From assembly GCF_000166415.1 (NCBI RefSeq), contig NC_014654.1, positions 2,356,001 through 2,420,000 on the forward strand: a DNA stretch of 64,000 nt. The letters run 5' to 3'. Positions 1 to 64,000 of the stretch are shown here, piece by piece; within the stretch, counting starts at the first letter, position 1; each line of letters begins with the position of its first letter. The translations under genes were made by a program, and so were the position numbers. This stretch comes from Halanaerobium hydrogeniformans (GTDB lineage: Bacteria; Bacillota; Halanaerobiia; Halanaerobiales; Halanaerobiaceae). The notes beneath the pieces were generated by a model. It did no database searches. It saw nothing but the letters and a program-made list of their open reading frames with translations, and was not told the DNA's origin.

Positions 1-346
1 GACCATCTTTAAAATATAGTTTTTTCTTTTCTAAATCTACCTCTTCTAAAAGTTCAAAAACAGCTTTTAACTCATTAAGCATTTTTTGAAAATTAAAAGA
101 CTTTTCTTTCAGGTAATCTACTATAGGAACTAAGTCTTTTTTAGCATCTATTAATAAATAATACTCACCGGCTTCTCTAGCAATTCCCTGATAGCTAATT
201 ATTTTTTGGGGTAGCTCAGTCCCTATATTTTTGATAGCTGCTTTAATTTCTTTGACAGTTTCCAGCTGAACTTTTGACCGGGGTTTAAAATCTTTGAATA
301 ATTTTTCTTTGCTAAGATTTTTATTATTTTTTTTGTCTTCAACCAT
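1..346 (-). CDS. Hypothetical protein, N-terminal part (cut by window edge)
   Basis: An open frame runs from an ATG at 346 to the left edge without a stop, giving about 115 residues. The translation begins MVEDKKNNKNLSKEKLF and is rich in Lys, Glu and Leu, so it is probably a soluble, largely helical protein. A GGGG-containing ribosome site lies upstream (around 352-356). There is no signal peptide or membrane segment in the visible part. I do not recognise the family, and the C-terminus lies outside the window. It follows pgi on the same strand, about 110 bp after the pgi stop, with a nested inverted repeat between them, so it may be read from the pgi promoter. Confidence 0.6.
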   Translation of the reverse strand, partial: MVEDKKNNKNLSKEKLFKDFKPRSKVQLETVKEIKAAIKNIGTELPQKIISYQGIAREAGEYYLLIDAKKDLVPIVDYLKEKSFNFQKMLNELKAVFELLEEVDLEKKKLYFKDG

Positions 347-375
347 TAATAATCCCCACCATACTCTATATCTTA

Positions 376-440
376 ACACAGAGTATTCCACCTAAAAATT
401 ATTTATTTCCAGGTGGAATTATTATATTATAACTCTGTGT
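376..440. repeat. Nested inverted repeat between pgi and the partial gene
   Basis: Two 9-bp arm pairs are nested: acacagagt (376-384) pairs with actctgtgt (432-440), and attccacct (385-393) pairs with aggtggaat (411-419). The left arms are contiguous, while the right arms are separated by 12 A/T bases. Neither strand carries a convincing run of T after the stem, so this is not a standard intrinsic terminator. It could be an RNA processing or attenuation structure in the pgi 3' region. Confidence 0.6.
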
Positions 441-456
441 TTTGATTTAAGTTAAT

Positions 457-1878
457 TTATAAAATTAAATCCTCATTATGCTCAGCAGATTGCTCGAATT
501 CATCCTTTTTATCTTGATAACCATCACGACCAAAAATTCCATAGGTATAGTTTTTACCAAGCTCAACTCCCGGCTGATTAAAGGCATTAATATCAAACAA
601 TTCTCCAGCTACAGCAGTCTGGAATTCGAAAAAGTAGAATAACTGTCCTAAAGTAAATTCATTTACCTCAGGCACATAAATCGTTTGGTTCATTCGCTTA
701 CGTTTATTTAAGGCTACCTCTGTTGCTTTTTTCTCTGTATTTATCAGTTCTGCAAAGGAATGACCACCTAAATAACCGAGACCATCTAAATCTTCATAAG
801 CAGAAGGAATCTCTAATTTATTTTCAAAATTTTCTACTTCAAGGAAGGTAATAATCTTATCATAAGGGCCTTCCATATATAGTTGAGCCTGTGAATGTTG
901 ATCTGTAGCTCCTAATGCTTTGATTGGAGTAGGTCCTACATTAACCACTTCGCCATCTCTATTAACCTCTTTACCAAGTGATTCAGCCCAGAGCTGTCTA
1001 TACCAATCGGCAAGATCTTTTAAGCGGTCAGAATATGGCATCATTACTGACATAACCTTACCCTTTTTAAAGGCCAGATAATGAATTAAACCATTTATTA
1101 AAGCAGGATTATCCCAGAAATCTGCTTCTCTAGATATTTTATCCATATAAGCAGCCCCAGCTAGTAATTCTTCAATATCTACCCCTGTAAAGGCAGCAGA
1201 GAGCAATCCAACTGGAGTTAAAACGGAAAATCTTCCTCCAACATTATCAGGAATATGGAAGGTTTTCATATTTTCTCGTTTCGCTATTTCTATTAGATAT
1301 CCTGAATCTTTACTTGTTGTAGCAATAAAATGTTCTCCAACCTTATCTTCACCAACTGTTTCTGCAACCAGATCTCTTAATAATAAAAACTGGCTCATAG
1401 TTTCTGCTGTACTTCCAGATTTAGATATAACATTAAAAACTGTTTTTTCAACATCAAGTTTATCAACCATTGCTTTAATACCATCTGGATCTACATTATC
1501 ACTTACAAAAAGACGTGGGTATCCATTTCGAGCTTCAGCAAACATATTATAATAAGGATCATTGATAGCTGTTTGAACTGCAATATTACCTAAAGCAGAA
1601 CCACCAATTCCTAAAATTACTATATTATCGAATTTTTCTTTTAGTTCTTCAGCAGTAGCTTTAAGTTCTTTTATAACCTCTTTTTGTTTATAAGGAAGCT
1701 CCATAAAACCCATCTTACCTTCTGCTTCCGCTTTAAGAATATTTTCCTTTGCTGCTTCTGCTTCAGCCTTATACTCTTCTAGTTCCTCAAGTTTAAAACC
1801 TTCATCCCCAACAACTTCTTCAAATATGTTATTAATATCCAGTCTAATTCTTAAATCATCTTTTTTCTTTTCAGACAT
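457..1878 (-). CDS. pgi: Glucose-6-phosphate isomerase
   Basis: Interconverts glucose 6-phosphate and fructose 6-phosphate in glycolysis and gluconeogenesis; cytosolic. The 473-residue protein has the SIS sugar-phosphate fold: ILGIGGSALGN near residue 88, the phosphate-binding SKSGSTAET near 153, the first family signature around DNVGGRFSVL (near 213), and the second signature ending FNQPGVELGK near 435, which holds the conserved Gln and Lys. Its length fits the shorter Bacillus/Thermotoga-type enzymes rather than the 550-residue proteobacterial form. The start is supported by a GGGGG ribosome site about 8 bases upstream. It is transcribed alone from a near-consensus promoter and diverges from the permease pair. 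Confidence 0.96.
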   Translation of the reverse strand: MSEKKKDDLRIRLDINNIFEEVVGDEGFKLEELEEYKAEAEAAKENILKAEAEGKMGFMELPYKQKEVIKELKATAEELKEKFDNIVILGIGGSALGNIAVQTAINDPYYNMFAEARNGYPRLFVSDNVDPDGIKAMVDKLDVEKTVFNVISKSGSTAETMSQFLLLRDLVAETVGEDKVGEHFIATTSKDSGYLIEIAKRENMKTFHIPDNVGGRFSVLTPVGLLSAAFTGVDIEELLAGAAYMDKISREADFWDNPALINGLIHYLAFKKGKVMSVMMPYSDRLKDLADWYRQLWAESLGKEVNRDGEVVNVGPTPIKALGATDQHSQAQLYMEGPYDKIITFLEVENFENKLEIPSAYEDLDGLGYLGGHSFAELINTEKKATEVALNKRKRMNQTIYVPEVNEFTLGQLFYFFEFQTAVAGELFDINAFNQPGVELGKNYTYGIFGRDGYQDKKDEFEQSAEHNEDLIL

Positions 1879-1935
1879 ATTAATTCCCCCTTCTGAGTTT
1901 ATATGACTTATAAATAGTAAATTAATACTATCACA

Positions 1936-1964
1936 AGTATATATTTTTACTTTATGTTTTGCAA
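1936..1964 (-). promoter_or_regulatory. Sigma-A promoter of pgi
   Basis: On the minus strand TTGCAA (1959-1964) and TATACT (1936-1941) are separated by exactly 17 bases, about 60 bp upstream of the pgi start codon. Confidence 0.75.
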
Positions 1965-2121
1965 GACCAACTTACCTTATAATTATATAGTATTTAAGTG
2001 CTTATGTAAAAAAAAAGTAAATAAACCTGTGAATTGTTAAACACTTAACTTTTTTTCAATCGTTTTAATCATATGATATTTACAGAGATACCCGTTAGGG
2101 GTATAAGAGGAGGGAAAATCA

Positions 2122-2604
2122 ATGTATGCACTTTATTACATCGCAGGTATAGCAACAATAATTTCATTTATATCAAATAAAGAAAAAACACTTCAGGGAT
2201 TAAAAGTTGGCTGGAAAAAATTTAGTAAAATACTAGGAACCTATTTAAAACTTTTAATAATCTTATCTTTTATTCTTTTGATTTCTGATCAATTTATAAT
2301 TACCTATCTAGGTGGACAGGCTCCACTTGTCGGTTTGCTTTTAGGCCTAATAATTGGTTCTATAACAATGATGCCTGGCTTTATAGCATATCCACTGGCA
2401 GGTATATTGGTTTCTAGAGGAGTTAATTATATGGTTGTAGCAGCTTTCATTACAACTTTAATGCTGGTTGGAGTTGCAACTTATCCGGTAGAAAAAGAAT
2501 TTTTCGGTATTAAGGCAACCATCTGGAGAAATGTAGCTGGTTTTATCATTGCAGCCTTTATTGCTCTTGCAACCGGAATCCTTTATGGAGAGGTGTTAAT
2601 ATAA
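2122..2604 (+). CDS. Half-size membrane permease, first partner
   Basis: A 160-residue integral membrane protein with about four or five hydrophobic segments. The stretch GSITMMPGFIAYPLAG (near residue 80) resembles the pore motif of the ArsP_1/UPF0718 permease family (YraQ-like), in which a Gly/Pro-rich loop ending in YPLAG is repeated in each half. Family members are usually about 300-350 residues, so this protein looks like one half. Its stop overlaps the start of the next gene (TAATG), so the two are translationally coupled and probably form one transporter. The start has a GAGGAGGG ribosome site; a small ATACCC/GGGTAT hairpin (2088-2104) precedes it. The substrate cannot be told from sequence. 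Confidence 0.6.
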   Translation: MYALYYIAGIATIISFISNKEKTLQGLKVGWKKFSKILGTYLKLLIILSFILLISDQFIITYLGGQAPLVGLLLGLIIGSITMMPGFIAYPLAGILVSRGVNYMVVAAFITTLMLVGVATYPVEKEFFGIKATIWRNVAGFIIAAFIALATGILYGEVLI

Positions 2605-3143
2605 TGGATAAAACTAAAAATAAGAACAAAAATAAAACTAACTATATAGTCTTTAGTATTTTTGCAGCTTTTATTGTAATCTCATATTTCATAGAGTTTG
2701 AGCTTGGAGAAAGAATTGGAGAAAACTTTTTGATTTTTGCTCGAGATATGATAGCAATCCTACCACCAGCTTTTGTCCTAATAGGATTATTTGATGTTTG
2801 GGTCAGCAGAGAAACAATTGAAAATAATTTTGGTAATACTTCTGGTTTTAAAAAGTATATTTATGCAATCTTACTGGCGGCAACAACAGTTGGTGGAACC
2901 TTTGTTGCATTTCCGGTAGCTAATAGTCTTTATCACAAAGGGGCAAATTTTTCTTCAATATTCACCTATGTAACTGCAGCCTCACTGGTAATGATACCAA
3001 TGAGCATTATGGAGGCTTCAATTTTAGGAATTAAATTTACAGCAATTAGGATCGGGGTTTCACTTCCTCTTGTAGTTATTAGTTCTATTATGTTGGGAAA
3101 TTTCTTTTCTAAAATTAACTATAAGATCCCAAAGGTAGATTAA
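2604..3143 (+). CDS. Half-size membrane permease, second partner
   Basis: A 179-residue membrane protein with a Lys/Asn-rich cytoplasmic N-terminus and about five hydrophobic segments. VGGTFVAFPVANSLYHKG (near residue 95) sits where the first partner has its GFIAYPLAG motif, so the two proteins look like homologous halves of one ArsP_1/UPF0718-like permease. Start and stop overlap the upstream gene by one base. A strong intrinsic terminator follows immediately, so this is a two-gene transcription unit. The family assignment rests on the loop motif and topology only; a heavy-metal or organo-arsenical substrate would be speculation. Confidence 0.6.
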   Translation: MDKTKNKNKNKTNYIVFSIFAAFIVISYFIEFELGERIGENFLIFARDMIAILPPAFVLIGLFDVWVSRETIENNFGNTSGFKKYIYAILLAATTVGGTFVAFPVANSLYHKGANFSSIFTYVTAASLVMIPMSIMEASILGIKFTAIRIGVSLPLVVISSIMLGNFFSKINYKIPKVD

Positions 3144-3150
3144 ATGTTTA

Positions 3151-3178
3151 AGCACCAGTTTTCACTGGTGCTTTTTTT
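3151..3178 (+). terminator. Intrinsic terminator after the permease pair
   Basis: A 9-bp stem, AGCACCAGT / ACTGGTGCT, with a TTTC loop is followed by seven T residues. Confidence 0.92.
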
Positions 3179-3196
3179 ATCTAATATATTACGCCT

Positions 3197-4786
3197 TTAT
3201 TCCTCAAGCCAGGTATTCCAGAAAAATGTCTGCCAGGCAGCTTCAAAGTTTTTTAGTTCTGAACGTGTAATATGAAGCCTGCTGAAATCTAGAATATTAA
3301 AGTAGGGAACAGTATCCCACATTTTTTCATAAAATTCTTCAACTATTTGATATCTCTGTTCATAATCAACTTCCTTAACCATTCTTGCGAAAATTTCATC
3401 CATTTCTCTAGATTCTTCAGAATCCCAATTTGTTACCCATTTATTTGTGCCGGTCCATCCCTGATGTATCTGGGGATCGGGTACGGTCTTAATAAAAGAT
3501 GAAAGATGAATATTCCACCCTTCAGGTTTTGCCCGTCTTTCAACTACAGTCGGCCTATCAAAAAGCTGTAATTCTACTTCAATCCCGATTTTCTCAAGCT
3601 GATCTTTAATAGAAATTGCACCCTGTCTCTCCATTTCACTATCCTGTCCACTTAAAATGACCAGAGGTGTTCCATCATAATCTGCTTTATCTAATAATTC
3701 TTTAGCTTTATCTGGGTCATAAACATTATATATGCCTTCACCTACATTTTCAGCATGCCAGGGATTACCTTCTTCATGTAAAGAAGCTTCCAGCCGCCAA
3801 AAATCTGGATTACCAATCATAGCATAACCTAATTCTTCTAAATCAAGAGCATAAACCATCGCCCTTCTAGCATATTTATTATCAAATGGTGCTATTCCAT
3901 TATTTGTTACAAAAACAGCCATTTGATCTGGATAGATAATCTGGGTGTTAATATTTGCATCAGCATTAAAACGTGGATATTGATCTCTAGGAACTTCTTC
4001 TGCAAAATGGAATTGACCTGTTTGAACTCCGGAAACACGAACTTGGGCATTAGTAATAAAATTTAACACTATTTCGTCCAGATATGCAGTCCGTTCCCCT
4101 GCAAAAAATGATGATTCCATTTGCTTAGGTGAATAATCTTCAAACCTAACCAAGCTTAACCTTTGATCTGGGATCCATTCTTTTACCATATAGGGTCCAG
4201 TTCCAATATGCCGGTTAATTAAACTATCTCCAAACTCATCAATTATTTCTTTAGCCCTTACTACAAATTTCTGATTGGAAACTGGTGATGCCATAATATT
4301 TAAAAATGGAGCATAAGGCTCATCAAACTTAAAACTAATAGTGTAATCATCTAATTTTACTGCTTGATCAAAATATGGTTTTATAAGATCACCAGCACCA
4401 TTAATATCAAGCCACCTTTCAAATGATGCCAGCACATCATCAGCATCCATTTTTTCGCCATTATGCATCATTACATCTTCCCTAAGTTCAACAATGTACT
4501 CTTTTCCATCATCTAAAACTCTGTAACTATCAGCTAGATGAGGTTGGAGCTGTAGATTTTCATCAAATTCAAATAAGCCTTCATAAACATGATTCATCAT
4601 CGCAGTAATTTGCGAATCAGTAGAATTATCACTATCAAGATGAGGCGCAGACATTTTTAAAGCAACATTTAGTCTACCACCATAAACTCCCTCTGAGCTG
4701 GCTTGAGCTGCAGCACTAAAAGCCATCGTCAAAAATAAAACTATAATAGTAATTATTAAAATTATTGATTTTTTCAAAATTGACAC
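3197..4786 (-). CDS. ABC transporter solute-binding protein, family 5 (peptide/oligopeptide)
   Basis: A 529-residue periplasmic binding protein of the DppA/OppA family. The N-terminus is a signal peptide (Lys-rich start, hydrophobic core to about residue 25, AAA-type cleavage site) with no lipobox cysteine, so the mature protein is expected to be soluble in a periplasm. The usual N-terminal landmark of the family is visible as LKMSAPHLDSDNSTDSQ, followed by NHVYEGLFEFD and LADSYRV. It is the last gene of a three-gene operon after two permeases. No ATPase genes of the DppD/DppF type accompany it. Substrate specificity (peptide, nickel or oligosaccharide) cannot be decided from sequence. Confidence 0.88.
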   Translation of the reverse strand: MSILKKSIILIITIIVLFLTMAFSAAAQASSEGVYGGRLNVALKMSAPHLDSDNSTDSQITAMMNHVYEGLFEFDENLQLQPHLADSYRVLDDGKEYIVELREDVMMHNGEKMDADDVLASFERWLDINGAGDLIKPYFDQAVKLDDYTISFKFDEPYAPFLNIMASPVSNQKFVVRAKEIIDEFGDSLINRHIGTGPYMVKEWIPDQRLSLVRFEDYSPKQMESSFFAGERTAYLDEIVLNFITNAQVRVSGVQTGQFHFAEEVPRDQYPRFNADANINTQIIYPDQMAVFVTNNGIAPFDNKYARRAMVYALDLEELGYAMIGNPDFWRLEASLHEEGNPWHAENVGEGIYNVYDPDKAKELLDKADYDGTPLVILSGQDSEMERQGAISIKDQLEKIGIEVELQLFDRPTVVERRAKPEGWNIHLSSFIKTVPDPQIHQGWTGTNKWVTNWDSEESREMDEIFARMVKEVDYEQRYQIVEEFYEKMWDTVPYFNILDFSRLHITRSELKNFEAAWQTFFWNTWLEE

Positions 4787-4797
4787 CTCTTTTGTTT

Positions 4798-5640
4798 TTA
4801 ATTATTTATATTTCCCCGCAAATGAGGATCTAAAAAGTCCCTTAGACCATCACCTAGAAGATTAAAAGCTAATACAGAAAACACAATCATCATTCCCGGA
4901 AAAATCATCAGCCAGGGTGCAACAGTCATAAAACTTCTCGCATCGTTTATCATTCCACCAAGGCTAGGTGTTGGTGGCATTATTCCTACACCTAAAAAAC
5001 TTAAGGCTGCTTCATCAAGTATAGCAAGGGCAAAATTAAAGGTTGCCTGAACTAGAATTGGCGAAGATGTATTACGCAATATATATTTCACTATAATATA
5101 GAAATCTCCTGCCCCTACTGCCCGGGCAGATTCGACGTACTCCAGGTCTTTAATAGAAAAAACAGAACCTCTAACTATTCTTGCCATTTTTGGGAAATAG
5201 GCAAAAGATAGAGCCAAAATTATATTTAATTTTCCTCCTCCCCAAATAGCCGCCAATGAAATCGCAATAATTATTCCAGGAAATGCCATCATTCCATCTA
5301 AAACTCTCATAATTATTCTATCAAATTTCGGATAAAAACCTGCGAGAACACCAATAAAAACTCCGAATAGCAAAGTTAAAATAACAACTGAAAAACCAAC
5401 CTGAAGTGAAGCTCTTATTCCATATAGCATTCTTGTAAAGACATCTCTACCAAATTCATCAGTACCAAGAAAATGCTCTGAAGAGGGTGGCTGTAGTCGA
5501 TTACGTGCATCAGTGCTAACCGGATTATATTCTGTTAAAAATGGAGCAAAAATAGCTAAAAAAAGCATAATTAATAAAATTATCAGAGCTGAAATTATAT
5601 AGGGGTTTTTTAATATGCGTAATTTATTTTTAAAAAACAA
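4798..5640 (-). CDS. ABC transporter permease, DppC type
   Basis: A 280-residue inner-membrane permease of the peptide/nickel importer family. It has the long N-terminal extension typical of DppC, the motif HFLGTDEFGRDVFTRMLYG near residue 57, and the cytoplasmic EAA loop around ESARAVGAGDFYIIVKYILR (near 166), which docks the ATPase. About six hydrophobic segments are seen. It lies between the DppB-type permease (12 bp upstream) and the binding protein (11 bp downstream), so the three are co-transcribed. The ATPases must come from elsewhere in the genome. Confidence 0.9.
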   Translation of the reverse strand: MFFKNKLRILKNPYIISALIILLIMLFLAIFAPFLTEYNPVSTDARNRLQPPSSEHFLGTDEFGRDVFTRMLYGIRASLQVGFSVVILTLLFGVFIGVLAGFYPKFDRIIMRVLDGMMAFPGIIIAISLAAIWGGGKLNIILALSFAYFPKMARIVRGSVFSIKDLEYVESARAVGAGDFYIIVKYILRNTSSPILVQATFNFALAILDEAALSFLGVGIMPPTPSLGGMINDARSFMTVAPWLMIFPGMMIVFSVLAFNLLGDGLRDFLDPHLRGNINN

Positions 5641-5652
5641 ATTTATCTACCT

Positions 5653-6597
5653 CTAATTATACTTTATTTTGGGATTTATTAAACCATAACTTAAATCAAC
5701 AAGTAAATTTAAAATAATATAAATAAATGCAACAAAAATAATACAGGCCTGAATAACCGGAATATCTCTTCTCATAATTGCGTTTATTGCCAAAAATCCA
5801 GTACCAGGTATTACAAAGATTGTTTCAATAATCCAGGTCCCACCAAGTAAAACAGCAAAATTATGACCAATTACAGTAATAATTGGAAGTAATGAATTTC
5901 TAAAGGCATGTTTTAAAACAATAGCTTTAGCTGAAAGTCCTTTGCTGCGTGCAGTACGAATATAATCCTTTTTTAATGTATCAAGCATAGCACTCCTGGT
6001 CATCCTGGCAATCAAACCTGCCTGCATAAAGGCCAGAGTAATTGAAGGCAATATTAGATATCTTAAAGCACCCAGGCCAACTTCTGAAAAAGAACTATAA
6101 CCACTGACAGGTAGCCACTGCAATCTCACCGCAAATAAATAAATCAAAATTAATGAAAGCCAGAAACTTGGTATAGAAATCCCCAGCAGAGAAAAGCCTA
6201 TAGAAAATTGATCCAATATTTTCTTATGGTTAACCGCAGCAATAATTCCTAATGTAAGACCCATAATCAAACCAAACAGCTGTGAAAAGATTGCAATCAT
6301 AAAGGTTGGTTTAATTCTATTGAATAATATTTCTGAAACAGGAGCATCTAAATAAATTGAATTGCCAAAATCACCTCTAACTATACTACTCAACCAGTTA
6401 AAAAACCTAATAATCAATGGCTGGTCAAGACCTAATTCTTGCTCAAGTCTTATAACCTGTTGTTCGGTTGCAAAATCTCCCAAAATTACTCTAACCGGAT
6501 CTCCAGGCATAAGGTTTGTTATAAAAAAAGCTATTAAAGCAACAATAATAATCACAGGAATAATAAGCAATATTCTTTTTATAATATAATTTCTCAC
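5653..6597 (-). CDS. ABC transporter permease, DppB type
   Basis: First gene of the peptide-type importer operon; partner of the downstream DppC-type permease. An N-terminal hydrophobic segment is followed by the DppB signature FITNLMPGDPVRVILGD, with later family features ELGLDQPLIIRF and the EAA loop RTARSKGLSAKAIVLKHAFR. Translation could begin at an ATG at 6612, but the GTG at 6597 gives the standard protein start MRNYIIKRILLIIP and has a GGGAAGTG ribosome site at a sensible distance, so I place the start there (314 residues). The upstream 190 bp contain a possible promoter (TTGCTA, 17 bases, TAATAT) but no obvious operator. Confidence 0.88.
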   Translation of the reverse strand: MRNYIIKRILLIIPVIIIVALIAFFITNLMPGDPVRVILGDFATEQQVIRLEQELGLDQPLIIRFFNWLSSIVRGDFGNSIYLDAPVSEILFNRIKPTFMIAIFSQLFGLIMGLTLGIIAAVNHKKILDQFSIGFSLLGISIPSFWLSLILIYLFAVRLQWLPVSGYSSFSEVGLGALRYLILPSITLAFMQAGLIARMTRSAMLDTLKKDYIRTARSKGLSAKAIVLKHAFRNSLLPIITVIGHNFAVLLGGTWIIETIFVIPGTGFLAINAIMRRDIPVIQACIIFVAFIYIILNLLVDLSYGLINPKIKYN

Positions 6598-6738
6598 TTT
6601 TTCACTTCCCATAGATCAGTTTAACCATAACTCAATATATCATATTATCATACTCACATTATCTTAGCAAAAAACGGAATTTAATTTTTTAATAAGTTAC
6701 TATATACATTGTATCAAAATCAAAAGAATTTAAAAAGA

Positions 6739-6769
6739 TAAAAAAAAGAACCGTCCAAAATAGACGGCC
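6739..6769 (-). terminator. Intrinsic terminator of the superoxide reductase gene
   Basis: On the minus strand CCGTC and GACGG form a short stem with a TATTTTG loop, and a T-rich tail (TTCTTTTTTT) follows, about 30 bp after the stop codon of the gene ending at 6800. Confidence 0.85.
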
Positions 6770-6799
6770 CTTGATTAAACTAATATTGAGCTTTAACTA

Positions 6800-7156
6800 T
6801 TACTCCACTACTTCTACTTCTACATAACCTTCCCAGTGATCATGAAGATTACAGAAAGCATAAACTCTTAATTTAGCTGATTCTTCTAATTTAACATTTA
6901 AAGTTGCTTCAGCTTTCATATGAGGAGTAAATGTTACTCTAGCTAGACTTGAATACTCTGCATAAAGATCAAAATACTGAATATAATGGCCAGGTTCCAT
7001 TGGATGTTCAATTTCCTTGCCAAATGTAACTGTTACTTCAAAAGGTTCACCCTTTTTTACCTGATCAGGAGCCTGAATATACGGAACATGCTTTTTCTCC
7101 AGAGCAGTCTTGTCATCACCAGTATTCTCTAATTTTTTGAGATCATAATAACCCAT
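6800..7156 (-). CDS. Superoxide reductase (neelaredoxin-type, class II)
   Basis: Reduces superoxide to hydrogen peroxide without making oxygen, a typical defence of anaerobes. The 118-residue protein has the Ig-like superoxide-reductase domain and lacks the N-terminal rubredoxin-like desulforedoxin domain of class I enzymes. The iron-site ligands are visible: a glutamate-histidine pair in LEKKHVPYI, histidines in EHPMEPGHYIQ, and the Cys and His of FCNLHDHW near the C-terminus. It is transcribed as a single gene with its own terminator. The promoter region holds a 15-bp palindrome (7210-7224), a possible operator. Confidence 0.9.
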   Translation of the reverse strand: MGYYDLKKLENTGDDKTALEKKHVPYIQAPDQVKKGEPFEVTVTFGKEIEHPMEPGHYIQYFDLYAEYSSLARVTFTPHMKAEATLNVKLEESAKLRVYAFCNLHDHWEGYVEVEVVE

Positions 7157-7209
7157 TTCAAATTCCTCCTTATTAATTTTAATGCAACTTTGATTTATAG
7201 TAAATAACT

Positions 7210-7224
7210 ACAAGCTCAGCTTGT
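7210..7224. promoter_or_regulatory. Perfect 15-bp palindrome upstream of superoxide reductase
   Basis: ACAAGCTCAGCTTGT is a 7-1-7 perfect inverted repeat lying 54-68 bp upstream of the superoxide reductase start codon. It could be a repressor site or a short hairpin in the leader. No assignment to a known regulator is made. Confidence 0.4.
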
Positions 7225-7413
7225 AATTATTGTACTCTTACTAAAGATAATCATTACTAGTAGAATTATAGCATTATTTAGCAAACTTTGTCAAGATTAT
7301 AAAACAATATTATCTAAAAGTCTTTGTCAAGTATATCACTCTATAAATTACTTTTCTCTTAAAAACCTTAAATTCCTGCTTATATTTTAACAATTTTTAG
7401 CTATATTTTATTT

Positions 7414-9219
7414 TTATTTACTATTTCTAAGTCTCATTTTTTCATTTAAGATTTTTTTGCGGAGACGAATTGCCTCAGGAGTGATCTCTACCAGTTCATC
7501 ATCTTCTATAAATTCCAGAGCTTGTTCTAAAGTAAATTCTTTCGCAGGAGAGAGATTTATACTATCATCAGAACCTGAAGCTCTAACATTAGTTAATTTC
7601 TTATTTTTACAGGCATTTACAGCCAAATCATTATCCCGATTATTAAGCCCGATAATCATTCCTTCATAAACTTTAGTTCCTGGCTCAATAAAGAGTACTC
7701 CTCGCTCTTCTAAATTGGATAAGGCATATGCCATAGCAGTCCCTTTTTTATTGGAAACTAAGACCCCATTTTGCCTTTTTGGAACTTCTCCTTTAAATTC
7801 TTCATATTTAGCAAAAGAACGAATTAAAGTTCCTTCTCCACTGGTATCATTGATAAACTCACTTCTAAAACCTATTAAACCACGGGTAGGCACAAGATAT
7901 TCTAGGTGCAGATAACTACCATCTGGTAGCATTGACTGCATAATACCCTTACGCTGATTCAACTTATTAATTACTGTTCCAGAATATTTTTCTGGGACTT
8001 CGATCATTACTTTTTCTATAGGTTCATGTTTTTTGCCATTGATTTCTTTCATTAAAACTTCTGGTTTAGAGACCGAGACCTCATAACCTTCTCTCCTCAT
8101 ATTTTCTAAAAGAATAGAAAGATGTAGTTCCCCTCTTCCAGAAACTTTATAAGCTTCAATATTTGCAGCTTTTTCTACCCTTAAACCCACATTTACTTCA
8201 AGTTCTCTATCTAATCTTGCTTTTAAATGTCTTGTTGTAAGGTATTCTCCTTCCTCACCGGCAAACGGAGAGTCATTAACCAGAAAATACATGGCAAGTG
8301 TGGGCTCAGCAATTTCGATCATAGGTAATGCCTCTACTTTACCAGGTTCAGATATTGTTTCACCGATTGATATATCTGCCATTCCAGCAACAGAGACGAT
8401 ATCTCCACTTCTCGCTTCTTCTACATTATTTTGACTCAAACCATGATAAACTTTAAGCTTACTTATTTTAGATTTTTTAATTGAACCATCTCTTTTGTAA
8501 ACAGCAACTTCCTGACCATCTTTTATTGTACCCTGATATACTCGTCCAATCCCTATTCTTCCCAAATAATCATCATAAGCAAGGTCATAAACCTGCATCT
8601 GTAGGGGCTTATCATCAAGATCAGGATAAGTGTTAACACTTTTGATTATAGTTTCGAACAGAGGTGATAAATCTTCACTTTCTCCATCTAATTTATAAAA
8701 TGCTTTACCTTCAACTGCAATTCCATAAATAACTGGAAATTCAAGTTGCTCATCATCTGCAGCAAGATCAATAAACAAATCAAGAATTTCATCACGAACT
8801 TCTTCTGCTCTTTGATTATTTTTATCAATCTTATTAATAAATACTATGGGCTTAATGCCTTTTTCTAAAGATTTTTTTAAAACAAATCTGGTCTGGGGCA
8901 TTGGACCTTCTGTCGCATCTACAATTAGAATGGCAGAATCTACTGCTTTAATAACTCTTTCAACCTCAGAAGAAAAATCTGCATGTCCTGGAGTATCAAC
9001 TATATTAATTTTTACCCCATTATATTCTATTGCACAATTTTTAGAATAAATTGTAATACCACGTTCGCGTTCAAGATCATTACTATCCATTACACAATCA
9101 ATAATTTCCTGGTTTTCTCTAAAAACACCGCTCTGATTTAAAAATGCATCCACTAGAGTAGACTTGCCTGCATCTACATGGGCAATCACAGCTATATTTA
9201 TTATTTCTTTTTTGTTCAT
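7414..9219 (-). CDS. typA: Ribosome-associated translational GTPase TypA/BipA
   Basis: A 601-residue member of the elongation-factor GTPase family that acts on the ribosome under stress and in large-subunit assembly. The G domain is complete: G1 AHVDAGKST near residue 14, switch I RERGITI near 51, G3 DTPGHAD near 77, G4 NKID near 130. The EF-G-like domain III/V region and the TypA-specific C-terminal domain follow ([13 protein letters not shown] near 430). Full length compared with the family (about 605-615). It appears monocistronic; no clear terminator was found in the 257-bp AT-rich gap downstream. Confidence 0.96.
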
Positions 9220-9330
9220 TTTAAATTCCTTTCTCTTATAAAGTCAACTTAACTTCCTTATTTTTAAGTCCAATATTCAATTTGCTTTTAATAATATTGC
9301 AAAATATTCTTTTAGGGAGCTTTAATGCAG

Positions 9331-9363
9331 AAAAACCCTGACCACTTAAAAAAGCAATCAGGG
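9331..9363 (-). terminator. Intrinsic terminator of cold-shock gene 1
   Basis: On the minus strand CCCTGA pairs with TCAGGG across a T-rich loop and is followed by TTTTT. The same structure recurs 402 bp away behind the second copy. Confidence 0.85.
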
Positions 9364-9395
9364 CTTTCAATTCTATTATAAAACTTTTATTTGCT

Positions 9396-9599
9396 TTATA
9401 ACTTTACAATGTTAGCAGCTTGTGGGCCGCGGTCGCCTTCAACGATTTCGAATTCTACTTCTTGACCTTCTTCAAGATTTTTGAAACCGTCTTCTTGAAT
9501 TGCGGAAAAGTGTGCGAACACGTCGTCTCCATCTTCTCTTTCAATAAAGCCAAAACCTTTTTTCCCATCAAACCACTTAACTGTTCCTGTGTAAATCAT
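9396..9599 (-). CDS. csp: Cold-shock protein (copy 1)
   Basis: A 67-residue single-domain OB-fold RNA/DNA chaperone. Both ribonucleoprotein motifs are present: [15 protein letters not shown] (RNP1 type) and DVFAHFSAI (RNP2 type). It differs from copy 2 at three residues: Gln/Glu, Asp/Glu and Glu/Asp within the segment after HFSAI. The ribosome site AGGAGG lies nine bases before the ATG. The mRNA leader is about 60 bases. This unit is the downstream copy of the duplicated pair. Confidence 0.97.
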
Positions 9600-9663
9600 T
9601 TAAATAATTCCTCCTATTTTTCACGATGGAATTGTTACTTGTATTTTGTTTTCCATCTAATAC

Positions 9664-9692
9664 AGTTTAGCATGATAATAATCTCATGTCAA
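9664..9692 (-). promoter_or_regulatory. Sigma-A promoter of cold-shock gene 1
   Basis: TTGACA (9687-9692) and TAAACT (9664-9669) on the minus strand with a 17-base spacer. Confidence 0.85.
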
Positions 9693-9732
9693 CCATTATT
9701 TTATATTTTTTTCTTCCTTTAAAATCTGCGTG

Positions 9733-9770
9733 AAAAAGCCCTGAGCACTTAAAAAAGTATTCAGGGCTTT
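9733..9770 (-). terminator. Intrinsic terminator of cold-shock gene 2
   Basis: AAAGCCCTGA pairs with TCAGGGCTTT on the minus strand and leads into a T-rich tail. Confidence 0.85.
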
Positions 9771-9798
9771 CAATTCTATTATAAAACTTTTATTTGCT

Positions 9799-10002
9799 TT
9801 ATAACTTTACAATATTAGCAGCTTGTGGGCCACGGTCGCCTTCTACAATTTCGAATTCTACTTCCTGTCCTTCGTCGAGGTTTTTGAAACCTTCCTCTTC
9901 GATAGCTGAGAAGTGTGCGAACACGTCGTCTCCATCTTCTCTTTCAATAAAGCCAAAACCTTTTTTCCCATCAAACCACTTAACTGTTCCTGTGTAAATC
10001 AT
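9799..10002 (-). CDS. csp: Cold-shock protein (copy 2)
   Basis: Second member of the tandem pair, 67 residues, with the same RNP1- and RNP2-type motifs ([19 protein letters not shown]). The ATG is preceded by AGGAGG at nine bases. It lies about 95 bp beyond the 3' end of trpA, with its own strong promoter immediately after the trpA stop, so it does not depend on trp read-through. Three conservative substitutions separate it from copy 1. Confidence 0.97.
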
Positions 10003-10065
10003 TAAATAAATTCCTCCTAGTTTTTAACGATGGAACTGTTTCTTATTTTTTTCTCCATCTCCCAT

Positions 10066-10094
10066 AGTATAGCATTCTGATATCTCTCTGTCAA
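10066..10094 (-). promoter_or_regulatory. Sigma-A promoter of cold-shock gene 2
   Basis: TTGACA (10089-10094) and TATACT (10066-10071) on the minus strand, spaced by 17 bases; near-consensus. It begins 4 bp after the trpA stop codon. Confidence 0.88.
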
Positions 10095-10097
10095 CTA

Positions 10098-10889
10098 TTA
10101 TTTATAATTAGCTAAAACTTTTTTTATATTTCTTACGAATTCTCCTGCATTCTCCAGTTTTTCTTTTTCTGTTTGTCCGGCTGTAATAGCTTTTATTAAG
10201 GCACTGCCGATGATAATCCCATCCGGATAATCAACAATCTTTTTAACTTTTTCTGGACCATCGATTCCAAAGCCCAGTCCAAGGGGGATATCTCCTGCTG
10301 TTTTTCGAACTCTTTTTAAATAACTTTCTAATTTTGGATATGGACCTCTAGCATCACCGGTAGTTCCCAATAAAGCAACACAATAAAGAAAACCAGAGCT
10401 TAAACTACTTATTTCTTTTAAACGCTCATCTGATGTATTAGGAGTAACAAGCAAAATCTGATCTAAATCCGCCTCTTTTAAATAATATGATAATTTAGCT
10501 TTTTCATCAACCGGCAAATCCGGAATAATAACTCCGGAAACTCCTGCTTTTTTAATAGCTTCTACAAATTCTTTTTCCCCATAATTTAAAACCGAATTAT
10601 AATAACCCATTAAAACCAGCGGAACCTTAACTTTATCTTTAATGTCTGTCAGCATCTCAATTAACTTTTTTAGAGTACATCCATTTTTTAAAGCACGCTG
10701 TGAAGCCTCCTGAATAACAGGGCCATCTGCAAGTGGATCAGAAAATGGGATCCCGATCTCTATAATATCAACCCCCTCATCCTGAAGGCGATAGATTAAT
10801 TTTTCGGTCATTTCCAGACTGGGATCTCCTCCACTAATATAGGTTATTAACGCTTTTTTGTTTTTAAATTGAGCTGTTATTTTAGACAT
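10098..10889 (-). CDS. trpA: Tryptophan synthase alpha subunit
   Basis: Cleaves indole-3-glycerol phosphate to indole and glyceraldehyde 3-phosphate; pairs with TrpB. The protein is 263 residues when begun at the ATG at 10889, where the standard N-terminus [20 protein letters not shown] appears; a longer frame exists but overlaps trpB unreasonably. Catalytic Glu and Asp are in [18 protein letters not shown] (near residue 43), and the phosphate-binding loop is [13 protein letters not shown] (near 205). The start overlaps the trpB stop by 8 bp, so the two are translationally coupled. Last gene of the operon. Confidence 0.96.
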
Positions 10890-12105
10890 TTTCTTCTGCC
10901 TCCTTAACCTTTTTGAAATTATTGATATCTTTATCTCCCCGACCCGAGAGATTAACAACTATAATCTTCTCCTTAGATAGCTGAGGAGCTAATTTTTCCA
11001 GATAAGATAAGGCATGTGAGCTTTCAAGAGCTGGAATAATCCCCTCTTTTTCTGATAATAGTTTAAAAGCTTTAATAGCCTCAATATCAGTGGCAGAATG
11101 ATATTCTACCCTTTCAATTGTTTTTAAATAACTATGTTCAGGTCCAACCCCAGGATAATCCAGACCTGCAGAAATAGAATAAGCTGGAATTATCTGTCCA
11201 TCTTCATCTTGAAGCAAAAATGATTTACTGCCATGTAAAACCCCAACCCTTCCAGCAGAAAGAGTTGCTGCATGTTTTCCACTTTCAATTCCTTTACCAG
11301 AGGCTTCAATCCCGATCATCTTAACTTCTTTATCATTTATAAAAGGATAAAATATACCCATCGCATTACTTCCGCCCCCAACACAGGCTAAAATATAATC
11401 AGGAAGACAACCTTCTTTGGCTTTGATTTGTTTTTTGCATTCATCACCAATTATTCTTTGAAAATCTCTAACCATCATTGGATAAGGATGGGGCCCAACT
11501 ACAGAACCGATAATATAGTGGGTATCTTCAACATTACGCACCCAATCCCTGATAGCTTCATTTGTTGCATCTTTAAGGGTTTGAGTCCCTGAATTAACTT
11601 CAGTGACCTTAGCTCCTAACATTTCCATCTTATATACATTAAGAGCCTGTCTTTCCATATCTTCTGCCCCCATGTAAATTTCACAATCTAAATTAAATCG
11701 AGCTGCAACGGTAGCAGTAGCTACACCATGCTGTCCAGCACCAGTCTCAGCAATAATCCTTTTTTTACCCATTTTAACTGCCAGTAATATCTGACCTAAA
11801 GTATTATTTATTTTATGAGCACCGGTGTGATTTAGATCCTCTCTTTTTAGGTATATTTTAGCTCCCCCATAATATTTGCTCAATTGTTCAGCATAATATA
11901 AAGCGGTGGGTCTTCCACTATAATCTGCTAAGAGTGATTTTAATTGTTTTTTAAAAGCAGGATCATTTTTATAGTGATTATAAACCTCTTCTAATTCATC
12001 TAGAACCGGTATCAAGGTTTCTGGAACAAAACGACCTCCAAATTCAGAAAAATAACCTTTATTTAAATCATTTTTTACTCTCAATTTTTTTGCCTGATTT
12101 CTCAT
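10882..12105 (-). CDS. trpB: Tryptophan synthase beta subunit
   Basis: PLP enzyme that condenses indole with serine to tryptophan. It is a TrpB1-type protein of about 407 residues: [17 protein letters not shown] near the start, the PLP lysine in [18 protein letters not shown], the substrate loop [13 protein letters not shown] and the glycine-rich phosphate loop [10 protein letters not shown]. The AAGGAG ribosome site is too close to the first ATG (12111) but 8 bases from the second (12105), which I prefer. It lies between trpF and trpA. Confidence 0.97.
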
Positions 12106-12145
12106 AATCATTACTCCTTTCTAATCTGATACCCTTTTAATTAAC

Positions 12146-12784
12146 TTAATGATTGTTTTTTTCAAAGGCTCTTATCTTTGCAATGGTTTTGTTTATAAGT
12201 ACTTCATTTTTAATACCTGGAGAACTTTCCAGCTGACTATTTAAATCTACAGCTGCAGGTTCTAAGGTTTTTAAAGCAAGTTCAATATTTTGCGGCCCTA
12301 AACCACCTGCTAAAATGAAATTATTCTTAACAGCTTTATCTTTAAGCAGTGACCAGTCAAAACTCTGACCTGTACCCCCAATTTGTTCAGCAATTTTAGT
12401 ATCAAATAAAAAATAATCCACAATATTTTTGTACCTCTTCAATCTATCCAGGTCTTGAGCTTCATTAATAGAAATAGCTTTAATTGTTTTAAGAGGTGTT
12501 TTTTCTATCAATAAAGGTGATTCATCACCATGAAACTGAATATAATCAAAAAGTCTGCTTGCCAGTATTTTTTCCAGCTCATTGTCCTGAGGATTTACCA
12601 CTACAGCAACCCTATTAATAAATGGAGGTAGATCTTTAGTAAGTTCTTTTGCCTGGGCCAGAGTTATCTGCCTGGGACTTTTAGCAAGTATAAAACCAAG
12701 AGCATCAACTCCTGATTCAACAGCAAAGTCAACATTTCTTTTTAATGTCATCCCACATAATTTAATCATTACTCTAGAACTCAT
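12146..12784 (-). CDS. trpF: Phosphoribosylanthranilate isomerase
   Basis: Amadori isomerisation of N-(5-phosphoribosyl)anthranilate, third step of tryptophan synthesis. A 212-residue beta/alpha barrel beginning with the family signature KLCGMTLKRNVDFAVESG (catalytic Cys in LCGM); QFHGDES near residue 85 and the catalytic Asp in FLFDTK near 128; the C-terminal phosphate site ILAGGLGPQNIELAL near 158. The gene starts 3 bp after the trpC stop with an AAGGAG ribosome site. Separate from trpC, as in Bacillus and unlike the enterobacterial trpC-F fusion. Confidence 0.96.
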   Translation of the reverse strand: MSSRVMIKLCGMTLKRNVDFAVESGVDALGFILAKSPRQITLAQAKELTKDLPPFINRVAVVVNPQDNELEKILASRLFDYIQFHGDESPLLIEKTPLKTIKAISINEAQDLDRLKRYKNIVDYFLFDTKIAEQIGGTGQSFDWSLLKDKAVKNNFILAGGLGPQNIELALKTLEPAAVDLNSQLESSPGIKNEVLINKTIAKIRAFEKNNH

Positions 12785-12787
12785 TTT

Positions 12788-13540
12788 CTAATTCTCCTTT
12801 TTGATACCCAACTCTTTTATTTTAGTTGCTGGGTCTTCAGCCCTCATCAGTGTTTCTCCGATAAGAACTCCATCTACACCCAGCTCTTTTAAATAACTTA
12901 TATCTTCAGCACTTTTTATTCCACTCTCGGCAATAATATAATAGTTTTCACGTCGAGCCTTCTCTTTTAATAATTTGAGCAGTTTAGAAGTTGTCGATAA
13001 ATCTACTTCAAAATTATTTAAATTTCGATTATTGATACCAATTATTTCTGCATCACTTTTTAAGACCATTTCTAATTCTGACTCATTATGAACTTCTACT
13101 ATTACCTCAAGTTTTAATTTTTCAGCAGTACTTAAAAGTTCTTTTAACTGATCTAAATCTAAAACAGCTGCAATTAACAAAATAACATCAGCGCCAATAA
13201 AGAAACTTTCATAAACCTGAAGTGGATCAATTATGAACTCTTTACGTAAAATCGGTAAATCGGTTAATTTTCTTAAGGATTCTAAAAGTTGATTACTTCC
13301 CTGAAAAAATTTTTGATCTGTCAGAACAGAAATTGCTGAAGCTCCACCGGCCTGATAAGCCATTAATTGTTCAACAGGTTTAAAATCTTTTCTAATCAGA
13401 CCTTTACTGGGTGATGCTTTTTTTATTTCAGCTATTAAACTTAACTGCTCTTCTTTTAATTTTTGCTTTAAAGAATGTCTGCCTTTTTTTAGTGCTTTAA
13501 CTTCTTTTTCTTTTTCTTTTATTATCTTATCTAAGATCAT
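12788..13540 (-). CDS. trpC: Indole-3-glycerol phosphate synthase
   Basis: Ring-closing decarboxylation that yields indole-3-glycerol phosphate. A 250-residue beta/alpha barrel with LIAEIKKASPSKGLI near residue 34 (catalytic Glu and Lys), VLTDQKFFQGS near 76, LRKEFIIDPLQVYES near 97 (catalytic Lys), and the late motifs GINNRNLNNFEVD and ESGIKS. The start lies 2 bp after the trpD stop. Standard family length. Confidence 0.96.
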   Translation of the reverse strand: MILDKIIKEKEKEVKALKKGRHSLKQKLKEEQLSLIAEIKKASPSKGLIRKDFKPVEQLMAYQAGGASAISVLTDQKFFQGSNQLLESLRKLTDLPILRKEFIIDPLQVYESFFIGADVILLIAAVLDLDQLKELLSTAEKLKLEVIVEVHNESELEMVLKSDAEIIGINNRNLNNFEVDLSTTSKLLKLLKEKARRENYYIIAESGIKSAEDISYLKELGVDGVLIGETLMRAEDPATKIKELGIKKEN

Positions 13541-13542
13541 CG

Positions 13543-14559
13543 CTAAACCACCGCATTACTACAACTGACAAGTTCATTCAATTTAGCTTTTGCTTTTCCA
13601 GAGTCAATGATTTCAGCTGCAAGTTCTACTCCTAATTTTAGCTGTGAAACTTTATTGTGGACCAAAAATGCCGCTGCTGAATTAAGGAGAACCACATCTC
13701 TTTTAGGGCCGTTTTTACCATTTAATATATCAAGAGTTATCTGTTTGTTTTGTTCTGGTGCTCCACCCAGGATTTTAGTTATTGGAGCAAAACTCAAGCC
13801 TGCATCTTCTGGTGTGAAATTAAATTCTTTTATTTCTCCATCTTTTAAATAAGCAGTTTTGTTTAATCCTGCCAGAGATAATTCGTCAATCCCACCTGCA
13901 CCATGAACTACCATAGCAGATTTTAAACCAAGATTTTTTAGCACATGGGCCAGGGGCATTACTAGTTCCTCCTTATATACACCAAGAATCTGATAATCTG
14001 CTCGAGCTGGATTTGTAAGTGGTCCCAAAATATTAAATATAGTCCTTAAGCCAAGTTCTTTACGAGGCCCAACAGCATATTTCATCGCCTTATGAAAATA
14101 GGGGGCAAATAAAAATGATATTCCAATTTGGTCAAGGCATTTTGCGGCTGCCTCAGGACTTAAATCAATTTTTACTCCCAGTGCTTCTAAAAGATCAGCA
14201 CTTCCACTCTGAGAAGATACTGAACGATTACCATGTTTAGCAACATTTAACCCACCTGCTGCCATAACAATCGCGGTTGTGGTAGAAATATTAAATGTAC
14301 CTTTTTGATCTCCACCTGTTCCACAGCTGTCTATTAAATCTACAGCAGAAGTATTAACTTGAGCAGCTTTATTTCTCATTACACTTGCTGCCCCTGTAAT
14401 TTCATCTATGCTTTCACCTTTCATTCTCAAAGCAATTAAAAAGGCTGCTAACTGACTATCTGTTGTTTTACCTTCCATTACCATTGACATCGCATCTTCC
14501 ATCTCAGCTAAGCTTAAATTCTCTCTGCTAACTACCTTTGCTAAATGTTTATTAAACAT
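13543..14559 (-). CDS. trpD: Anthranilate phosphoribosyltransferase
   Basis: Transfers phosphoribosyl from PRPP to anthranilate. 338 residues, with the PRPP-binding loop DSCGTGGDQKGTFNISTTTA near residue 77, KHGNRSVSSQSGSADLLEALG near 105, and the anthranilate-contacting arginine region GPRKELGLRTIFNILGPLTNP near 162. A stand-alone TrpD, not fused to TrpG. It follows trpG by about 27 bp within the same operon. Confidence 0.96.
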   Translation of the reverse strand: MFNKHLAKVVSRENLSLAEMEDAMSMVMEGKTTDSQLAAFLIALRMKGESIDEITGAASVMRNKAAQVNTSAVDLIDSCGTGGDQKGTFNISTTTAIVMAAGGLNVAKHGNRSVSSQSGSADLLEALGVKIDLSPEAAAKCLDQIGISFLFAPYFHKAMKYAVGPRKELGLRTIFNILGPLTNPARADYQILGVYKEELVMPLAHVLKNLGLKSAMVVHGAGGIDELSLAGLNKTAYLKDGEIKEFNFTPEDAGLSFAPITKILGGAPEQNKQITLDILNGKNGPKRDVVLLNSAAAFLVHNKVSQLKLGVELAAEIIDSGKAKAKLNELVSCSNAVV

Positions 14560-14586
14560 TATCTCTCCTCCTCTATACTATCTACT

Positions 14587-15159
14587 CTAATTTTTATTGG
14601 TTATAAAATTTTCTAAAATTATTTTTCCTGCTTCTGTCAAAATAGATTCCGGATGAAACTGAACTCCATATACTGGATAATCTTTGTGTTTAATAGCCAT
14701 TATTTCTCCTTTTTCTGTTTCTGCTAATATATTTAATTCTTCAGGCAGATTTTTTTTGTTGACTAAAAGCGAATGATAACGAGTTGCAGAAAAATTATTA
14801 TCGATTCCTGCAAATAATAGATTATCCTTATCAAGCAGATTAATCTTGGAAACTTTACCATGAACTAGCTCATCAGCTATTACAACTTCAGCTCCAAAAA
14901 CCTCAGCAATACACTGATGGCCTAAACAAACTCCTAATATCTCAATTTTATCTTTAAAATAGTCTATTATTGTTTTAGAAATTCCTGCATCATCTGGCCG
15001 GCCAGGCCCAGGAGAAATAACTATCTTATCAGGTGCCATAATAGCAATATCTTCTACTGAAATTTTATCATTACGGATAACTTTTACCGTATCAAATTCT
15101 TCCAAAATATGAACCAGGTTATAGGTAAAAGAATCATAATTATCTATTACTAAAATCAC
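14587..15159 (-). CDS. trpG: Anthranilate synthase glutamine amidotransferase subunit
   Basis: Supplies ammonia from glutamine to TrpE. Class I glutamine amidotransferase with the triad visible: Cys in LGVCLGHQCIAEVFG near residue 80, and His and Glu in YGVQFHPESILTEAG near 168. An ATG at 15168 abuts the GAGAGG ribosome site, so translation more probably begins at the GTG at 15159 (190 residues, MILVIDNYDSFTYNL). The start overlaps trpE by 20 bp. No para-aminobenzoate synthesis genes are nearby, so the trp role is the natural one, though TrpG may also serve PabA. Confidence 0.94.
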   Translation of the reverse strand: MILVIDNYDSFTYNLVHILEEFDTVKVIRNDKISVEDIAIMAPDKIVISPGPGRPDDAGISKTIIDYFKDKIEILGVCLGHQCIAEVFGAEVVIADELVHGKVSKINLLDKDNLLFAGIDNNFSATRYHSLLVNKKNLPEELNILAETEKGEIMAIKHKDYPVYGVQFHPESILTEAGKIILENFITNKN

Positions 15160-16648
15160 GGATACCATCCTCTCTAACTACTTTTAGTGCATCAAATAAA
15201 GCTCTCCCTTTATTTAATGTTTCCTGATATTCTTTCGCTGGATCAGAATCTGCAACTATACCTGCACCAACCTGTAGGTTGAGTTTCCCATCTGTCAGCG
15301 AAAAAGTTCTAATTGTTATACAGCTATCAAGATTACCATTAAAACTTAAATACGCAACAGTTCCAGCATATACTCCTCTTGCTTCTTTTTCCAGGTCATT
15401 AATTAATTCTATAGCTTTTATTTTAGGTGCTCCAGAAACAGTACCAGCTGGGAAAACTGCCTTAAGAACATCAAGACTGTCCAGCCCTTCTTTTAAGTCA
15501 GCTTCTACCTGAGAAACAATATGCATCACCTTTGAATAATACTCAACTTCCATCAATTCTGTTACCTCAACACTGGAAGGAGCTGCAATTCTACTTAAGT
15601 CATTTCTACCTAAATCAAGCAACATGGTGTGTTCAGCCTTTTCTTTTTCATCACTGAGTAGATCAGTTTCTAATTCAAAATCTTCTTTTTTGTTTTTTCC
15701 TCTGGGCCTGGTACCTGCTAAAGGACGCGTCATAACTCTATTGTCTCTAACCCTTACTAATACCTCTGGTGAAGACCCAATAATTCTTGTTTCAGGAAAG
15801 TTCAAATAAAAAGAATATGGTGATGGATTTACTGAACGAAGAGCCCGAAAAATTTTAAATGGAGGTAGGTCATTTTCTATAGAAAATTTTTGCGAGAGAA
15901 CAATCTGAAAAATATCCCCCTCTCTAATATGCTCTTTTGCTTTTTTAACCATTTCTTCAAATTCTTCTTTACTGGTATTTGATATTAATTCAGCTTTTTC
16001 ACTACTGTATCTTTCACCAACAACTGCCATTTTGCTTTTAGTATTTTCAATTTTATCTTTTAGTTTTTTAAGTTCAAATTGAGCCTGAGCATATAACTTT
16101 TTCTTTTCTTCTAAACTCAAATCTGCCTCTAACTGCAGATTGTTGATTATCTTAACTGTATTATGCAGATGATCATAGGCTAAAATCATTTTAGTCATGA
16201 CTAAAATACTTAATGGCTTATCATCTTTTATCAAACTTTTACCCTTTTCAGCATGGAATATATCTTCCCATTTTTCTATCATTTCATAATTAAAATAGCC
16301 AACAAACCCTCCTGAAAAAGGTGGGAGTTTTTCATTTTGATATACACTAATATTATTTAAATAATTTTGTAAATAAGAAATTAAATCTTGATCACACTTT
16401 TTTTCTATTTTACCCTGTTTTAGGATTTCAAAATAGTCTTTGTGATTTTTAAAAACTGCTGCTGGTTCTAAACCAATAAAGGAATAGCGATCATTTTCTG
16501 AACTTTCCAGTAGATAGGAATAATCTTTATCAGCTGCCAACTTTTTGTAAAGAGAAATTGGTGTTTCAGTATCAGCTATAAATTCATCATAAATAGGAAT
16601 AATATCATATTTTTCTGCCTGTACTAAAAACTCTTTTAAATTTATCAT
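15140..16648 (-). CDS. trpE: Anthranilate synthase component I
   Basis: Converts chorismate to anthranilate; first committed step and usual target of feedback inhibition. 502 residues from the ATG at 16648, chosen because GGGAGG lies 5 bases upstream and the protein then starts MINLKEFLVQAEKYD. The N-terminal regulatory half contains LLESSENDRYSFIGLEP, the Leu-Leu-Glu-Ser region that forms the tryptophan site in TrpE. The C-terminal chorismate-binding half has EHIREGDIFQIVLSQKF, RPLAGTRPRG, GRNDLSRIA and TVSGAPKIKAIELI. First gene of the operon, preceded by a 300-base attenuator leader. Confidence 0.96.
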   Translation of the reverse strand: MINLKEFLVQAEKYDIIPIYDEFIADTETPISLYKKLAADKDYSYLLESSENDRYSFIGLEPAAVFKNHKDYFEILKQGKIEKKCDQDLISYLQNYLNNISVYQNEKLPPFSGGFVGYFNYEMIEKWEDIFHAEKGKSLIKDDKPLSILVMTKMILAYDHLHNTVKIINNLQLEADLSLEEKKKLYAQAQFELKKLKDKIENTKSKMAVVGERYSSEKAELISNTSKEEFEEMVKKAKEHIREGDIFQIVLSQKFSIENDLPPFKIFRALRSVNPSPYSFYLNFPETRIIGSSPEVLVRVRDNRVMTRPLAGTRPRGKNKKEDFELETDLLSDEKEKAEHTMLLDLGRNDLSRIAAPSSVEVTELMEVEYYSKVMHIVSQVEADLKEGLDSLDVLKAVFPAGTVSGAPKIKAIELINDLEKEARGVYAGTVAYLSFNGNLDSCITIRTFSLTDGKLNLQVGAGIVADSDPAKEYQETLNKGRALFDALKVVREDGIRDFSNR

Positions 16649-16688
16649 TTTTACCTCCCTGGACGAGAACCCAATTGATTTATTTAGA

Positions 16689-16727
16689 AAACAAAAAACG
16701 GCCAAAGCTTATATAAAGCCTGACCGT
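16689..16727 (-). terminator. Second (promoter-distal) intrinsic terminator in the trp leader
   Basis: On the minus strand ACGG...CCGT closes a 12-bp, slightly imperfect stem (16698-16727) followed by TTTTTTGTTTT. It lies only about 40 bases before the trpE start codon, so it must be bypassed for expression and is a candidate second attenuation point. Confidence 0.75.
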
Positions 16728-16840
16728 AGAATTTAAAATTTAATATTATTGAGTTATAGACAGATTATTTTTAGTTTAATAGTTTAAAAAGCTCTAAAAA
16801 AAGTTAAACTGCTCCCTTATTTAAACTAATTATCTAAACT

Positions 16841-16875
16841 AAAAAAACAAAAACCACGCTGTTATACCAGCCTGG
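16841..16875 (-). terminator. First intrinsic terminator of the trp attenuator
   Basis: On the minus strand CCAGGCTG (16868-16875) pairs with CAGCGTGG (16854-16861), with one mismatch and a short loop, followed by TTTTTGTTTTTTT. It begins 5 bases after the last (G/U)AG triplet of the leader. Confidence 0.85.
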
Positions 16876-16880
16876 CCCCT

Positions 16881-16950
16881 CTAAATAATCTATCTGCTCA
16901 TCTAATCTCAACTAAATCTCATCTCTACTAAGCTGGGCTCTTCTCATCTC
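16881..16950 (-). promoter_or_regulatory. Run of twelve (G/U)AG triplets in the trp leader: candidate TRAP (MtrB) binding site
   Basis: Read on the minus strand, the first 75 bases of the trp transcript contain, in order, GAG GAG GAG UAG GAG GAG UAG GAG UAG GAG UAG UAG. The spacers are 2, 2, 7, 2, 2, 3, 2, 2, 2, 4 and 6 bases. The Bacillus TRAP 11-mer binds eleven (G/U)AG repeats with 2-3-base spacers. The single 7-base spacer is CCCAGCU, and CCAGCUU (16931-16936 plus neighbour) can pair with AGGCUGG of the downstream terminator 5' arm. It would thus form an antiterminator that TRAP binding would melt. Structure and order match the B. subtilis trp attenuator; binding itself is inference. Confidence 0.75.
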
Positions 16951-16961
16951 TAATTTTTTTA

Positions 16962-16990
16962 AGTATATAAGATTATGATAATCTTGTCAA
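16962..16990 (-). promoter_or_regulatory. Sigma-A promoter of the trp operon
   Basis: TTGACA (16985-16990) and TATACT (16962-16967) on the minus strand with a 17-base spacer. The start of transcription is expected near 16955, so the triplet run begins within the first few bases of the RNA. Confidence 0.9.
16969..16985. promoter_or_regulatory. 17-bp perfect palindrome filling the trp promoter spacer: possible repressor operator
   Basis: AAGATTATGATAATCTT (plus strand) is an 8-1-8 perfect inverted repeat lying exactly between the -35 and -10 elements. A protein bound here would block RNA polymerase. The regulator is unknown. Confidence 0.5.
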
Positions 16991-17028
16991 GAACTTTTGC
17001 AAAAGCAAATTTTAATTATTTTACTGAT

Positions 17029-17199
17029 TTAACCCAACTTTGCAGTAATTGAAACTGAAAATTCCCCTCTTTGAACTAAAGAAATTCCCCCTCTAAGTGC
17101 TGCTTTTTTACTCAAAGCAAATGCCTTACCACCAATAATACCAACTATTATTTTACCTATTATGGCCCAGACAAGTAAAAAGACTAAAGGAGAATTTGT
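17029..17199 (-). pseudogene. C-terminal remnant of a monovalent cation:proton antiporter (CPA2/KefB-like)
   Basis: Immediately after the stop of the ZIP gene ending at 17200, the same frame stays open for 56 codons to a TAA at 17029-17031. The translation contains VFLLVWAIIGKIIVGIIGG and ALRGGISLVQRGEFSVSI, which is the well-known last-helices motif of CPA2 antiporters (family pattern: Ala-Leu-Arg-x-Gly-x-Ser-Leu-x-x-x-Gly-Glu-Phe). There is no start codon with a ribosome site, and the N-terminal 300-plus residues of the family are missing, so this is a deletion remnant rather than a gene. The join with the ZIP gene marks an old deletion end point. Confidence 0.65.
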
Positions 17200-17943
17200 T
17201 TATAGGATCATAAATCCCATTAATATTCCAATTAGTATTCCTGCATTAGCAAAGTGACTGTGTATATTATTTGACTGGGGTATTAGTTCATCATTCACTA
17301 TATAAAGCATAGCACCAGCTGCAAAAGCCAGTGAAGCTCCTACAAACAGGGCAGAAATATTGAAAAAGAATTGGGCTATTATAGTACCTAAAGGTATCAT
17401 AAGCCCAGCAAATAATGTAAATAATAATATTTTAGTATTAGAAGCTCCTCCAGATTTTAAAGGCCCTGCTATTGCTAAACCTTCCGGTATATTGTGCAGT
17501 CCAATTGCCATTGCAATATACATTCCTGCTTCTGGACTTGATTCAAAACCTGCTCCAATAGCCAAACCTTCTGGTAAATTATGGAGAGCTATCCCCAAAA
17601 AGATTAAAAAACCTGTTCTTAGAAGTGGAGACTGTACTTTCAATTTTTCTGGATTTTCTGTTACTAAATGGCCAGCAGAAGACAGGTGAGAGTGAGGTAA
17701 CAATTTATCAAAACTGTACATTAGAAGCGCTCCTAAAATAAATGCCACAACCGTATTTGTTAATGATGATAATTCAAGTGCTTCCGGAAGCAGTTCAAAT
17801 ACTGAAATTGCCGTCATAATACCTGCAGCAAAACCGATTAAAATCGCTAATATCTTTTCACTTGGCTCACCAAAGATCATCAATATTACTGCTCCAAGCG
17901 AAGTTGATAAACCAGCTAAAAAACTATACATTAAAGTACTCAT
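17200..17943 (-). CDS. ZIP-family divalent metal transporter (paralogue 1)
   Basis: A 247-residue inner-membrane metal importer with about eight hydrophobic segments and a short His-containing cytoplasmic loop (PHSHLSSAGH). The two metal-site helices carry HNLPEGLAIGAGFESSPEAG and GLHNIPEGLAIAGP, the ZIP family binuclear-site signature of the GufA/ZupT group. It is closely similar along its full length to the gene immediately upstream and clearly arose by tandem duplication. The ribosome site GGAGG precedes the ATG. Likely Zn2+, Mn2+ or Fe2+; specificity is not readable from sequence. Confidence 0.93.
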   Translation of the reverse strand: MSTLMYSFLAGLSTSLGAVILMIFGEPSEKILAILIGFAAGIMTAISVFELLPEALELSSLTNTVVAFILGALLMYSFDKLLPHSHLSSAGHLVTENPEKLKVQSPLLRTGFLIFLGIALHNLPEGLAIGAGFESSPEAGMYIAMAIGLHNIPEGLAIAGPLKSGGASNTKILLFTLFAGLMIPLGTIIAQFFFNISALFVGASLAFAAGAMLYIVNDELIPQSNNIHSHFANAGILIGILMGFMIL

Positions 17944-18043
17944 CTTTATACCTCCAGAAATAAATAATATTTGCTAGAAAAAGGGCTCCTACTGCGATTA
18001 AAACCAATACAGCACCAAAAGCCCTTTTGTATTTACTCGATTC

Positions 18044-18787
18044 CTATAATATTGTAAAGCCCATTAACAAACCACCAATCATGCCTGCATTGGCAAAATG
18101 ACTGTGCATATTATTTGACTGAGGTACTAATTCATCATTTACAATGTAAACCATCGCTCCAGCTGCAAAAGCCAGTGAACCTCCAACAAATATCGGTGAT
18201 ACATTAAATATAAACATTCCAATCATGGTACCCAAAGGTGTCATAAGACCAGCTAAAAGAGTAAATCCAAATAACATAGCTGTTTTAGTACCACCAGATT
18301 TTAAAGGTCCTGCTATAGCAAGTCCTTCCGGAATATTATGGAGAGCAATTGCCATTGCAATATAAATACCTGCTTCTGGACTTGACTCAAAACCTGCTCC
18401 AATCGCTAACCCTTCTGGTAAATTATGGAGAGCTATCCCCAAAAAGATCAAAAACCCTGTTCTCAGCATCGGATCTTTAACTTTTAATTTTTCCGGGTTT
18501 TCCACTTCTAACTTTTCCGAAGATGAAAGATGAGAATGAGGAACAATTTTATCAAGGCCAAACATCATAAATGCACCCAATAAAAACCCGATTAACGCTA
18601 TCCCAAGTGAACCAAGCTCGACCGCTTCTGGCATTAATTCAAATACAGAAATCGCCAGCATAATACCTCCAGCAAATCCCAGCAAAGATGCTAATACTTT
18701 TTTGCTCGGTTCACCAAATATAATCAATACAAAAACTCCAAGTGAAGTTGATATTCCAGCTAAAAAACTATACATTAACGTGCTCAT
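18044..18787 (-). CDS. ZIP-family divalent metal transporter (paralogue 2)
   Basis: Upstream member of the tandem ZIP pair, also 247 residues, with the same HNLPEGLAIGAGFESSPEAG and LHNIPEGLAIAGPLKSGG metal-site motifs and loop histidines in IVPHSHLSSS. Most differences from paralogue 1 are conservative and fall in the outer helices. The 100-bp gap to paralogue 1 includes a 9-bp inverted repeat (AAAGGGCT/AGCCCTTT with a 30-base loop) and the next ribosome site, so the two are probably co-transcribed. The upstream region is very AT-rich and no convincing metal-responsive operator could be assigned. Confidence 0.93.
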   Translation of the reverse strand: MSTLMYSFLAGISTSLGVFVLIIFGEPSKKVLASLLGFAGGIMLAISVFELMPEAVELGSLGIALIGFLLGAFMMFGLDKIVPHSHLSSSEKLEVENPEKLKVKDPMLRTGFLIFLGIALHNLPEGLAIGAGFESSPEAGIYIAMAIALHNIPEGLAIAGPLKSGGTKTAMLFGFTLLAGLMTPLGTMIGMFIFNVSPIFVGGSLAFAAGAMVYIVNDELVPQSNNMHSHFANAGMIGGLLMGFTIL

Positions 18788-18956
18788 TTCTATACCTCCT
18801 GTTTTAATTTTTTTCTGAATTATATATATATATTATTTTAATTGCTTAGATAGTTAAAAATTTGATTTGAAACTGACTCTCAATTAATATAATTATATAT
18901 TAGTCATCTTTTTTTTGCAAACTTAAATAATTAAAAAATATTCCCCTCAAAATCAT

Positions 18957-18992
18957 AAAAACCCGCAAATATTAAAATTAATACTTGCGGGT
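18957..18992 (-). terminator. Intrinsic terminator of gldA
   Basis: ACCCGCAAGTATTA pairs with TAATATTTGCGGGT on the minus strand (one mismatch), followed by TTTTT; about 35 bp after the gldA stop. Confidence 0.9.
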
Positions 18993-19026
18993 TTAATATC
19001 ATAGTTTGTTTTGTTTAAGAGTCTTT

Positions 19027-20097
19027 TTAGAGATTATTAGCAGCCAAAATAGCATCTTTAACCATTTCTGCATCTACTTCAAATGGCATATTGTGGATTG
19101 TTTCTCCTTCGGCAGTACTTGCTTTTGCAACTTCTAATATTTTATCTTCACTAACCTCAGTTACACCAAGGTCAGCCAGAGTTGTTGGTAAGCCAACTGT
19201 TTTGCAAAAAGCAATAGCTCTTTCAATTTCTACAGGATCTCTATCTTCTAAAACCATCTGCACTATAGTAGCAAATGCTACTTTTTCACCATGGGTATTG
19301 CTGTGAGTTTCTTCTAATACAGTCAAACCATTGTGAATTGCATGAGCTGCAGCTAATCCACCACTTTCAAAACCTAAACCACTTAAAAGTGTATTTGCTT
19401 CTACAACTTTTTCAAGAGCTTCTGTAACCACACCTGCTTCTGCTGCTGCTTTAGCAGATTTGCCGTACTTTAATAAGGTGTCATAGCTCAATCGAGCAAG
19501 ACTTACAGCGGTCATTGTCTGGCTTCCACCAGCAATTGTTGGAGCTTTAGTTAAATCACAGGCAGCTGCTTCAAAATAAGTTGCTAGAGCATCCCCCATA
19601 CCAGAAACTAAAAATCTAACCGGAGCATCAGCAACAATTTGAGTATCAATAATTACAACATCAGGATTTTTTGGTAAAAATAGATATTCTTCAAATACTC
19701 CTTTTTCTGTATAGATTACAGATAAAGCACTACAAGGAGCATCAGTTGCAGCAATGGTAGGGACAATAACTACAGGAAGATTAGTGTAGTGTGCAACAGC
19801 TTTAGCAGTATCTAAGGTTTTTCCACCACCGACTCCAATGACCATCTCTACCTCTTCGTCTTCGGCAATATCTTTTAACCTGTCAATTTCCACCTTAGAA
19901 CATTCACCATTAAACTCTTCCATTACTACTTCTTTTCCTTTTAAACCTGATTCTAGCTCTTCTGAAAATAGTTCATCTACAACTGGATCAGCAATAACCA
20001 GCACTTTTTCTCCAAAATCCTGAAGATAATCTGCCATTTCTGCTAATACATTTTTTCCCTGAACATATTTGCCAGGAGACTGTAATACTCTTGCCAT
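19027..20097 (-). CDS. gldA: Glycerol dehydrogenase
   Basis: NAD-dependent, metal-containing oxidation of glycerol to dihydroxyacetone (or the reverse). A 356-residue member of the iron-containing alcohol dehydrogenase superfamily: NAD-binding GVGGGKTLDTAKA near residue 93, TIAATDAPCSALSVIYTE near 115, and metal ligands Asp in SGMGDALATYFEA and His in ESGGLAAAHAIHNGL and NTHGEKVAF. The start is the ATG at 20097, 9 bases from GGAG; an upstream TTG is less likely. Single-gene unit with its own terminator. In a halophilic fermenter it could serve glycerol use or, by reduction, glycerol formation. Confidence 0.93.
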   Translation of the reverse strand: MARVLQSPGKYVQGKNVLAEMADYLQDFGEKVLVIADPVVDELFSEELESGLKGKEVVMEEFNGECSKVEIDRLKDIAEDEEVEMVIGVGGGKTLDTAKAVAHYTNLPVVIVPTIAATDAPCSALSVIYTEKGVFEEYLFLPKNPDVVIIDTQIVADAPVRFLVSGMGDALATYFEAAACDLTKAPTIAGGSQTMTAVSLARLSYDTLLKYGKSAKAAAEAGVVTEALEKVVEANTLLSGLGFESGGLAAAHAIHNGLTVLEETHSNTHGEKVAFATIVQMVLEDRDPVEIERAIAFCKTVGLPTTLADLGVTEVSEDKILEVAKASTAEGETIHNMPFEVDAEMVKDAILAANNL

Positions 20098-20368
20098 AAA
20101 CAACCACTCCTTAATATGAATTATTTTTCACAAATCTTCTCTTGTTAATATAAATTAAAGATTTATCTTTGTTTTCCTGCCTCAAAACATAATTATTATA
20201 TTATTGGACAAAAAATTATTGGATAAAAAGCATTGTTTTATTTTCTGGTATTTTTTAGAATTTTTTACTCTAAAATACTTTTGCAGCTTTTCAATATATA
20301 TATTCATCGCAAATACTTTTATTAAATAGTTATTTTTGATATAATTTTTAGAAAGGTAGGTGTTGAAT

Positions 20369-22654
20369 TTGAAAAAATACTTTAAAGTTGATGACTGGAA
20401 AGTTATAGAAGAAGGTTTTGATAAAAATTATAATAGAGTAACAGAAAGTATAATGAGTTTAGCTAATGGACATATGGGATTAAGAGGTAATTTTGCTGAA
20501 CAGTATAGTGGTGACAGCCTTCAGGGAACATATATTGCCGGTGTATATTATCCTGACAAAACAATTGTAGGCTGGTGGAAAAATGGTTACCCGGAATATT
20601 TTGCGAAAATAGCTAATGCAACAAATTTTATTGGTATTGATTTGAAAATAGATGACACTATAATTGATTTAGCGCAAGTTGAATTTAGTTCTTTTAAAAG
20701 AGTCCTGAATATGAAAGAAGCTTATTTAGAAAGGTCTTTTATCGTTAAAGTAAACGATGATCAGCTTGAAATTAATGAAAAACGATTTTTAAATCAAGAA
20801 AAAAAAGAAACTGCCGCAGTTAAATATTCAATTAAAGCACTTGAAGGAAACCATTCGGTACAGTTAACTCCTTATCTAGACGGTAATGTAAAAAATGAAG
20901 ATGCAAATTATGGTGATTTTTTCTGGAAAGGTGAAGAACAGCTTAATAATAAACAGCAGTCATTACTAAGCATGAAAACTAAAAAATCACATTTTAAAGT
21001 AAGTACTGCTATGGAATGGAAAATAAATAAGGAATATAATCGGCTTGAAAAAATAAATGAAGAAAATTACATTGCCGATAAAATAACTTTAAAGCTAAAC
21101 AAAGGAGAAAAAATTAATCTCGAAAAATTTATTGCTGTCTGTACAAGTCGGGATTATGAAAAAAATTTAGTTAATACTAAAGCGGTAGAAAAAGCTGCTG
21201 AGGCTGTATCACTGGGCTTTGATAAACTTTTTGCTGAACATAAGAATGCCTGGGCAAAAATCTGGCAGGAAAGTGACATTAAAATTGAAGGGGACCTGGA
21301 AGCTCAACAGGGCATTAGATTTAACATTTTTCATTTAAACCAAACTTATACAGGCCATGATCCCCGATTAAATATAGGGCCTAAAGGTTTTACCGGCGAA
21401 AAATATGGTGGTTTAACCTACTGGGACACAGAAGCTTACTGTTTACCATTTTATTTAGCTACCCACAGTCAGAAAGTTGCAAAGAATTTATTAATCTACA
21501 GACATAATCACCTCCAAAAGGCTATAGAAAATGCAGATAAACTTGGTCTTAAAGGTGCTCTTTATCCAATGGTAACCATCAATGGAGAAGAATGCCATAA
21601 TGAATGGGAAATTACTTTCGAAGAGATTCATCGCAATGGAGCAATTGCCCATGCAATCAAAGATTATATTGATTACACAGGTGATCAGGAATATATTAGA
21701 GATTATGGTTTTGAAGTTTTAGCAGAGATTTCTCGTTTTTGGGCTGACCGCGCTCATTACAACCCCCGCAAAGATAAGTATATGATTATTGGGGTTACAG
21801 GGCCTAATGAGTATGAAAATAATATTAATAATAATTGGTATACCAATAAAATAGCCGCCTGGACACTTAAATATACTTTAAAAAACAGGAAATATTTAAA
21901 AGAAAATTATCCAGAAGCTTACAATGATTTAATTGATAAACTTCAATTAAGCGAAAAAGATTATCAGCTCTGGCAGGATATGATAGAAAAAATGTACTAC
22001 CCCTATCTGGAAGAATATGATATTTATGCCCAACAGGATGGCTATTTAGATAAAGAACAAAAGCTGGTTTCTGATTTAAATGAAGAGGATATCCCACTTC
22101 ACAAAAACTGGTCCTGGGATAAAATTCTTCGCTCTCCATATATAAAACAGGCTGATGTTCTCCAGGGAATTTATTATTTTGAGGATGAATTTGATCAAGA
22201 TAGTATGGAAAGGCATTTTGATTTTTATGAACCACGAACTGTTCATGAATCTTCTCTATCACCCTGCATCTATTCTATTATTGCTGCAGAAATAGGTAGA
22301 AAAGAAAAGGCCTATCAGCTTTATCTCAGAACTGCTAGATTAGATCTTGATAATTATAATTATGATACAGATGATGGACTGCATATTACCAGTATGGCAG
22401 GAACCTGGATGTCAATAGTTGAAGGCTTTGCTGGATTTGAAGTTAAAAATAGTCAGGCCCAGTTTAGGCCCTTCCTACCAGAAGCATGGAACTCCTATAA
22501 TTTTAAGATAATGTTTAAGGAAAGAAGAATTAAAATTGAAGTTAATCAAGAAAAAGTCGTTTTTGAACTAGAGAAAGGTAAAAAGCTTGAAATAAAAGTT
22601 TATGATAAAGAATATAAACTTAAGCCTGAACAAAAATTAATAATTGAAAACTGA
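20369..22654 (+). CDS. Glycoside hydrolase family 65 disaccharide phosphorylase (probably maltose phosphorylase)
   Basis: Phosphorolysis of an alpha-glucoside (most likely maltose) to beta-glucose 1-phosphate and glucose, which saves ATP in fermentation. About 760 residues. The N-terminal beta-sandwich begins near MKKYFKVDDWKVIEEGFD. The (alpha/alpha)6 catalytic domain holds YGGLTYWDTEAYCLPFYLAT, ECHNEWEITFEEIHRNGAI and GVTGPNEYE, the last of which carries the general acid Glu of the family. The ECHNEWEITFEEIHRNGAI segment is the form I associate with maltose rather than trehalose or kojibiose phosphorylases. The start is unclear: GTG at 20360, TTG at 20363 or TTG at 20369; AGGTAGG favours the last. 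Monocistronic. Confidence 0.85.
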   Translation: MKKYFKVDDWKVIEEGFDKNYNRVTESIMSLANGHMGLRGNFAEQYSGDSLQGTYIAGVYYPDKTIVGWWKNGYPEYFAKIANATNFIGIDLKIDDTIIDLAQVEFSSFKRVLNMKEAYLERSFIVKVNDDQLEINEKRFLNQEKKETAAVKYSIKALEGNHSVQLTPYLDGNVKNEDANYGDFFWKGEEQLNNKQQSLLSMKTKKSHFKVSTAMEWKINKEYNRLEKINEENYIADKITLKLNKGEKINLEKFIAVCTSRDYEKNLVNTKAVEKAAEAVSLGFDKLFAEHKNAWAKIWQESDIKIEGDLEAQQGIRFNIFHLNQTYTGHDPRLNIGPKGFTGEKYGGLTYWDTEAYCLPFYLATHSQKVAKNLLIYRHNHLQKAIENADKLGLKGALYPMVTINGEECHNEWEITFEEIHRNGAIAHAIKDYIDYTGDQEYIRDYGFEVLAEISRFWADRAHYNPRKDKYMIIGVTGPNEYENNINNNWYTNKIAAWTLKYTLKNRKYLKENYPEAYNDLIDKLQLSEKDYQLWQDMIEKMYYPYLEEYDIYAQQDGYLDKEQKLVSDLNEEDIPLHKNWSWDKILRSPYIKQADVLQGIYYFEDEFDQDSMERHFDFYEPRTVHESSLSPCIYSIIAAEIGRKEKAYQLYLRTARLDLDNYNYDTDDGLHITSMAGTWMSIVEGFAGFEVKNSQAQFRPFLPEAWNSYNFKIMFKERRIKIEVNQEKVVFELEKGKKLEIKVYDKEYKLKPEQKLIIEN

Positions 22655-22674
22655 ATATGATATGATTTTCTCTT

Positions 22675-22729
22675 AAAAAAAGGTTGTAATTAGAAATTCT
22701 CTTTTGAGAAGTTAATTACAACCTTTTTT
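22675..22729. terminator. Bidirectional terminator between the GH65 gene and the HAD phosphatase gene
   Basis: AGGTTGTAATTA (22681-22692) pairs with TAATTACAACCT (22713-22724). A-runs on the left and T-runs on the right serve both convergent genes. Confidence 0.92.
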
Positions 22730-22731
22730 AA

Positions 22732-23454
22732 TTATAGTTGGCTTTTTATTAAAGAATAAAATTCATCTAAACTACCCTGCCAGACTAAATCCAGATCTTT
22801 TGCTTCATTTTCAATTAAATGATTATTGATTATTAAAGTTGGAATACCAATATCCTGGGCTGCAGTATCATCTTCCAGATCATTACCTATCATTAAACAA
22901 TTATTAGGACTTGCCCCAATTTTATCGAGTATCTCCTGATAATAATTAGGATTTGGTTTCGCATAACTCATATTTTCATAACTACTGATAAAATCAAAAT
23001 CTTCTGCTGCTATTCCGGCCCAATTTAATCTTTCCACAACAGCCTGTCGAGGAAAAAGCGGATTGGTTGCCAGGACAAGACTTTTATTTTTTTCTTTTAG
23101 ATAAGAAATAATATTAGCTGGAGTCTGTTTATCTATTTCAAAATCTTTTTCTAAAGAAGGAAAAACATTTTGATAAAAGTCGTGGAAACGTTTTTTTATT
23201 TCTTCTCGATCTTCTCCATTTAAATGAGCTAAAAAATCTTCCATAAATACCTCGCGGTTGGTCTTTTTACCATCATTTTTAATCATTTTTTGGGTTGAAG
23301 CCATCAAGTTAGAGATAAATCCCTGTTTATCTGGATATAGATCATCAAACTCAGCAGATAAAGCAGCAAAATAACGGTTTAAAAATTTATCAATATTAAT
23401 TGTTAACAAAGTCCCATCTAAATCAAATAAATATCTTTGTCTATTCTTTAACAC
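22732..23454 (-). CDS. HAD-superfamily hydrolase (phosphoglycolate-phosphatase-like)
   Basis: A 240-residue cytosolic phosphatase of the haloacid dehalogenase superfamily. Motif I is FDLDGTLLT (nucleophile Asp) near residue 9, motif II ATNPLFP near 130, and motif III/IV MIGNDLEDDTAAQDIGIPT near 190. The helical cap insert suggests subclass IA. The substrate is unknown. Begin at the GTG at 23454, since GGAGGT lies 7 bases upstream of it, whereas the TTG at 23469 is inside the ribosome site. It follows the sulfoxide reductase gene by 15 bp and is probably co-transcribed with it. Confidence 0.85.
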   Translation of the reverse strand: MLKNRQRYLFDLDGTLLTINIDKFLNRYFAALSAEFDDLYPDKQGFISNLMASTQKMIKNDGKKTNREVFMEDFLAHLNGEDREEIKKRFHDFYQNVFPSLEKDFEIDKQTPANIISYLKEKNKSLVLATNPLFPRQAVVERLNWAGIAAEDFDFISSYENMSYAKPNPNYYQEILDKIGASPNNCLMIGNDLEDDTAAQDIGIPTLIINNHLIENEAKDLDLVWQGSLDEFYSLIKSQL

Positions 23455-23469
23455 ATTTAAGACCTCCAA

Positions 23470-23955
23470 TTAAAATTTCTCCATTAAGGGTAAAAAATTA
23501 GTATTTTCAATCAATATATCAGTAAATTCTGCTAAATATTTACGCTCAAGCTCTCCGAAACGAGCTAATTTAGGACTATCAATATCAAGTACTGCAATAG
23601 CTTCTCCTGCCACAATTATAGGTAACACGATTTCTGATTTAGAAAGAGGATCACAAACTATATGACCGGGAAATTCACTGACATCTTTAACAACTAAAAT
23701 TTTGCGCTGGGTATATGCCTTTCCACAGACACCTTTATCTTCATCAATCCTCACACAGGCAGTTTTGCCCTGGAATGGGCCTAAAATTAATTGATCATTT
23801 TTCCAGATATAATAACCTGCCCAATTAATATCATCCATAAATTGAGATAAAATAGCTGTACTATTAGCAAGATTTGCCAGCCAATCAGCTTCAGATTCTA
23901 GTAAGGCTTTAAAGGCTTTATTCATCTCTTTTAATTTTTTTTCTTGCTTATTCAT
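23470..23955 (-). CDS. Free methionine-(R)-sulfoxide reductase (GAF domain)
   Basis: Reduces free L-methionine-(R)-sulfoxide; an oxidative-damage repair enzyme. A single GAF domain of about 161 residues with the family's catalytic cysteines: Cys in KTACVRIDED, Cys in GVCGKAY and Cys in GHIVCDPLSKSEIVLPI, plus WAGYYIW at the ligand pocket. The start at 23955 (MNKQEKKLKEM) has GGAGGAG nine bases upstream; the longer frame from 23991 has no ribosome site. It heads a small operon with the HAD phosphatase. Confidence 0.88.
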   Translation of the reverse strand: MNKQEKKLKEMNKAFKALLESEADWLANLANSTAILSQFMDDINWAGYYIWKNDQLILGPFQGKTACVRIDEDKGVCGKAYTQRKILVVKDVSEFPGHIVCDPLSKSEIVLPIIVAGEAIAVLDIDSPKLARFGELERKYLAEFTDILIENTNFLPLMEKF

Positions 23956-24009
23956 AATTTTCAACTCCTCCAGAAAATTTACAAAAACCATTATTATAAG
24001 CAGCTTAAG

Positions 24010-24933
24010 TTAGAACCCCAAAAAAAATGGTACTAAAATAGGAACTAAAGTTGACAGTACAGCTCCACTAATAAAAGCTGGGATTACAACAGATTCTCCT
24101 CCTGCTTCTTTAATTAAAGGTAAAGTAACATCCATTGTGGTAGCTCCTCCAGGTGCAATTGCAGCCAAACTACCAAAATATTTTGCCACAATTGGGATTA
24201 AAATAACAGTTAGTAACTCCCTAAAAACATTTGTCAGAAATGCTAAGGAACCAAGTTCTGCTCCATGTAAATTTGAAATCAATACCCCAGAAAGACTGTA
24301 CCAACCAAAACCAGAACCGACTGCAGCTGATTCTCCTACAGCAAAACCAAGCAAAACCCCAATTAAAACAGAACCTATTAAAGTTCCTATTGCGATCAAT
24401 AAAGGAATTGCTAGAATCTTCCACCCTAATAATTTAAGATCTTCTAATATTTCTCTGCTGGCACCAATATCAACTCCTACCCCAAATAATAATAGGGCTA
24501 GCGAATAATTTATTATTGGTGCTAAAAAGCTATAAAAATCTTCTCCAAGCCAAAAACGTCCAATAATAATACCGGAAATGACCGAAATGAATATTAAAAA
24601 AGTCATATTGCTTTCATTTTTTTGTGTGTCAGGATGTTTTTTAAAGTCTGAATTAAAGCTGTTACCAGCGATCAATTTAGCAAAAAAATAGATTAACATT
24701 ACACTAAAAACAATAGTAAAAATAGCAAATAATAATGCCTGCAGTCCAATCCTACCTAACTGTCGATAAATTTCTTCATTACTACCTAAATCCGCCCCCA
24801 TTGCAGCCAAAAGAATAACTAAACCCAGTTTAGTTATTTTATCAGATAGCTTAAGAAAATAATTATCTTTATTTACCTTCCAGCCCAAAAAGATACCGCT
24901 GAATAGAAAAAATAAGATCAAATAAAAATCCAA
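24010..24933 (-). CDS. lysO: Lysine exporter family protein LysO (DUF340)
   Basis: A 307-residue inner-membrane protein made of two repeated hydrophobic halves, as in E. coli LysO/YbjE, which exports L-lysine and its toxic analogue thialysine. Conserved features include LLAAMGADLGSNEE near residue 42, LLLFGVGVDIGASREI in the second half, the GSGFGWYSLSGVLI stretch and FREL. The gene is about 28 bp downstream of the ornithine-racemase-like gene, so the pair may handle basic amino acids together. The family is clear; the exact substrate in this organism is inference. Confidence 0.85.
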   Translation of the reverse strand: MDFYLILFFLFSGIFLGWKVNKDNYFLKLSDKITKLGLVILLAAMGADLGSNEEIYRQLGRIGLQALLFAIFTIVFSVMLIYFFAKLIAGNSFNSDFKKHPDTQKNESNMTFLIFISVISGIIIGRFWLGEDFYSFLAPIINYSLALLLFGVGVDIGASREILEDLKLLGWKILAIPLLIAIGTLIGSVLIGVLLGFAVGESAAVGSGFGWYSLSGVLISNLHGAELGSLAFLTNVFRELLTVILIPIVAKYFGSLAAIAPGGATTMDVTLPLIKEAGGESVVIPAFISGAVLSTLVPILVPFFLGF

Positions 24934-24961
24934 AAAAATCCCTCCAAAAAAGGCCAGCTAA

Positions 24962-26035
24962 TTATTTGTTTAAATAATTTTTTTTAACATACACAGAAGT
25001 CATAGCTCTTAACATTGCACTATAATTCATTTTAAATGTTAAGATATCTCCCACAGCTATTTTCCTCTTTAAATCTGTTACATCCATTATCAAGTGATCA
25101 CTGCTTGCCCCAAGTACTTCTATTCCTTTATCAAGCGGGTATAAACCATGATAATCAATGTCCTGTTTTCCAACTGCTGCTATTGCCCTTTGCCTGAGCC
25201 CTTGATCTTTTAAAATCTGATTTCTACCCTTACCACCAAATGCCATCTCACCTTCTGGGTTAGAAGGTTTAGCCTTTAGCTCTATTATTTCTGCCCGTAA
25301 ACGAAAATTATAATGATTTAAATTGTTAAATAACCGCTCATTAATAATATCAGTTCCCAGCAAAATACCTTCGCCAATCCGCAAGTTATTAATTGAAGAG
25401 CTAAGTTCATTGTTATTTAACAAAATAGTAGTAGCGGTATTACCGGCAGAAATTCTATTTATCTTAATTGAAAATTCTTTTTCTAATTCTTTCTTATATT
25501 TTATAAGTTCTTTTGTGTTTTTTTCATCTGGTAATACTCCAGCAAAACAACCTAAGTTAGTGCCAATTCCGTCTAATTTAAGACCATCAAGTTTTATTAT
25601 CTCTGCAGCCAGCTCTTTTAAGTTTTCAGCTAAAACCCCTTCTCTCCTGTCTCCTAAATCAACCATAATAATAACCTTGATTTCTTTGTTTAATTTAACT
25701 GCAGCTTTAGCAGCTGCTCGAGCAGTTTCGATCTCACTGATCAGAGTTGTATCTATGTATTTTACTGCTTCTTCAAGTTCAGAACACATAGGAATTCTAA
25801 GCATCATTATTTCTCCCTGATATCCTGCCGCCCTATATTTTTTTATGTTCTGTAGTCTAGAGTCAGCAATACTATTGATAGCAGCTTTTTGAAAACAGTT
25901 AAAAACTTTTAAGTCACCAGCAAAACCTTTAACTACTGCAGTCAAATTAATATTATTATCGTTTAGCATTGCCTTCATCTGCAGTGCATTTTCTTCTATT
26001 TTATTTAAATATATATCAATAACAGGAAAGTCCAA
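24962..26035 (-). CDS. orr: PLP-dependent amino acid racemase, ornithine racemase type (COG3457)
   Basis: A 357-residue alanine-racemase-fold enzyme. The PLP lysine lies in TAVVKGFAGD near residue 35. Other landmarks of the ornithine-racemase group are MVDLGDRREGV near 125, GTNLGCFAG, the phosphate loop INNLRIGEGILLGTD near 220 and GIEVLGASSDHLIMDVTD near 308. By comparison with clostridial Orr it probably interconverts L- and D-ornithine (or D/L-lysine), a step of anaerobic ornithine fermentation. No ornithine aminomutase genes are in the window, so the use could differ. It is the first gene of an operon with lysO. Confidence 0.72.
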   Translation of the reverse strand: MDFPVIDIYLNKIEENALQMKAMLNDNNINLTAVVKGFAGDLKVFNCFQKAAINSIADSRLQNIKKYRAAGYQGEIMMLRIPMCSELEEAVKYIDTTLISEIETARAAAKAAVKLNKEIKVIIMVDLGDRREGVLAENLKELAAEIIKLDGLKLDGIGTNLGCFAGVLPDEKNTKELIKYKKELEKEFSIKINRISAGNTATTILLNNNELSSSINNLRIGEGILLGTDIINERLFNNLNHYNFRLRAEIIELKAKPSNPEGEMAFGGKGRNQILKDQGLRQRAIAAVGKQDIDYHGLYPLDKGIEVLGASSDHLIMDVTDLKRKIAVGDILTFKMNYSAMLRAMTSVYVKKNYLNK

Positions 26036-26149
26036 GTAAATTCCTCCTAATTTAATATTCTCTAATATAATTTATATCATATTTGACAGATTATATACAG
26101 TAATTTCATAAAAAAATGGTAGATTAAATATCACATACTGCTTAGTTAA

Positions 26150-26178
26150 CAAAATAACCCGGCAGTAAACTGCCGGGT
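26150..26178 (-). terminator. Intrinsic terminator of hsp20
   Basis: ACCCGGCAG and CTGCCGGGT form a GC-rich 9-bp stem (26157-26178) with a four-base loop. The minus strand continues TATTTTG. It is about 50 bp after the hsp20 stop. Confidence 0.88.
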
Positions 26179-26229
26179 ACTCAATTAATGACTTATATTT
26201 TATTTTATAAAACTTTTATCTCTGCAGAG

Positions 26230-26667
26230 TTAATTTATATCAATTGTGCGTTTCTTAACAACTTTTTTCTCTACTTTTGGCAGATCAATGGTTAAAATAC
26301 CATCATTATATTCTGCAGTTATTTCATCCTGTTTAACATTTTCCAGATAGAAACTACGAGCATATCTGCCATGCCTTCTTTCACGACGAATATAGTTTTC
26401 ATTTTCTTCTTTTTCTTCTTCTGTATGATCTACAGAAATTGTTAGATAATCATCATCAAGTTCGAGCTGAATATCTTCTTTATTAATACCAGGCATTTCT
26501 GCTTCTATGATATATTTATCATCAGTTTCTTTAATGTCAGCTCTGAAACTACGATCAGCAAAGTCCATCACTTCATTAAATAATCCTGATACCATGTTAA
26601 ATGGATCATCATCATGTTCAGCAACACTTCTACGCTTGCAGTTTCTAAATGGTACTAAATCAAACAT
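26230..26667 (-). CDS. hsp20: Small heat-shock protein, Hsp20/alpha-crystallin family
   Basis: ATP-independent holdase that forms oligomers and binds unfolding proteins. 145 residues with a short N-terminal arm, the alpha-crystallin domain from about residue 40 (ADIKETDDKYIIEAEMPGINKEDI), and the C-terminal signature EYNDGILTIDLPK. The family IxI tail motif appears as TIDIN. It has its own sigma-A promoter and terminator; no CIRCE element is seen, so HrcA control is unlikely. Confidence 0.94.
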   Translation of the reverse strand: MFDLVPFRNCKRRSVAEHDDDPFNMVSGLFNEVMDFADRSFRADIKETDDKYIIEAEMPGINKEDIQLELDDDYLTISVDHTEEEKEENENYIRRERRHGRYARSFYLENVKQDEITAEYNDGILTIDLPKVEKKVVKKRTIDIN

Positions 26668-26721
26668 AAAAACACCTCCGGTATTTTTTATATAATTATT
26701 GTTAATCTTTATTCTACTTAT

Positions 26722-26750
26722 ATTATAGGACTAAAGTCAGAGAAGGTCAA
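26722..26750 (-). promoter_or_regulatory. Sigma-A promoter of hsp20
   Basis: TTGACC (26745-26750) and TATAAT (26722-26727) on the minus strand with a 17-base spacer, about 55 bp upstream of the start codon. Confidence 0.85.
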
Positions 26751-26868
26751 AAACGAACAGGGCTTTTAAACTATTGTTATAGCATATTATAAGCGATTAG
26801 AGATGTTTAAGTCTTTAAATCACAGTAAAACTGCCCTTTTTATTTCTAAACTTATTAAAGAATATTTT

Positions 26869-29313
26869 CTATTCAATTTCTTCTTCATCATCATTATCTT
26901 CTTTTCCATTTTCCTTTTCATTTTCCTCGTTTTCTGTTTCAGAATCTGCTGAATAATTATCAGCTTCAAGTTCAGCATATCTCTGCAGTTTATCCTGAAC
27001 AGCAGAATGAACTGTTTCTGCTTTTTCGCCTAACATTATTTCTAAAATTTCATCAATATCTTCTACAATATATATCTGAAATATATCATTTCTAACTGCT
27101 TCGATAATATCATCATCTAACATTAGGTTATCAAGATTTCGCCTGGGAATAATTACACCCTGTTTCCCTGTTAAACCTTTAGATTCACATACTTTAAAGA
27201 AACCTTCTATTTTTTCATTAACACCACCAATTGGCTGTACAACACCCTTTTGATTCATAGACCCAGTGATTGCAATATCCTGCCTAACTGGAATTTCTGA
27301 TAGTGAAGAAAGCAGTGCTACAACTTCTGCACAGGTTGCACTGTCACCATCAACTCCACCATAACTTTGTTCAAAAGCAACTGAAGCTGTTAGACTCAAA
27401 GGATAGTCTTGAGCATATTTACCACCTAAATAGCCAGTTAAGATCATTACTCCTTTACTGTGTATTCTTCCGCTCATTTTTGCTTCTCGTTCAATATTGA
27501 TTACTCCCTCTTTACCAAGATAAGTTCGGGCGGTAATTCTTGCTGGACGACCAAATGTATAATTGCCTGCCTGATGAACCGACAGGCCATTTATCTGTCC
27601 AACTTCTTTTCCACTTACATCAAGTAAAAGATGATCCCTATCAATTTGTTCCTGTACCTTCTCCTCTAAGAGATTTGCTCTAATTTCTTTTTCTTCAATA
27701 GCTTTTCTAACAGACCTGGCTTTTACTCTTGCTTCTCCAGCCTGATCAGCCCAGACATCAGCTTCAAATAATATTTCAATTATTTCATTAAACTTCGTGG
27801 ATAGTTTTTCGCGATCTCCTGTTAAGCGCGAACTAAAATCGATCATTGCTGCAACAGCTCCGGCAGTAAATTCTCTAATCTCATAGCGATTAATAACTGA
27901 AGAAATAAAATCTGCAAACCTATCAATATTTTCTTTGTTTCTTTCCATTACAGTATCAAAATCTGCCTTGATTTTGAATAATTCAGAAAATTCTTCATCA
28001 AAATTATAAAGAAGGTAATATATATATGGTGTACCAATCATAATTATTTTAAGATCTAATTCAACCGCTTCTGGTTTTAAAGTGATAATTGGTACACTTC
28101 TATATTGTTCACCAATATTTTCAACTGTTATTTCCTGATTTATTAAAGCTCGCTTTAATGTATCCCAGCAAAAAGGATTTCTCAAAAGATCTTTAGCATG
28201 TAAAATTAAAAATCCACCATTTGCCCTGTGCAATGAACCACTCTTTATCATGGTAAAGTTCGTGGTAATGGTTCCAAACTGACTTCGGCCTTCAATTTTA
28301 CCAAATAAATTATAGTAAGTTGGATTTTTTTCGTATATTACAGGTGCTCCCTCAGTTTTACTGTTATTTACAAAAACATTTATTTTATAACGATTAAAAA
28401 AGTCCCCATCTTCATCTCTTTGAATAGGCATAAAACTTCTTTTTTTACTTTCTTCATCATCATTTCTAAAACGATCTATATGATCTACAATATCTTCCTG
28501 TACTTCCTGTAAATATTCTAATATAACTTCTGATTCATTATATTTTTCTTCAAGATGACAAATTATAGGTTGAACAACTGATAATCCAATCTTCTTCTCA
28601 AGGGCAGATAGTTCCTCCTGAGCCTTTTCTTTTATAGATCTAATTTCTCGCATAACCTGAGAAATTTCATTCTGGATTTCTTGACTAATTTCTCTTATTT
28701 TTTCTCTTTTATCTTCATCCATTTCTTGAAAATCTTCTCGACTGAGAGGTTCACCATTTTCATCTACTGGCACAGGCACTAATCCCTGTGAAGTATTCTG
28801 CAGCATAAATCCTTTTTCTTTAGCAGATTCTTCAAATTCTTTCATAATCTTGTTCGATTTAGGTTGGTATTCATTAATTATTTCTTTTCTTTCTTTATCA
28901 TATTCTTCTCCCTCAAAAGCTCTAGGTATTTCTTCTTTTAGTTCTTCTACAATTTTTTCCATATCAATTTTAAGTTCACTACCTGTGCCAGCTTCAACTT
29001 TCATTACTCTTGGCTTTTCTGATTCAGAAAAATTATATACATATAATATATCCGGTGGCTTTTCCATTTCAGCCGATCTTTCTTCAGCAATATTTTCAGC
29101 ATAGGTTGATTTCCCAGTTCCAGATTCACCGGCCATAAAGATATTATAACCTTTTTTTTCAACTCTCATCCCAAAACCTAAAGATTTAGCAGCCCGATTC
29201 TGGCCCACAATTTTTTCATCAATCGGTGACAATTCTTCAGTACTTGCAAAATTAAGTTCGCTTTCTTTATAGCTATAGTCTAATTTAGAAATCGGAATTT
29301 TATATTTATCCAT
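26869..29313 (-). CDS. Lon-related ATP-dependent serine protease (COG1067 type)
   Basis: An 814-residue AAA+ protease. Walker A is MAGESGTGKST near residue 70; a long, charged coiled-coil insert (about residues 110-260) separates it from the rest of the AAA module; and the C-terminal Lon peptidase domain has the Ser-Lys dyad: Ser in GGVDGDSATCAEVV and Lys in GGVNEKIEGFF. The domain order matches the LonB/LonC-like proteins of COG1067, not classical Lon, as the N-terminal substrate domain is absent. The C-terminal tail is an acidic Glu/Asp run. The start is the ATG at 29313, with GGAGG 7 bases upstream. Monocistronic. Confidence 0.88.
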   Translation of the reverse strand: MDKYKIPISKLDYSYKESELNFASTEELSPIDEKIVGQNRAAKSLGFGMRVEKKGYNIFMAGESGTGKSTYAENIAEERSAEMEKPPDILYVYNFSESEKPRVMKVEAGTGSELKIDMEKIVEELKEEIPRAFEGEEYDKERKEIINEYQPKSNKIMKEFEESAKEKGFMLQNTSQGLVPVPVDENGEPLSREDFQEMDEDKREKIREISQEIQNEISQVMREIRSIKEKAQEELSALEKKIGLSVVQPIICHLEEKYNESEVILEYLQEVQEDIVDHIDRFRNDDEESKKRSFMPIQRDEDGDFFNRYKINVFVNNSKTEGAPVIYEKNPTYYNLFGKIEGRSQFGTITTNFTMIKSGSLHRANGGFLILHAKDLLRNPFCWDTLKRALINQEITVENIGEQYRSVPIITLKPEAVELDLKIIMIGTPYIYYLLYNFDEEFSELFKIKADFDTVMERNKENIDRFADFISSVINRYEIREFTAGAVAAMIDFSSRLTGDREKLSTKFNEIIEILFEADVWADQAGEARVKARSVRKAIEEKEIRANLLEEKVQEQIDRDHLLLDVSGKEVGQINGLSVHQAGNYTFGRPARITARTYLGKEGVINIEREAKMSGRIHSKGVMILTGYLGGKYAQDYPLSLTASVAFEQSYGGVDGDSATCAEVVALLSSLSEIPVRQDIAITGSMNQKGVVQPIGGVNEKIEGFFKVCESKGLTGKQGVIIPRRNLDNLMLDDDIIEAVRNDIFQIYIVEDIDEILEIMLGEKAETVHSAVQDKLQRYAELEADNYSADSETENEENEKENGKEDNDDEEEIE

Positions 29314-29491
29314 TTTAATCCTCCTCAACACATAAAATATTGGTTTTCTTGTTTATCTTATATATACTTAATTCTTGAAAAAAATTTTTAATCCTGCCTT
29401 TTTTAAAATTCTTAAATTATTAATGATTTCAAAAATCGAGATAATATTAAATAGAAATATAGTAATTTAAAAGAAAATTGTGTAAATATAT

Positions 29492-29520
29492 TTGAAAAGA
29501 CTAATGAAATAAGATAAAAT
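29492..29520 (+). promoter_or_regulatory. Sigma-A promoter of rex
   Basis: TTGAAA (29492-29497) and TAAAAT (29515-29520) with a 17-base spacer, about 50 bp before the start codon. A degenerate TTGTG-type half-site (29479-29483) overlaps the upstream flank but is not a convincing Rex operator. Confidence 0.7.
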
Positions 29521-29571
29521 AGAAACAATAAGTTATTTTTTTAACAAAGTTAATAAAAAGGGGTTTTTACT

Positions 29572-30213
29572 ATGGAAAAAAACTCAGAAACCATTCCAGA
29601 TATTATTGTAAAAAGACTTCCAGTATACTTTAAGCATCTTAAAAAACTTAAAAAAAGTACCAAAGAATACATATCTTCCTATGAATTAGCAGAACTCACT
29701 GGCTTTAGTAGTTCTTTAATTCGAAAAGATCTCAGCTATTTTGGTAATTTTGGTCGTAAGAGTTATGGCTATGATATTTATTGTCTTTTTCAGGAATTAA
29801 ATATTATTATGGGTTTTAATTATACAAAGAAGTTAATCATTGTAGGGGCCGGACATCTGGGCCAGGCATTAATATATAACAAGGGATATCAAGAAAGAGG
29901 CTATGAATTAAAAGCAGTTTTTGATAAAAATCCTAAATTAATCGGTCTTTATATAAATGAATTTGAAATACTAAATATCGAACAAATGTTAAAGTTTGTG
30001 AAAAAAGAGGAAATTGATATTGCAGCATTAACTGTTCCTCAGGGAGCAGCTCAAAAAATTACCAATCTGCTTATAGAGGCTGGAATTAAAGGCATCTGGG
30101 ATTTCACCGAGGTACCCCTTAAAGTTCCAGAAGATGTTTTGTTAGAAGAACAACATATAAATGAGGGGCTCTGTAAATTATCATGCAAAATTAATCAAAA
30201 TATTGAAGAATAA
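29572..30213 (+). CDS. rex: Redox-sensing transcriptional repressor Rex
   Basis: Dimeric repressor that leaves DNA when the NADH/NAD+ ratio rises, and thus controls fermentation genes. 213 residues. The N-terminal winged helix contains ISSYELAELTGFSSSLIRKDLSYFGNFGRKSYGYD, given here in parts: SSSLIRKDLS is the recognition helix and GRKSYGYD the wing. The Rossmann domain starts with IIVGAGHLGQAL near residue 87, followed by AVFDKNP and the late domain-swapped helix EVPLKVPEDV. The gene stands alone on the plus strand and converges on the hydantoinase gene with a 6-bp gap. Confidence 0.95.
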   Translation: MEKNSETIPDIIVKRLPVYFKHLKKLKKSTKEYISSYELAELTGFSSSLIRKDLSYFGNFGRKSYGYDIYCLFQELNIIMGFNYTKKLIIVGAGHLGQALIYNKGYQERGYELKAVFDKNPKLIGLYINEFEILNIEQMLKFVKKEEIDIAALTVPQGAAQKITNLLIEAGIKGIWDFTEVPLKVPEDVLLEEQHINEGLCKLSCKINQNIEE

Positions 30214-30219
30214 AAACAT

Positions 30220-31611
30220 TTAAGAGAAAAGAGAAGATGTCTGAGCTGGGATAAAGCGTCCACTACCTTTTTCAGCCCTACTTTTTTTAGAAAAGATGAT
30301 TTCACCTCTTCTAATAGTTATAACTGGATAACCTTTAACCTGAAAATTGCTATAAGGACTATATTTAGCTGCAGAATGTAAGTTATCTGCAGTCAATTTT
30401 TTTTCTAAATCTGGGTCAAAAATAGTTAAATCAGCATCACTACCTACCTGTAATGATCCTTTTTGAGGATATAAGCCAAAAATTTTGGCAGGATTCACAC
30501 TCAGCATTTCAATCATTTTCTCTAGAGAAATATAATTTCTACCAACCCCATAGCTATACATAAGAGCTAAAAGGGTTTCTGTACCTGGAATCCCTGGCAG
30601 AATATCAAAAGCACTTGCTGACTGAAATTTTTGTTCTTTAGTAAAAGCACAATGATCAGTAGCAAAAATTTGAATTTCATTTCTGCTTACAGCTTCCCAT
30701 AATTTTTGATTATCATAACTGCTGCGAAGTGGTGGAGTCATAAAGTATAACTGAGAATCTTCGCCTTTTAATAAAGAATTATCAAGCATTAAATAATGGG
30801 GGGCAGTTTCTGTGTAAATATCCACACCTTTTTCTCGCAGATACTTTACAGCCTGATTTCCATCCGCTGAAGATAGATGAACTATGTAAATAGGAATATT
30901 TGTCTTTAAAGCAGCATCGCCAAGTTCAATTACAGCTAATTTTTCTGCTAAAGAAGCTCTTACTGCAGGATGAACCGCCGGTTCAGTCAGATTTCGTTTT
31001 TTATAAACCGCCTCTAATTCCTGAATTAAAGCATCATCTTCTGCATGTACTGTTGGCAGAATCTTTAACTCTTTAAGCCTTTTAAACAGATCAGCATAAA
31101 GCTCTTTATCAAGCATATAACCGGCCTTTTTATATGTAGTAAATATTTTAATACTTGCTAAAGCAATTTCTTTTAAATCTTCTAATTTTTTAGAGATATT
31201 CTGATCAAAATCTTCTATTACCTGATGAAAGCTGTAATCTATGATAGAATCTTCTGCTTGCTTAGAACGCTCCTTAAAAGCCCTTTTAAAATCTCCATCT
31301 TCAGGAAAATCGATATAATCAATTATAGTTGTTACTCCACCTGCAGCTGCAGCAATACTTCCCTTATAAAAATCATCAGCACTCACAGTTCCTCTAGAAT
31401 ATAAAGAATAATGGGTATGCGCATCAATAATACCGGGGAATAAATATTTACCTTGCAAATCTATAAACTCAAGCTTACTATCTTTTTCCAGCGAGGAAAA
31501 AGATCCTCTTTTTTTGCTAGCTACAATTTTTTCTCCTTCAATAAGGAGGTCATTTTTGTAAATACCTTTATCATCTACCAATTTACCGTTTTTAAGCAGT
31601 AATTTATTCAT
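30220..31611 (-). CDS. hydA: Dihydropyrimidinase / hydantoinase-type cyclic amidohydrolase
   Basis: Hydrolyses cyclic amides such as dihydropyrimidines or hydantoins. A 463-residue metal-dependent amidohydrolase barrel: metal site DAHTHYSL near residue 60, the carboxylated lysine in SIKIFTTYK near 150, HAED near 180, HLSS near 237 and ATDHCAF near 315. The start is the ATG at 31611, with GAGAGGTGG 5 bases upstream. The gene begins about 15 bp after tupC and is the last gene of the tungstate operon, an unexpected partner. No dihydropyrimidine dehydrogenase or carbamoylase genes are nearby, so the true substrate is uncertain. Confidence 0.82.
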   Translation of the reverse strand: MNKLLLKNGKLVDDKGIYKNDLLIEGEKIVASKKRGSFSSLEKDSKLEFIDLQGKYLFPGIIDAHTHYSLYSRGTVSADDFYKGSIAAAAGGVTTIIDYIDFPEDGDFKRAFKERSKQAEDSIIDYSFHQVIEDFDQNISKKLEDLKEIALASIKIFTTYKKAGYMLDKELYADLFKRLKELKILPTVHAEDDALIQELEAVYKKRNLTEPAVHPAVRASLAEKLAVIELGDAALKTNIPIYIVHLSSADGNQAVKYLREKGVDIYTETAPHYLMLDNSLLKGEDSQLYFMTPPLRSSYDNQKLWEAVSRNEIQIFATDHCAFTKEQKFQSASAFDILPGIPGTETLLALMYSYGVGRNYISLEKMIEMLSVNPAKIFGLYPQKGSLQVGSDADLTIFDPDLEKKLTADNLHSAAKYSPYSNFQVKGYPVITIRRGEIIFSKKSRAEKGSGRFIPAQTSSLFS

Positions 31612-31626
31612 ATTTTCCACCTCTCA

Positions 31627-32358
31627 TTAAACTATTTCTTCTATAGAGCGGCAAATACCTTCTCCTAATTGATTAAAATCAAAATCTTCTACTGGTCTAG
31701 AAGACAGAATCCTGCCTTTTTTGAGATAAGCTATTCTATCAGCCAGCTCTTTTATCTGTCTTCTGTCATGGCTGACCATTACCACAGTCATTTCATCAGT
31801 TACAAGATCAGCAAAATGAGAGTTAAAAAAATTGATACTCTCTTCATCCAAATTAGTGGTTGCTTCATCAACAAATAAGATTTCCGGCTCAGTAATTAAT
31901 GCTCTAGCAATGGAAACTTTTTGTCTTTCTCCACCTGAAAGTGTGTAAACTGATTGCTTAAGCAAATTTTTTATCTCTATTTTATGACTGATATCTTTTA
32001 CCTTTTTATTTATAATATTTTTATTAAAACCTCTTAATTTAAGTGGTAGAGCAATATTATGATATACATTACCCCTATATAGATAGGGTTCCTGCCAGAT
32101 AACAGAAAATTTTCTCCTCAGCTCACAATTAATTTCCTTTTGGCTAATTATTTTTCCTTTATAATATATTTTTCCCTGATAATCATTATCTATCATACTT
32201 AAAATATTAAGTAGACTTGTTTTGCCAGAACCGTTAGCACCTATAATAAAATTAAATTTCCCCTTTATCACAGAGTATTTTTTTATCTTAAGAATCTGTT
32301 TATTGTTAATATTTTTATCAATATTTTCTACCTTAAGTATTTTATTACCTCTGTTCAT
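31627..32358 (-). CDS. tupC: Tungstate ABC transporter ATP-binding protein
   Basis: ATPase of the tungstate importer. 243 residues with Walker A GANGSGKTS near residue 40, Q-loop VIWQEPYLY, signature LSGGERQKVSIARAL near 142 and Walker B ILFVDEATTNLD near 162, plus the switch histidine in MVSHDRRQ. It overlaps the 3' end of tupB by 14 bp. Identity as tungstate-specific rests on the TupA- and TupB-type partners and the cofactor riboswitch upstream. Confidence 0.9.
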   Translation of the reverse strand: MNRGNKILKVENIDKNINNKQILKIKKYSVIKGKFNFIIGANGSGKTSLLNILSMIDNDYQGKIYYKGKIISQKEINCELRRKFSVIWQEPYLYRGNVYHNIALPLKLRGFNKNIINKKVKDISHKIEIKNLLKQSVYTLSGGERQKVSIARALITEPEILFVDEATTNLDEESINFFNSHFADLVTDEMTVVMVSHDRRQIKELADRIAYLKKGRILSSRPVEDFDFNQLGEGICRSIEEIV

Positions 32359-33049
32359 AATGTTCTCCTTCCTGGAGAAAATATACTAAAAAATTAATAG
32401 TAAAAGAAAGAATAAGTAATATTATTCCCAAAGCAAGAGCAAAAGAAAATCTTCCTTTATTGGTTTCTAGTGCCATTGCTGTTGTCATTGTTCTAGTAAC
32501 CCCTCTGATATTTCCTCCCAACATCATAGAAATACCAATTTCTCCTAATACTCTACCAAATCCTGCTATAACAGCTCCAATAATCCCATACCTTGCTTCC
32601 ATAATCAATAATTTAAACTGCTGCTTTTTTGTTGCTCCCAATGATTTGGCAGTTTTATAAAGCTTTTCATCTAAAGAAAAAATAGTGTTTCTTACAAGAG
32701 CGGTAATCAAAGGTAAAATCAAAATTGTCTGGCCCATAATAATTCCAAAAGAGGTAAACAATAATTGATATTCACCAAAAACACCTCTTCTGGAAATCAA
32801 TGAATAAACAAATATCCCAATAACAACTGTTGGTAAACTTAAAAGAGTATTTAAAATTACATTAAAAAATTTCTTGGCAGAGAAATCTTTTCTGGCTATT
32901 ATTACTGCCAGAGGAATGGCGATAGTTGAAGCAATTATTGTTGAAGTTGTAGAAAGTCTAAGTGAAGTAGCTATAACATTTAATAACTCTTGATCCATTG
33001 CTATAATAAGATTAAAGGCTTCGCTAAATGCTTCAGTATAATAATTCAA
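32345..33049 (-). CDS. tupB: Tungstate ABC transporter permease
   Basis: A 234-residue inner-membrane permease with about five or six hydrophobic segments. The molybdate/tungstate-type EAA loop is TAKSLGATKKQQFKLLIMEA near residue 138, followed by FGRVLGEIGISMMLGGNIRG, the conserved TupB/ModB feature. It lies between tupA (58 bp gap) and tupC (14 bp overlap). Confidence 0.92.
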   Translation of the reverse strand: MNYYTEAFSEAFNLIIAMDQELLNVIATSLRLSTTSTIIASTIAIPLAVIIARKDFSAKKFFNVILNTLLSLPTVVIGIFVYSLISRRGVFGEYQLLFTSFGIIMGQTILILPLITALVRNTIFSLDEKLYKTAKSLGATKKQQFKLLIMEARYGIIGAVIAGFGRVLGEIGISMMLGGNIRGVTRTMTTAMALETNKGRFSFALALGIILLILSFTINFLVYFLQEGEHYEQR

Positions 33050-33107
33050 GTTTTATCCCCCTGTCAATTTCACCGAACTAAATAAAGTTTAAAACAAAAT
33101 AAAAATT

Positions 33108-33941
33108 TTAATCAATTAGCTTTTCTGCACTAATAGCATCTGCAAAAAATAATTGTTCTCCATAACTGCTAAAACTATTAATTATGCTCTGACCTTCTTG
33201 AGAGGTTAAATAACCTACAAAAGCCATTGCCATTTTATAGTTTACATGGCTGTGATAAGCAGGATTAACAGGTATTATACCATAAGAATTAAATAAAACA
33301 GGATCTCCACTGTTTAAAACCTCCAGGTCAATTTCTCCACTATAGGCTAAAAAAGTTCCCCGGTCAGCAAGTATATAAGCTTCTCTCTCATCTGCCATAT
33401 TAATACTTGCTCCCATTCCCTGACCACTCTCTATATACCAGCTTTGATTTATGTCTATTCCTGCTTCTTCCCAGATAGATAATTCTTTTTTATTGGTACC
33501 TGAATCATCTCCCCGGGAAATAAATTCTGCTTCTGAATTTGAGATTGCTAAAAAAGCATCTACTGCCAACTCTATTTCAGAAATACCTGCAGGGTCAGCT
33601 GGTGGACCAAGAATTACAAAATCATTATACATTACATCACGGCGGTTAACACCATACCCGCCCTCTATAAATTCTGCTTCAGCTTCAGGAGCATGAACAA
33701 ATATAATATCAGCATCACCATTAGCACCCAACTCTATAGCTGCTCCAGTACCAACTGATATCACATCTACTCTAATACCAAAAGTTTCTTCAAAGGGTGG
33801 TATCAACTCATCTAATAAACCGGAATTTTCTGTGCTGGTAGTGGTTGCAAAAATTAATCTATCTTGTGCAACAGATGATGCTGTAAGAGCAAGAGTAAAT
33901 ATTAAAATCAAAAATATAGGTAAATATATTCTTTTCATCAT
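33108..33941 (-). CDS. tupA: Tungstate-binding periplasmic protein
   Basis: Binds tungstate with high affinity for the TupBC importer. 277 residues with a signal peptide (MMKRIYLPIF... to SVAQ) that has no lipobox cysteine, so a free periplasmic protein. The mature protein starts with the TupA oxyanion-site motif FATTTSTENSGLLDEL, then VGTGAAIELGANGDADI and SRGDDSGTNKKEL, typical of TupA/WtpA-like binding proteins. First gene after the riboswitch, with an AGGAGGAG ribosome site. Tungstate is used by aldehyde:ferredoxin oxidoreductases and some formate dehydrogenases in anaerobes. Confidence 0.92.
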   Translation of the reverse strand: MMKRIYLPIFLILIFTLALTASSVAQDRLIFATTTSTENSGLLDELIPPFEETFGIRVDVISVGTGAAIELGANGDADIIFVHAPEAEAEFIEGGYGVNRRDVMYNDFVILGPPADPAGISEIELAVDAFLAISNSEAEFISRGDDSGTNKKELSIWEEAGIDINQSWYIESGQGMGASINMADEREAYILADRGTFLAYSGEIDLEVLNSGDPVLFNSYGIIPVNPAYHSHVNYKMAMAFVGYLTSQEGQSIINSFSSYGEQLFFADAISAEKLID

Positions 33942-33964
33942 TCTCCTCCTTTATTAACAATACA

Positions 33965-34003
33965 AAAAAATAAACTTCCAGTTTTAAATAAATCAACCGG
34001 AAG
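33965..34003 (-). terminator. Expression-platform terminator of the tup riboswitch
   Basis: CTTCCGGT pairs with ACTGGAAG on the minus strand (33975-34003), followed by TTTATTTTTTT. It lies between the riboswitch aptamer and the tupA ribosome site, so it is the likely regulatory switch. Confidence 0.85.
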
Positions 34004-34046
34004 CATTGAAGGTAGAGTAAAATTAATATAAATCATTAAAAATAAT

Positions 34047-34143
34047 ACTCCTTTCCATTCCGGGAGGCCAATCCGTTTCCAAATTGACCCTATCGGCATA
34101 TTTCCCATAATAACTAAATTACTCAGGTAAATATACTCGGAGT
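34047..34143 (-). ncRNA. Molybdenum/tungsten cofactor (Moco/Tuco) riboswitch
   Basis: On the minus strand the aptamer opens with ACTCCGAG and closes with AAAGGAGT (P1: ACTCC/GGAGT). It contains CCGATAGG, a 10-bp stem capped by a GAAA tetraloop (GGTCAATTTG/CGGATTGGCC), and then CTCCCGG before GGAAAGGAG, the order of conserved elements of the Moco RNA motif. A terminator follows. The tungstate transporter downstream fits the tungsten-cofactor variant class. A covariance-model search (Rfam Moco) would confirm it. Confidence 0.85.
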
Positions 34144-34164
34144 TTTTTGATTATTTCAAATATA

Positions 34165-34193
34165 ATAATATATTTATTTTAGTATATTGTCAA
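34165..34193 (-). promoter_or_regulatory. Sigma-A promoter of the tup operon
   Basis: TTGACA (34188-34193) and TATTAT (34165-34170) on the minus strand with a 17-base spacer, just upstream of the riboswitch. It overlaps the 3' end of the upstream glucosidase gene's intergenic edge. Confidence 0.85.
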
Positions 34194-34198
34194 GCTAT

Positions 34199-35866
34199 TT
34201 ACTGAAAAAGGTAAATCCTTGCTTCATATGGGTTAAGTTGTGATTTTGATCTAAATTCTGGCTCATTATTATAATTATTTATGAGCAGTTCAGCATTCTG
34301 AATTTCAAGCTCATCTTCTAGATCAACTTCAGCTAACTGCTCACTAAAATTAAGCATTATAAGTAGATTGTTTTCTTTTCCTTCTCTAATATAGGTATAG
34401 ATATTTTGGTCATCTTCTAATAATATTTTATATTTTCCATAAACAAAAACAGGATATTCTTTGCGAAGTGAAATCAACTTTTGATAATATTTAAAAACTG
34501 AGTCGTCGGACTTTAGATCTCTGGCAACATTAATCTCTGGATAATTATCATTCATTTGAAGCCAGGGTTCTACATTGCTAAAACCTGCATATTTAGAGTC
34601 ATTCCAATGCATAGGTGTTCTCGCATTATCTCTACTCCTATAATTGGCCATTTTAAGCATCTCTTCGTTTGTCATCTCGCCTTTTTTCTTTAGATCATTT
34701 AAATAACCTCTGGTTTCTATATCATCAAAATCATCTAAGTTTTCAAAACTAACATTAGTCATCCCTATTTCTTCTCCCTGGTAAATAAAAGGGGTTCCTC
34801 TTAGAGTATGCAATAATGTGCCAAGCATCTTTGCTGATTCTTTTCTGTATTTACCATCATCTCCATAACGCGAAACAATTCTTGGCTGGTCATGATTGCA
34901 GAAATAAAGACTTGTCCAACCATTATTTTCCTGTAGTTTATACTGCCATTCAGTCATTAAATCTTTTAATTCACTTAACTGCCAGTCAGATATTTTTTCC
35001 CAGCCCTCTTTGCGGTCAAATTCTACATGTTCAAAAGGGATAACCATACTGAATTCCTGGCGTTCTTCTTTAACAAATTTTATTGCTTCATCTTTATCTA
35101 CAAAAGGAGTCTCACCAACTGTCATTGCATCATAATTATTGTATGTCTTTTCAGCCATTTCCTGAATAAATTCATGAACCCTTGGTCCATTAGCAAAATG
35201 TTCATGACCACAAAGACCATTTTCTTTTCCATCTGGAAAATCCTGATTTTTAGAAATAAGGTTAATAACATCAAGTCTGAAGCCATCTATTCCTTTTTCC
35301 AGCCACCAATTTATCATATCATAAAGTTCTGATCGCAGCTCTTTATTTTCCCAATTTAAATCCGGCTGTTTTTTAGAAAATAAATGGAGATAATATTGGT
35401 CAGTTTTTTGGTCATATTCCCAGGTTGAACCACCAAAAAAAGACTTCCAATTATTTGGTGGACCATCATTTTTTCCATCTTTCCAGATATAATAATCACG
35501 ATAGGGATTATCTTTACTTTTAGCTGATTCTTTATACCAGTGATGCTCATCAGAAGTGTGATTTATCACTAAATCCATAATTATTTTTATATTTCTTTCT
35601 TTTAAAAGAGCTATTAATTCTTCTAAATCTTCCATTGTACCAAATTCATCCATGATAGCTCGATAATCACTAATATCATAGCCATTATCATCGTTTGGGG
35701 ACTTATAAACCGGGTTTAACCAGACTGCATCTACCCCTAATTTATCAAGATAATCTATTTTTTCTATAATTCCTCGTAAATCTCCTATTCCATCATCATT
35801 ACTGTCATTAAAACTGCGGGGATAAATTTGATATACTACCGCTTCTTTCCACCATTGTTTTTGCAT
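34199..35866 (-). CDS. GH13 alpha-glucosidase (oligo-1,6-glucosidase / MalL type)
   Basis: Intracellular hydrolase of short alpha-glucosides (isomaltose, maltose or sucrose-like sugars). 555 residues with the GH13 barrel: VYQIYPRSFNDSNDDGIGDL at the start, region I DLVINHTSDEH, nucleophile Asp in GFRLDVINLI near residue 198, acid/base Glu in TVGETPFV near 255, and the third Asp in NHDQPR near 325. The Val after region I (DLVINH) is typical of the alpha-1,6-acting subgroup. It follows lacI by 14 bp and is probably regulated with it. No signal peptide. Confidence 0.92.
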   Translation of the reverse strand: MQKQWWKEAVVYQIYPRSFNDSNDDGIGDLRGIIEKIDYLDKLGVDAVWLNPVYKSPNDDNGYDISDYRAIMDEFGTMEDLEELIALLKERNIKIIMDLVINHTSDEHHWYKESAKSKDNPYRDYYIWKDGKNDGPPNNWKSFFGGSTWEYDQKTDQYYLHLFSKKQPDLNWENKELRSELYDMINWWLEKGIDGFRLDVINLISKNQDFPDGKENGLCGHEHFANGPRVHEFIQEMAEKTYNNYDAMTVGETPFVDKDEAIKFVKEERQEFSMVIPFEHVEFDRKEGWEKISDWQLSELKDLMTEWQYKLQENNGWTSLYFCNHDQPRIVSRYGDDGKYRKESAKMLGTLLHTLRGTPFIYQGEEIGMTNVSFENLDDFDDIETRGYLNDLKKKGEMTNEEMLKMANYRSRDNARTPMHWNDSKYAGFSNVEPWLQMNDNYPEINVARDLKSDDSVFKYYQKLISLRKEYPVFVYGKYKILLEDDQNIYTYIREGKENNLLIMLNFSEQLAEVDLEDELEIQNAELLINNYNNEPEFRSKSQLNPYEARIYLFQ

Positions 35867-35879
35867 ATATATTGCCTCC

Positions 35880-36875
35880 TCAAGCTGTTTCTCTTTTGAT
35901 TAAACTTAAAGCTAATTCTTTTTCAAAGCGCTCTTTTAGTTCTCCTTTGATTTCTTTAAGAAGAACCTCTATTGTTAACTGACCAAGTTTATACATCGGC
36001 TGCCAGATCGTAGTTATTTTTAGATATTTGGCCAATTCTATATTATCATATCCTATTAATGCAATATCATCAGGAGCTTTTAAACCTCTTTCTTCTATTG
36101 CCTGCAGAGCACCTATGGCTTGATTATCAGATGCTGCAGAAACAGCACTTGGCCATTCAGATTGCGGCATTTCTAATAATTCCTGCATAGATTTATAGCC
36201 ATCTTCTGTATAAAAATCACTAGCTTTGATATATTTATCTTCAATTATGAGTTGATGTTTTTTTATTGCCTTTTCTACCCCTTTTAGTCTTTCCTGAGCA
36301 TTGTAATGCTCAAGATTCCCATTTATAAAAGCAATTTTTTGATGCCCGGAATTAACTAAATAATCAACTGCCATTTCTGCTCCTTTTATATTATCAAAAT
36401 ATATAGAATTGAAATTTTTAGATTTTTCATCTGCTAAAACAACCGGCATCTCGCTTTGCAGAAGTTCCCGATAATTACTATTTGAAATATTCATTGTAAC
36501 AGCTGCAATTCCATCAACCTTACGGCTGTGGACTATATCCATAATCTTAGAAATCCTGTTTTCATCTACATTTATTTTATATAATATCAGATCAATCTCT
36601 TCTTTTTCCAGGGTATCCTGGATCCCCTTTAAAACCTCAACAAAAAAATGATCGACAAAACTGGGTAAGATAACTGCTATAGCATTTGATTGTTGTTTTG
36701 CTAGATTTTGAGCAACTTTACTGGGTCGATAATCCATTTCGTTCATTACCTTAATAATTTTTTCTCTTGTTTCTTCTTTAACATTCTCACTATTATTAAT
36801 AACTCTTGAGACTGTTGCAATTCCGACCCCTGCTTTTTTTGCTACATCATAGATATTTGTTTTATCTTTAGCCAT
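35880..36875 (-). CDS. LacI-family transcriptional regulator
   Basis: A 331-residue sugar-responsive repressor. The N-terminal LacI helix-turn-helix is IYDVAKKAGVGIATVSRVIN, followed by the hinge helix YRPSKVAQNLAKQ; the rest is a periplasmic-binding-protein-like effector domain. It is transcribed with the GH13 glucosidase and likely controls it and the sugar-binding protein upstream, whose promoter carries a LacI/cre-type operator (40086-40099). An intrinsic-terminator-like hairpin lies before the gene. Confidence 0.93.
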   Translation of the reverse strand: MAKDKTNIYDVAKKAGVGIATVSRVINNSENVKEETREKIIKVMNEMDYRPSKVAQNLAKQQSNAIAVILPSFVDHFFVEVLKGIQDTLEKEEIDLILYKINVDENRISKIMDIVHSRKVDGIAAVTMNISNSNYRELLQSEMPVVLADEKSKNFNSIYFDNIKGAEMAVDYLVNSGHQKIAFINGNLEHYNAQERLKGVEKAIKKHQLIIEDKYIKASDFYTEDGYKSMQELLEMPQSEWPSAVSAASDNQAIGALQAIEERGLKAPDDIALIGYDNIELAKYLKITTIWQPMYKLGQLTIEVLLKEIKGELKERFEKELALSLIKRETA

Positions 36876-36916
36876 AATAGAATTATCCTTTCATAAATTC
36901 TATAAAAAATCACTTT

Positions 36917-36950
36917 AAAAATCAGGACCCCGTAATGAGATCCTGATTTT
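36917..36950 (-). terminator. Terminator-like hairpin upstream of lacI
   Basis: On the minus strand AAAATCAGGA pairs with TCCTGATTTT and is followed by TTAAAG. It would stop transcription arriving from the transposon or the former sugar-transporter operon before lacI. Confidence 0.65.
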
Positions 36951-36986
36951 AACTATTAAGTAATTTATCTAAAACTGCCAAGAAAA

Positions 36987-37014
36987 CTCCATCCAAGCTA
37001 TGCATTGGGTGGAG
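36987..37014. repeat. Left-end hairpin of the IS200/IS605 element
   Basis: A 10-bp stem, CTCCATCCAA / TTGGGTGGAG, with one G-T pair and an eight-base loop lies 9 bp past the tnpA stop codon. Confidence 0.7.
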
Positions 37015-37023
37015 ATGAATTGG

Positions 37024-37250
37024 CTATTTATTCTGATTTTCAATATACTTTTTAATTGTCTCAATAGTAGCACCACCAGTAGACAAAATGCAGTAGCTTC
37101 TAGACCAAAAAGCAGGTTTCCAATAATATTTTTTCAGATGGTGTTCATATTGCTTTTTGATAAGTCTTGAAGATACTGTTTTTAATATATTAACTAACTT
37201 AGATAATTGTACCTGAGGTGGAGTTTCAAAGAGGATATGCACATGATCTT
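37024..37250 (-). pseudogene. tnpA: Truncated Y1 transposase TnpA
   Basis: Homology to the 130-150-residue TnpA begins abruptly at the HUH motif (DHVHILFETPP) and continues through KLVNILKTVSSRLIKK, FWSRSYCILSTGGATIETIKKYIENQ, which carries the catalytic tyrosine in KKYIENQ. The first 55-60 residues, with the start codon and the strand before HUH, are missing. The frame upstream is simply the antisense of tnpB. The deletion joins the middle of tnpA to the tnpB promoter region, so the gene is inactive although both catalytic motifs survive. Confidence 0.85.
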
Positions 37251-37270
37251 TTTCTCCTCCATTTTTTCTT

Positions 37271-37298
37271 TTACAAGCAAACATATGTATGATATAAT
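37271..37298 (+). promoter_or_regulatory. Probable promoter of tnpB
   Basis: TTACAA (37271-37276) and TATAAT (37293-37298) with a 16-base spacer, followed by a GGAGGTG ribosome site 8 bases before the tnpB ATG. Confidence 0.55.
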
Positions 37299-37324
37299 TA
37301 TAGTAGGATGGAGGTGAAAAATCA

Positions 37325-38642
37325 ATGCGATTATCATTTAAATTCAACCCTAAATTAAGCCATAAGCAATTAGTAATAATTAATGAATTAGCCTGGCATT
37401 GCTCTAAATTATATAATACAGTCAATTATCAGATTAAAAATAATAAAGATGTAAAAGCTGTCTATACTGAATTAGAAACTAGATATAAAAATAACTGGCA
37501 TAATGACTACCTTCACTCCCATAACAGACAGCAGGCATTAAAGCAGTTAGCTCAGGACTGGAAAAGTTTTTTTAATTCTCTCAAAGATTATAAAAAGAAT
37601 CCTCAAAAATATAAGGGTCAGCCAGGATCACCTAATTTTAAACATATGAACAGTAATCCCTGTGAAATAATTTTTACCAATTTAGCTGTTAGAATTAGAG
37701 ATAACAAATTACTCTTATCCTTATCTAAAAAGATACAATCTAAATATAATGTGAAGGTCACTAAAGCTTTTAATTTATAATACGCAAGGAAAGCTTTAGT
37801 ATGACCGTATTCGATTTGGCCTCCTTAATTTTGAGCTGCCTGAAGCAGTTCAAAGCATTATAGATTTAGATGCTTTACAGCAGATAAAGGTTAAGCAGGA
37901 CCGTATTTCTAAAAGATGGTATCTACTAATTATCTATACGACCGAGGAAATAAAAGGAAATAATAACCCTAACATAATGGCAGTTGATCTAGGTCTTGAT
38001 AATTTGGCTACTTTAACATTTAAAAACAATTCTGATTGTTATATTATCAATGGTAAAACTATTAAATCCAAAAATTCTTATTTTAATAAAGAAATTGCCA
38101 GACTACAAAGCATTAGAATGAGGCAGTTAGCTACCAGTAAAATTAGAGATACTAAACGAATAAAATATCTGAGATTAAAGAGAAGAAATTATATTAGAGA
38201 TTATCTCCATAAAGCTAGCTGCAAAATAGTTAATTTAGCAGTTGAAAATCAAGTAGAAACTATTGTAATTGGAGATATAAAAAATATTAAACAATGCAGC
38301 AAACTTAAATCTTTTGTCCAAATACCGATCCAGAGATTAAAAAAATTAATTGAATACAAAGCTAAACTAAAAGGTATCAAAGTTGTTGAAATTGATGAAA
38401 GCTATACTTCTGGGTGTAGTTCAGTAGATCTGGAAAAAATAAATAAAAGTAACTATGATAAATCCAGAAGAATTACTAGAGGTCTCTTTAAAACTAACGA
38501 GGGCCTATTAATTAATGCTGATCAGAATGGTAGCTTTAATATACTTCGTAAATACCATAACGATAAATGTATTCTCAGACCTATCAAAGAGGCGAGAGAT
38601 AATGGATTTGTGGACAATCCTTCAAGATTAAGGGTATCCTAA
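37325..38642 (+). pseudogene. tnpB: TnpB RNA-guided nuclease family gene, interrupted by a 55-bp insertion
   Basis: The N-terminal frame (37325-37780, 151 codons) begins MRLSFKFNPKLSHKQL and ends prematurely at TAA. The C-terminal frame (continuing from 37827 to the stop at 38642) resumes with FELPEAVQSIIDLDAL. Removing 55 bp restores one frame of about 420 residues. RuvC features: Asp in AVDLGLDNLATL and Asp in INADQNGSFNIL. The usual glutamate segment reads TIVIGDIKNIKQ, and the zinc-finger cysteines are replaced (ESYTSGCSSVD, RRITRGLFKTNEG). This resembles the TnpB subgroup that lacks a standard zinc finger and uses an alternative glutamate. Unless the insert is bypassed, no full nuclease is made. 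Confidence 0.8.
37771..37825 (+). repeat. 55-bp insertion in tnpB flanked by TAATTT repeats
   Basis: TAATTT occurs at 37771-37776 and again at 37826-37831, exactly 55 bp apart. Excising one repeat plus the intervening DNA fuses AAAGCTTT directly to TAATTTTGAG and restores the reading frame. The insert carries AAAGCTTTAGT (37790-37800), the reverse complement of the adjoining native ACTAAAGCTTT (37760-37770). Native and inserted DNA together form a hairpin of about 15 bp with a 2-base bulge. Confidence 0.7.
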
Positions 38643-38732
38643 ACTATTAGGAGCAAAACTTAAAAGCCAAACATCTTGTAAACTGACCTAGTAATATAGG
38701 TTGAACTTTAATCTATATGAAGCAGTTAGAAG

Positions 38733-38766
38733 CTCCCTCTAAATCTTGGTTTTGATTTAGGTGGAG
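38733..38766. repeat. Right-end hairpin of the IS200/IS605 element
   Basis: A 13-bp imperfect stem around CTAAATC/GATTTAG with a short loop. The preceding 90 bases after the tnpB stop are where an omega-RNA (right-end guide RNA) would be encoded. Confidence 0.65.
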
Positions 38767-38770
38767 AGGT

Positions 38771-40057
38771 TCACTCAATTGCTCTAGTTTCAAAGCCCAA
38801 AAGATCTTCTAAATCTATTTCTAAATACTCAAGCGAAGTTCTTGCTCCAATATCACCGTTTAAAGCTAAGTAGATATTCTCAGAAATAAATGAAGAAACT
38901 TCATTATATAGTTCTCCTGTCTGACTGGAAGGACGTGGTACTGCATTTTCGAAAACTTCATACAAATCTTCAAAAAATGGATTTGCTGCTAAGACCTCTT
39001 CATCTTCATAAAGTTCTTCTATAGTTGGATTAAATGCACCTTCTACAGCTCTCATCTTTTGAATTCTAGGACTTGCCATAAACAGTGCTAATTCAGCTGC
39101 TAGTTCTTTGTTTTCACTGAATCTGCTGACAGCTAAATTCCAGCCACCTAATGCTGCTGAACTTTCTCCTTCATCACTGGCAGGTAATGGAGCAAGATCA
39201 AATTTGCCAGCAACAGCTTTCTCCTCTTCTGAAGCTAATGCATATACATAAGGCCAGTTGCGTAAAAAGGCAGCATTTCCAGCTTCAAAAATAACTCTTG
39301 AGCTTTCTTCTACCAATCCGGTTGTTTCTGGTGGAGAAATCTCTCCAATCCAGTCAGCTGCTCTACTAACTGCTTTGATTGCCTGTTCATTGTTAACGGT
39401 AATTTCTCCATCTTCATTAATTATTCTTCCACCAGCATGAGAATGAATCCATTCTAGAGCATTACAGGTTAAACCTTCATAATCATATCCCTGCCAGACA
39501 TAACCCCAAAAGTCAGGATTATCTTCTCTTTCTCCTGCTTGAATAACTTCAGCCATTTCTTCTAATTCATCCCAGGTTTCAGGTGGAGCGCTAAAACCAT
39601 ATTCTTCTAAAAGATCTGTCCTATAATAAAGCAATCCTGCATCTGTAAACCATGGTATAGCTACCAATTTACCATCTATAGTATTATTTTCTATCATTGC
39701 ATCAAAATGTTGATCAGCTATATCATCAGCCCCATATTCATTTAAATCAACTAAAAAATGACTGAATTCTCCAGGCCAGATTACATCAATTTGATAAACA
39801 TCAATATCAGGACTTTCCCTATCTAAATGCTGTAAAAACACAGATCTTCTTTCATCAGAAGTTTCAGGTGCAGCTTGAATATTTACCTTAACACCTGGGT
39901 TTTCTTCTTCAAAAATTTCTGCAGCTCTCTGAGCTAATTCCTGCTCAATACCAACTGTACCTACAGCCATGGTGATTTCCACTTCTTCTTCAGCCAGAAC
40001 TAATGGGTTAAAAACAAAAATCATTAAAATAAAAACTAAAAATATTGTCTTTTTCAT
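38771..40057 (-). CDS. Sugar ABC transporter solute-binding protein, family 1 (trehalose/maltose type)
   Basis: A 428-residue periplasmic sugar-binding protein. The signal peptide MKKTIFLVFILMIFVFNPLV ends at LA before EEEVEITMAVG and has no lipobox cysteine. The fold is family 1 (MalE/ThuE-like), with FEEENPGVKVNIQAAP near residue 50, DVYQIDVIWPGEF near 88 and WFTDAGLLYYRTDLLEEYG near 125. The start at 40057 has GGGGGG upstream; a longer frame reaching 40222 runs into IS30 sequence and is not real. The permeases that normally follow are absent; the IS200/IS605 element begins 4 bp after its stop codon. Confidence 0.9.
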   Translation of the reverse strand: MKKTIFLVFILMIFVFNPLVLAEEEVEITMAVGTVGIEQELAQRAAEIFEEENPGVKVNIQAAPETSDERRSVFLQHLDRESPDIDVYQIDVIWPGEFSHFLVDLNEYGADDIADQHFDAMIENNTIDGKLVAIPWFTDAGLLYYRTDLLEEYGFSAPPETWDELEEMAEVIQAGEREDNPDFWGYVWQGYDYEGLTCNALEWIHSHAGGRIINEDGEITVNNEQAIKAVSRAADWIGEISPPETTGLVEESSRVIFEAGNAAFLRNWPYVYALASEEEKAVAGKFDLAPLPASDEGESSAALGGWNLAVSRFSENKELAAELALFMASPRIQKMRAVEGAFNPTIEELYEDEEVLAANPFFEDLYEVFENAVPRPSSQTGELYNEVSSFISENIYLALNGDIGARTSLEYLEIDLEDLLGFETRAIE

Positions 40058-40085
40058 TTTACCCCCCCTGGAATTACTAAATTTT

Positions 40086-40099
40086 TGGAACCGCTTCCA
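40086..40099. promoter_or_regulatory. LacI/CcpA-type operator (cre-like) at the sugar-binding-protein promoter
   Basis: TGGAACCGCTTCCA is a perfect palindrome with a central CG pair, as in LacI-family operators. With its flanks, the minus-strand sequence ATGGAAGCGGTTCCAA fits the cre consensus WTGNAANCGNWNNCAW at every position. It overlaps the expected transcription start, so binding would repress. Confidence 0.72.
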
Positions 40100-40106
40100 T
40101 AAATCT

Positions 40107-40135
40107 AGTATATCAAGCAAAAAAAATATTGTCAA
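40107..40135 (-). promoter_or_regulatory. Sigma-A promoter of the sugar-binding protein gene
   Basis: TTGACA (40130-40135) and TATACT (40107-40112) on the minus strand with a 17-base spacer. The IS30 element inserted only 28 bp upstream of the -35 box and left the promoter intact. Confidence 0.88.
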
Positions 40136-40144
40136 AAAAATATT

Positions 40145-40162
40145 AAAATTTTTCTGACAAGG
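40145..40162. repeat. Left target-site duplication of the IS30 element
   Basis: AAAATTTTTCTGACAAGG matches the sequence at 41405-41422 (AAAATTTTTCTGACAAAG) at 17 of 18 positions and abuts the left inverted repeat. Confidence 0.75.
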
Positions 40163-41404
40163 TGAATTGCAACATGCAATGCACGCTTTTTTAATCTTTC
40201 TTAAAATCACCTGTACCTTCATTACTTCTAGACACTAAAGCTTAATTTCTCTTTAAATAATTTATCTGAGTTTTCATAGTTAAACATTTTTCTAGGATAA
40301 GTATTTATAAAATCCTGAATCTTTTTTATCAGTTTTCTCTTAATACCTTTAAAACTTGTGCCTTTAGGTAAAAATCTTCTGATAAACTTATTAGCTACTT
40401 CATTTGATCCCCTTTGCCAGCTACAGTATGCATCACAATAATACAAACTAGTTCTAGGTATACTGCTACCTGTATATGATTGTTCTATACCTTCATAATC
40501 TGCAAATTCTGAACCGTTGTCTGTAGTAATCGATTTAAATGTTTCCCTAAAATTAACAACCCCAAATCGTCTTTCTATACGATCAAGTCCTTTTACCACT
40601 GACTTTGCTTTTTTGTTTGGTATTTTTTCTATGATTTCCTGCCTAGTTTGTCTTTCTGTCAGCACTAGTAAGGCAGGTTCATCTTTTTGTTTTAACCCTT
40701 CTACTAAGTCCATCTCCCAATGCCCAAATTCCTCCCTGGTATCAGCTCCTTCAGGCCTATCTCTAATTGTACGACCTTCCTTACGCCTCGTAGTGCTTTC
40801 ACTTTCTTTTGGTCTGTCTTTCCCAGTTTTATAATTACCATGTGGGAGATCGCTTCTGTCTATATTCAAAACACCTTTATCTATGTAATTATAGATTGTT
40901 TTCCAGTGTAATTGAATTTCAAATTTATCTGATTCTTCAATGTCTTTTGCCACTGCTGCAGGAGATCTTAATTCCTTGATTTTTTCTTCTATAAATTCTG
41001 CTAACTCTTTATTTTTATCGATTTTTAAATCAGGGCCTTTATTCGAATTATTAAATTCATATACTTTCTGTGCTATCTCTGGTACATATTCTTTTCTGGT
41101 TGTTCCATCACCATTATCAAGTTCTACCTCACCTTTTTTTATTTCTCGACTGATTGTTGTTCTATGGCAGTTTAATTCTTCGCCTATTTCAGTATAATTT
41201 TTTTCTTGGACATTATATAAATGTTTAATTAATTTGCGATCATCAAAATTCAGGTGTTTTCCTTTGCTTCGTTTTGTGTTACAATTACTTTGACACATAT
41301 TCTGTACCTCCTAATGTTTTTGTCGCTATTAACATTATACAAAAGGTACAGGTATGTGTCTATTTTTTTATCTAATCACCGCGTGCATTTAATTATACAA
41401 TTCA
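40163..41404. mobile_element. IS30-family insertion sequence, apparently intact
   Basis: A 1242-bp element bounded by 24-bp terminal inverted repeats (40163-40186 and 41381-41404; 19 of 24 match, both starting TGAATTG and ending AATGCACGC). A further internal CCTGTACCTT repeat lies near each end. It is flanked by an 18-bp direct repeat. It carries one full transposase gene on the minus strand. Intact ORF, ends and duplication imply a recent, potentially active copy. It sits between the terminator of the small 46-codon unit and the promoter of the sugar-binding protein gene. Confidence 0.88.
40228..41298 (-). CDS. IS30-family transposase
   Basis: A 356-residue DDE transposase. The N-terminal helix-turn-helix (FDDRKLIKHLYNVQEKNYTEI, given in part, and CHRTTISREIKKGE) binds the ends. 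The catalytic core shows the first Asp in FGHWEMDLVEG near residue 195, the second in SITTDNGSEFADY near 257, and the Glu in WQRGSNEVANKFIRRFLPKG near 303. No frameshift or stop is present. A GGAGG ribosome site lies 8 bases before the ATG. Confidence 0.95.
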   Translation of the reverse strand: MCQSNCNTKRSKGKHLNFDDRKLIKHLYNVQEKNYTEIGEELNCHRTTISREIKKGEVELDNGDGTTRKEYVPEIAQKVYEFNNSNKGPDLKIDKNKELAEFIEEKIKELRSPAAVAKDIEESDKFEIQLHWKTIYNYIDKGVLNIDRSDLPHGNYKTGKDRPKESESTTRRKEGRTIRDRPEGADTREEFGHWEMDLVEGLKQKDEPALLVLTERQTRQEIIEKIPNKKAKSVVKGLDRIERRFGVVNFRETFKSITTDNGSEFADYEGIEQSYTGSSIPRTSLYYCDAYCSWQRGSNEVANKFIRRFLPKGTSFKGIKRKLIKKIQDFINTYPRKMFNYENSDKLFKEKLSFSV

Positions 41405-41422
41405 AAAATTTTTCTGACAAAG
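41405..41422. repeat. Right target-site duplication of the IS30 element
   Basis: AAAATTTTTCTGACAAAG abuts the right inverted repeat and matches the left copy at 17 of 18 bases. Confidence 0.75.
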
Positions 41423-41450
41423 AAAACCAGGGTTTAAAAACCCTGGTTTT
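41423..41450. terminator. Bidirectional intrinsic terminator of the small transcription unit
   Basis: AAAACCAGGG and CCCTGGTTTT form a 10-bp stem with A- and T-runs on both sides. It is 22 bp after the stop of the 46-codon ORF on the minus strand. Confidence 0.88.
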
Positions 41451-41471
41451 AGTCTTTATTATTCTTTTTGA

Positions 41472-41612
41472 TTAGTAGCCACTGAGCATATAATAATCAA
41501 TCATTGCCCTGTTTTTAATCCTGTCATGTCTAAGATCGGTGTCAGAATTAGTGCTCACCTTAACCTCTGCCCTGACCCTGCAATTTTTCTTTTTCTTAAG
41601 AAATTTTTTCAC
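41472..41612 (-). CDS. Small basic protein of 46 residues, unknown function
   Basis: A GTG-initiated frame with a strong GGGGGG ribosome site 7 bases upstream. The product begins VKKFLKKKKNCRVRAEVKV and ends IDYYMLSGY; it is strongly basic at the N-terminus, with a single cysteine and no membrane segment. The ORF has its own promoter, a structured 120-base leader and a terminator, which argues that it is a real gene. I do not recognise a family. The basic N-terminus could bind nucleic acid. Alternatively the whole unit may act as a regulatory RNA. Confidence 0.6.
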   Translation of the reverse strand: MKKFLKKKKNCRVRAEVKVSTNSDTDLRHDRIKNRAMIDYYMLSGY

Positions 41613-41629
41613 GATAATGCCCCCCTTAA

Positions 41630-41735
41630 TAAAATAGTTTTATTGAGGGAACATACTCGCTACACAGCTGCTTTGTTCCAAAACTAAGCCACCGACCTAA
41701 TAAATCACTCTGCTACTAATGCTTCTGTCGGTTCA
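41630..41735 (-). ncRNA. Structured 5' leader of the small ORF, unidentified RNA element
   Basis: Between the expected transcription start (about 41734) and the ribosome site, two stems can form: ACCGAC/GTCGGT (arms 41691-41696 and 41727-41732) and GGAACA/TGTTCC (arms 41648-41653 and 41674-41679). The second encloses a CAGCTG palindrome. A leader of this size before a tiny gene suggests a riboswitch or autoregulatory site. It does not match any riboswitch consensus I can recall. Confidence 0.45.
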
Positions 41736-41740
41736 ACTTG

Positions 41741-41769
41741 ATTATATTACTAAAAACATACTTTTGCAA
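41741..41769 (-). promoter_or_regulatory. Sigma-A promoter of the small transcription unit
   Basis: TTGCAA (41764-41769) and TATAAT (41741-41746) on the minus strand with a 17-base spacer. Confidence 0.82.
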
Positions 41770-41795
41770 GAGAAAAATGAAAATATTTTAAATTT

Positions 41796-42599
41796 TCAGT
41801 ATTCATATTTTTTATATAGTTCTGGTCTCCTGTGGGCAAGAAAATAACCCATTTTTAAGTCTTTAATTCTGCTGATTTTTTCAGACTTTAATAAAGACAC
41901 AGCATAACTTTCCTCAGCGGCACCGCTTTCAGCAATGACCCTTCCTTTAGGATCGATAATTAAGGCAGCACCTTCCATCGAGCATTCCTGATTAACTAGA
42001 TTTGCTGCAACAATATAACAGCTGTTGTCATAGGCCCTGGCCCTTAGATATCTTAACAAACGCTCTTTTTTACTCAGATAATCTCCTCTAGGAGTGGCAA
42101 AGGCAACAAATATTACTTCAGCACCTTTTACGGCTTGAATAGTACTGAGCTCGGGGAAATGACTATCATAACAAATTTGCACAGCAATTTTAGTATTCTT
42201 TACTGTAAAAACCTCTATTTTCTGGCCAGCAGAAAATATTTTGCTTTCATTTGGACTTAAATGACTTTTTCTATATTTCCCAATAATACCATCTGGAGAG
42301 ATTATAAGCTGGCTAATATAATAATTAGCAGCTTCTTTTTCAGCTAAGCCGACTATTATAATTTGCTGATATTCTTCAGCAATTAAGAGAAGTTCCTTAA
42401 CCGCTGAAGAATTAATATTGAGAGCATAATCTTTTATTTTAGGCTCATTAGTATAGCCGGTTACTGCCATTTCGGGAAAAAGAATTATATCAACCTTATC
42501 CTGCAGTTTAGCTGTCCACTTTCTTATATTCTTAATATTTTTTTCGATATCAAAAAGTACTGACTCAAAATTTACTGCAGCAGCTCTCAAATCTTCCAT
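41796..42599 (-). CDS. Carbon-nitrogen hydrolase (nitrilase superfamily)
   Basis: A 267-residue amidase-type enzyme. The catalytic triad is clear: Glu in ILFPEMAVTGY near residue 43, Lys in IGKYRKSHLSPNE near 112, and Cys in VQICYDSHFPEL near 143. Closest in style to the omega-amidase / N-carbamoyl-type branches, but the substrate is not assignable. It starts 30 bp after the outer-membrane receptor gene and is the last gene of the B12 uptake operon, so it may be co-regulated by cobalamin. Confidence 0.85.
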   Translation of the reverse strand: MEDLRAAAVNFESVLFDIEKNIKNIRKWTAKLQDKVDIILFPEMAVTGYTNEPKIKDYALNINSSAVKELLLIAEEYQQIIIVGLAEKEAANYYISQLIISPDGIIGKYRKSHLSPNESKIFSAGQKIEVFTVKNTKIAVQICYDSHFPELSTIQAVKGAEVIFVAFATPRGDYLSKKERLLRYLRARAYDNSCYIVAANLVNQECSMEGAALIIDPKGRVIAESGAAEESYAVSLLKSEKISRIKDLKMGYFLAHRRPELYKKYEY

Positions 42600-42629
42600 T
42601 ATCTTTAGCTCCCTTCAATATATAGCTAT

Positions 42630-44450
42630 TTAAAATCTCCTGCTTATTTCAAAGCCATAATTTCTTCCTGGTGTTTCAGTTCCAGCTGAACTTTCATATT
42701 CTTCAGCAAAGATATTATTTATCGATATTTTAAACTGCGTATCTCTAAACACCTCTCTGCTTAAGGTTAAATCACTGACCATATAGCTGTCTAAAATAAC
42801 TCTGACTATATTGTCATCATCATCTTCATATTCATCTTCTCTTTCACCAACATATTTATTATCAAGCCGCAGATTAAAATTATTACCACTGTAATCAAAA
42901 GCCAGGTTAAGACTGTGTTCAGGCCTTAAAGGAAGCTTTTCACCACTTTCTTCATCAACTGCATCCAAATACATATAGCTGAGATCAAGATTAAGATCAG
43001 AAGTTATTCCATAGGCTAAAACAACTTCTCCACCCTGTACAGTTGCTTCACCAATATTTTGATAGCGTTTAACCCCTTCTTCAACAAATATTAGATCAAT
43101 TAGATCTTCAATATCTTTTCTAAAGAGATTTAATTCTGCCCTTGTTCTACCTTCTATATATCTTAGGCCTGTTTCATAATTGCGCGATTTTTCTGGATCT
43201 AAATCAGGATTACCTCCTACTATATTTACCATACCTGCATCTGGTAGATATAATTCTCTATAATCAGGTGCTCTAAAGGCCTCTCCAGCTGAAGCAAAAA
43301 AGCTTAAATTGGGATTTAATAAATAATTTATTCCCACTTTTGGACTGAACTCTGAACCAAATTCATCATGAATATCATAACGGCCACTTAAATGAATTCT
43401 GGTTTTATCATTGAGCTGCCAGTTATCCTGAACAAACACTGCCCCATCTATATTGCTCTGCTGATCATATGTGTCACTATCGATGGAGCTCCTGGCAATA
43501 TTAAAACCATAACTTAAATTATGATCATCATAATAATTCCTGCGGTTAAAGTCCAAATAGATTTTATCAGTATCATGAACTCTCCGGCCGCGAATTCCAG
43601 AATCATCAGTATAAGTATTTTCATGATAAGACAGTTTTAGGCTCTGCTCCCTATCTTCCTGATTAAGATCCCAGTTAAAGTTCAAATTTAAATCTTCATA
43701 ATTTCTATCCCTTGGGTCACCTCTATCAGTATCAGTATATCTTAAAGAAGCACCTATTTGAGAATGGTCATCTAATTTATAATCAAATTTTGTAAATAGA
43801 GAACTCTGTTTTTTTTGATCTTCATTAAAGCCATCACTCCGATAATTTTTAGCCATTAAATTGTAACTTAGATTCTCAGAAAAACCAAAATGATTCAGAT
43901 TATAGCTTTGAGTATTGTAGGAAGCGAAGTTTGTTCTTAAATTTGTCAACTCCAGATCTTCTTCACCACTTCTGGTAGTAATACTTATCAAACCACCGAC
44001 TGCATTTGCTCCATATTGAGCTGAAGCAGGACCTTTGACTATCTCAATATCTTCAATCAGCTCTGCAGGGATTAATGATAGGTCAAATCTACCTGTTCTT
44101 AGATCATTTAAGGGTTGGCCATCAACCAAAACTAAAACCTGATTGGGAGCTGAACCTCTAATGGTAGCATTTTCTTCTGCTCCTTCTCGTCCATCACCGA
44201 TATTAATATTAACTCCGGGAACATAAGTTAATATATCAGCTGCAGTTTCGACATTTCTTTTTTCTATATCTTCTCTTGTTATAATTTCTACTGAATTAGA
44301 AGATTCTAAAAGCCTTTCTCTATGTCTTAATGCCCTAACAACGATCTCATCTAGTTCTAAAACATTTGTGTTTTCTTCTGCCATCACTACTGCTGCAAAT
44401 GAAGTTATGATTAAAAACAATATTAATAGTGTTATTGTATATCTTTTCAA
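42630..44450 (-). CDS. btuB: TonB-dependent outer-membrane receptor, BtuB-like
   Basis: Outer-membrane active importer, here most probably for cobalamins. 606 residues with a signal peptide cleaved after VVMA, a plug domain (SVEIITREDIEKRNVETAADIL near residue 52, in parts; VKGPASAQYGANAVGGLISI near 138), then a 22-strand-type barrel rich in aromatic/polar alternation, and the C-terminal outer-membrane sorting signature ending in Phe (YGFEISRRF). The size matches BtuB (about 600). It follows btuD by about 30 bp in the riboswitch-controlled operon. TonB/ExbBD must be encoded elsewhere. Its presence shows the cell has an outer membrane. Confidence 0.88.
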   Translation of the reverse strand: MKRYTITLLILFLIITSFAAVVMAEENTNVLELDEIVVRALRHRERLLESSNSVEIITREDIEKRNVETAADILTYVPGVNINIGDGREGAEENATIRGSAPNQVLVLVDGQPLNDLRTGRFDLSLIPAELIEDIEIVKGPASAQYGANAVGGLISITTRSGEEDLELTNLRTNFASYNTQSYNLNHFGFSENLSYNLMAKNYRSDGFNEDQKKQSSLFTKFDYKLDDHSQIGASLRYTDTDRGDPRDRNYEDLNLNFNWDLNQEDREQSLKLSYHENTYTDDSGIRGRRVHDTDKIYLDFNRRNYYDDHNLSYGFNIARSSIDSDTYDQQSNIDGAVFVQDNWQLNDKTRIHLSGRYDIHDEFGSEFSPKVGINYLLNPNLSFFASAGEAFRAPDYRELYLPDAGMVNIVGGNPDLDPEKSRNYETGLRYIEGRTRAELNLFRKDIEDLIDLIFVEEGVKRYQNIGEATVQGGEVVLAYGITSDLNLDLSYMYLDAVDEESGEKLPLRPEHSLNLAFDYSGNNFNLRLDNKYVGEREDEYEDDDDNIVRVILDSYMVSDLTLSREVFRDTQFKISINNIFAEEYESSAGTETPGRNYGFEISRRF

Positions 44451-44480
44451 TTTATACCTCCTGTGTTTTGTCTGTAATTA

Positions 44481-45251
44481 TTAATTGCTTAATTCTACAG
44501 GCATAATTAACAACCCATTAGAACTTTCCAATATTTCGACTTTTACTCCATATGTTTCTTCCATATTTTTTTCTGTAAACACCTCCTTTGGTTTCCCGGA
44601 AATATATTTGCCTTTTTTAGCTATTAAAAATATATAATCAGAAAATCTAGCTGCCAAATTCAAATCATGAATTGCCATTACTACTGCTGCATTTTTTTCT
44701 TTAGCCAGCTCAGTAATGATTTTCATAACCTCTAATTGATGATTTAAATCTAAATTTGAAGTTGGTTCATCAAGTAAAAAAATTGATGGGTTTTGAGCCA
44801 AACTTCTGGCAATTGCTACCTTTTGCATTTCTCCACCACTGAGATTATTCACCTCCCTTTCTGCTAATTTTTCAAGATTTAATTTTTGCAGAATTTTTTC
44901 TACAATCATTTTATCTTCTTTTCTTACCTTCCAGTTAAAATAGGGTTTTCTGCCCAGCAAAATACTTTCATAAACACTAATCGAAAAATTATTTTCTTGA
45001 GTTTGAGGTACATAACTCAGTTCTTTAGCAAGTTCTTTGGCTTCTATAGAAAGAGTGTTTTTGCCATCTAGGTAAACAAAGCCTGAATCAGCTTTGTATA
45101 TATTTGATAAACATTTAATTAAAGTAGATTTTCCAATTCCATTCGGACCGACCAGAGAAATAATCTTCCCCTTTTCTATTTCCAAAGATAATTCATCAAA
45201 AACTGCAGTATCTTGATAGCAAAATTTTATTTTGTCAGCTTTCATTTTCAT
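44481..45251 (-). CDS. btuD: Cobalamin ABC transporter ATP-binding protein
   Basis: ATPase of the B12 importer. 256 residues with Walker A VGPNGIGKSTL near residue 35, signature NLSGGEMQKVAIARSL near 135, Walker B IFLLDEPTSNLD near 155 and HDLNLAARFSD. The FecE/BtuD-type Fe-siderophore/B12 subfamily. Begin at the ATG at 45251: it overlaps the btuC stop by 4 bp (ATGA) and has GGAG 9 bases upstream. Confidence 0.92.
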   Translation of the reverse strand: MKMKADKIKFCYQDTAVFDELSLEIEKGKIISLVGPNGIGKSTLIKCLSNIYKADSGFVYLDGKNTLSIEAKELAKELSYVPQTQENNFSISVYESILLGRKPYFNWKVRKEDKMIVEKILQKLNLEKLAEREVNNLSGGEMQKVAIARSLAQNPSIFLLDEPTSNLDLNHQLEVMKIITELAKEKNAAVVMAIHDLNLAARFSDYIFLIAKKGKYISGKPKEVFTEKNMEETYGVKVEILESSNGLLIMPVELSN

Positions 45252-46327
45252 GACCAATAGCTCCTTCGCTTTTTAATTAACATATAGATAAAAAATGGGG
45301 CTCCAAAAAATGAGGTGATAATTCCTACTGGTAATTCTGCAGGGCTAATTATCAACCTGGCAGCTGTATCTGCTCCCAGTAAAAATAATGCTCCAGCTAG
45401 ACCTGAACTGATCGTTAAAAACCTATTATCATTGCCAATAATCATTCTACAGATATGAGGAGCAACCAGGCCAACAAAACCAATAATCCCAGTAAAAGCA
45501 ACTACAGAGCTTGTTAAAAATGCTGCTGTTACTGTTCCCACTCTACGCAATTTAATAATATCTATTCCCAGGTTTTGAGCAACTTCTTCCCCTGCTGAAA
45601 GGGCATTTACATCCCATGATATTTTTAAGAGTATAAGTAGAGATATAATCAAAATTGGGGTTAAGATAAATATATCTCTCCATTCAGCCTGATAAAAACC
45701 TCCCATCAACCAGATTGCAAGTTCACGCAGCTGTTCATGGTCAGTTATATATCTCAAAAAAGATACACCCGCTGAAAATAAATAACCGAGGGCAACACCT
45801 GCTAAAATTAGCATTGCTGATGTTCCTTCTTTTAAAGATACAATTAAATTAATAACAAAAATTGTTAGCAGACCAAAAGAAAATGCACCTAATATAATAA
45901 ACCAGGAACTATAAGCACTAAATAAGCTTTTAAAAATAAGATCACCTAACACTATTGCTGCTGCAGCTCCAAAAGCAGAACCAGAGGCAATTCCTAAAGT
46001 ATATGGGCTTGCAAGAGGATTTTTTAAAATAGACTGCATAATACTACCTGAAGATCCTAAAGCTAAACCTGTTATAACAGCAAGAGCTATTCTAGGTAAT
46101 CTTAGATTCATAACTATACCTCTACTAAAACTAGAATACTCTCGACTGCCAATTCCAAAAATCTCTCCTAAGAGGACTTTGATCGTATCCATAAAAGAAA
46201 TGCTTGCCACCCCTAAAGTAATAGAAAAAATGATTACTATAACTAAGAGAAATATTAAAAATAATAAAAATATCATTCTTTTCTTAAAAGCTTTATCATA
46301 ATAATCTTGATGTCCGATATTCTGCAT
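45248..46327 (-). CDS. btuC: Cobalamin ABC transporter permease
   Basis: A 359-residue FecCD-family inner-membrane permease with about ten hydrophobic segments. Family landmarks: LRLPRIALAVITGLALGSSG near residue 75, NPLASPYTLGIASGSAFGA near 102, and GFVGLVAPHICRMIIGNDNR near 280, which contacts the ATPase. It lies between btuF (40 bp gap) and btuD (ATGA overlap). Confidence 0.92.
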   Translation of the reverse strand: MQNIGHQDYYDKAFKKRMIFLLFLIFLLVIVIIFSITLGVASISFMDTIKVLLGEIFGIGSREYSSFSRGIVMNLRLPRIALAVITGLALGSSGSIMQSILKNPLASPYTLGIASGSAFGAAAAIVLGDLIFKSLFSAYSSWFIILGAFSFGLLTIFVINLIVSLKEGTSAMLILAGVALGYLFSAGVSFLRYITDHEQLRELAIWLMGGFYQAEWRDIFILTPILIISLLILLKISWDVNALSAGEEVAQNLGIDIIKLRRVGTVTAAFLTSSVVAFTGIIGFVGLVAPHICRMIIGNDNRFLTISSGLAGALFLLGADTAARLIISPAELPVGIITSFFGAPFFIYMLIKKRRSYWS

Positions 46328-46367
46328 ATAATTACTGCCTCCTAAGTCTACAGCTTGCTAGCTAAAA

Positions 46368-47375
46368 TTACTGGGCTGGATAAACTGCACTATCAAATTC
46401 ATCTTGCTCAAAAAATCTATTTAACATTTCTTCTCTGATTGAGCCAGGATCAATATCAGCAAAAATATCAGGATGAAAAAATTTTGCATAATATAATTTA
46501 CCTATTATAGAAAATACTCCATTCTGTACATCCCAGGATATGATATGAACCCGATCATTTTTGACTGCATTTGTATCTTTTAAAGCATCTCTATCCATTA
46601 ATTCATCTCTAGAATTTTTCATATCAGCTAAAGAATCATCTCTACTTGCCATTTTTACAATAACATCAGGGTTTTCTTCCCAGACAAATTCACTTGAGAC
46701 AACTGGATAACTTCCCTCTAAATCATGGGCAATATTTATGCCTCCAGCAAAGTTTATTAACGGATCAACTGTTGCTTTTGAAGTCCCTGTTCTATACTTA
46801 CCTCTCCATTCCCAATAGACCAATGGTCTCTCTTCACTATCTATCTCAGCTAATCTGTTTTTAATTAAATCTTCATATTCAGCCATAAAAGATTTAAGTT
46901 CCTCCGCTTTTTCTTTTTTGTCTAAGATTAAAGCAAAGTTATCTATTACCTGATCCAATCTATCAGGGTCGGAGGTGCTCTCAACAACAACCTTTATCCC
47001 AAAAGATTCAAAAATTTCTCTGTTCCTATCACTAAGCATGGTATCAGCAATAATCAAATCGGGCTCTAATTCAAGTACAGCCTCAATTTGAGGCCTGTTA
47101 GAAGAGCTACCCACTACTGGAATGTTTTGAGCAGAACTCAGCAAATCATCATCCATTTCAGTTCTAGCAATAATCTTTTCTTCTCCCTCTAAAATTATTA
47201 GTATTTCTACCATCGCTGGACTCATACAGACAATTTTTTCAACCGGTTTTTCTATTTCAACAATCTCACCCTGATAATCTTCAATCACTATTTTTTCTGC
47301 TGCAACCGGAGAAAAAGACAATATTGAAATAATGAGAAAAAGCATTAAAAACACTAATGAAATTTTTTTAAGCAA
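46368..47375 (-). CDS. btuF: Cobalamin-binding periplasmic protein
   Basis: Delivers B12 from the periplasm to BtuCD. 335 residues with a signal peptide ending SPVAA and no lipobox cysteine. The PeripBP_2 fold is seen in VEKIVCMSPAMVEILIILEGEEK near residue 44 (in parts), EAVLELEPDLIIADTM near 97, and a long connecting helix (LDQVIDNFALILDKKEKA). Specificity for cobalamin rests mainly on the riboswitch directly upstream and the BtuB-like receptor downstream; an iron-chelate role is the alternative. Confidence 0.85.
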   Translation of the reverse strand: MLKKISLVFLMLFLIISILSFSPVAAEKIVIEDYQGEIVEIEKPVEKIVCMSPAMVEILIILEGEEKIIARTEMDDDLLSSAQNIPVVGSSSNRPQIEAVLELEPDLIIADTMLSDRNREIFESFGIKVVVESTSDPDRLDQVIDNFALILDKKEKAEELKSFMAEYEDLIKNRLAEIDSEERPLVYWEWRGKYRTGTSKATVDPLINFAGGINIAHDLEGSYPVVSSEFVWEENPDVIVKMASRDDSLADMKNSRDELMDRDALKDTNAVKNDRVHIISWDVQNGVFSIIGKLYYAKFFHPDIFADIDPGSIREEMLNRFFEQDEFDSAVYPAQ

Positions 47376-47397
47376 GCTTATCTACCTCCTAAAATAA

Positions 47398-47432
47398 TTT
47401 AAAAAACCCTTATCTTTTCGGCAAGATAAGGG
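47398..47432 (-). terminator. Expression-platform terminator of the cobalamin riboswitch
   Basis: CCCTTATCTT pairs with AAGATAAGGG on the minus strand (47407-47432), followed by TTTTTT. It lies between the aptamer and btuF. Confidence 0.9.
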
Positions 47433-47489
47433 TATAGTTTAAGCTATATAATAACCTTACTGTTCTTGTGACCGAAGAGACAGTATAAA

Positions 47490-47681
47490 ATAATTCGGCA
47501 GGTCTCCTGGCTTCTGCTCAAAAAGACTTATACCTTCCCTGTTAATTAAAATTAACAAGTGGTTAAAAAAGTCTTTGCAAATAATCACTTAGATGATTAT
47601 TTAAACAGTTACAGTGGCGGGCCCGCTCAGGTTTTTCACCTGATTCCCTATTCTCCCTTAACTATAGTTAAGGGCACCCAA
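47490..47681 (-). ncRNA. Cobalamin riboswitch
   Basis: The minus strand shows the full set of conserved B12-aptamer elements in order: GGGTGCCC at the 5' side, AGGGAATCAGGTGAAAAACC (near 47635), GAGCGGGCCCGCCACTG (near 47615), GGGAAGG, and the B12 box AAGCCAGGAGACCTGCC (47497-47513). A terminator follows, so ligand binding is expected to stop transcription of btuFCD-btuB and the hydrolase. Confidence 0.96.
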
Positions 47682-47804
47682 TTATTAGCAAATATTTAGT
47701 TTTGTGTTCAAAGAAAAAAATAATTCTTGATTTATAATAAAATAGTAATACAATATAGTTAGAAAAGCTCTTTTTTGCCTTTATAAAAGAAAAGGGGGAA
47801 AATC

Positions 47805-48569
47805 ATGAAAAAAAATCTTACTTTTACTAAAATTGCAAACAGTATAGCTTTCTTTTTAACCCTTCTCATTAATTTTCTTGCAAATTATTTGCCTCTAAAC
47901 AATATATCTACCGGAGAAGTTTCTGCAAATTACCAAAATCCATTTACACCAGCGGGTTTTACTTTTTCCATCTGGGGGTTGATATATCTTCTTTTATTCT
48001 TATTTATAATCTTTCAATTCAAAAACAGTGAGCAAATTAAAGAAGGTTTTTCAACCGGTCCATATTTTGTGATTGCTTCCCTGGCTAATATTAGCTGGTT
48101 ATTTCTCTGGCATTATCAGTATATTTATCTTTCAATGTTGGTTATTTTAATTTTACCCTTGTCTTTATTTCAAATATTTAAAAGAATTCATAACTATGAT
48201 AATTATTCTCTTAAAGAGTATCTTAGTCTAAAACTTCCCTTCAGCATTTATACTGCCTGGGTTTGTATTGCCTCACTTGCAAATTTGATGGTTACTCTAG
48301 TCTACTTTAAATCTGATTGGCCACCTAACTTTTTAGTGATAGCTGCTGCCACAGGAATTTTAATAGGACTATATTTAACAATTACTATCTTAGATAAATA
48401 TCAAGATATTGCTTTTTCTTTAGTAATTGTTTGGGCCTATCTTGGTATTATTGCTGCTCAATTATCTGCCCGGCAACCTGCTATAGTTGTTATTATTACT
48501 GCAGCTTTAGCAATAATTATCATCACAACAAAAAATATTCCATTACTTTTTAAAAGATACTTTAATTAG
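47805..48569 (+). CDS. TspO/MBR-related tryptophan-rich membrane protein
   Basis: A 254-residue integral membrane protein with about eight hydrophobic segments. The TspO-like core shows NPFTPAGFTFSIWGLIYLLL near residue 48, ISWLFLWHYQYIYLS near 104 and a second half with TAWVCIASLAN and VWAYLGIIAA. It is longer than the 160-residue classical TspO and belongs to the extended bacterial group. TspO proteins bind porphyrins and tetrapyrroles. Its position between B12 uptake and B12 synthesis genes is suggestive, but it is the only plus-strand gene here, reads away from the riboswitch, and no B12 link is shown. The ribosome site AAGGGGG precedes the ATG. Confidence 0.75.
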   Translation: MKKNLTFTKIANSIAFFLTLLINFLANYLPLNNISTGEVSANYQNPFTPAGFTFSIWGLIYLLLFLFIIFQFKNSEQIKEGFSTGPYFVIASLANISWLFLWHYQYIYLSMLVILILPLSLFQIFKRIHNYDNYSLKEYLSLKLPFSIYTAWVCIASLANLMVTLVYFKSDWPPNFLVIAAATGILIGLYLTITILDKYQDIAFSLVIVWAYLGIIAAQLSARQPAIVVIITAALAIIIITTKNIPLLFKRYFN

Positions 48570-48600
48570 TTTTTATTTTTAAATTTTAATTCACATATTT

Positions 48601-49362
48601 TTAAAACATTACTGCTGTCATTAAAAATGCTATTTCACTTAACTCTATAATAGTTCCACAGAGATCACCACTTATTCCACCGATTTTTTTCTTTGACCAA
48701 TTTGCTAAATAATAAAGTAGTCCGATGTTAAAAACTGCAGCTATAAAAATTATTTTTATATATTGGCTACCAAAAATCAGAACAATAAAGCTTAGTATTA
48801 TTAGACTCACTAAAAATGCCTGTATAACATCTTTTTTCCCAATCTTGGCTTCTACACTTTTAGCCCATACACTAGCTTCAGCAGCTTTAAAAAGGCCCAG
48901 AGCTAAAGCAGCATAAAATCTCGCCATAACTCCCATCATCAGCAAAAATTCAATCTGCGATTTGAACAGCAATTCTTTGAAAAGTAGGTATTTTAAAATT
49001 AAAACTAAAATCAATGCTACAACTGCATAAATTCCTGAATTTGAATCATGCATTATTTGAATGGTTTTTTCTCGATCTCTATCTGCAAAATATCCGTCAA
49101 AAAAATCTCCTAAACCATCTAGATGAAGTGCACCGCTTAAATAAACATAGAAACTAAGCAGGAGTAAAGCAGTTATCTCTATGGAGAAAACAGCTGCAAA
49201 AATAAAATGACTTAAATAAGCTAATAAAGCAATGATCAAACCGGCTATAGGAAAAAACACTAATTTCATTTCTGCAGGATATTCTACTTTGACAGGGATT
49301 CGGCTCAAAAAGCTCATTGTGTTTAAGAAATTATTCCAGGCTTTGTTTAAATTACTTCTCAA
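48601..49362 (-). CDS. cobS: Adenosylcobinamide-GDP ribazoletransferase (cobalamin synthase)
   Basis: Joins adenosylcobinamide-GDP with alpha-ribazole(-phosphate); last nucleotide-loop step. A 253-residue membrane protein with FLSRIPVKVEYPAEM near residue 19, the metal-binding DGLGDFFDGYFADRDREK near 82, HDSNSGIYAV near 106 and ISGDLCGTIIELSEI near 228. It overlaps cobU by 4 bp and is the last gene of the long operon; no clear terminator follows. Confidence 0.95.
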   Translation of the reverse strand: MRSNLNKAWNNFLNTMSFLSRIPVKVEYPAEMKLVFFPIAGLIIALLAYLSHFIFAAVFSIEITALLLLSFYVYLSGALHLDGLGDFFDGYFADRDREKTIQIMHDSNSGIYAVVALILVLILKYLLFKELLFKSQIEFLLMMGVMARFYAALALGLFKAAEASVWAKSVEAKIGKKDVIQAFLVSLIILSFIVLIFGSQYIKIIFIAAVFNIGLLYYLANWSKKKIGGISGDLCGTIIELSEIAFLMTAVMF

Positions 49363-49952
49363 AGAACTTTAACCTCCTCACCTTCACCAAGATAATTTTT
49401 TATTATCTTAAGACCCTCTTTTTTTATTTCTTGAGGCAGGCCAGCACTTACTTTATAAACTAATTCTGCATCTTGAGCACATAATCTTGCTGCACGTCCA
49501 GATATGTCTCTAAAATACCTTCCCAGCTTATAAGCAGGTATAATACCCTGCCCAACTTCATTGTGCACAATAATCAAATTTAATTCTTTTTCTTTGGCTA
49601 GCTCTATAATTTTTTCTACCTCAGATAAAAGCTGATATTCAATTTCTTGATATTCAGCCTGCTCATATTCTAAAAGTAAATTACTCAAATAAGTAGTTAA
49701 ACAATCAAAAAGCACAGTTTTGCTGGAGGGTATTTCTTTAATTTTAGTGCTGATATCAAGAGCTTCTTCTATAGTCTCCCAACTGTCAGGACGCTGTTTT
49801 TGATGGGCTTTAATTCTAGCCTTCATTTCTTCATCAACTGCCTGACCACTGGCTAAATATATAACATCATCACCAGCTATTTTTTTTGCAATTAATTCTG
49901 CAAAAGAACTTTTACCACTTCTTGCTCCACCCAGTATTAAAATTATCCCCAT
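49359..49952 (-). CDS. cobU: Adenosylcobinamide kinase / guanylyltransferase
   Basis: Phosphorylates adenosylcobinamide and transfers GMP to it. About 197 residues: P-loop GGARSGKSSFAE at the N-terminus, the guanylylated-His region KARIKAHQKQRPDSWETIEE near residue 50, LFDCLTTYLSNLL near 82 and the conserved IVHNEVGQGIIP near 122. An ATG at 49967 is possible, but GGGAGTGG favours the ATG at 49952 (MGIILILGG). Confidence 0.94.
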   Translation of the reverse strand: MGIILILGGARSGKSSFAELIAKKIAGDDVIYLASGQAVDEEMKARIKAHQKQRPDSWETIEEALDISTKIKEIPSSKTVLFDCLTTYLSNLLLEYEQAEYQEIEYQLLSEVEKIIELAKEKELNLIIVHNEVGQGIIPAYKLGRYFRDISGRAARLCAQDAELVYKVSAGLPQEIKKEGLKIIKNYLGEGEEVKVL

Positions 49953-49979
49953 TCTATCCACTCCCATCAGCTAATCTTT

Positions 49980-51035
49980 TTAGTCGTTTTCTTTACTAAC
50001 ACCGGCCTCTTCGAAAGTTGCCATATCTCTTATAATATTAACTGCTTGATCAAAAAATGGCAGTGCAAGTACTGCACCTGTTCCCTCACCAAGTCTCATC
50101 TGGAGATCGATATAAGGTTCAAGATTAAGTTCCTCATAAATCTTTATATGACCGGGTTCCGCTGATTTATGAGAAGGAAATAAATATTTTACAACTCCGG
50201 GGCATAATTTGTAGGCTGTTAGTGCTGCTGCAGCTGAGATTAATCCATCAATAACTACTGCTTTTTTCATTGCTGCTGCTCCCAGCATTACTCCTGCCAT
50301 ACCAGCAATTTCTAAACCACCCACTGAAGCTAAAACATCCAGAGCATCTTCTTTGTCAGGCTTATTATAATCAATTGCTCTTTGAATTACATCAATTTTA
50401 TTTTTTACCCCTTCTTCGTTAAGTCCGGTACCTTTACCCACAACTTTATTTAAGTCTAAACCAGTAAATACAGCCAGAACTGCACTGCTTGGGGTTGTAT
50501 TTGCAATGCCAACCTCTCCTGTAGATATAATGTCTGCACCTTCTTCTACAGCTTTTTTCGCCTGTTCAATACCTACTTCCAGAGCTCCTACAGCCTCTTC
50601 TCTTGTCATGGCAGGTCCTTTGGTCATGTTTTCAGTACCAGCTTTGATTTTAGCTTTGACTAAAAGATCATTATCAATATCTTCTATCATACCGATGTCA
50701 ACAATTTTCAATTTTGCACCAGAACCTTCTGCTAGAACATTTATTGCTGCTCCATTTGCTAAAAAATTATGTACCATTTGTGTTGTTACAGATTGGGGAT
50801 AAGCACTAACCCCTTCTTCTGCTACTCCATGATCACCTGCCATAATTATATGAACCTTGTTTTGTAACTCAGGAAAAAGTTCACCATAAATCCCTGCCAG
50901 TTTTATAGCCATTTCCTCCAGCTTACCCAGACTCCCCTGAGGTTTTGTAAGTTGATCTAACCTTATTTGAGCTTTATCCATCATCTTTTGGTCCAGTTCA
51001 TTAATTTCATTTAAAGTTTTTTCAAGTGTTTTCAT
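49980..51035 (-). CDS. cobT: Nicotinate-nucleotide--dimethylbenzimidazole phosphoribosyltransferase
   Basis: Makes alpha-ribazole 5'-phosphate, activating the lower base. 351 residues with LTKPQGSLGKLEEMA near residue 30, MAGDHGVAEEGVSAYPQ near 66, GEVGIANTTPSSAV near 173, and the active-site Glu region SAEPGHIKIYEEL near 312. It follows cobD by 47 bp; this gap contains a (CTAAA)-type pentanucleotide repeat (about 51063-51085). Confidence 0.95.
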   Translation of the reverse strand: MKTLEKTLNEINELDQKMMDKAQIRLDQLTKPQGSLGKLEEMAIKLAGIYGELFPELQNKVHIIMAGDHGVAEEGVSAYPQSVTTQMVHNFLANGAAINVLAEGSGAKLKIVDIGMIEDIDNDLLVKAKIKAGTENMTKGPAMTREEAVGALEVGIEQAKKAVEEGADIISTGEVGIANTTPSSAVLAVFTGLDLNKVVGKGTGLNEEGVKNKIDVIQRAIDYNKPDKEDALDVLASVGGLEIAGMAGVMLGAAAMKKAVVIDGLISAAAALTAYKLCPGVVKYLFPSHKSAEPGHIKIYEELNLEPYIDLQMRLGEGTGAVLALPFFDQAVNIIRDMATFEEAGVSKEND

Positions 51036-51082
51036 TCTGTACCTCCATTAATTGTTTTTAATATAGCTTAGTTTAGTTTAGT

Positions 51083-52183
51083 TTAGCTTTGATTTAATAT
51101 TTTCTTTAAATTATTAATTAAAAGCTCATTATTTTTACGGTCTTTTATAGCAATCCGAATATAATCATCTTCTAAACCATTATAACTATCACAATTTCTG
51201 ATCATTATTTTTGATTCTAATAATTTATTCTGCAATTTTTTTGCACTAAGTCCTGTCTCACTAATATCTATAAATATGAAATTAGCATTTGCCTTAAAAA
51301 CTTTTAAATCCTCAATTTGCTGCAGATTCGAATATAGGTAGTTTTTTTCTGCAGCTATTTTTTTAAAACTTTTTTCAAGGTATTGTTCAATCTCTTTTCT
51401 TTCTGTAAAAATAATTTCAGCAGCCAGTTGAGCAAAGTAATTAACAGACCAGGGATCTCTATTTTTTTCTAAGTCTATACTTATATCCTCTGCTGCCAGA
51501 GTATATCCCAAGCGCAAACCGGGTAAAGCAAATAATTTAGTCAGCGAACGCATAATAATCAAGTTAGAATACTTATCTAAAAGTTTTAAAGCTGTATAAT
51601 CTTCAGCAGCCGAAAGAAAGTCTATAAAAGCTTCATCAAGCACAAATAAAATATCTTTAGCACTGGCTGCAGCAAGTATCTCTTCAATTTTATTTAAATT
51701 TAACAAAGCACCAGTTGGATTATTTGGATTACAGATAAAGATTAAATCTATGTCTTCAGAAAGCTCTGCAATAACTTTTGTGCTGTCAATTTTAAAATCA
51801 TTTTCTTTTTTAAGCTTAAAATGACATACTTCTGCACCTATGCTTTTTGCAGCTAGTTCATATTCAGAAAATGTAGGATCTACAACCATAACTTTTTTTG
51901 GTTTTAGCACTTTTGTAATCTGATAAATTAGTTCTGATGCTCCACTGCCAACTGTAACACTCTGTTTACTAAGCTGATGATGCTCAGCAATTAATTTTTT
52001 AATTCTTTTGGCATTAGCTTCAGGATAATTTTCAATTCCTTTAACATTTCTTTTTATTTCGTCTAAGATAATTTCTGGAGGCCCCAAAAAATTTATGTTT
52101 GCACTAAAATCAATTAATTCTTCAGGTTCAAACCCACTCTTTTTTGCAGCTTTGATTAAGTTTCCTCCATGAAGATGTTCCAT
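51083..52183 (-). CDS. cobD: L-threonine-O-3-phosphate decarboxylase (CobD)
   Basis: PLP enzyme that yields (R)-1-aminopropan-2-ol phosphate for the cobalamin side chain. 366 residues: HGGNLIKAAKKSG at the start, FSANINFLGPP near 28, CNPNNPTGALL near 151, and the PLP lysine in RSLTKLFALPGLRLGY near 212. It resembles histidinol-phosphate aminotransferases, but HGGN at the N-terminus and operon context favour CobD. The ATG at 52183 lies inside pduX: the two genes overlap by 56 bp, in different frames. Confidence 0.9.
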   Translation of the reverse strand: MEHLHGGNLIKAAKKSGFEPEELIDFSANINFLGPPEIILDEIKRNVKGIENYPEANAKRIKKLIAEHHQLSKQSVTVGSGASELIYQITKVLKPKKVMVVDPTFSEYELAAKSIGAEVCHFKLKKENDFKIDSTKVIAELSEDIDLIFICNPNNPTGALLNLNKIEEILAAASAKDILFVLDEAFIDFLSAAEDYTALKLLDKYSNLIIMRSLTKLFALPGLRLGYTLAAEDISIDLEKNRDPWSVNYFAQLAAEIIFTERKEIEQYLEKSFKKIAAEKNYLYSNLQQIEDLKVFKANANFIFIDISETGLSAKKLQNKLLESKIMIRNCDSYNGLEDDYIRIAIKDRKNNELLINNLKKILNQS

Positions 52184-53063
52184 TATCAACCCTCATTTCT
52201 ATACCACCTGAAATCAGTTTAACTCTATTTAAAAATTTTAGTTCAGGTAAATTTTCTTTTATTTCTAATAATAGTTCTGTTTCTATAAAATTCTTTGCAA
52301 CCAGAATTCCAATCAATGTTCCGCTGTGAGCAATATTAACCCCATATATCCCCTCTTTTTGATCAGTTATTTCAACTAATTTTGCAAGACTCTTTTTGGG
52401 GAGAATATGCTGATGGGCAAAACTGCTTAATGTTGACGCTTTACCTATCAATCTACAATCTTCTTCTCTAATTCCTTTTTTAAGAATAGAAAGAGCTTTT
52501 TTTATTATATCTTCTTTGTTTTTATTTAAAAAAGCAAGTTTTTTGTTTTTATTAAATTTTAGAGAGTCTACCAACCCTGGTTCTTTAAAAAGCATTATAT
52601 CCATTTCCGGTGCTTCCCCTAAATATTCAGCATCTTTACCACTGCGGTGATTAAAGATATGAAGACCATCAAGAAATACACTGTCACTAGGCTCAATTTT
52701 AATCGCAATATTTGTTAATAAATTTATATCTATTTCTCCCTTTAGCAAAATCATTATCGCTGCGAGAGAAGCCGTAATATCAGCTGTAGAAGAAGCCATT
52801 CCAGCAGCATTTATTAAATCTGTGTTAATATCTATTTTTATTCCTTTTTTGGGTAGTTCATACTTTTTTAATAAAAGCTCTACAGCTTGTTGGGTTCTAG
52901 GTGCATATTTATTTATTTTTATATTTTCAATTGTCTGATCAAAATGAACATTAACCCGACTGTATAGATTAATTGGACAGGATACTAAAAAATCATTGCC
53001 ATCGATACTGCCTTGAATAAGTTCTCCACAGCTGCCTGGAACTCTAACTCTTACTCCTTGCAC
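52128..53063 (-). CDS. pduX: L-threonine kinase, PduX-like (GHMP family)
   Basis: Phosphorylates threonine to supply CobD. A 311-residue GHMP kinase with VPGSCGELIQGSIDGNDFLV at the N-terminus, the glycine/serine-rich ATP loop NAAGMASSTADITASLAA near residue 88, IEPSDSVFLDGLHIF near 122 and a C-terminal GVNIAHSGTLIGIL motif. It begins at a GTG with AGGAG 7 bases upstream. Co-location with cobD supports the threonine-kinase role over other GHMP functions. Confidence 0.88.
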   Translation of the reverse strand: MQGVRVRVPGSCGELIQGSIDGNDFLVSCPINLYSRVNVHFDQTIENIKINKYAPRTQQAVELLLKKYELPKKGIKIDINTDLINAAGMASSTADITASLAAIMILLKGEIDINLLTNIAIKIEPSDSVFLDGLHIFNHRSGKDAEYLGEAPEMDIMLFKEPGLVDSLKFNKNKKLAFLNKNKEDIIKKALSILKKGIREEDCRLIGKASTLSSFAHQHILPKKSLAKLVEITDQKEGIYGVNIAHSGTLIGILVAKNFIETELLLEIKENLPELKFLNRVKLISGGIEMRVDNGTSSWRKLNQSCKKEWV

Positions 53064-53132
53064 AGAAAATCTCCTTTCTGCTTAAAAATACTGATTTTAA
53101 TTTAATGATGATTTAGAGTTATACTTAAAATA

Positions 53133-54098
53133 TTATAATATCAATAGCTGAATTCCTGTTTTTACAATTGCTGAAACAGCTATGAATATCAAAACTGAAA
53201 AATAGATTAATTTATTCATTCTTAAAATATCATTAATCTCAAATTCTTTAATTTTGTCTCCCAGATAAGCTCTAAAACTTTGTTCTCCCTGATAATAATT
53301 ATAGCCACCAAATCTTAAAGAAAGTGCTCCTGCTGCAGCCGCCTCGGGATAACCAGCATTTGGGCTGGGATGTTTTCCTGCATCTCTTCTCATAATCTTA
53401 AATGCGGCTCGAAAATCATAGGCAAAGATAATAGAAGCCGCTATAAAACTAAACCCGGTTATTCTAGCTGGAAAATAATTAAATAAGTCATCTAATTTAG
53501 CAGCAGCTCTACCAAAATTAATATATTTCTCGTTTTTGTAACCGAGCATAGAATCAAGAGTGTTAACAGCTTTATAGCTTACCGCAAGTGGAGTTCCTCC
53601 TATGAGATAAAAAAACATTGGAGCTATAATACCATCAGAAGTGTTTTCTGCTAAACTCTCTAAAGCAGCTCTTATAACATCTTCTCTACTTGAACTGCTG
53701 CAGTCTCTACCTACTATCATATTAACCTTTTTCCTGGCAGTTTTTAAGTCATCCTCTTTTAAGGCAGAATATACTTTTTTACCTGAATCAACAAGTCCTT
53801 TTAATGCTAAACAGGAACTTAAAAGCAATAAATTAACGATGTAGGCAAAATAATAATTTAAGAACAAAGCTCCCCTGATAATCAAAGCAGTTATGATATA
53901 GCTGCTAGTAATTACAATAATCACCAGAATCAATCCCCAAATTTTTTGGGTTTTTTTGCTTTGATTATTTTTTCTTAGTTTATTTTCCAAAAATTTTATA
54001 AGATTACCTATTAAAACAACCGGGTGTGGTAAAAAACTCGGATCAGAAATAATAAGATCAATAATTAGGGCTGCAATTAATAAATATATAGAGCCCAT
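53133..54098 (-). CDS. cbiB: Adenosylcobinamide-phosphate synthase CbiB
   Basis: Attaches the aminopropanol (phosphate) arm to adenosylcobyric acid. A 321-residue membrane protein with DPSFLPHPVVLIGNLI near residue 20, ESLAENTSDGIIAPMFFYLIGG near 150 (in parts), YKAVNTLDSMLGYKNEKY near 178 and KHPSPNAGYPEAAAAGAL near 245. The ATG at 54098 has GGGAGG 7 bases upstream. 2 bp separate it from cbiA. Confidence 0.95.
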   Translation of the reverse strand: MGSIYLLIAALIIDLIISDPSFLPHPVVLIGNLIKFLENKLRKNNQSKKTQKIWGLILVIIVITSSYIITALIIRGALFLNYYFAYIVNLLLLSSCLALKGLVDSGKKVYSALKEDDLKTARKKVNMIVGRDCSSSSREDVIRAALESLAENTSDGIIAPMFFYLIGGTPLAVSYKAVNTLDSMLGYKNEKYINFGRAAAKLDDLFNYFPARITGFSFIAASIIFAYDFRAAFKIMRRDAGKHPSPNAGYPEAAAAGALSLRFGGYNYYQGEQSFRAYLGDKIKEFEINDILRMNKLIYFSVLIFIAVSAIVKTGIQLLIL

Positions 54099-54100
54099 TT

Positions 54101-55525
54101 TCAAACCTCCCGCTTCTGCTTATATTTAACTGCACTCTGCAGAATATTTTCAACAATTTTAGGATTGGAAGCAAAATGCAAATGAAGATAAGAAGCCAAG
54201 ACATTGTCATTTACACTGTAACCACCTTTTGAAGCTTTATATTGATAATTTAATTCCTGTTCATTGATAGGGCCAGATATTTTTGAATAATGAAAAACAT
54301 GTCCTCTAGCTTTTTCACCTTTTTTAAATAATATATTATCACTAATTGATTCAATCTCTCTATAGCCCATTTCCTGCAGACTATCTTCCATTTCAACCTC
54401 TAAAGGGAGAATTGAAGTCATAGCATAGCTTTTCCCATTAAAGTTTTTGATACTACTGCATAAATACATCAAACCACCACATTCAGCATAAAGCGGCAGA
54501 CCAGAATTAACTTTTGAAAGTAAATCTTTTTTAAAAGCTGAATTTGCTGAAAGCTCTTCTAAAAAACTTTCGGGAAAACCACCACCCAGATAAAGAAAAT
54601 CAACTTCGACTAAGCTTTTATCGGTAATAGGGCTAAAATATATTATTTCTGCACCAGCAGCTTTTAACATATCTAGATTGCTTTGATAATAAAAATTAAA
54701 TGCCTGATCATATGCAACACCGATTTTTATTTCATTTTCTAATACCCTATTTTTGAAATCATCAGAAATAAAGGACATATCAGAATTTACTGTAGTGATA
54801 TTTTGCTTCTTTAATTCTGCTAAAGTTAAATTTTTTGCTGAAGAGGCTAAAAGCTTTATCCTCTCAAGATCAATATATTCTTCAATCAAAGAGCTTAATT
54901 TTTCGCCATAATCAATAACTCCACTGCTTTCGCCAGCTGGAACTAAACCCAGATGTCTTTCGGGAAGTTCAATTTCTATATTACGGGGCAGATAGCCAAG
55001 CACTTCAACTCCGACTTTCTCAGCTTCAACTGCTTCTTTTAGTAATTTATAGTGGCGTTTGCTGCTTATATTGTTGATGATTACACCTTTTAAATTCAAT
55101 TCAGAATCATAATTTTTATAACCGTAAACAACAGCTGCAGCACTTTGAGCCAATTTTCCTGCATCTATAACCAGTACAACAGGGGTCTCAAGTATTTTGG
55201 CAATTTCAGCTGAACTGCTCACAGAATCAGCACCCTTACCATCATATAATCCCATAACACCTTCAATTATAGAGATATCAGCTTCTGCTGATTTTTTTAA
55301 AAAGATTTCTTTTACACCTTTTCTGCCTAAAAAATAACTGTCAAGATTATAAGAATTATTTTCACACATTATGGTATGGAAACCAGGATCAATATAATCT
55401 GGCCCTACTTTAAAGGGCTGAACATTGAGACCTCTGTTTTTTAATGCTCTCATAATACCCAGAGAAATAGTTGTTTTGCCGACTCCACTTCTGCTGCCTG
55501 CTATCAACAGCCTGTTTCTATTCAT
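54101..55525 (-). CDS. cbiA: Cobyrinic acid a,c-diamide synthase CbiA
   Basis: ATP- and glutamine-dependent amidation of cobyrinate side chains a and c. 474 residues: the dethiobiotin-synthetase-like N-domain starts IAGSRSGVGKTTISLGIM, with VGPDYIDPGFH near 48 and EGVMGLYDGKG near 88. The C-terminal class I amidotransferase domain has LPLYAECGGLMYL (nucleophile Cys) near 338 and a histidine in SYLHLHFASNP. The start at 55525 has GAGGAGG 9 bases upstream and overlaps cbiG by 8 bp. Confidence 0.95.
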   Translation of the reverse strand: MNRNRLLIAGSRSGVGKTTISLGIMRALKNRGLNVQPFKVGPDYIDPGFHTIMCENNSYNLDSYFLGRKGVKEIFLKKSAEADISIIEGVMGLYDGKGADSVSSSAEIAKILETPVVLVIDAGKLAQSAAAVVYGYKNYDSELNLKGVIINNISSKRHYKLLKEAVEAEKVGVEVLGYLPRNIEIELPERHLGLVPAGESSGVIDYGEKLSSLIEEYIDLERIKLLASSAKNLTLAELKKQNITTVNSDMSFISDDFKNRVLENEIKIGVAYDQAFNFYYQSNLDMLKAAGAEIIYFSPITDKSLVEVDFLYLGGGFPESFLEELSANSAFKKDLLSKVNSGLPLYAECGGLMYLCSSIKNFNGKSYAMTSILPLEVEMEDSLQEMGYREIESISDNILFKKGEKARGHVFHYSKISGPINEQELNYQYKASKGGYSVNDNVLASYLHLHFASNPKIVENILQSAVKYKQKREV

Positions 55526-56630
55526 TACCGAATTCCTCCTCAAATACTGCAAGTGTAATCCCTGAAAACTTTCTCTTATCCATAATTAAATTTCCTTTTC
55601 CAGAGCTTAATATTGCTGCAGGTGCTGCTGCTGCAGCAATACCTGTTATTTTTTTTACGAATTTAGATTTTTCGATATTTAAATCTGCTTCTATTTTTTC
55701 AATTTCAGTTCTATCAACTATCTCAATATCTAATTTATTTTTTTCTGCAAAATCGAGAATACCCTTTTCGTCTTTTTTAAGATCAATAGTGGCAATTTTT
55801 TTAATGCTTTTTTTGTGAAGCTTTAATTCCTGTAATAAATCATCTACAGCTTCAGTGATTTTAAGTTCAGGTACATTTTTTCTGCAGCCAATACCAATAA
55901 TAATATTTTGAGGAATCAACTGTAATTCATCTTTTTGCAGCTTGAGCTTTTCATTAGAGATGACTACACTAAACTCTGCCTCCTGGCAACTATTATTCAT
56001 TTTATTTTTTTTATTTCTGCAGTCCTTTTTTTCTCTTAACTTAAGCGGAACAATATTTATCTGCTCATTAGTTTCAATTTCTAATTGATAATCAGTAAAT
56101 ATATTTAACTTCTTTCCATTTACAAGAGCAGCATTGGCATATTTAAGCCTGGTAAATGGTTGGATTTCACAACCGATTCTTTGAGCAAGCAAATCGATTG
56201 CTTCTAAATTATGGCAGTCTGTCGCAGTTGTTATTACTGCATTAGCTCCTATTTTTTGAGCAATATCTAAACTTAATTTATTTGCCCCACCTAAATGGCC
56301 AGAAAGTGTACTGATGACATTATTGCCTTTTTCATCAATTGTGACAACAGCAGGATCGCTTTTTTTACTCTGCAAATGGGGAGCTATCATCCTTATAACT
56401 ATCCCAAGTGCCATTACAAAAACAAGCCCATCATAGCTTTTAAAAAGTTCTGCCGTTAAATCCTGAAGTGAACTATAATAATTGTAATTTCCACTCTTTT
56501 CTTTCATTTTTTCAGGTAGATAAATTTCAATACCATCCATTTTTTTTAGCAGGTTAAGCGCTAAGTTTTTTCCACCTGAAGTTAAGGCAATAATGGCTAT
56601 TTTAGTTTCAGCTTTATTGAGCTGCCCCAT
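55518..56630 (-). CDS. cbiG: Cobalt-precorrin-5A hydrolase CbiG
   Basis: Opens the delta-lactone and releases acetaldehyde, a step unique to the anaerobic pathway. 370 residues with an N-terminal domain (FVMALGIVIRMIAPHLQSKK near residue 92), the central ISTLSGHLGGANKLSLDIA near 110 and TTATDCHN near 135, then a C-terminal CobE/GbiG domain with IIGIGCRKNVPELKITEAV near 249. The GGAGG ribosome site and ATG start are clear. Confidence 0.93.
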   Translation of the reverse strand: MGQLNKAETKIAIIALTSGGKNLALNLLKKMDGIEIYLPEKMKEKSGNYNYYSSLQDLTAELFKSYDGLVFVMALGIVIRMIAPHLQSKKSDPAVVTIDEKGNNVISTLSGHLGGANKLSLDIAQKIGANAVITTATDCHNLEAIDLLAQRIGCEIQPFTRLKYANAALVNGKKLNIFTDYQLEIETNEQINIVPLKLREKKDCRNKKNKMNNSCQEAEFSVVISNEKLKLQKDELQLIPQNIIIGIGCRKNVPELKITEAVDDLLQELKLHKKSIKKIATIDLKKDEKGILDFAEKNKLDIEIVDRTEIEKIEADLNIEKSKFVKKITGIAAAAAPAAILSSGKGNLIMDKRKFSGITLAVFEEEFGNE

Positions 56631-56643
56631 CAGCTACACCTCC

Positions 56644-57411
56644 TTAATTATTTTTAAGATACTCGATTAAATTATTAATCTCTTCGAATTTTTGTGGATA
56701 AAGAATTTCTGGCCTTTCGATAATTATAATTGGTATATTAAGTTCAAGGGCTGCTTCAATTTTTGTTTTCAGGCCACCCCTATTTCCACTGGCTTTAGTA
56801 ACCAGCACATCTGCTTTATATTCTTTAAACATGGCCTGATTAAATTCTCTACTAAAAGGCCCCTGTAAAGCAGCTATATTAGCAGGAGTTAATCCTAATT
56901 TTATTAATTTCTTAAGGAACTTTTCAGCTGGCAGTATTCTAAAAAAAAGTCTTTCCGTAAAATTATCAATATTCTCTACAAAGATATCTGCAGTTTTAGA
57001 ACCTGTGCTTAAAAAAATCCTATGAAATTTATCAGCCTCCTCAGCAGCTTCCAGATAATTTTTTACTTTTATCAAAGCTTTATCTGGATAGATGCTTAAA
57101 TCAAGGCTTTTCCTTTCATAACGCAAATATACTATCTCGCTTTTTTCTGCAGCTAAAATTGCATTTCTGGACAGCTCTTCAGCAAAAGGGTGGCTGGCAT
57201 CGATTATGTATTTGATAGCATGTTCATTTATGAAATCCTGCATTTCAGCTTCACTTAATCTTTTTCTGATAGCTTTGACTGCAAATTTTTCATCCAGTAG
57301 CTTTTTACCATAATCAGTAGCTGCAGTTGCGATTATATTAATATCGATATTCTCTTTTAATTTTTCAATCAGCCGATAACTGTCTGAAGTACCAGCAAGT
57401 ATCCAGATCAT
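56644..57411 (-). CDS. cbiJ: Precorrin-6x reductase CbiJ
   Basis: NAD(P)H-dependent reduction of the corrin ring (cobalt-precorrin-6A). 255 residues: WILAGTSDSYRLIEKL at the N-terminus, YIIDASHPFAEELSRNA near residue 68, YLRYERK near 95, FLSTGSKT near 132, LQGPFSREFN near 184 and VTKASGNRGGLKTKI near 206. Start overlaps the cbiH stop by 4 bp. Confidence 0.93.
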   Translation of the reverse strand: MIWILAGTSDSYRLIEKLKENIDINIIATAATDYGKKLLDEKFAVKAIRKRLSEAEMQDFINEHAIKYIIDASHPFAEELSRNAILAAEKSEIVYLRYERKSLDLSIYPDKALIKVKNYLEAAEEADKFHRIFLSTGSKTADIFVENIDNFTERLFFRILPAEKFLKKLIKLGLTPANIAALQGPFSREFNQAMFKEYKADVLVTKASGNRGGLKTKIEAALELNIPIIIIERPEILYPQKFEEINNLIEYLKNN

Positions 57412-58151
57412 ATTTTATAACCTCTTGGTGTAATTATTTTATTAGCTGCAACATAGGTATTTGAATTACCAATTATAACTGTTGTCAGCATATCAACTTT
57501 TTCTAAAGGTAGCTCACTAAGGGTTGTAATCATAAGTTCTTCTCCATCTCTGCCTACACTTTTTACAATACCAACCGGTGTGTCTGGACTCCTATGTTTA
57601 AGGAAAATTTTCTGTGTTTCTTGCAGCTGCATTTTTCTTCTGCTGCTACGAGGATTATAAAGGGTGGTAATAAAATCTGCTTCTGCAGCAGCCTTTAGTC
57701 TTTTTTTTATCTGATCCCAGGGAGTTAAAATATCACTTAAACTTATCACAACATAATCATGCATCAGGGGAGCACCCAACACAGCAGCTGCAGCATTTGC
57801 AGCAGTTATACCTGCTATTACTTCAACCTCAATTGCAATATCATTTTTTGCAATCAGTTCAAATGCCGGTCCTGCCATTCCATAGACTCCAGCATCACCA
57901 CTACTGATAAGAGCTACCTTTTTACCTGCAGCAGCCAGCCCAACAGCTTTTTCGACTCTTTCCATCTCTTTTCTCATTCCAGTAGAATAAAGCTGCTGTT
58001 TTTCTCTTGTTAGCTCTTTTATACATTCAATATATTTTTTGTAACCAACAATAACATCTACTTCATTTAATACTTGATAAGCCTTGCGGCTAATATCTGC
58101 TAAATTACCCGGTCCAATTCCAATTATATATAAGTCTTTATTTAACTGCAT
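57408..58151 (-). CDS. cbiH: Cobalt-factor III / precorrin-3B C17-methyltransferase CbiH
   Basis: SAM-dependent C17 methylation with ring contraction. 247 residues of the tetrapyrrole methylase fold: YIIGIGPGNLADISRKA at the N-terminus, VALISSGDAGVYGMAGPAFEL near residue 79 (in parts), VIAGITAANAAAAVLGAPLMHDY near 112 and LYNPRSSRRKMQL near 162. GTPE-type SAM loops are intact. Single-domain form, not fused to CbiG as in some Firmicutes. Confidence 0.93.
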   Translation of the reverse strand: MQLNKDLYIIGIGPGNLADISRKAYQVLNEVDVIVGYKKYIECIKELTREKQQLYSTGMRKEMERVEKAVGLAAAGKKVALISSGDAGVYGMAGPAFELIAKNDIAIEVEVIAGITAANAAAAVLGAPLMHDYVVISLSDILTPWDQIKKRLKAAAEADFITTLYNPRSSRRKMQLQETQKIFLKHRSPDTPVGIVKSVGRDGEELMITTLSELPLEKVDMLTTVIIGNSNTYVAANKIITPRGYKI

Positions 58152-58188
58152 TTAATCATCCTCTCTGCTAGCAACACTTTAAAAAATA

Positions 58189-59718
58189 TCATTCTGAAAG
58201 TAATTTATTTAACTTTTCTGTATACTTGTTTTGTACTCCATCATATTCTCCGAGGCCTTTAAGTTGTATTTCTACCTCATAACCTGCGTTTTCTAAAATA
58301 TTTTTCCAGCTATCATTAGCTTCTCCAGCCATATCATTTTGCGCATGATCTCCAGCTACAAGCATGAGAGGAGCAAGCTTTACTTTGTTGTAATTCTTTT
58401 TCTCAAGTTGTTCAATCACTACCTCTATCTCAGGGTAACCTTCTACAGCTCCAACATAATAATTTTCCATACCTCTTTCTTTTAAAACATAATCTAGGGC
58501 AGCATAATCTGAATTAGCCGCATGAGAACTGCCATGTCCCATTAATACAACAGCCTGGTCTGGCTGAACATTTTCTATTTCATTTTTTAGTATTTCTGCT
58601 AGCTCAAAATAATCATCAGTTTTAGATAAAAGAGCATTTCCCCATTTCAATGTTCTAAAATTATTTTTAAAAGTTTTTACAGTCCGAATAAGCTCATGTA
58701 GTTCACTGCCATTAATAATATGAAGTGGTTGAACAACTACTTCCTGATAGCCTTCTTCATACAATTTTTTTAAAGCGATCTCAGGATTATCAATTATTAT
58801 TTCATCCCTTTTTTGCAATTTATTAATGATCATCTGGGAAGTAAAAGCCCTTTTTAGATCATATTCTGGAAACCGTTTTGCTATTTTTCTTTCACATGCC
58901 TGAATAGTTTTTTCTCTTGTTTCATGATAACTTGTACCAAAACTAACTACCAGAATAGCTTTTTTTTCAGCTCCTGCAGATCTATACTCATGGGCAAAGT
59001 TTTTATCATATAGTTTTGATTTTGCATATTCTGGGTCTAAAAAATCTCCAACCATAATTAAAGCAGTTTTTTTAATACCTGCTGATTTTACTTTGTAAGC
59101 AATATCTGCTAAAGTGCCACGAATAATCGATTCATCAGGCCAGGAAGCTTTGGCAACAACGGCAGCAGGAGTATCGTGAGTATATCCTTCTAAAAGTTCA
59201 GCAACCACTTCTTCTATCATCTGCACACTCAAAAAAACAGCCATTGATGCCTGATGTTCAGCAAGTCGAGAAAGCTTTTCTTTTTCAGGTACAGGGGTTC
59301 TTCCAGCCTGTCTGCTGAGAATTACTGTCTGTGATACCTCCGGTAGAGTAAGCTCTGCAGATAATGCTGCTGCTGCTGCAAGAAAGGAACTAACACCTGG
59401 GATTATCTGATAATCTATATTGTTTTTCTCTAATAAATCTATCTGCTCTTTAATTGCTCCATAAATGGAAGGATCTCCGGTATGTATTCTGGCCACATTT
59501 TTATTTTCAGCAGCTGCTTTTTTTATTATCGAAATCACTTCTTCAAGACTTAAAGAAGCACTATTATGAATATCTGCTTCAGGATTATACTCTAAAATTT
59601 CAGGATTAACCAGAGAACCAGCATAAATTATAATCTGAGAATCTTCTACCGCCTTTTTACCCTTAATTGTTATTAATTCGGGGTCACCCGCTCCTGCACC
59701 AATAAAATATACTTTCAT
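58189..59718 (-). CDS. cbiF: Fusion protein: cobalt-precorrin-4 C11-methyltransferase (CbiF) + anaerobic cobalt chelatase (CbiK)
   Basis: One 509-residue frame with two complete enzymes. Residues 1 to about 245 are CbiF: VYFIGAGAGDPELITIKG, IIYAGSLVNPEIL, HTGDPSIYGAIKEQ near 81 and PGVSSFLAAAAALSAELTLP near 104. Residues about 250-509 are CbiK: ILVVSFGTSYHETREKTIQA near 253, metal-site His in VVQPLHIINGSE near 345, VLMGHGSS near 408, and the second His in LAPLMLVAGDHAQNDMAG near 465. CbiK inserts Co2+ into sirohydrochlorin; CbiF acts four steps later. The frame is continuous with no internal start signal that would uncouple the halves. It starts 1 bp before the cbiL stop. Confidence 0.92.
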   Translation of the reverse strand: MKVYFIGAGAGDPELITIKGKKAVEDSQIIIYAGSLVNPEILEYNPEADIHNSASLSLEEVISIIKKAAAENKNVARIHTGDPSIYGAIKEQIDLLEKNNIDYQIIPGVSSFLAAAAALSAELTLPEVSQTVILSRQAGRTPVPEKEKLSRLAEHQASMAVFLSVQMIEEVVAELLEGYTHDTPAAVVAKASWPDESIIRGTLADIAYKVKSAGIKKTALIMVGDFLDPEYAKSKLYDKNFAHEYRSAGAEKKAILVVSFGTSYHETREKTIQACERKIAKRFPEYDLKRAFTSQMIINKLQKRDEIIIDNPEIALKKLYEEGYQEVVVQPLHIINGSELHELIRTVKTFKNNFRTLKWGNALLSKTDDYFELAEILKNEIENVQPDQAVVLMGHGSSHAANSDYAALDYVLKERGMENYYVGAVEGYPEIEVVIEQLEKKNYNKVKLAPLMLVAGDHAQNDMAGEANDSWKNILENAGYEVEIQLKGLGEYDGVQNKYTEKLNKLLSE

Positions 59719-60444
59719 CTAAATCCCCTTCCTTTTGACAATCATTAAAGTTAAATAGTCAATTTCCTCATTATTTAGTACTTCTATATTAGTTGTGTAT
59801 TTTTCTTCTTTTAAACCACATTTGCTGCCAATAAGCACTTTGTCTTTTAAATTAAGTTTCTGCAAAACCGGATAAACTTTAGCAAAATTTCTGCTTAATT
59901 TTAAGATAACTACTGTATCAAAAATCGAAAATATTTTTTCAAGCTGTACCTCATCTTTTAGATTAGAAATTATAGCTATATTTTCCTTTCCTTCAGCAAG
60001 AGGCAGATTTTGAGCAGATGTACAGGCTGCTATAGAATTGATACCAGGAATTGTATTTATTTCTACTCCAGGCTGCCATTTTTGAATTTTTTTCATTATA
60101 TAAGTATAAGTGCTGTATAAAAAGGGATCTCCAAGGGTTATAAAAGCTACTTGATTATCCTCTGTTAATTTTTCATTAATTCTCTTAGCTGCTTTTAAAC
60201 GTGATTCTTTTAATTTTTTAAGGTCTTTTGCCATTTCAAAATTTAAATTTATAACTTTATTTTCTTTTTGCAGCAGAGAATCTTCAAATAAAGTATCAAT
60301 AATATTTAAAGCATTACTCTCTGTGCTTGCAGCAGAAACAGGAGTAAATATGTAATCAACTTTTTTTAAAGTTTCTAGAGCTTTTAGAGTCAATAATTTT
60401 GGATCACCAGCTCCAACGCCAATTCCGTACAGTTTTGCAGACAT
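59719..60444 (-). CDS. cbiL: Cobalt-factor II C20-methyltransferase CbiL
   Basis: SAM-dependent C20 methylation of cobalt-factor II. 241 residues: YGIGVGAGDPKLLTLKALE at the N-terminus, the YIFTPVSA segment characteristic of CbiL/CobI near residue 31, ITLGDPFLYSTYTYIMKK near 102 and IPGINSIAACTSAQNLPLAEG near 135 (in parts). It abuts cbiF/K downstream and overlaps cbiT upstream by one base. Confidence 0.94.
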   Translation of the reverse strand: MSAKLYGIGVGAGDPKLLTLKALETLKKVDYIFTPVSAASTESNALNIIDTLFEDSLLQKENKVINLNFEMAKDLKKLKESRLKAAKRINEKLTEDNQVAFITLGDPFLYSTYTYIMKKIQKWQPGVEINTIPGINSIAACTSAQNLPLAEGKENIAIISNLKDEVQLEKIFSIFDTVVILKLSRNFAKVYPVLQKLNLKDKVLIGSKCGLKEEKYTTNIEVLNNEEIDYLTLMIVKRKGI

Positions 60445-61037
60445 TATTCTTCCTCCTTTTGAGCACTTATAATATAGACTGGATTTAGGGCTTTAAACAT
60501 ATGATAATCCCCTACTTTATTGGTTTTAGTCACAGAAACATTGCTAATATCTATTTGATAATTTAGCTGCTCAAATTGAGATACGGCAGTACTCAGTGTA
60601 TTTACAGTTATAGCTGTTAAAATAATTTTCCCATCTTTTTTTAAGTTTTTATCTGAATGAGATATTATTTCTTTTAAAAAACCACCACTTCCACCAATAA
60701 AAATTCTGTCAGCTGGTGGTAATTCTTCAAAACCTTGAGGAGCTTCTTTTTCAATTATCTTTACATTGTTTAACTTAAATTTATTACAATTCTTTTTTAT
60801 TAAATCAACTGCTTTTGCTTTTTTTTCAACTGCATAAATCATACCAGTTCTTGCTTTAAGTGCTACTTCAACAGTTATGCTGCCACTTCCAGCACCAATA
60901 TCATATACAATATGGTTTTTCTGCAATCGCAATTTTGATATTACAACAGCCCGAATTTCTTCTTTAGTCATCGGCACTTCCCCCCGAACAAAATCTTTAT
61001 CAGGTATGCCGGCAGTTATATACTTCCATTCACTCAT
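60444..61037 (-). CDS. cbiT: Cobalt-precorrin-7 C15-methyltransferase (decarboxylating) CbiT
   Basis: C15 methylation and decarboxylation of the corrin ring. 197 residues with a Rossmann-type SAM domain: VRGEVPMTKEEIRAVVISKL near residue 18, VYDIGAGSGSITVEVAL near 44, YAVEKKAKAV near 68 and RIFIGGSGG near 110. In some bacteria it is fused to CbiE (CobL); here the two genes are separate, with a 4-bp overlap. Confidence 0.94.
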   Translation of the reverse strand: MSEWKYITAGIPDKDFVRGEVPMTKEEIRAVVISKLRLQKNHIVYDIGAGSGSITVEVALKARTGMIYAVEKKAKAVDLIKKNCNKFKLNNVKIIEKEAPQGFEELPPADRIFIGGSGGFLKEIISHSDKNLKKDGKIILTAITVNTLSTAVSQFEQLNYQIDISNVSVTKTNKVGDYHMFKALNPVYIISAQKEEE

Positions 61038-61684
61038 TGTGATTCACCTTTTTCTGTATTGTCTAAAATTATCATCACTGTTAGTTTAGAAAATGATTTC
61101 TGGCTGATTTCTTTTAAGCTTCCTGCAGTTATTTTTTCATCTGCATAGGATAAATTTTCAAATACATATACCTGTTTCTGTTTAATACCCATTTCCAGCA
61201 AGTATTTTGCAATTTCTGAAGGAGGAAATCTATTATCAGTAAATAGTCCAACCTTAGGATTATCCCTAATTAATCCCAGGACTATCTCTTTGTTTTCCGG
61301 ACTACCATGCAGACTGCTGATCTGCAAATCATTCCAGCTCAACTTTATTTTTGCAGCAGCAATCTGTAGTGAACTAATGCCTGCTATAACTTCAAGTATT
61401 TCAGACCCAAGTTCTCGCTTAAGGTAATTAAGTAGACTATAAAGACCTGGATCTCCAGATACGAGAACTGCAATACTTTTGTTTTGATAATTTTCTAAAA
61501 TATATTTTTTTATTTTATTGAGTTCAGAACTGATTTTGATTTTTTGTTGTTCAGGATCATTAAAAAGTTTTAAGGCTCTTTTACCTCCGATCAATACATC
61601 AGCTGCTTCTGCTATTTTTTCTGCTTTTTTAGTTAAATAATCTCTGTGTCCTGGTCCTATACCTAGTACATATATTTTATTCAA
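61034..61684 (-). CDS. cbiE: Cobalt-precorrin-7 C5-methyltransferase CbiE
   Basis: C5 methylation of cobalt-precorrin-7. About 216 residues of the tetrapyrrole methylase fold: YVLGIGPGHRDYLTKKA, VLIGGKRALKLF near residue 34, VLVSGDPGLYSLLNYLKREL near 75, IAGISSLQIAAAKIKLSWND near 101. Begin at the TTG at 61684: GGAGG lies 9 bases upstream, and it overlaps the cbiD stop by 8 bp; the longer ATG frame lies inside cbiD without a ribosome site. Confidence 0.91.
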   Translation of the reverse strand: MNKIYVLGIGPGHRDYLTKKAEKIAEAADVLIGGKRALKLFNDPEQQKIKISSELNKIKKYILENYQNKSIAVLVSGDPGLYSLLNYLKRELGSEILEVIAGISSLQIAAAKIKLSWNDLQISSLHGSPENKEIVLGLIRDNPKVGLFTDNRFPPSEIAKYLLEMGIKQKQVYVFENLSYADEKITAGSLKEISQKSFSKLTVMIILDNTEKGESQ

Positions 61685-62807
61685 AATCAAAGTCCTCCTC
61701 TGCTCCTTTAGATACTGCAATTATCCCATCTTTGAAAGTAAATATAGCAGCATTAAGTTCTATTTCTTTATCTATTTTTTCTGCTGCCCTTAAAGCAACA
61801 GCTTCAACTATACTATTTAAAACATATTTCATTTCTTTTTTTATCAGATAAGCAGCTGATTCTTCAGCAGTATTTTGGGCAAATATATCCTTGATAATTT
61901 GCTGATTAGCACCAGATAGTGCTGCATGAGCAGCAATTATTTCTTTGCGGCCATCCGCCTTTTTGCTATGGGTGTTAAATATACCACCTGCAACTTTAAC
62001 GATTTTTCCAATATGACCAAAAATAATGATCTCTTCTAGGTCAAGCCCGGAGCTCTGCTCAAGCATAAAACCAACAAAATTACTCATCCTTATTATCTGT
62101 TCTTCTCTCTTACCCAACTCAAGCAATCTATCTCTACCATTATTACCAAAAACAAAATATAATTTTTTCTCTCCTAAAGCAGCAGATTGTTTTAATTCAA
62201 CAGCTAGTGATTCTTTATAAGCTGATTCTGACATTGGCTCAACTATTCCACTGCTGCCAAGTATAGAAATCCCTCCTTTGATACCTAGCCTGGGATTAAA
62301 AGTTTTTTCTGCCACCTCTTTACCACCCGGAACAGAAATCGTAAGTTTAAATTTGTTTTTCTGAGGGAAGACTTCCCTAACTGCTTTTTTAAGCATTTTT
62401 CGAGGAGTGGGATTAACTGCTGCAGAACCTACGGGTAGTTGTAACCCTTTTTTAGTTACTATACCAACACCCTCACCAGCAGCAATATTAATAATGCTTT
62501 CTCCAAGATCTTTATCATAATTCAATCTCTCTAATAAAACATATATTTTCAAACCATCTGTTACATCAGGATCATCACCGGCATCTTTAACAACAGCTGC
62601 TTGAGCTCGCTCAGGATTATACTCGGCATCAAAAACATCCATTTCCACCTGTAGTCCATAAGGAGTATTTATTACTACTTGAGATACCTGCTCTTGATTA
62701 AGCAACATCAAAGCGGCAGCTTTTGCCGCACCTGCAGCAGCAGTACCGGTAGTATAACCAAGTCTGTATTTTTTTCCTCCTTTAGTGATATACTTTTCAA
62801 AAGTCAT
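61677..62807 (-). CDS. cbiD: Cobalt-precorrin-5B C1-methyltransferase CbiD
   Basis: C1 methylation in the anaerobic branch. 376 residues: RLGYTTGTAAAGAAKAAALM near residue 16, KDAGDDPDVTDGL near 75, GEGVGIVTKKGLQLPVGSAA near 110 (in parts), NPTPRKML near 132 and SILGSSGIVEPMSESAYKES near 183. The TTGTxA cluster and GDDPDVT are hallmarks of CbiD. 2 bp separate it from cbiC. Confidence 0.95.
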   Translation of the reverse strand: MTFEKYITKGGKKYRLGYTTGTAAAGAAKAAALMLLNQEQVSQVVINTPYGLQVEMDVFDAEYNPERAQAAVVKDAGDDPDVTDGLKIYVLLERLNYDKDLGESIINIAAGEGVGIVTKKGLQLPVGSAAVNPTPRKMLKKAVREVFPQKNKFKLTISVPGGKEVAEKTFNPRLGIKGGISILGSSGIVEPMSESAYKESLAVELKQSAALGEKKLYFVFGNNGRDRLLELGKREEQIIRMSNFVGFMLEQSSGLDLEEIIIFGHIGKIVKVAGGIFNTHSKKADGRKEIIAAHAALSGANQQIIKDIFAQNTAEESAAYLIKKEMKYVLNSIVEAVALRAAEKIDKEIELNAAIFTFKDGIIAVSKGAEEDFDFE

Positions 62808-62809
62808 CC

Positions 62810-63433
62810 TTAATCTCCCATCATATATAGAATAGAATTGACAATTGAAGCAGCAATAGCACTACCTCCCTTTCTACCTTCTAAAGAAATATGAGGAATA
62901 TCGCTCTGCATAAGTTCTTCTTTCGATTCTGCTGCCCCAACAAACCCAACTGGAGTTCCGACTATAAAATCTATTTTTAAATTTTCTTCTTCATTTAATC
63001 TAAGCAGTTCAAATAGTGCGGTTGGTGCATTACCTATGGCAAATATCTTTTTACCAGGTAATTTAGCCGCTTTTCGGACAGCCATTATCGACCTTGTCAG
63101 ACCGGTTTTTTCTGCTGCCTCCATTACTTTTTCATCTCTAATAAAACATTTAAGTTCCCCACCATATTGGGCCAATTTTCGTTCATTTATTCCTGATTTA
63201 AGCATTGTTACATCTGTAATAATATCTGCACCTTCTCTGATAAGCTTTTGAGCTTTTTCAGCAGCTCCCGGTGAAAAACTCACCTTAGTTGCTAAGTCAG
63301 TATCTGCAGATGCGTGAACTACTCTTTTGATCGTCTTTCTTTCTGCCTCTGTACAGTTTAAATTTCCAATTTCTTCATCAATCATTCTCATGCTTTTAGC
63401 TTCTATTTCTCTAGGATTATTTTCTTCCATCAT
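62810..63433 (-). CDS. cbiC: Cobalt-precorrin-8 methylmutase CbiC
   Basis: Moves the methyl from C11 to C12 to give cobyrinate. 207 residues: catalytic His in IKRVVHASADTD near residue 46, DVTMLKSGINERKL near 74, IFAIGNAPTALFELLRL near 130 and VGTPVGFVGAAESKEEL near 155. Standard length. Second gene visible in the operon. Confidence 0.95.
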   Translation of the reverse strand: MMEENNPREIEAKSMRMIDEEIGNLNCTEAERKTIKRVVHASADTDLATKVSFSPGAAEKAQKLIREGADIITDVTMLKSGINERKLAQYGGELKCFIRDEKVMEAAEKTGLTRSIMAVRKAAKLPGKKIFAIGNAPTALFELLRLNEEENLKIDFIVGTPVGFVGAAESKEELMQSDIPHISLEGRKGGSAIAASIVNSILYMMGD

Positions 63434-63465
63434 TTACCTCCTTTAAAAGCAGGGGTTTTTTTACT

Positions 63466-63978
63466 TTATTTTTCAATCCCCTTACGCGCTTTAATGCCTT
63501 TTTTAAAATAATGTTTTATCTCTTTCATTTCTGTAACAAGGTCTGCATATTCGATCAATTCTTCTGCTGCATATCTTCCGGTGATTACAATCTCAATATT
63601 TTCTCGGCTTTTTTCTAGAACAGTAATTAATTCACCAACAGAAAAAAGATTATAGTGAACAGCTATATTCGCCTCATCAAGTATTATAAGATCATATTCT
63701 CCTTTTTCTAGTAGTTCTTCTACTTCTTTTAAACCCTGTCTAGCTGCTGTTTTATCTTTCTTTGAACTCTTTCCTTTTATAAAATAATTATGGCCGTACT
63801 GTTTTAAACCAATGTTTTCAATTTTTGATATACTTTTTAATTCACTGTACTGCATTCCTTTAACGAACTGGGCAACAAACACCTTTTTATCAGCTCCTAT
63901 TGCTCTAAGAGCTAAGCCTAAGGCAGCTGTTGTTTTGCCTTTCCCACATCCAGTATAAACATGTACCATAGCTTTCAT
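63466..63978 (-). CDS. cobO: Corrinoid adenosyltransferase (CobO/BtuR/CobA type)
   Basis: Adenosylates Co(I) corrinoids with ATP. 170 residues: an unusual P-loop VYTGCGKGKTTAALGLALRA at the N-terminus, FVAQFVKGMQYSE near residue 34, and LIILDEANIAVHYNLF near 95. Without the longer N-terminal extension of the E. coli BtuR. AGGAGG lies 8 bases before the ATG. The first gene of the operon visible in the window; the remaining 22 bases to the right edge hold only its ribosome site. Confidence 0.94.
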   Translation of the reverse strand: MKAMVHVYTGCGKGKTTAALGLALRAIGADKKVFVAQFVKGMQYSELKSISKIENIGLKQYGHNYFIKGKSSKKDKTAARQGLKEVEELLEKGEYDLIILDEANIAVHYNLFSVGELITVLEKSRENIEIVITGRYAAEELIEYADLVTEMKEIKHYFKKGIKARKGIEK

Positions 63979-64000
63979 AAATTGATCCTCCTTGGGGCAT

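Follow-up and report, generated by a model that had tools for sequence, protein, structure and literature searches.

How expression of the trp operon is regulated in Halanaerobium hydrogeniformans is the question raised by a leader region rich in (G/U)AG triplets. A first-pass annotation had read this leader as an attenuator of the TRAP (MtrB) type. We analyzed the locus within a 64,000-nt stretch of the chromosome (the window), together with the remaining genome and the corresponding loci of relatives. The placement of the DNA in the order Halanaerobiales was correct, and the named neighbours belong to Halanaerobium: Halanaerobium polyolivorans (TrpE 89% identical), H. kushneri, H. saccharolyticum and H. 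congolense.

Organization of the trp leader

The promoter, the leader elements and the genes of the operon are all located on the minus strand of the window:

16962..16990 (-), trp promoter: -35 TTGACA at 16990-16985, 17-nt spacer, -10 TATACT at 16967-16962
16881..16952 (-), TRAP-site-like array of the trp leader with 12 non-overlapping (G/U)AG triplets
16841..16877 (-), terminator T1: stem 16877-16852, then U5GU7 at 16853-16841
16693..16727 (-), terminator T2: stem 16727-16698 (ACGGUCAGGCUU..AAGCUUUGGCCGU), U-run 16698-16693
15140..16648 (-), trpE: 502 aa, ATG at 16648, Shine-Dalgarno (SD) sequence GGGAGG at 16659-16654
14587..15168 (-), trpG: glutamine amidotransferase subunit
13543..14559 (-), trpD: anthranilate phosphoribosyltransferase
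10098..13540 (-), trpC, trpF, trpB and trpA: remainder of the operon, names assigned from sequence features

The promoter matches the consensus at 11 of 12 positions, and a promoter-like sequence similarly precedes the trp array in congeners. Because of this position, transcription is likely to start within about 10 bases of the beginning of the array. Further upstream, two tandem and closely similar ZIP-type transporter genes occupy window positions 17200-18787 (-), and the tail of a similar ZIP-type gene seems to sit upstream in congeners as well.

The minus strand from 16952 to 16879 contains 15 (G/U)AG triplets if overlaps are counted and 12 if they are not, which reproduces the twelve triplets of the first-pass annotation. 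A register of 11 triplets can be assigned (GAG16950, GAG16945, GAG16940, UAG16930, GAG16925, GAG16920, UAG16914, GAG16909, UAG16904, GAG16899 and UAG16892) with spacers of 2, 2, 7, 2, 2, 3, 2, 2, 2 and 4 bases, and the twelfth triplet follows 6 bases past the eleventh. This register, which depends on taking GAG16925 and not UAG16927, fits an 11-subunit ring. The 7-base gap CCCAGCU, previously described as the only long one, is indeed the longest, but gaps of 4 and 6 nt also exceed three bases. A close pair was defined as a triplet followed by the next triplet at a spacing of 2-3 bases; the leader holds 8 close pairs within 80 nt, while the maximum in 100 dinucleotide shuffles of the 64-kb strand was 6. 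With 11-12 triplets and spacers mostly of 2-3 nt, the leader has the composition of a TRAP attenuator, for which about 9-11 triplets are expected.

The expected terminator ahead of the first structural gene is present twice. T1, the intrinsic terminator recognized from the outset directly after the triplets, consists of a stem and a U-rich tail (-14.7 kcal/mol, z -5.1); across nine congeners five of its pairs are changed on both sides and 98.9% of the alignment cells are paired. T2 had been overlooked and is located ahead of trpE, ending about 35 nt before the SD sequence of this gene. Its fold is comparable (-14.5 kcal/mol, z -5.1) with 96.5% of cells paired, compensatory changes occur in L015, L017 and L019, and the hairpin is kept throughout the genus and in three leaders of another family (L016-L018). 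Neither hairpin was detected in a consensus terminator scan, probably owing to a mismatch or bulge.

Many other clostridial trp operons are under T-box control, and a T-box or a ribosome-mediated leader-peptide attenuator next to incidental triplets would be an alternative explanation. An Rfam scan of the window returned no T-box, and the only leader open reading frame with a Trp codon is a TTG-start frame of 25 residues that contains a single Trp and has no evident ribosome-binding site. Both absences agree with the first-pass annotation and, taken with the mtrB gene and the conserved array described below, make such an attenuator highly improbable. The Rfam scan also identified a cobalamin riboswitch at window positions 47480-47696 (-) and a molybdenum/tungsten cofactor riboswitch at 34032-34154 (-).

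The mtrB gene and the array in relatives

A search of the genome for the mtrB homologue that the first-pass annotation had proposed to look for yielded a PF02081 match at G000:C1:2022054-2022254 (E 7e-37). The 76-residue product resembles solved TRAP structures (matches at 1e-22 to 1e-48), is 52% identical to a Bacillus subtilis TRAP sequence and retains the RNA-contacting Lys/Lys/Arg as invariant residues in an alignment that includes this B. subtilis sequence. The gene is flanked by the 3' end of the DNA polymerase III alpha gene and by pfkA (names from sequence). It was found in 32 of 38 genomes of the order, and the five genomes of genus g17 without mtrB likewise gave no trpE match. In addition, trpE directly follows mtrB in L029 and in Natroniella, and mtrB adjoins trpB in L004. 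As 152 of 299 sampled genomes of the phylum carry mtrB, its presence here is less surprising; control by TRAP stands, but the surprise implied in the earlier annotation was overstated. A small conserved protein (MWQVLYIASS...) is encoded directly 3' of mtrB in three genomes (L001:1273-1479, L002:1282-1488, L003:1730-1903), and its copy in the window genome has no Pfam match. No gene for anti-TRAP (rtpA) was found on searching this genome; a candidate match fell within a 377-residue DnaJ-like frame and was rejected.

A TRAP-like array precedes trpE in nearly all relatives, which cover several families of the order, and alignment of these leaders bears out the conservation of the triplets. The 13 Halanaerobiales leaders all contain 5-10 close pairs upstream of trpE, whereas 62 of 64 regions preceding trpE in other groups, used as a negative control, contain 0-4. 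The two exceptions, Mahella (L138) and a Bacillota MAG (L128) with 8 and 7 close pairs, are both Bacillota and show that TRAP-like arrays precede trpE outside Halanaerobiales too. Some genera have a site at the trpE start codon that replaces or adds to the leader site (L020, L023, L027). Near positions 130-216 (trp orientation) of L021, L024 and L026, which are three related species, an AG-rich triplet cluster is found upstream of trpE at the start of a gene whose product has a dehydrogenase-like N-terminus (MERIRVAIVGYGNLGRG).

The presence of mtrB and the conservation of the triplets support the reading as a TRAP-type attenuator, and the trp leader is very probably a tryptophan-sensing transcription attenuator run by this protein.

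Predicted pairing of the array with T1 and T2

Attenuation of this kind would involve an antiterminator that competes with the terminator. Two segments of the leader are considered here:

16925..16940 (-), candidate antiterminator 5' strand GAGCCCAGCUUAGUAG, within the array and including its longest gap
16716..16743 (-), predicted T2 antiterminator 3' strand, formed by the sequence preceding T2 and the T2 5' arm; can pair with array positions 16940-16913

The first-pass annotation had proposed that CCAGCUU in the array pairs with AGGCUGG in the 5' arm of T1. This pairing is not conserved: the sequence in seven congeners reads CCCAGAUU or CCUAGAUU. Nor does T1 stand out as a partner of the array strand, since within the genus 20-36% of shuffled partners equal its pairing. 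A convincing T1 antiterminator was thus not found in the window species by the shuffle test. A different result was obtained for T2. The 5' strand GAGCCCAGCUUAGUAG is conserved in nine distinct sequences from two families, and the array strand GAGCC(C/U)AG(A/C)UUAGUAG is complementary to CUACGGUCAGGCUU, which spans the T2 5' arm together with the bases ahead of it. In the window, the duplex reaches -17.9 kcal/mol compared with a shuffled mean of -9.8, and 1.7% of shuffles attain this value; in 13 of 14 leaders, 6% or fewer of the shuffled partners do so. When the array is aligned against CUACGGUCAGGCUU, 89.7% of cells pair, and at most 44% when the strands are slid.

Covariation was not observed for the array-T2 duplex (no double changes, and the shuffle control was not exceeded) because its strands hardly vary, and the evidence for this antiterminator is rated as moderate for that reason. 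A strand-swap test, in which non-cognate combinations of array and T2 scored equal to cognate ones, is unable to tell species apart because both strands are nearly invariant. Since the array beats shuffled partners for T2 and, within the genus, not for T1, the main antiterminator target of the window array is most likely T2, with T1 as an added terminator, and control of T2 by the array through the shared strand is moderately favored by the pairing data. In three leaders of a third family (L021, L024, L026) that have their own first terminator, 0.4-2.4% of shuffles reach the pairing of the array strand with that terminator.

TRAP could instead govern T1 alone, as in the first-pass annotation, with T2 being a separate element that answers to another regulator or simply reduces expression. 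T1 is closer to the array and shows clear covariation, and in the window species CCAGCUU is able to pair with AGGCUGG. On the other hand, it is T2 and not T1 with which the array strand outperforms shuffled partners in the genus, L016-L018 combine a TRAP array with a U-run solely on a T2-type hairpin, with which the same array strand pairs, and the window leader yielded no further regulator or RNA family. A restriction of TRAP to T1 is therefore rather unlikely.

For the favored arrangement, in which the array serves T2 as well, we infer TRAP binding, tryptophan dependence, termination and, further downstream, a translational block. When tryptophan is plentiful, Trp-loaded TRAP would wrap the triplet array as it emerges and prevent the strand GAGCCCAGCUUAGUAG from pairing downstream, T1 and T2 would fold, and transcription would stop ahead of trpE. 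When tryptophan is scarce, the array would be free and its gap strand could base-pair with the T2 5' arm and the bases preceding it and also, less convincingly, with T1, allowing transcription to continue.

Further candidate targets and comparison with Bacillus subtilis

A second array is found inside the operon:

14503..14589 (-), second TRAP-site-like array, spanning the trpD SD sequence (GAGGAGG) and the first trpD codons

With six close pairs and 15 triplets, the trpD start is an extreme outlier among the 58 gene starts of the window; at most two pairs occur at the other 57. The triplets overlap the SD sequence, as in a translational TRAP site, and the array is conserved in the genus. As GAG is inherent to SD sequences, the array could simply have arisen from an AG-rich ribosome-binding site together with the codons for a conserved N-terminus. 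In line with this, resampling of synonymous codons revealed only a modest excess within the coding sequence, with p about 0.004-0.15 for the majority of species in the genus and 0.5 for two. Yet most of the trpD triplets precede the start codon (7-11 within 60 nt across the genus), where diverged sequence retains (G/U)AGCUGAGAUGAG-like runs, the close pairs far exceed those at the other window starts, and trpP, trpE, trpD or trpB make up nearly all high-scoring starts in the fetched loci. We consider such an origin improbable and control of trpD by TRAP, judged from these patterns, quite likely. On read-through mRNA, TRAP bound to the second array over the ribosome-binding site would then block trpD translation.

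Targets elsewhere in the genome were sought by pattern only. The pattern KAGNNKAGNNKAGNNKAG gave 10 matches in six places of the 2.6-Mb genome, namely the trp leader, trpD, trpP, a stand-alone trpB, a nadA paralogue and one antisense site. A pattern match alone proves little, as the reversed pattern gives 8 matches compared with 10. The antisense site lies in a cob/his-type region. At window positions 51064-51086 (+), a run of five perfectly spaced UAG triplets is antisense to flanking genes of cobalamin or histidine type and is probably a chance U/A-rich repeat. A stricter pattern of five triplets had nine matches in 12 Halanaerobium genomes, of which trpP and the trp leaders accounted for three each, the nadA paralogue for one and other places for two; a mixed-spacing search had two matches. 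Gene starts provide independent support. Among 235 gene starts in the fetched loci, those with at least four pairs were nearly all trpP, trpD, trpE, trpB or the nadA paralogue; in this control, loci fetched by pattern are biased and loci fetched by homology are unbiased.

The candidates differ in their conservation. Sites at the transporter gene trpP recur in most Halanaerobiaceae relatives, and this gene is in all likelihood controlled by TRAP. The stand-alone trpB site is present throughout the genus and makes the same control likely there; in both cases TRAP would block ribosomes as proposed for trpD. The nadA paralogue, a diverged second gene for NadA (quinolinate synthase) located after nadC, has 7-8 (G/U)AG triplets upstream of its start (L052:1448-1555; L063, G000:C1:420908). 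The array is found in both species with a close orthologue, and triplet density is kept in otherwise diverged upstream sequence, so that TRAP control of this gene is conceivable at slightly below even chances. It is a tentative and rather doubtful proposal that one TRAP array governs two tandem terminators via a shared strand and that the regulon also reaches the nadA paralogue, which would link tryptophan status to NAD/quinolinate metabolism.

The trpEDCFBA leader of B. subtilis contains 11 (G/U)AG triplets and mutually exclusive antiterminator and terminator structures before trpE (PMC3913778), and the 11-triplet register and the mtrB gene described here follow this model. B. subtilis has one attenuator and a hairpin that sequesters the trpE SD sequence (PMC11255114), whereas Halanaerobium has two tandem terminators, of which the second stops about 35 nt short of the SD sequence and is followed by a U-run. 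TRAP also represses translation of trpG, trpP and ycbK in B. subtilis through triplets over the ribosome-binding site (PMC11255114). Such triplets are likewise present in Halanaerobium and trpP is common to both, but trpG is part of the operon here and the internal site is at trpD, and the stand-alone trpB and the nadA paralogue carry arrays as well. Neither these two genes nor an internal trpD site are mentioned as targets in the accessible papers; a literature search found no report of TRAP in Halanaerobiales, with key subscription papers outside reach. The anti-TRAP (RtpA) system would act on the same TRAP, and rtpA was not found here.

As judged from sequence comparison, the locus represents the Bacillus TRAP mechanism in a variant arrangement, in which the terminators are in tandem and the set of targets differs in part. 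It extends the system to a halophilic order of anaerobes that can be compared in good depth and in which the same protein appears to be rewired. Some genera have tandem terminators and others have sites at the trpE start, with trpD inside the operon, a stand-alone trpB and the transporter gene as further candidate targets. This rearranged target set, rather than the presence of TRAP, is the part worth following. How TRAP terminates transcription in B. subtilis is disputed (PMC3913778), and the Halanaerobiales offer a natural series for testing both its mode of termination and the evolution of an RNA-binding regulon.
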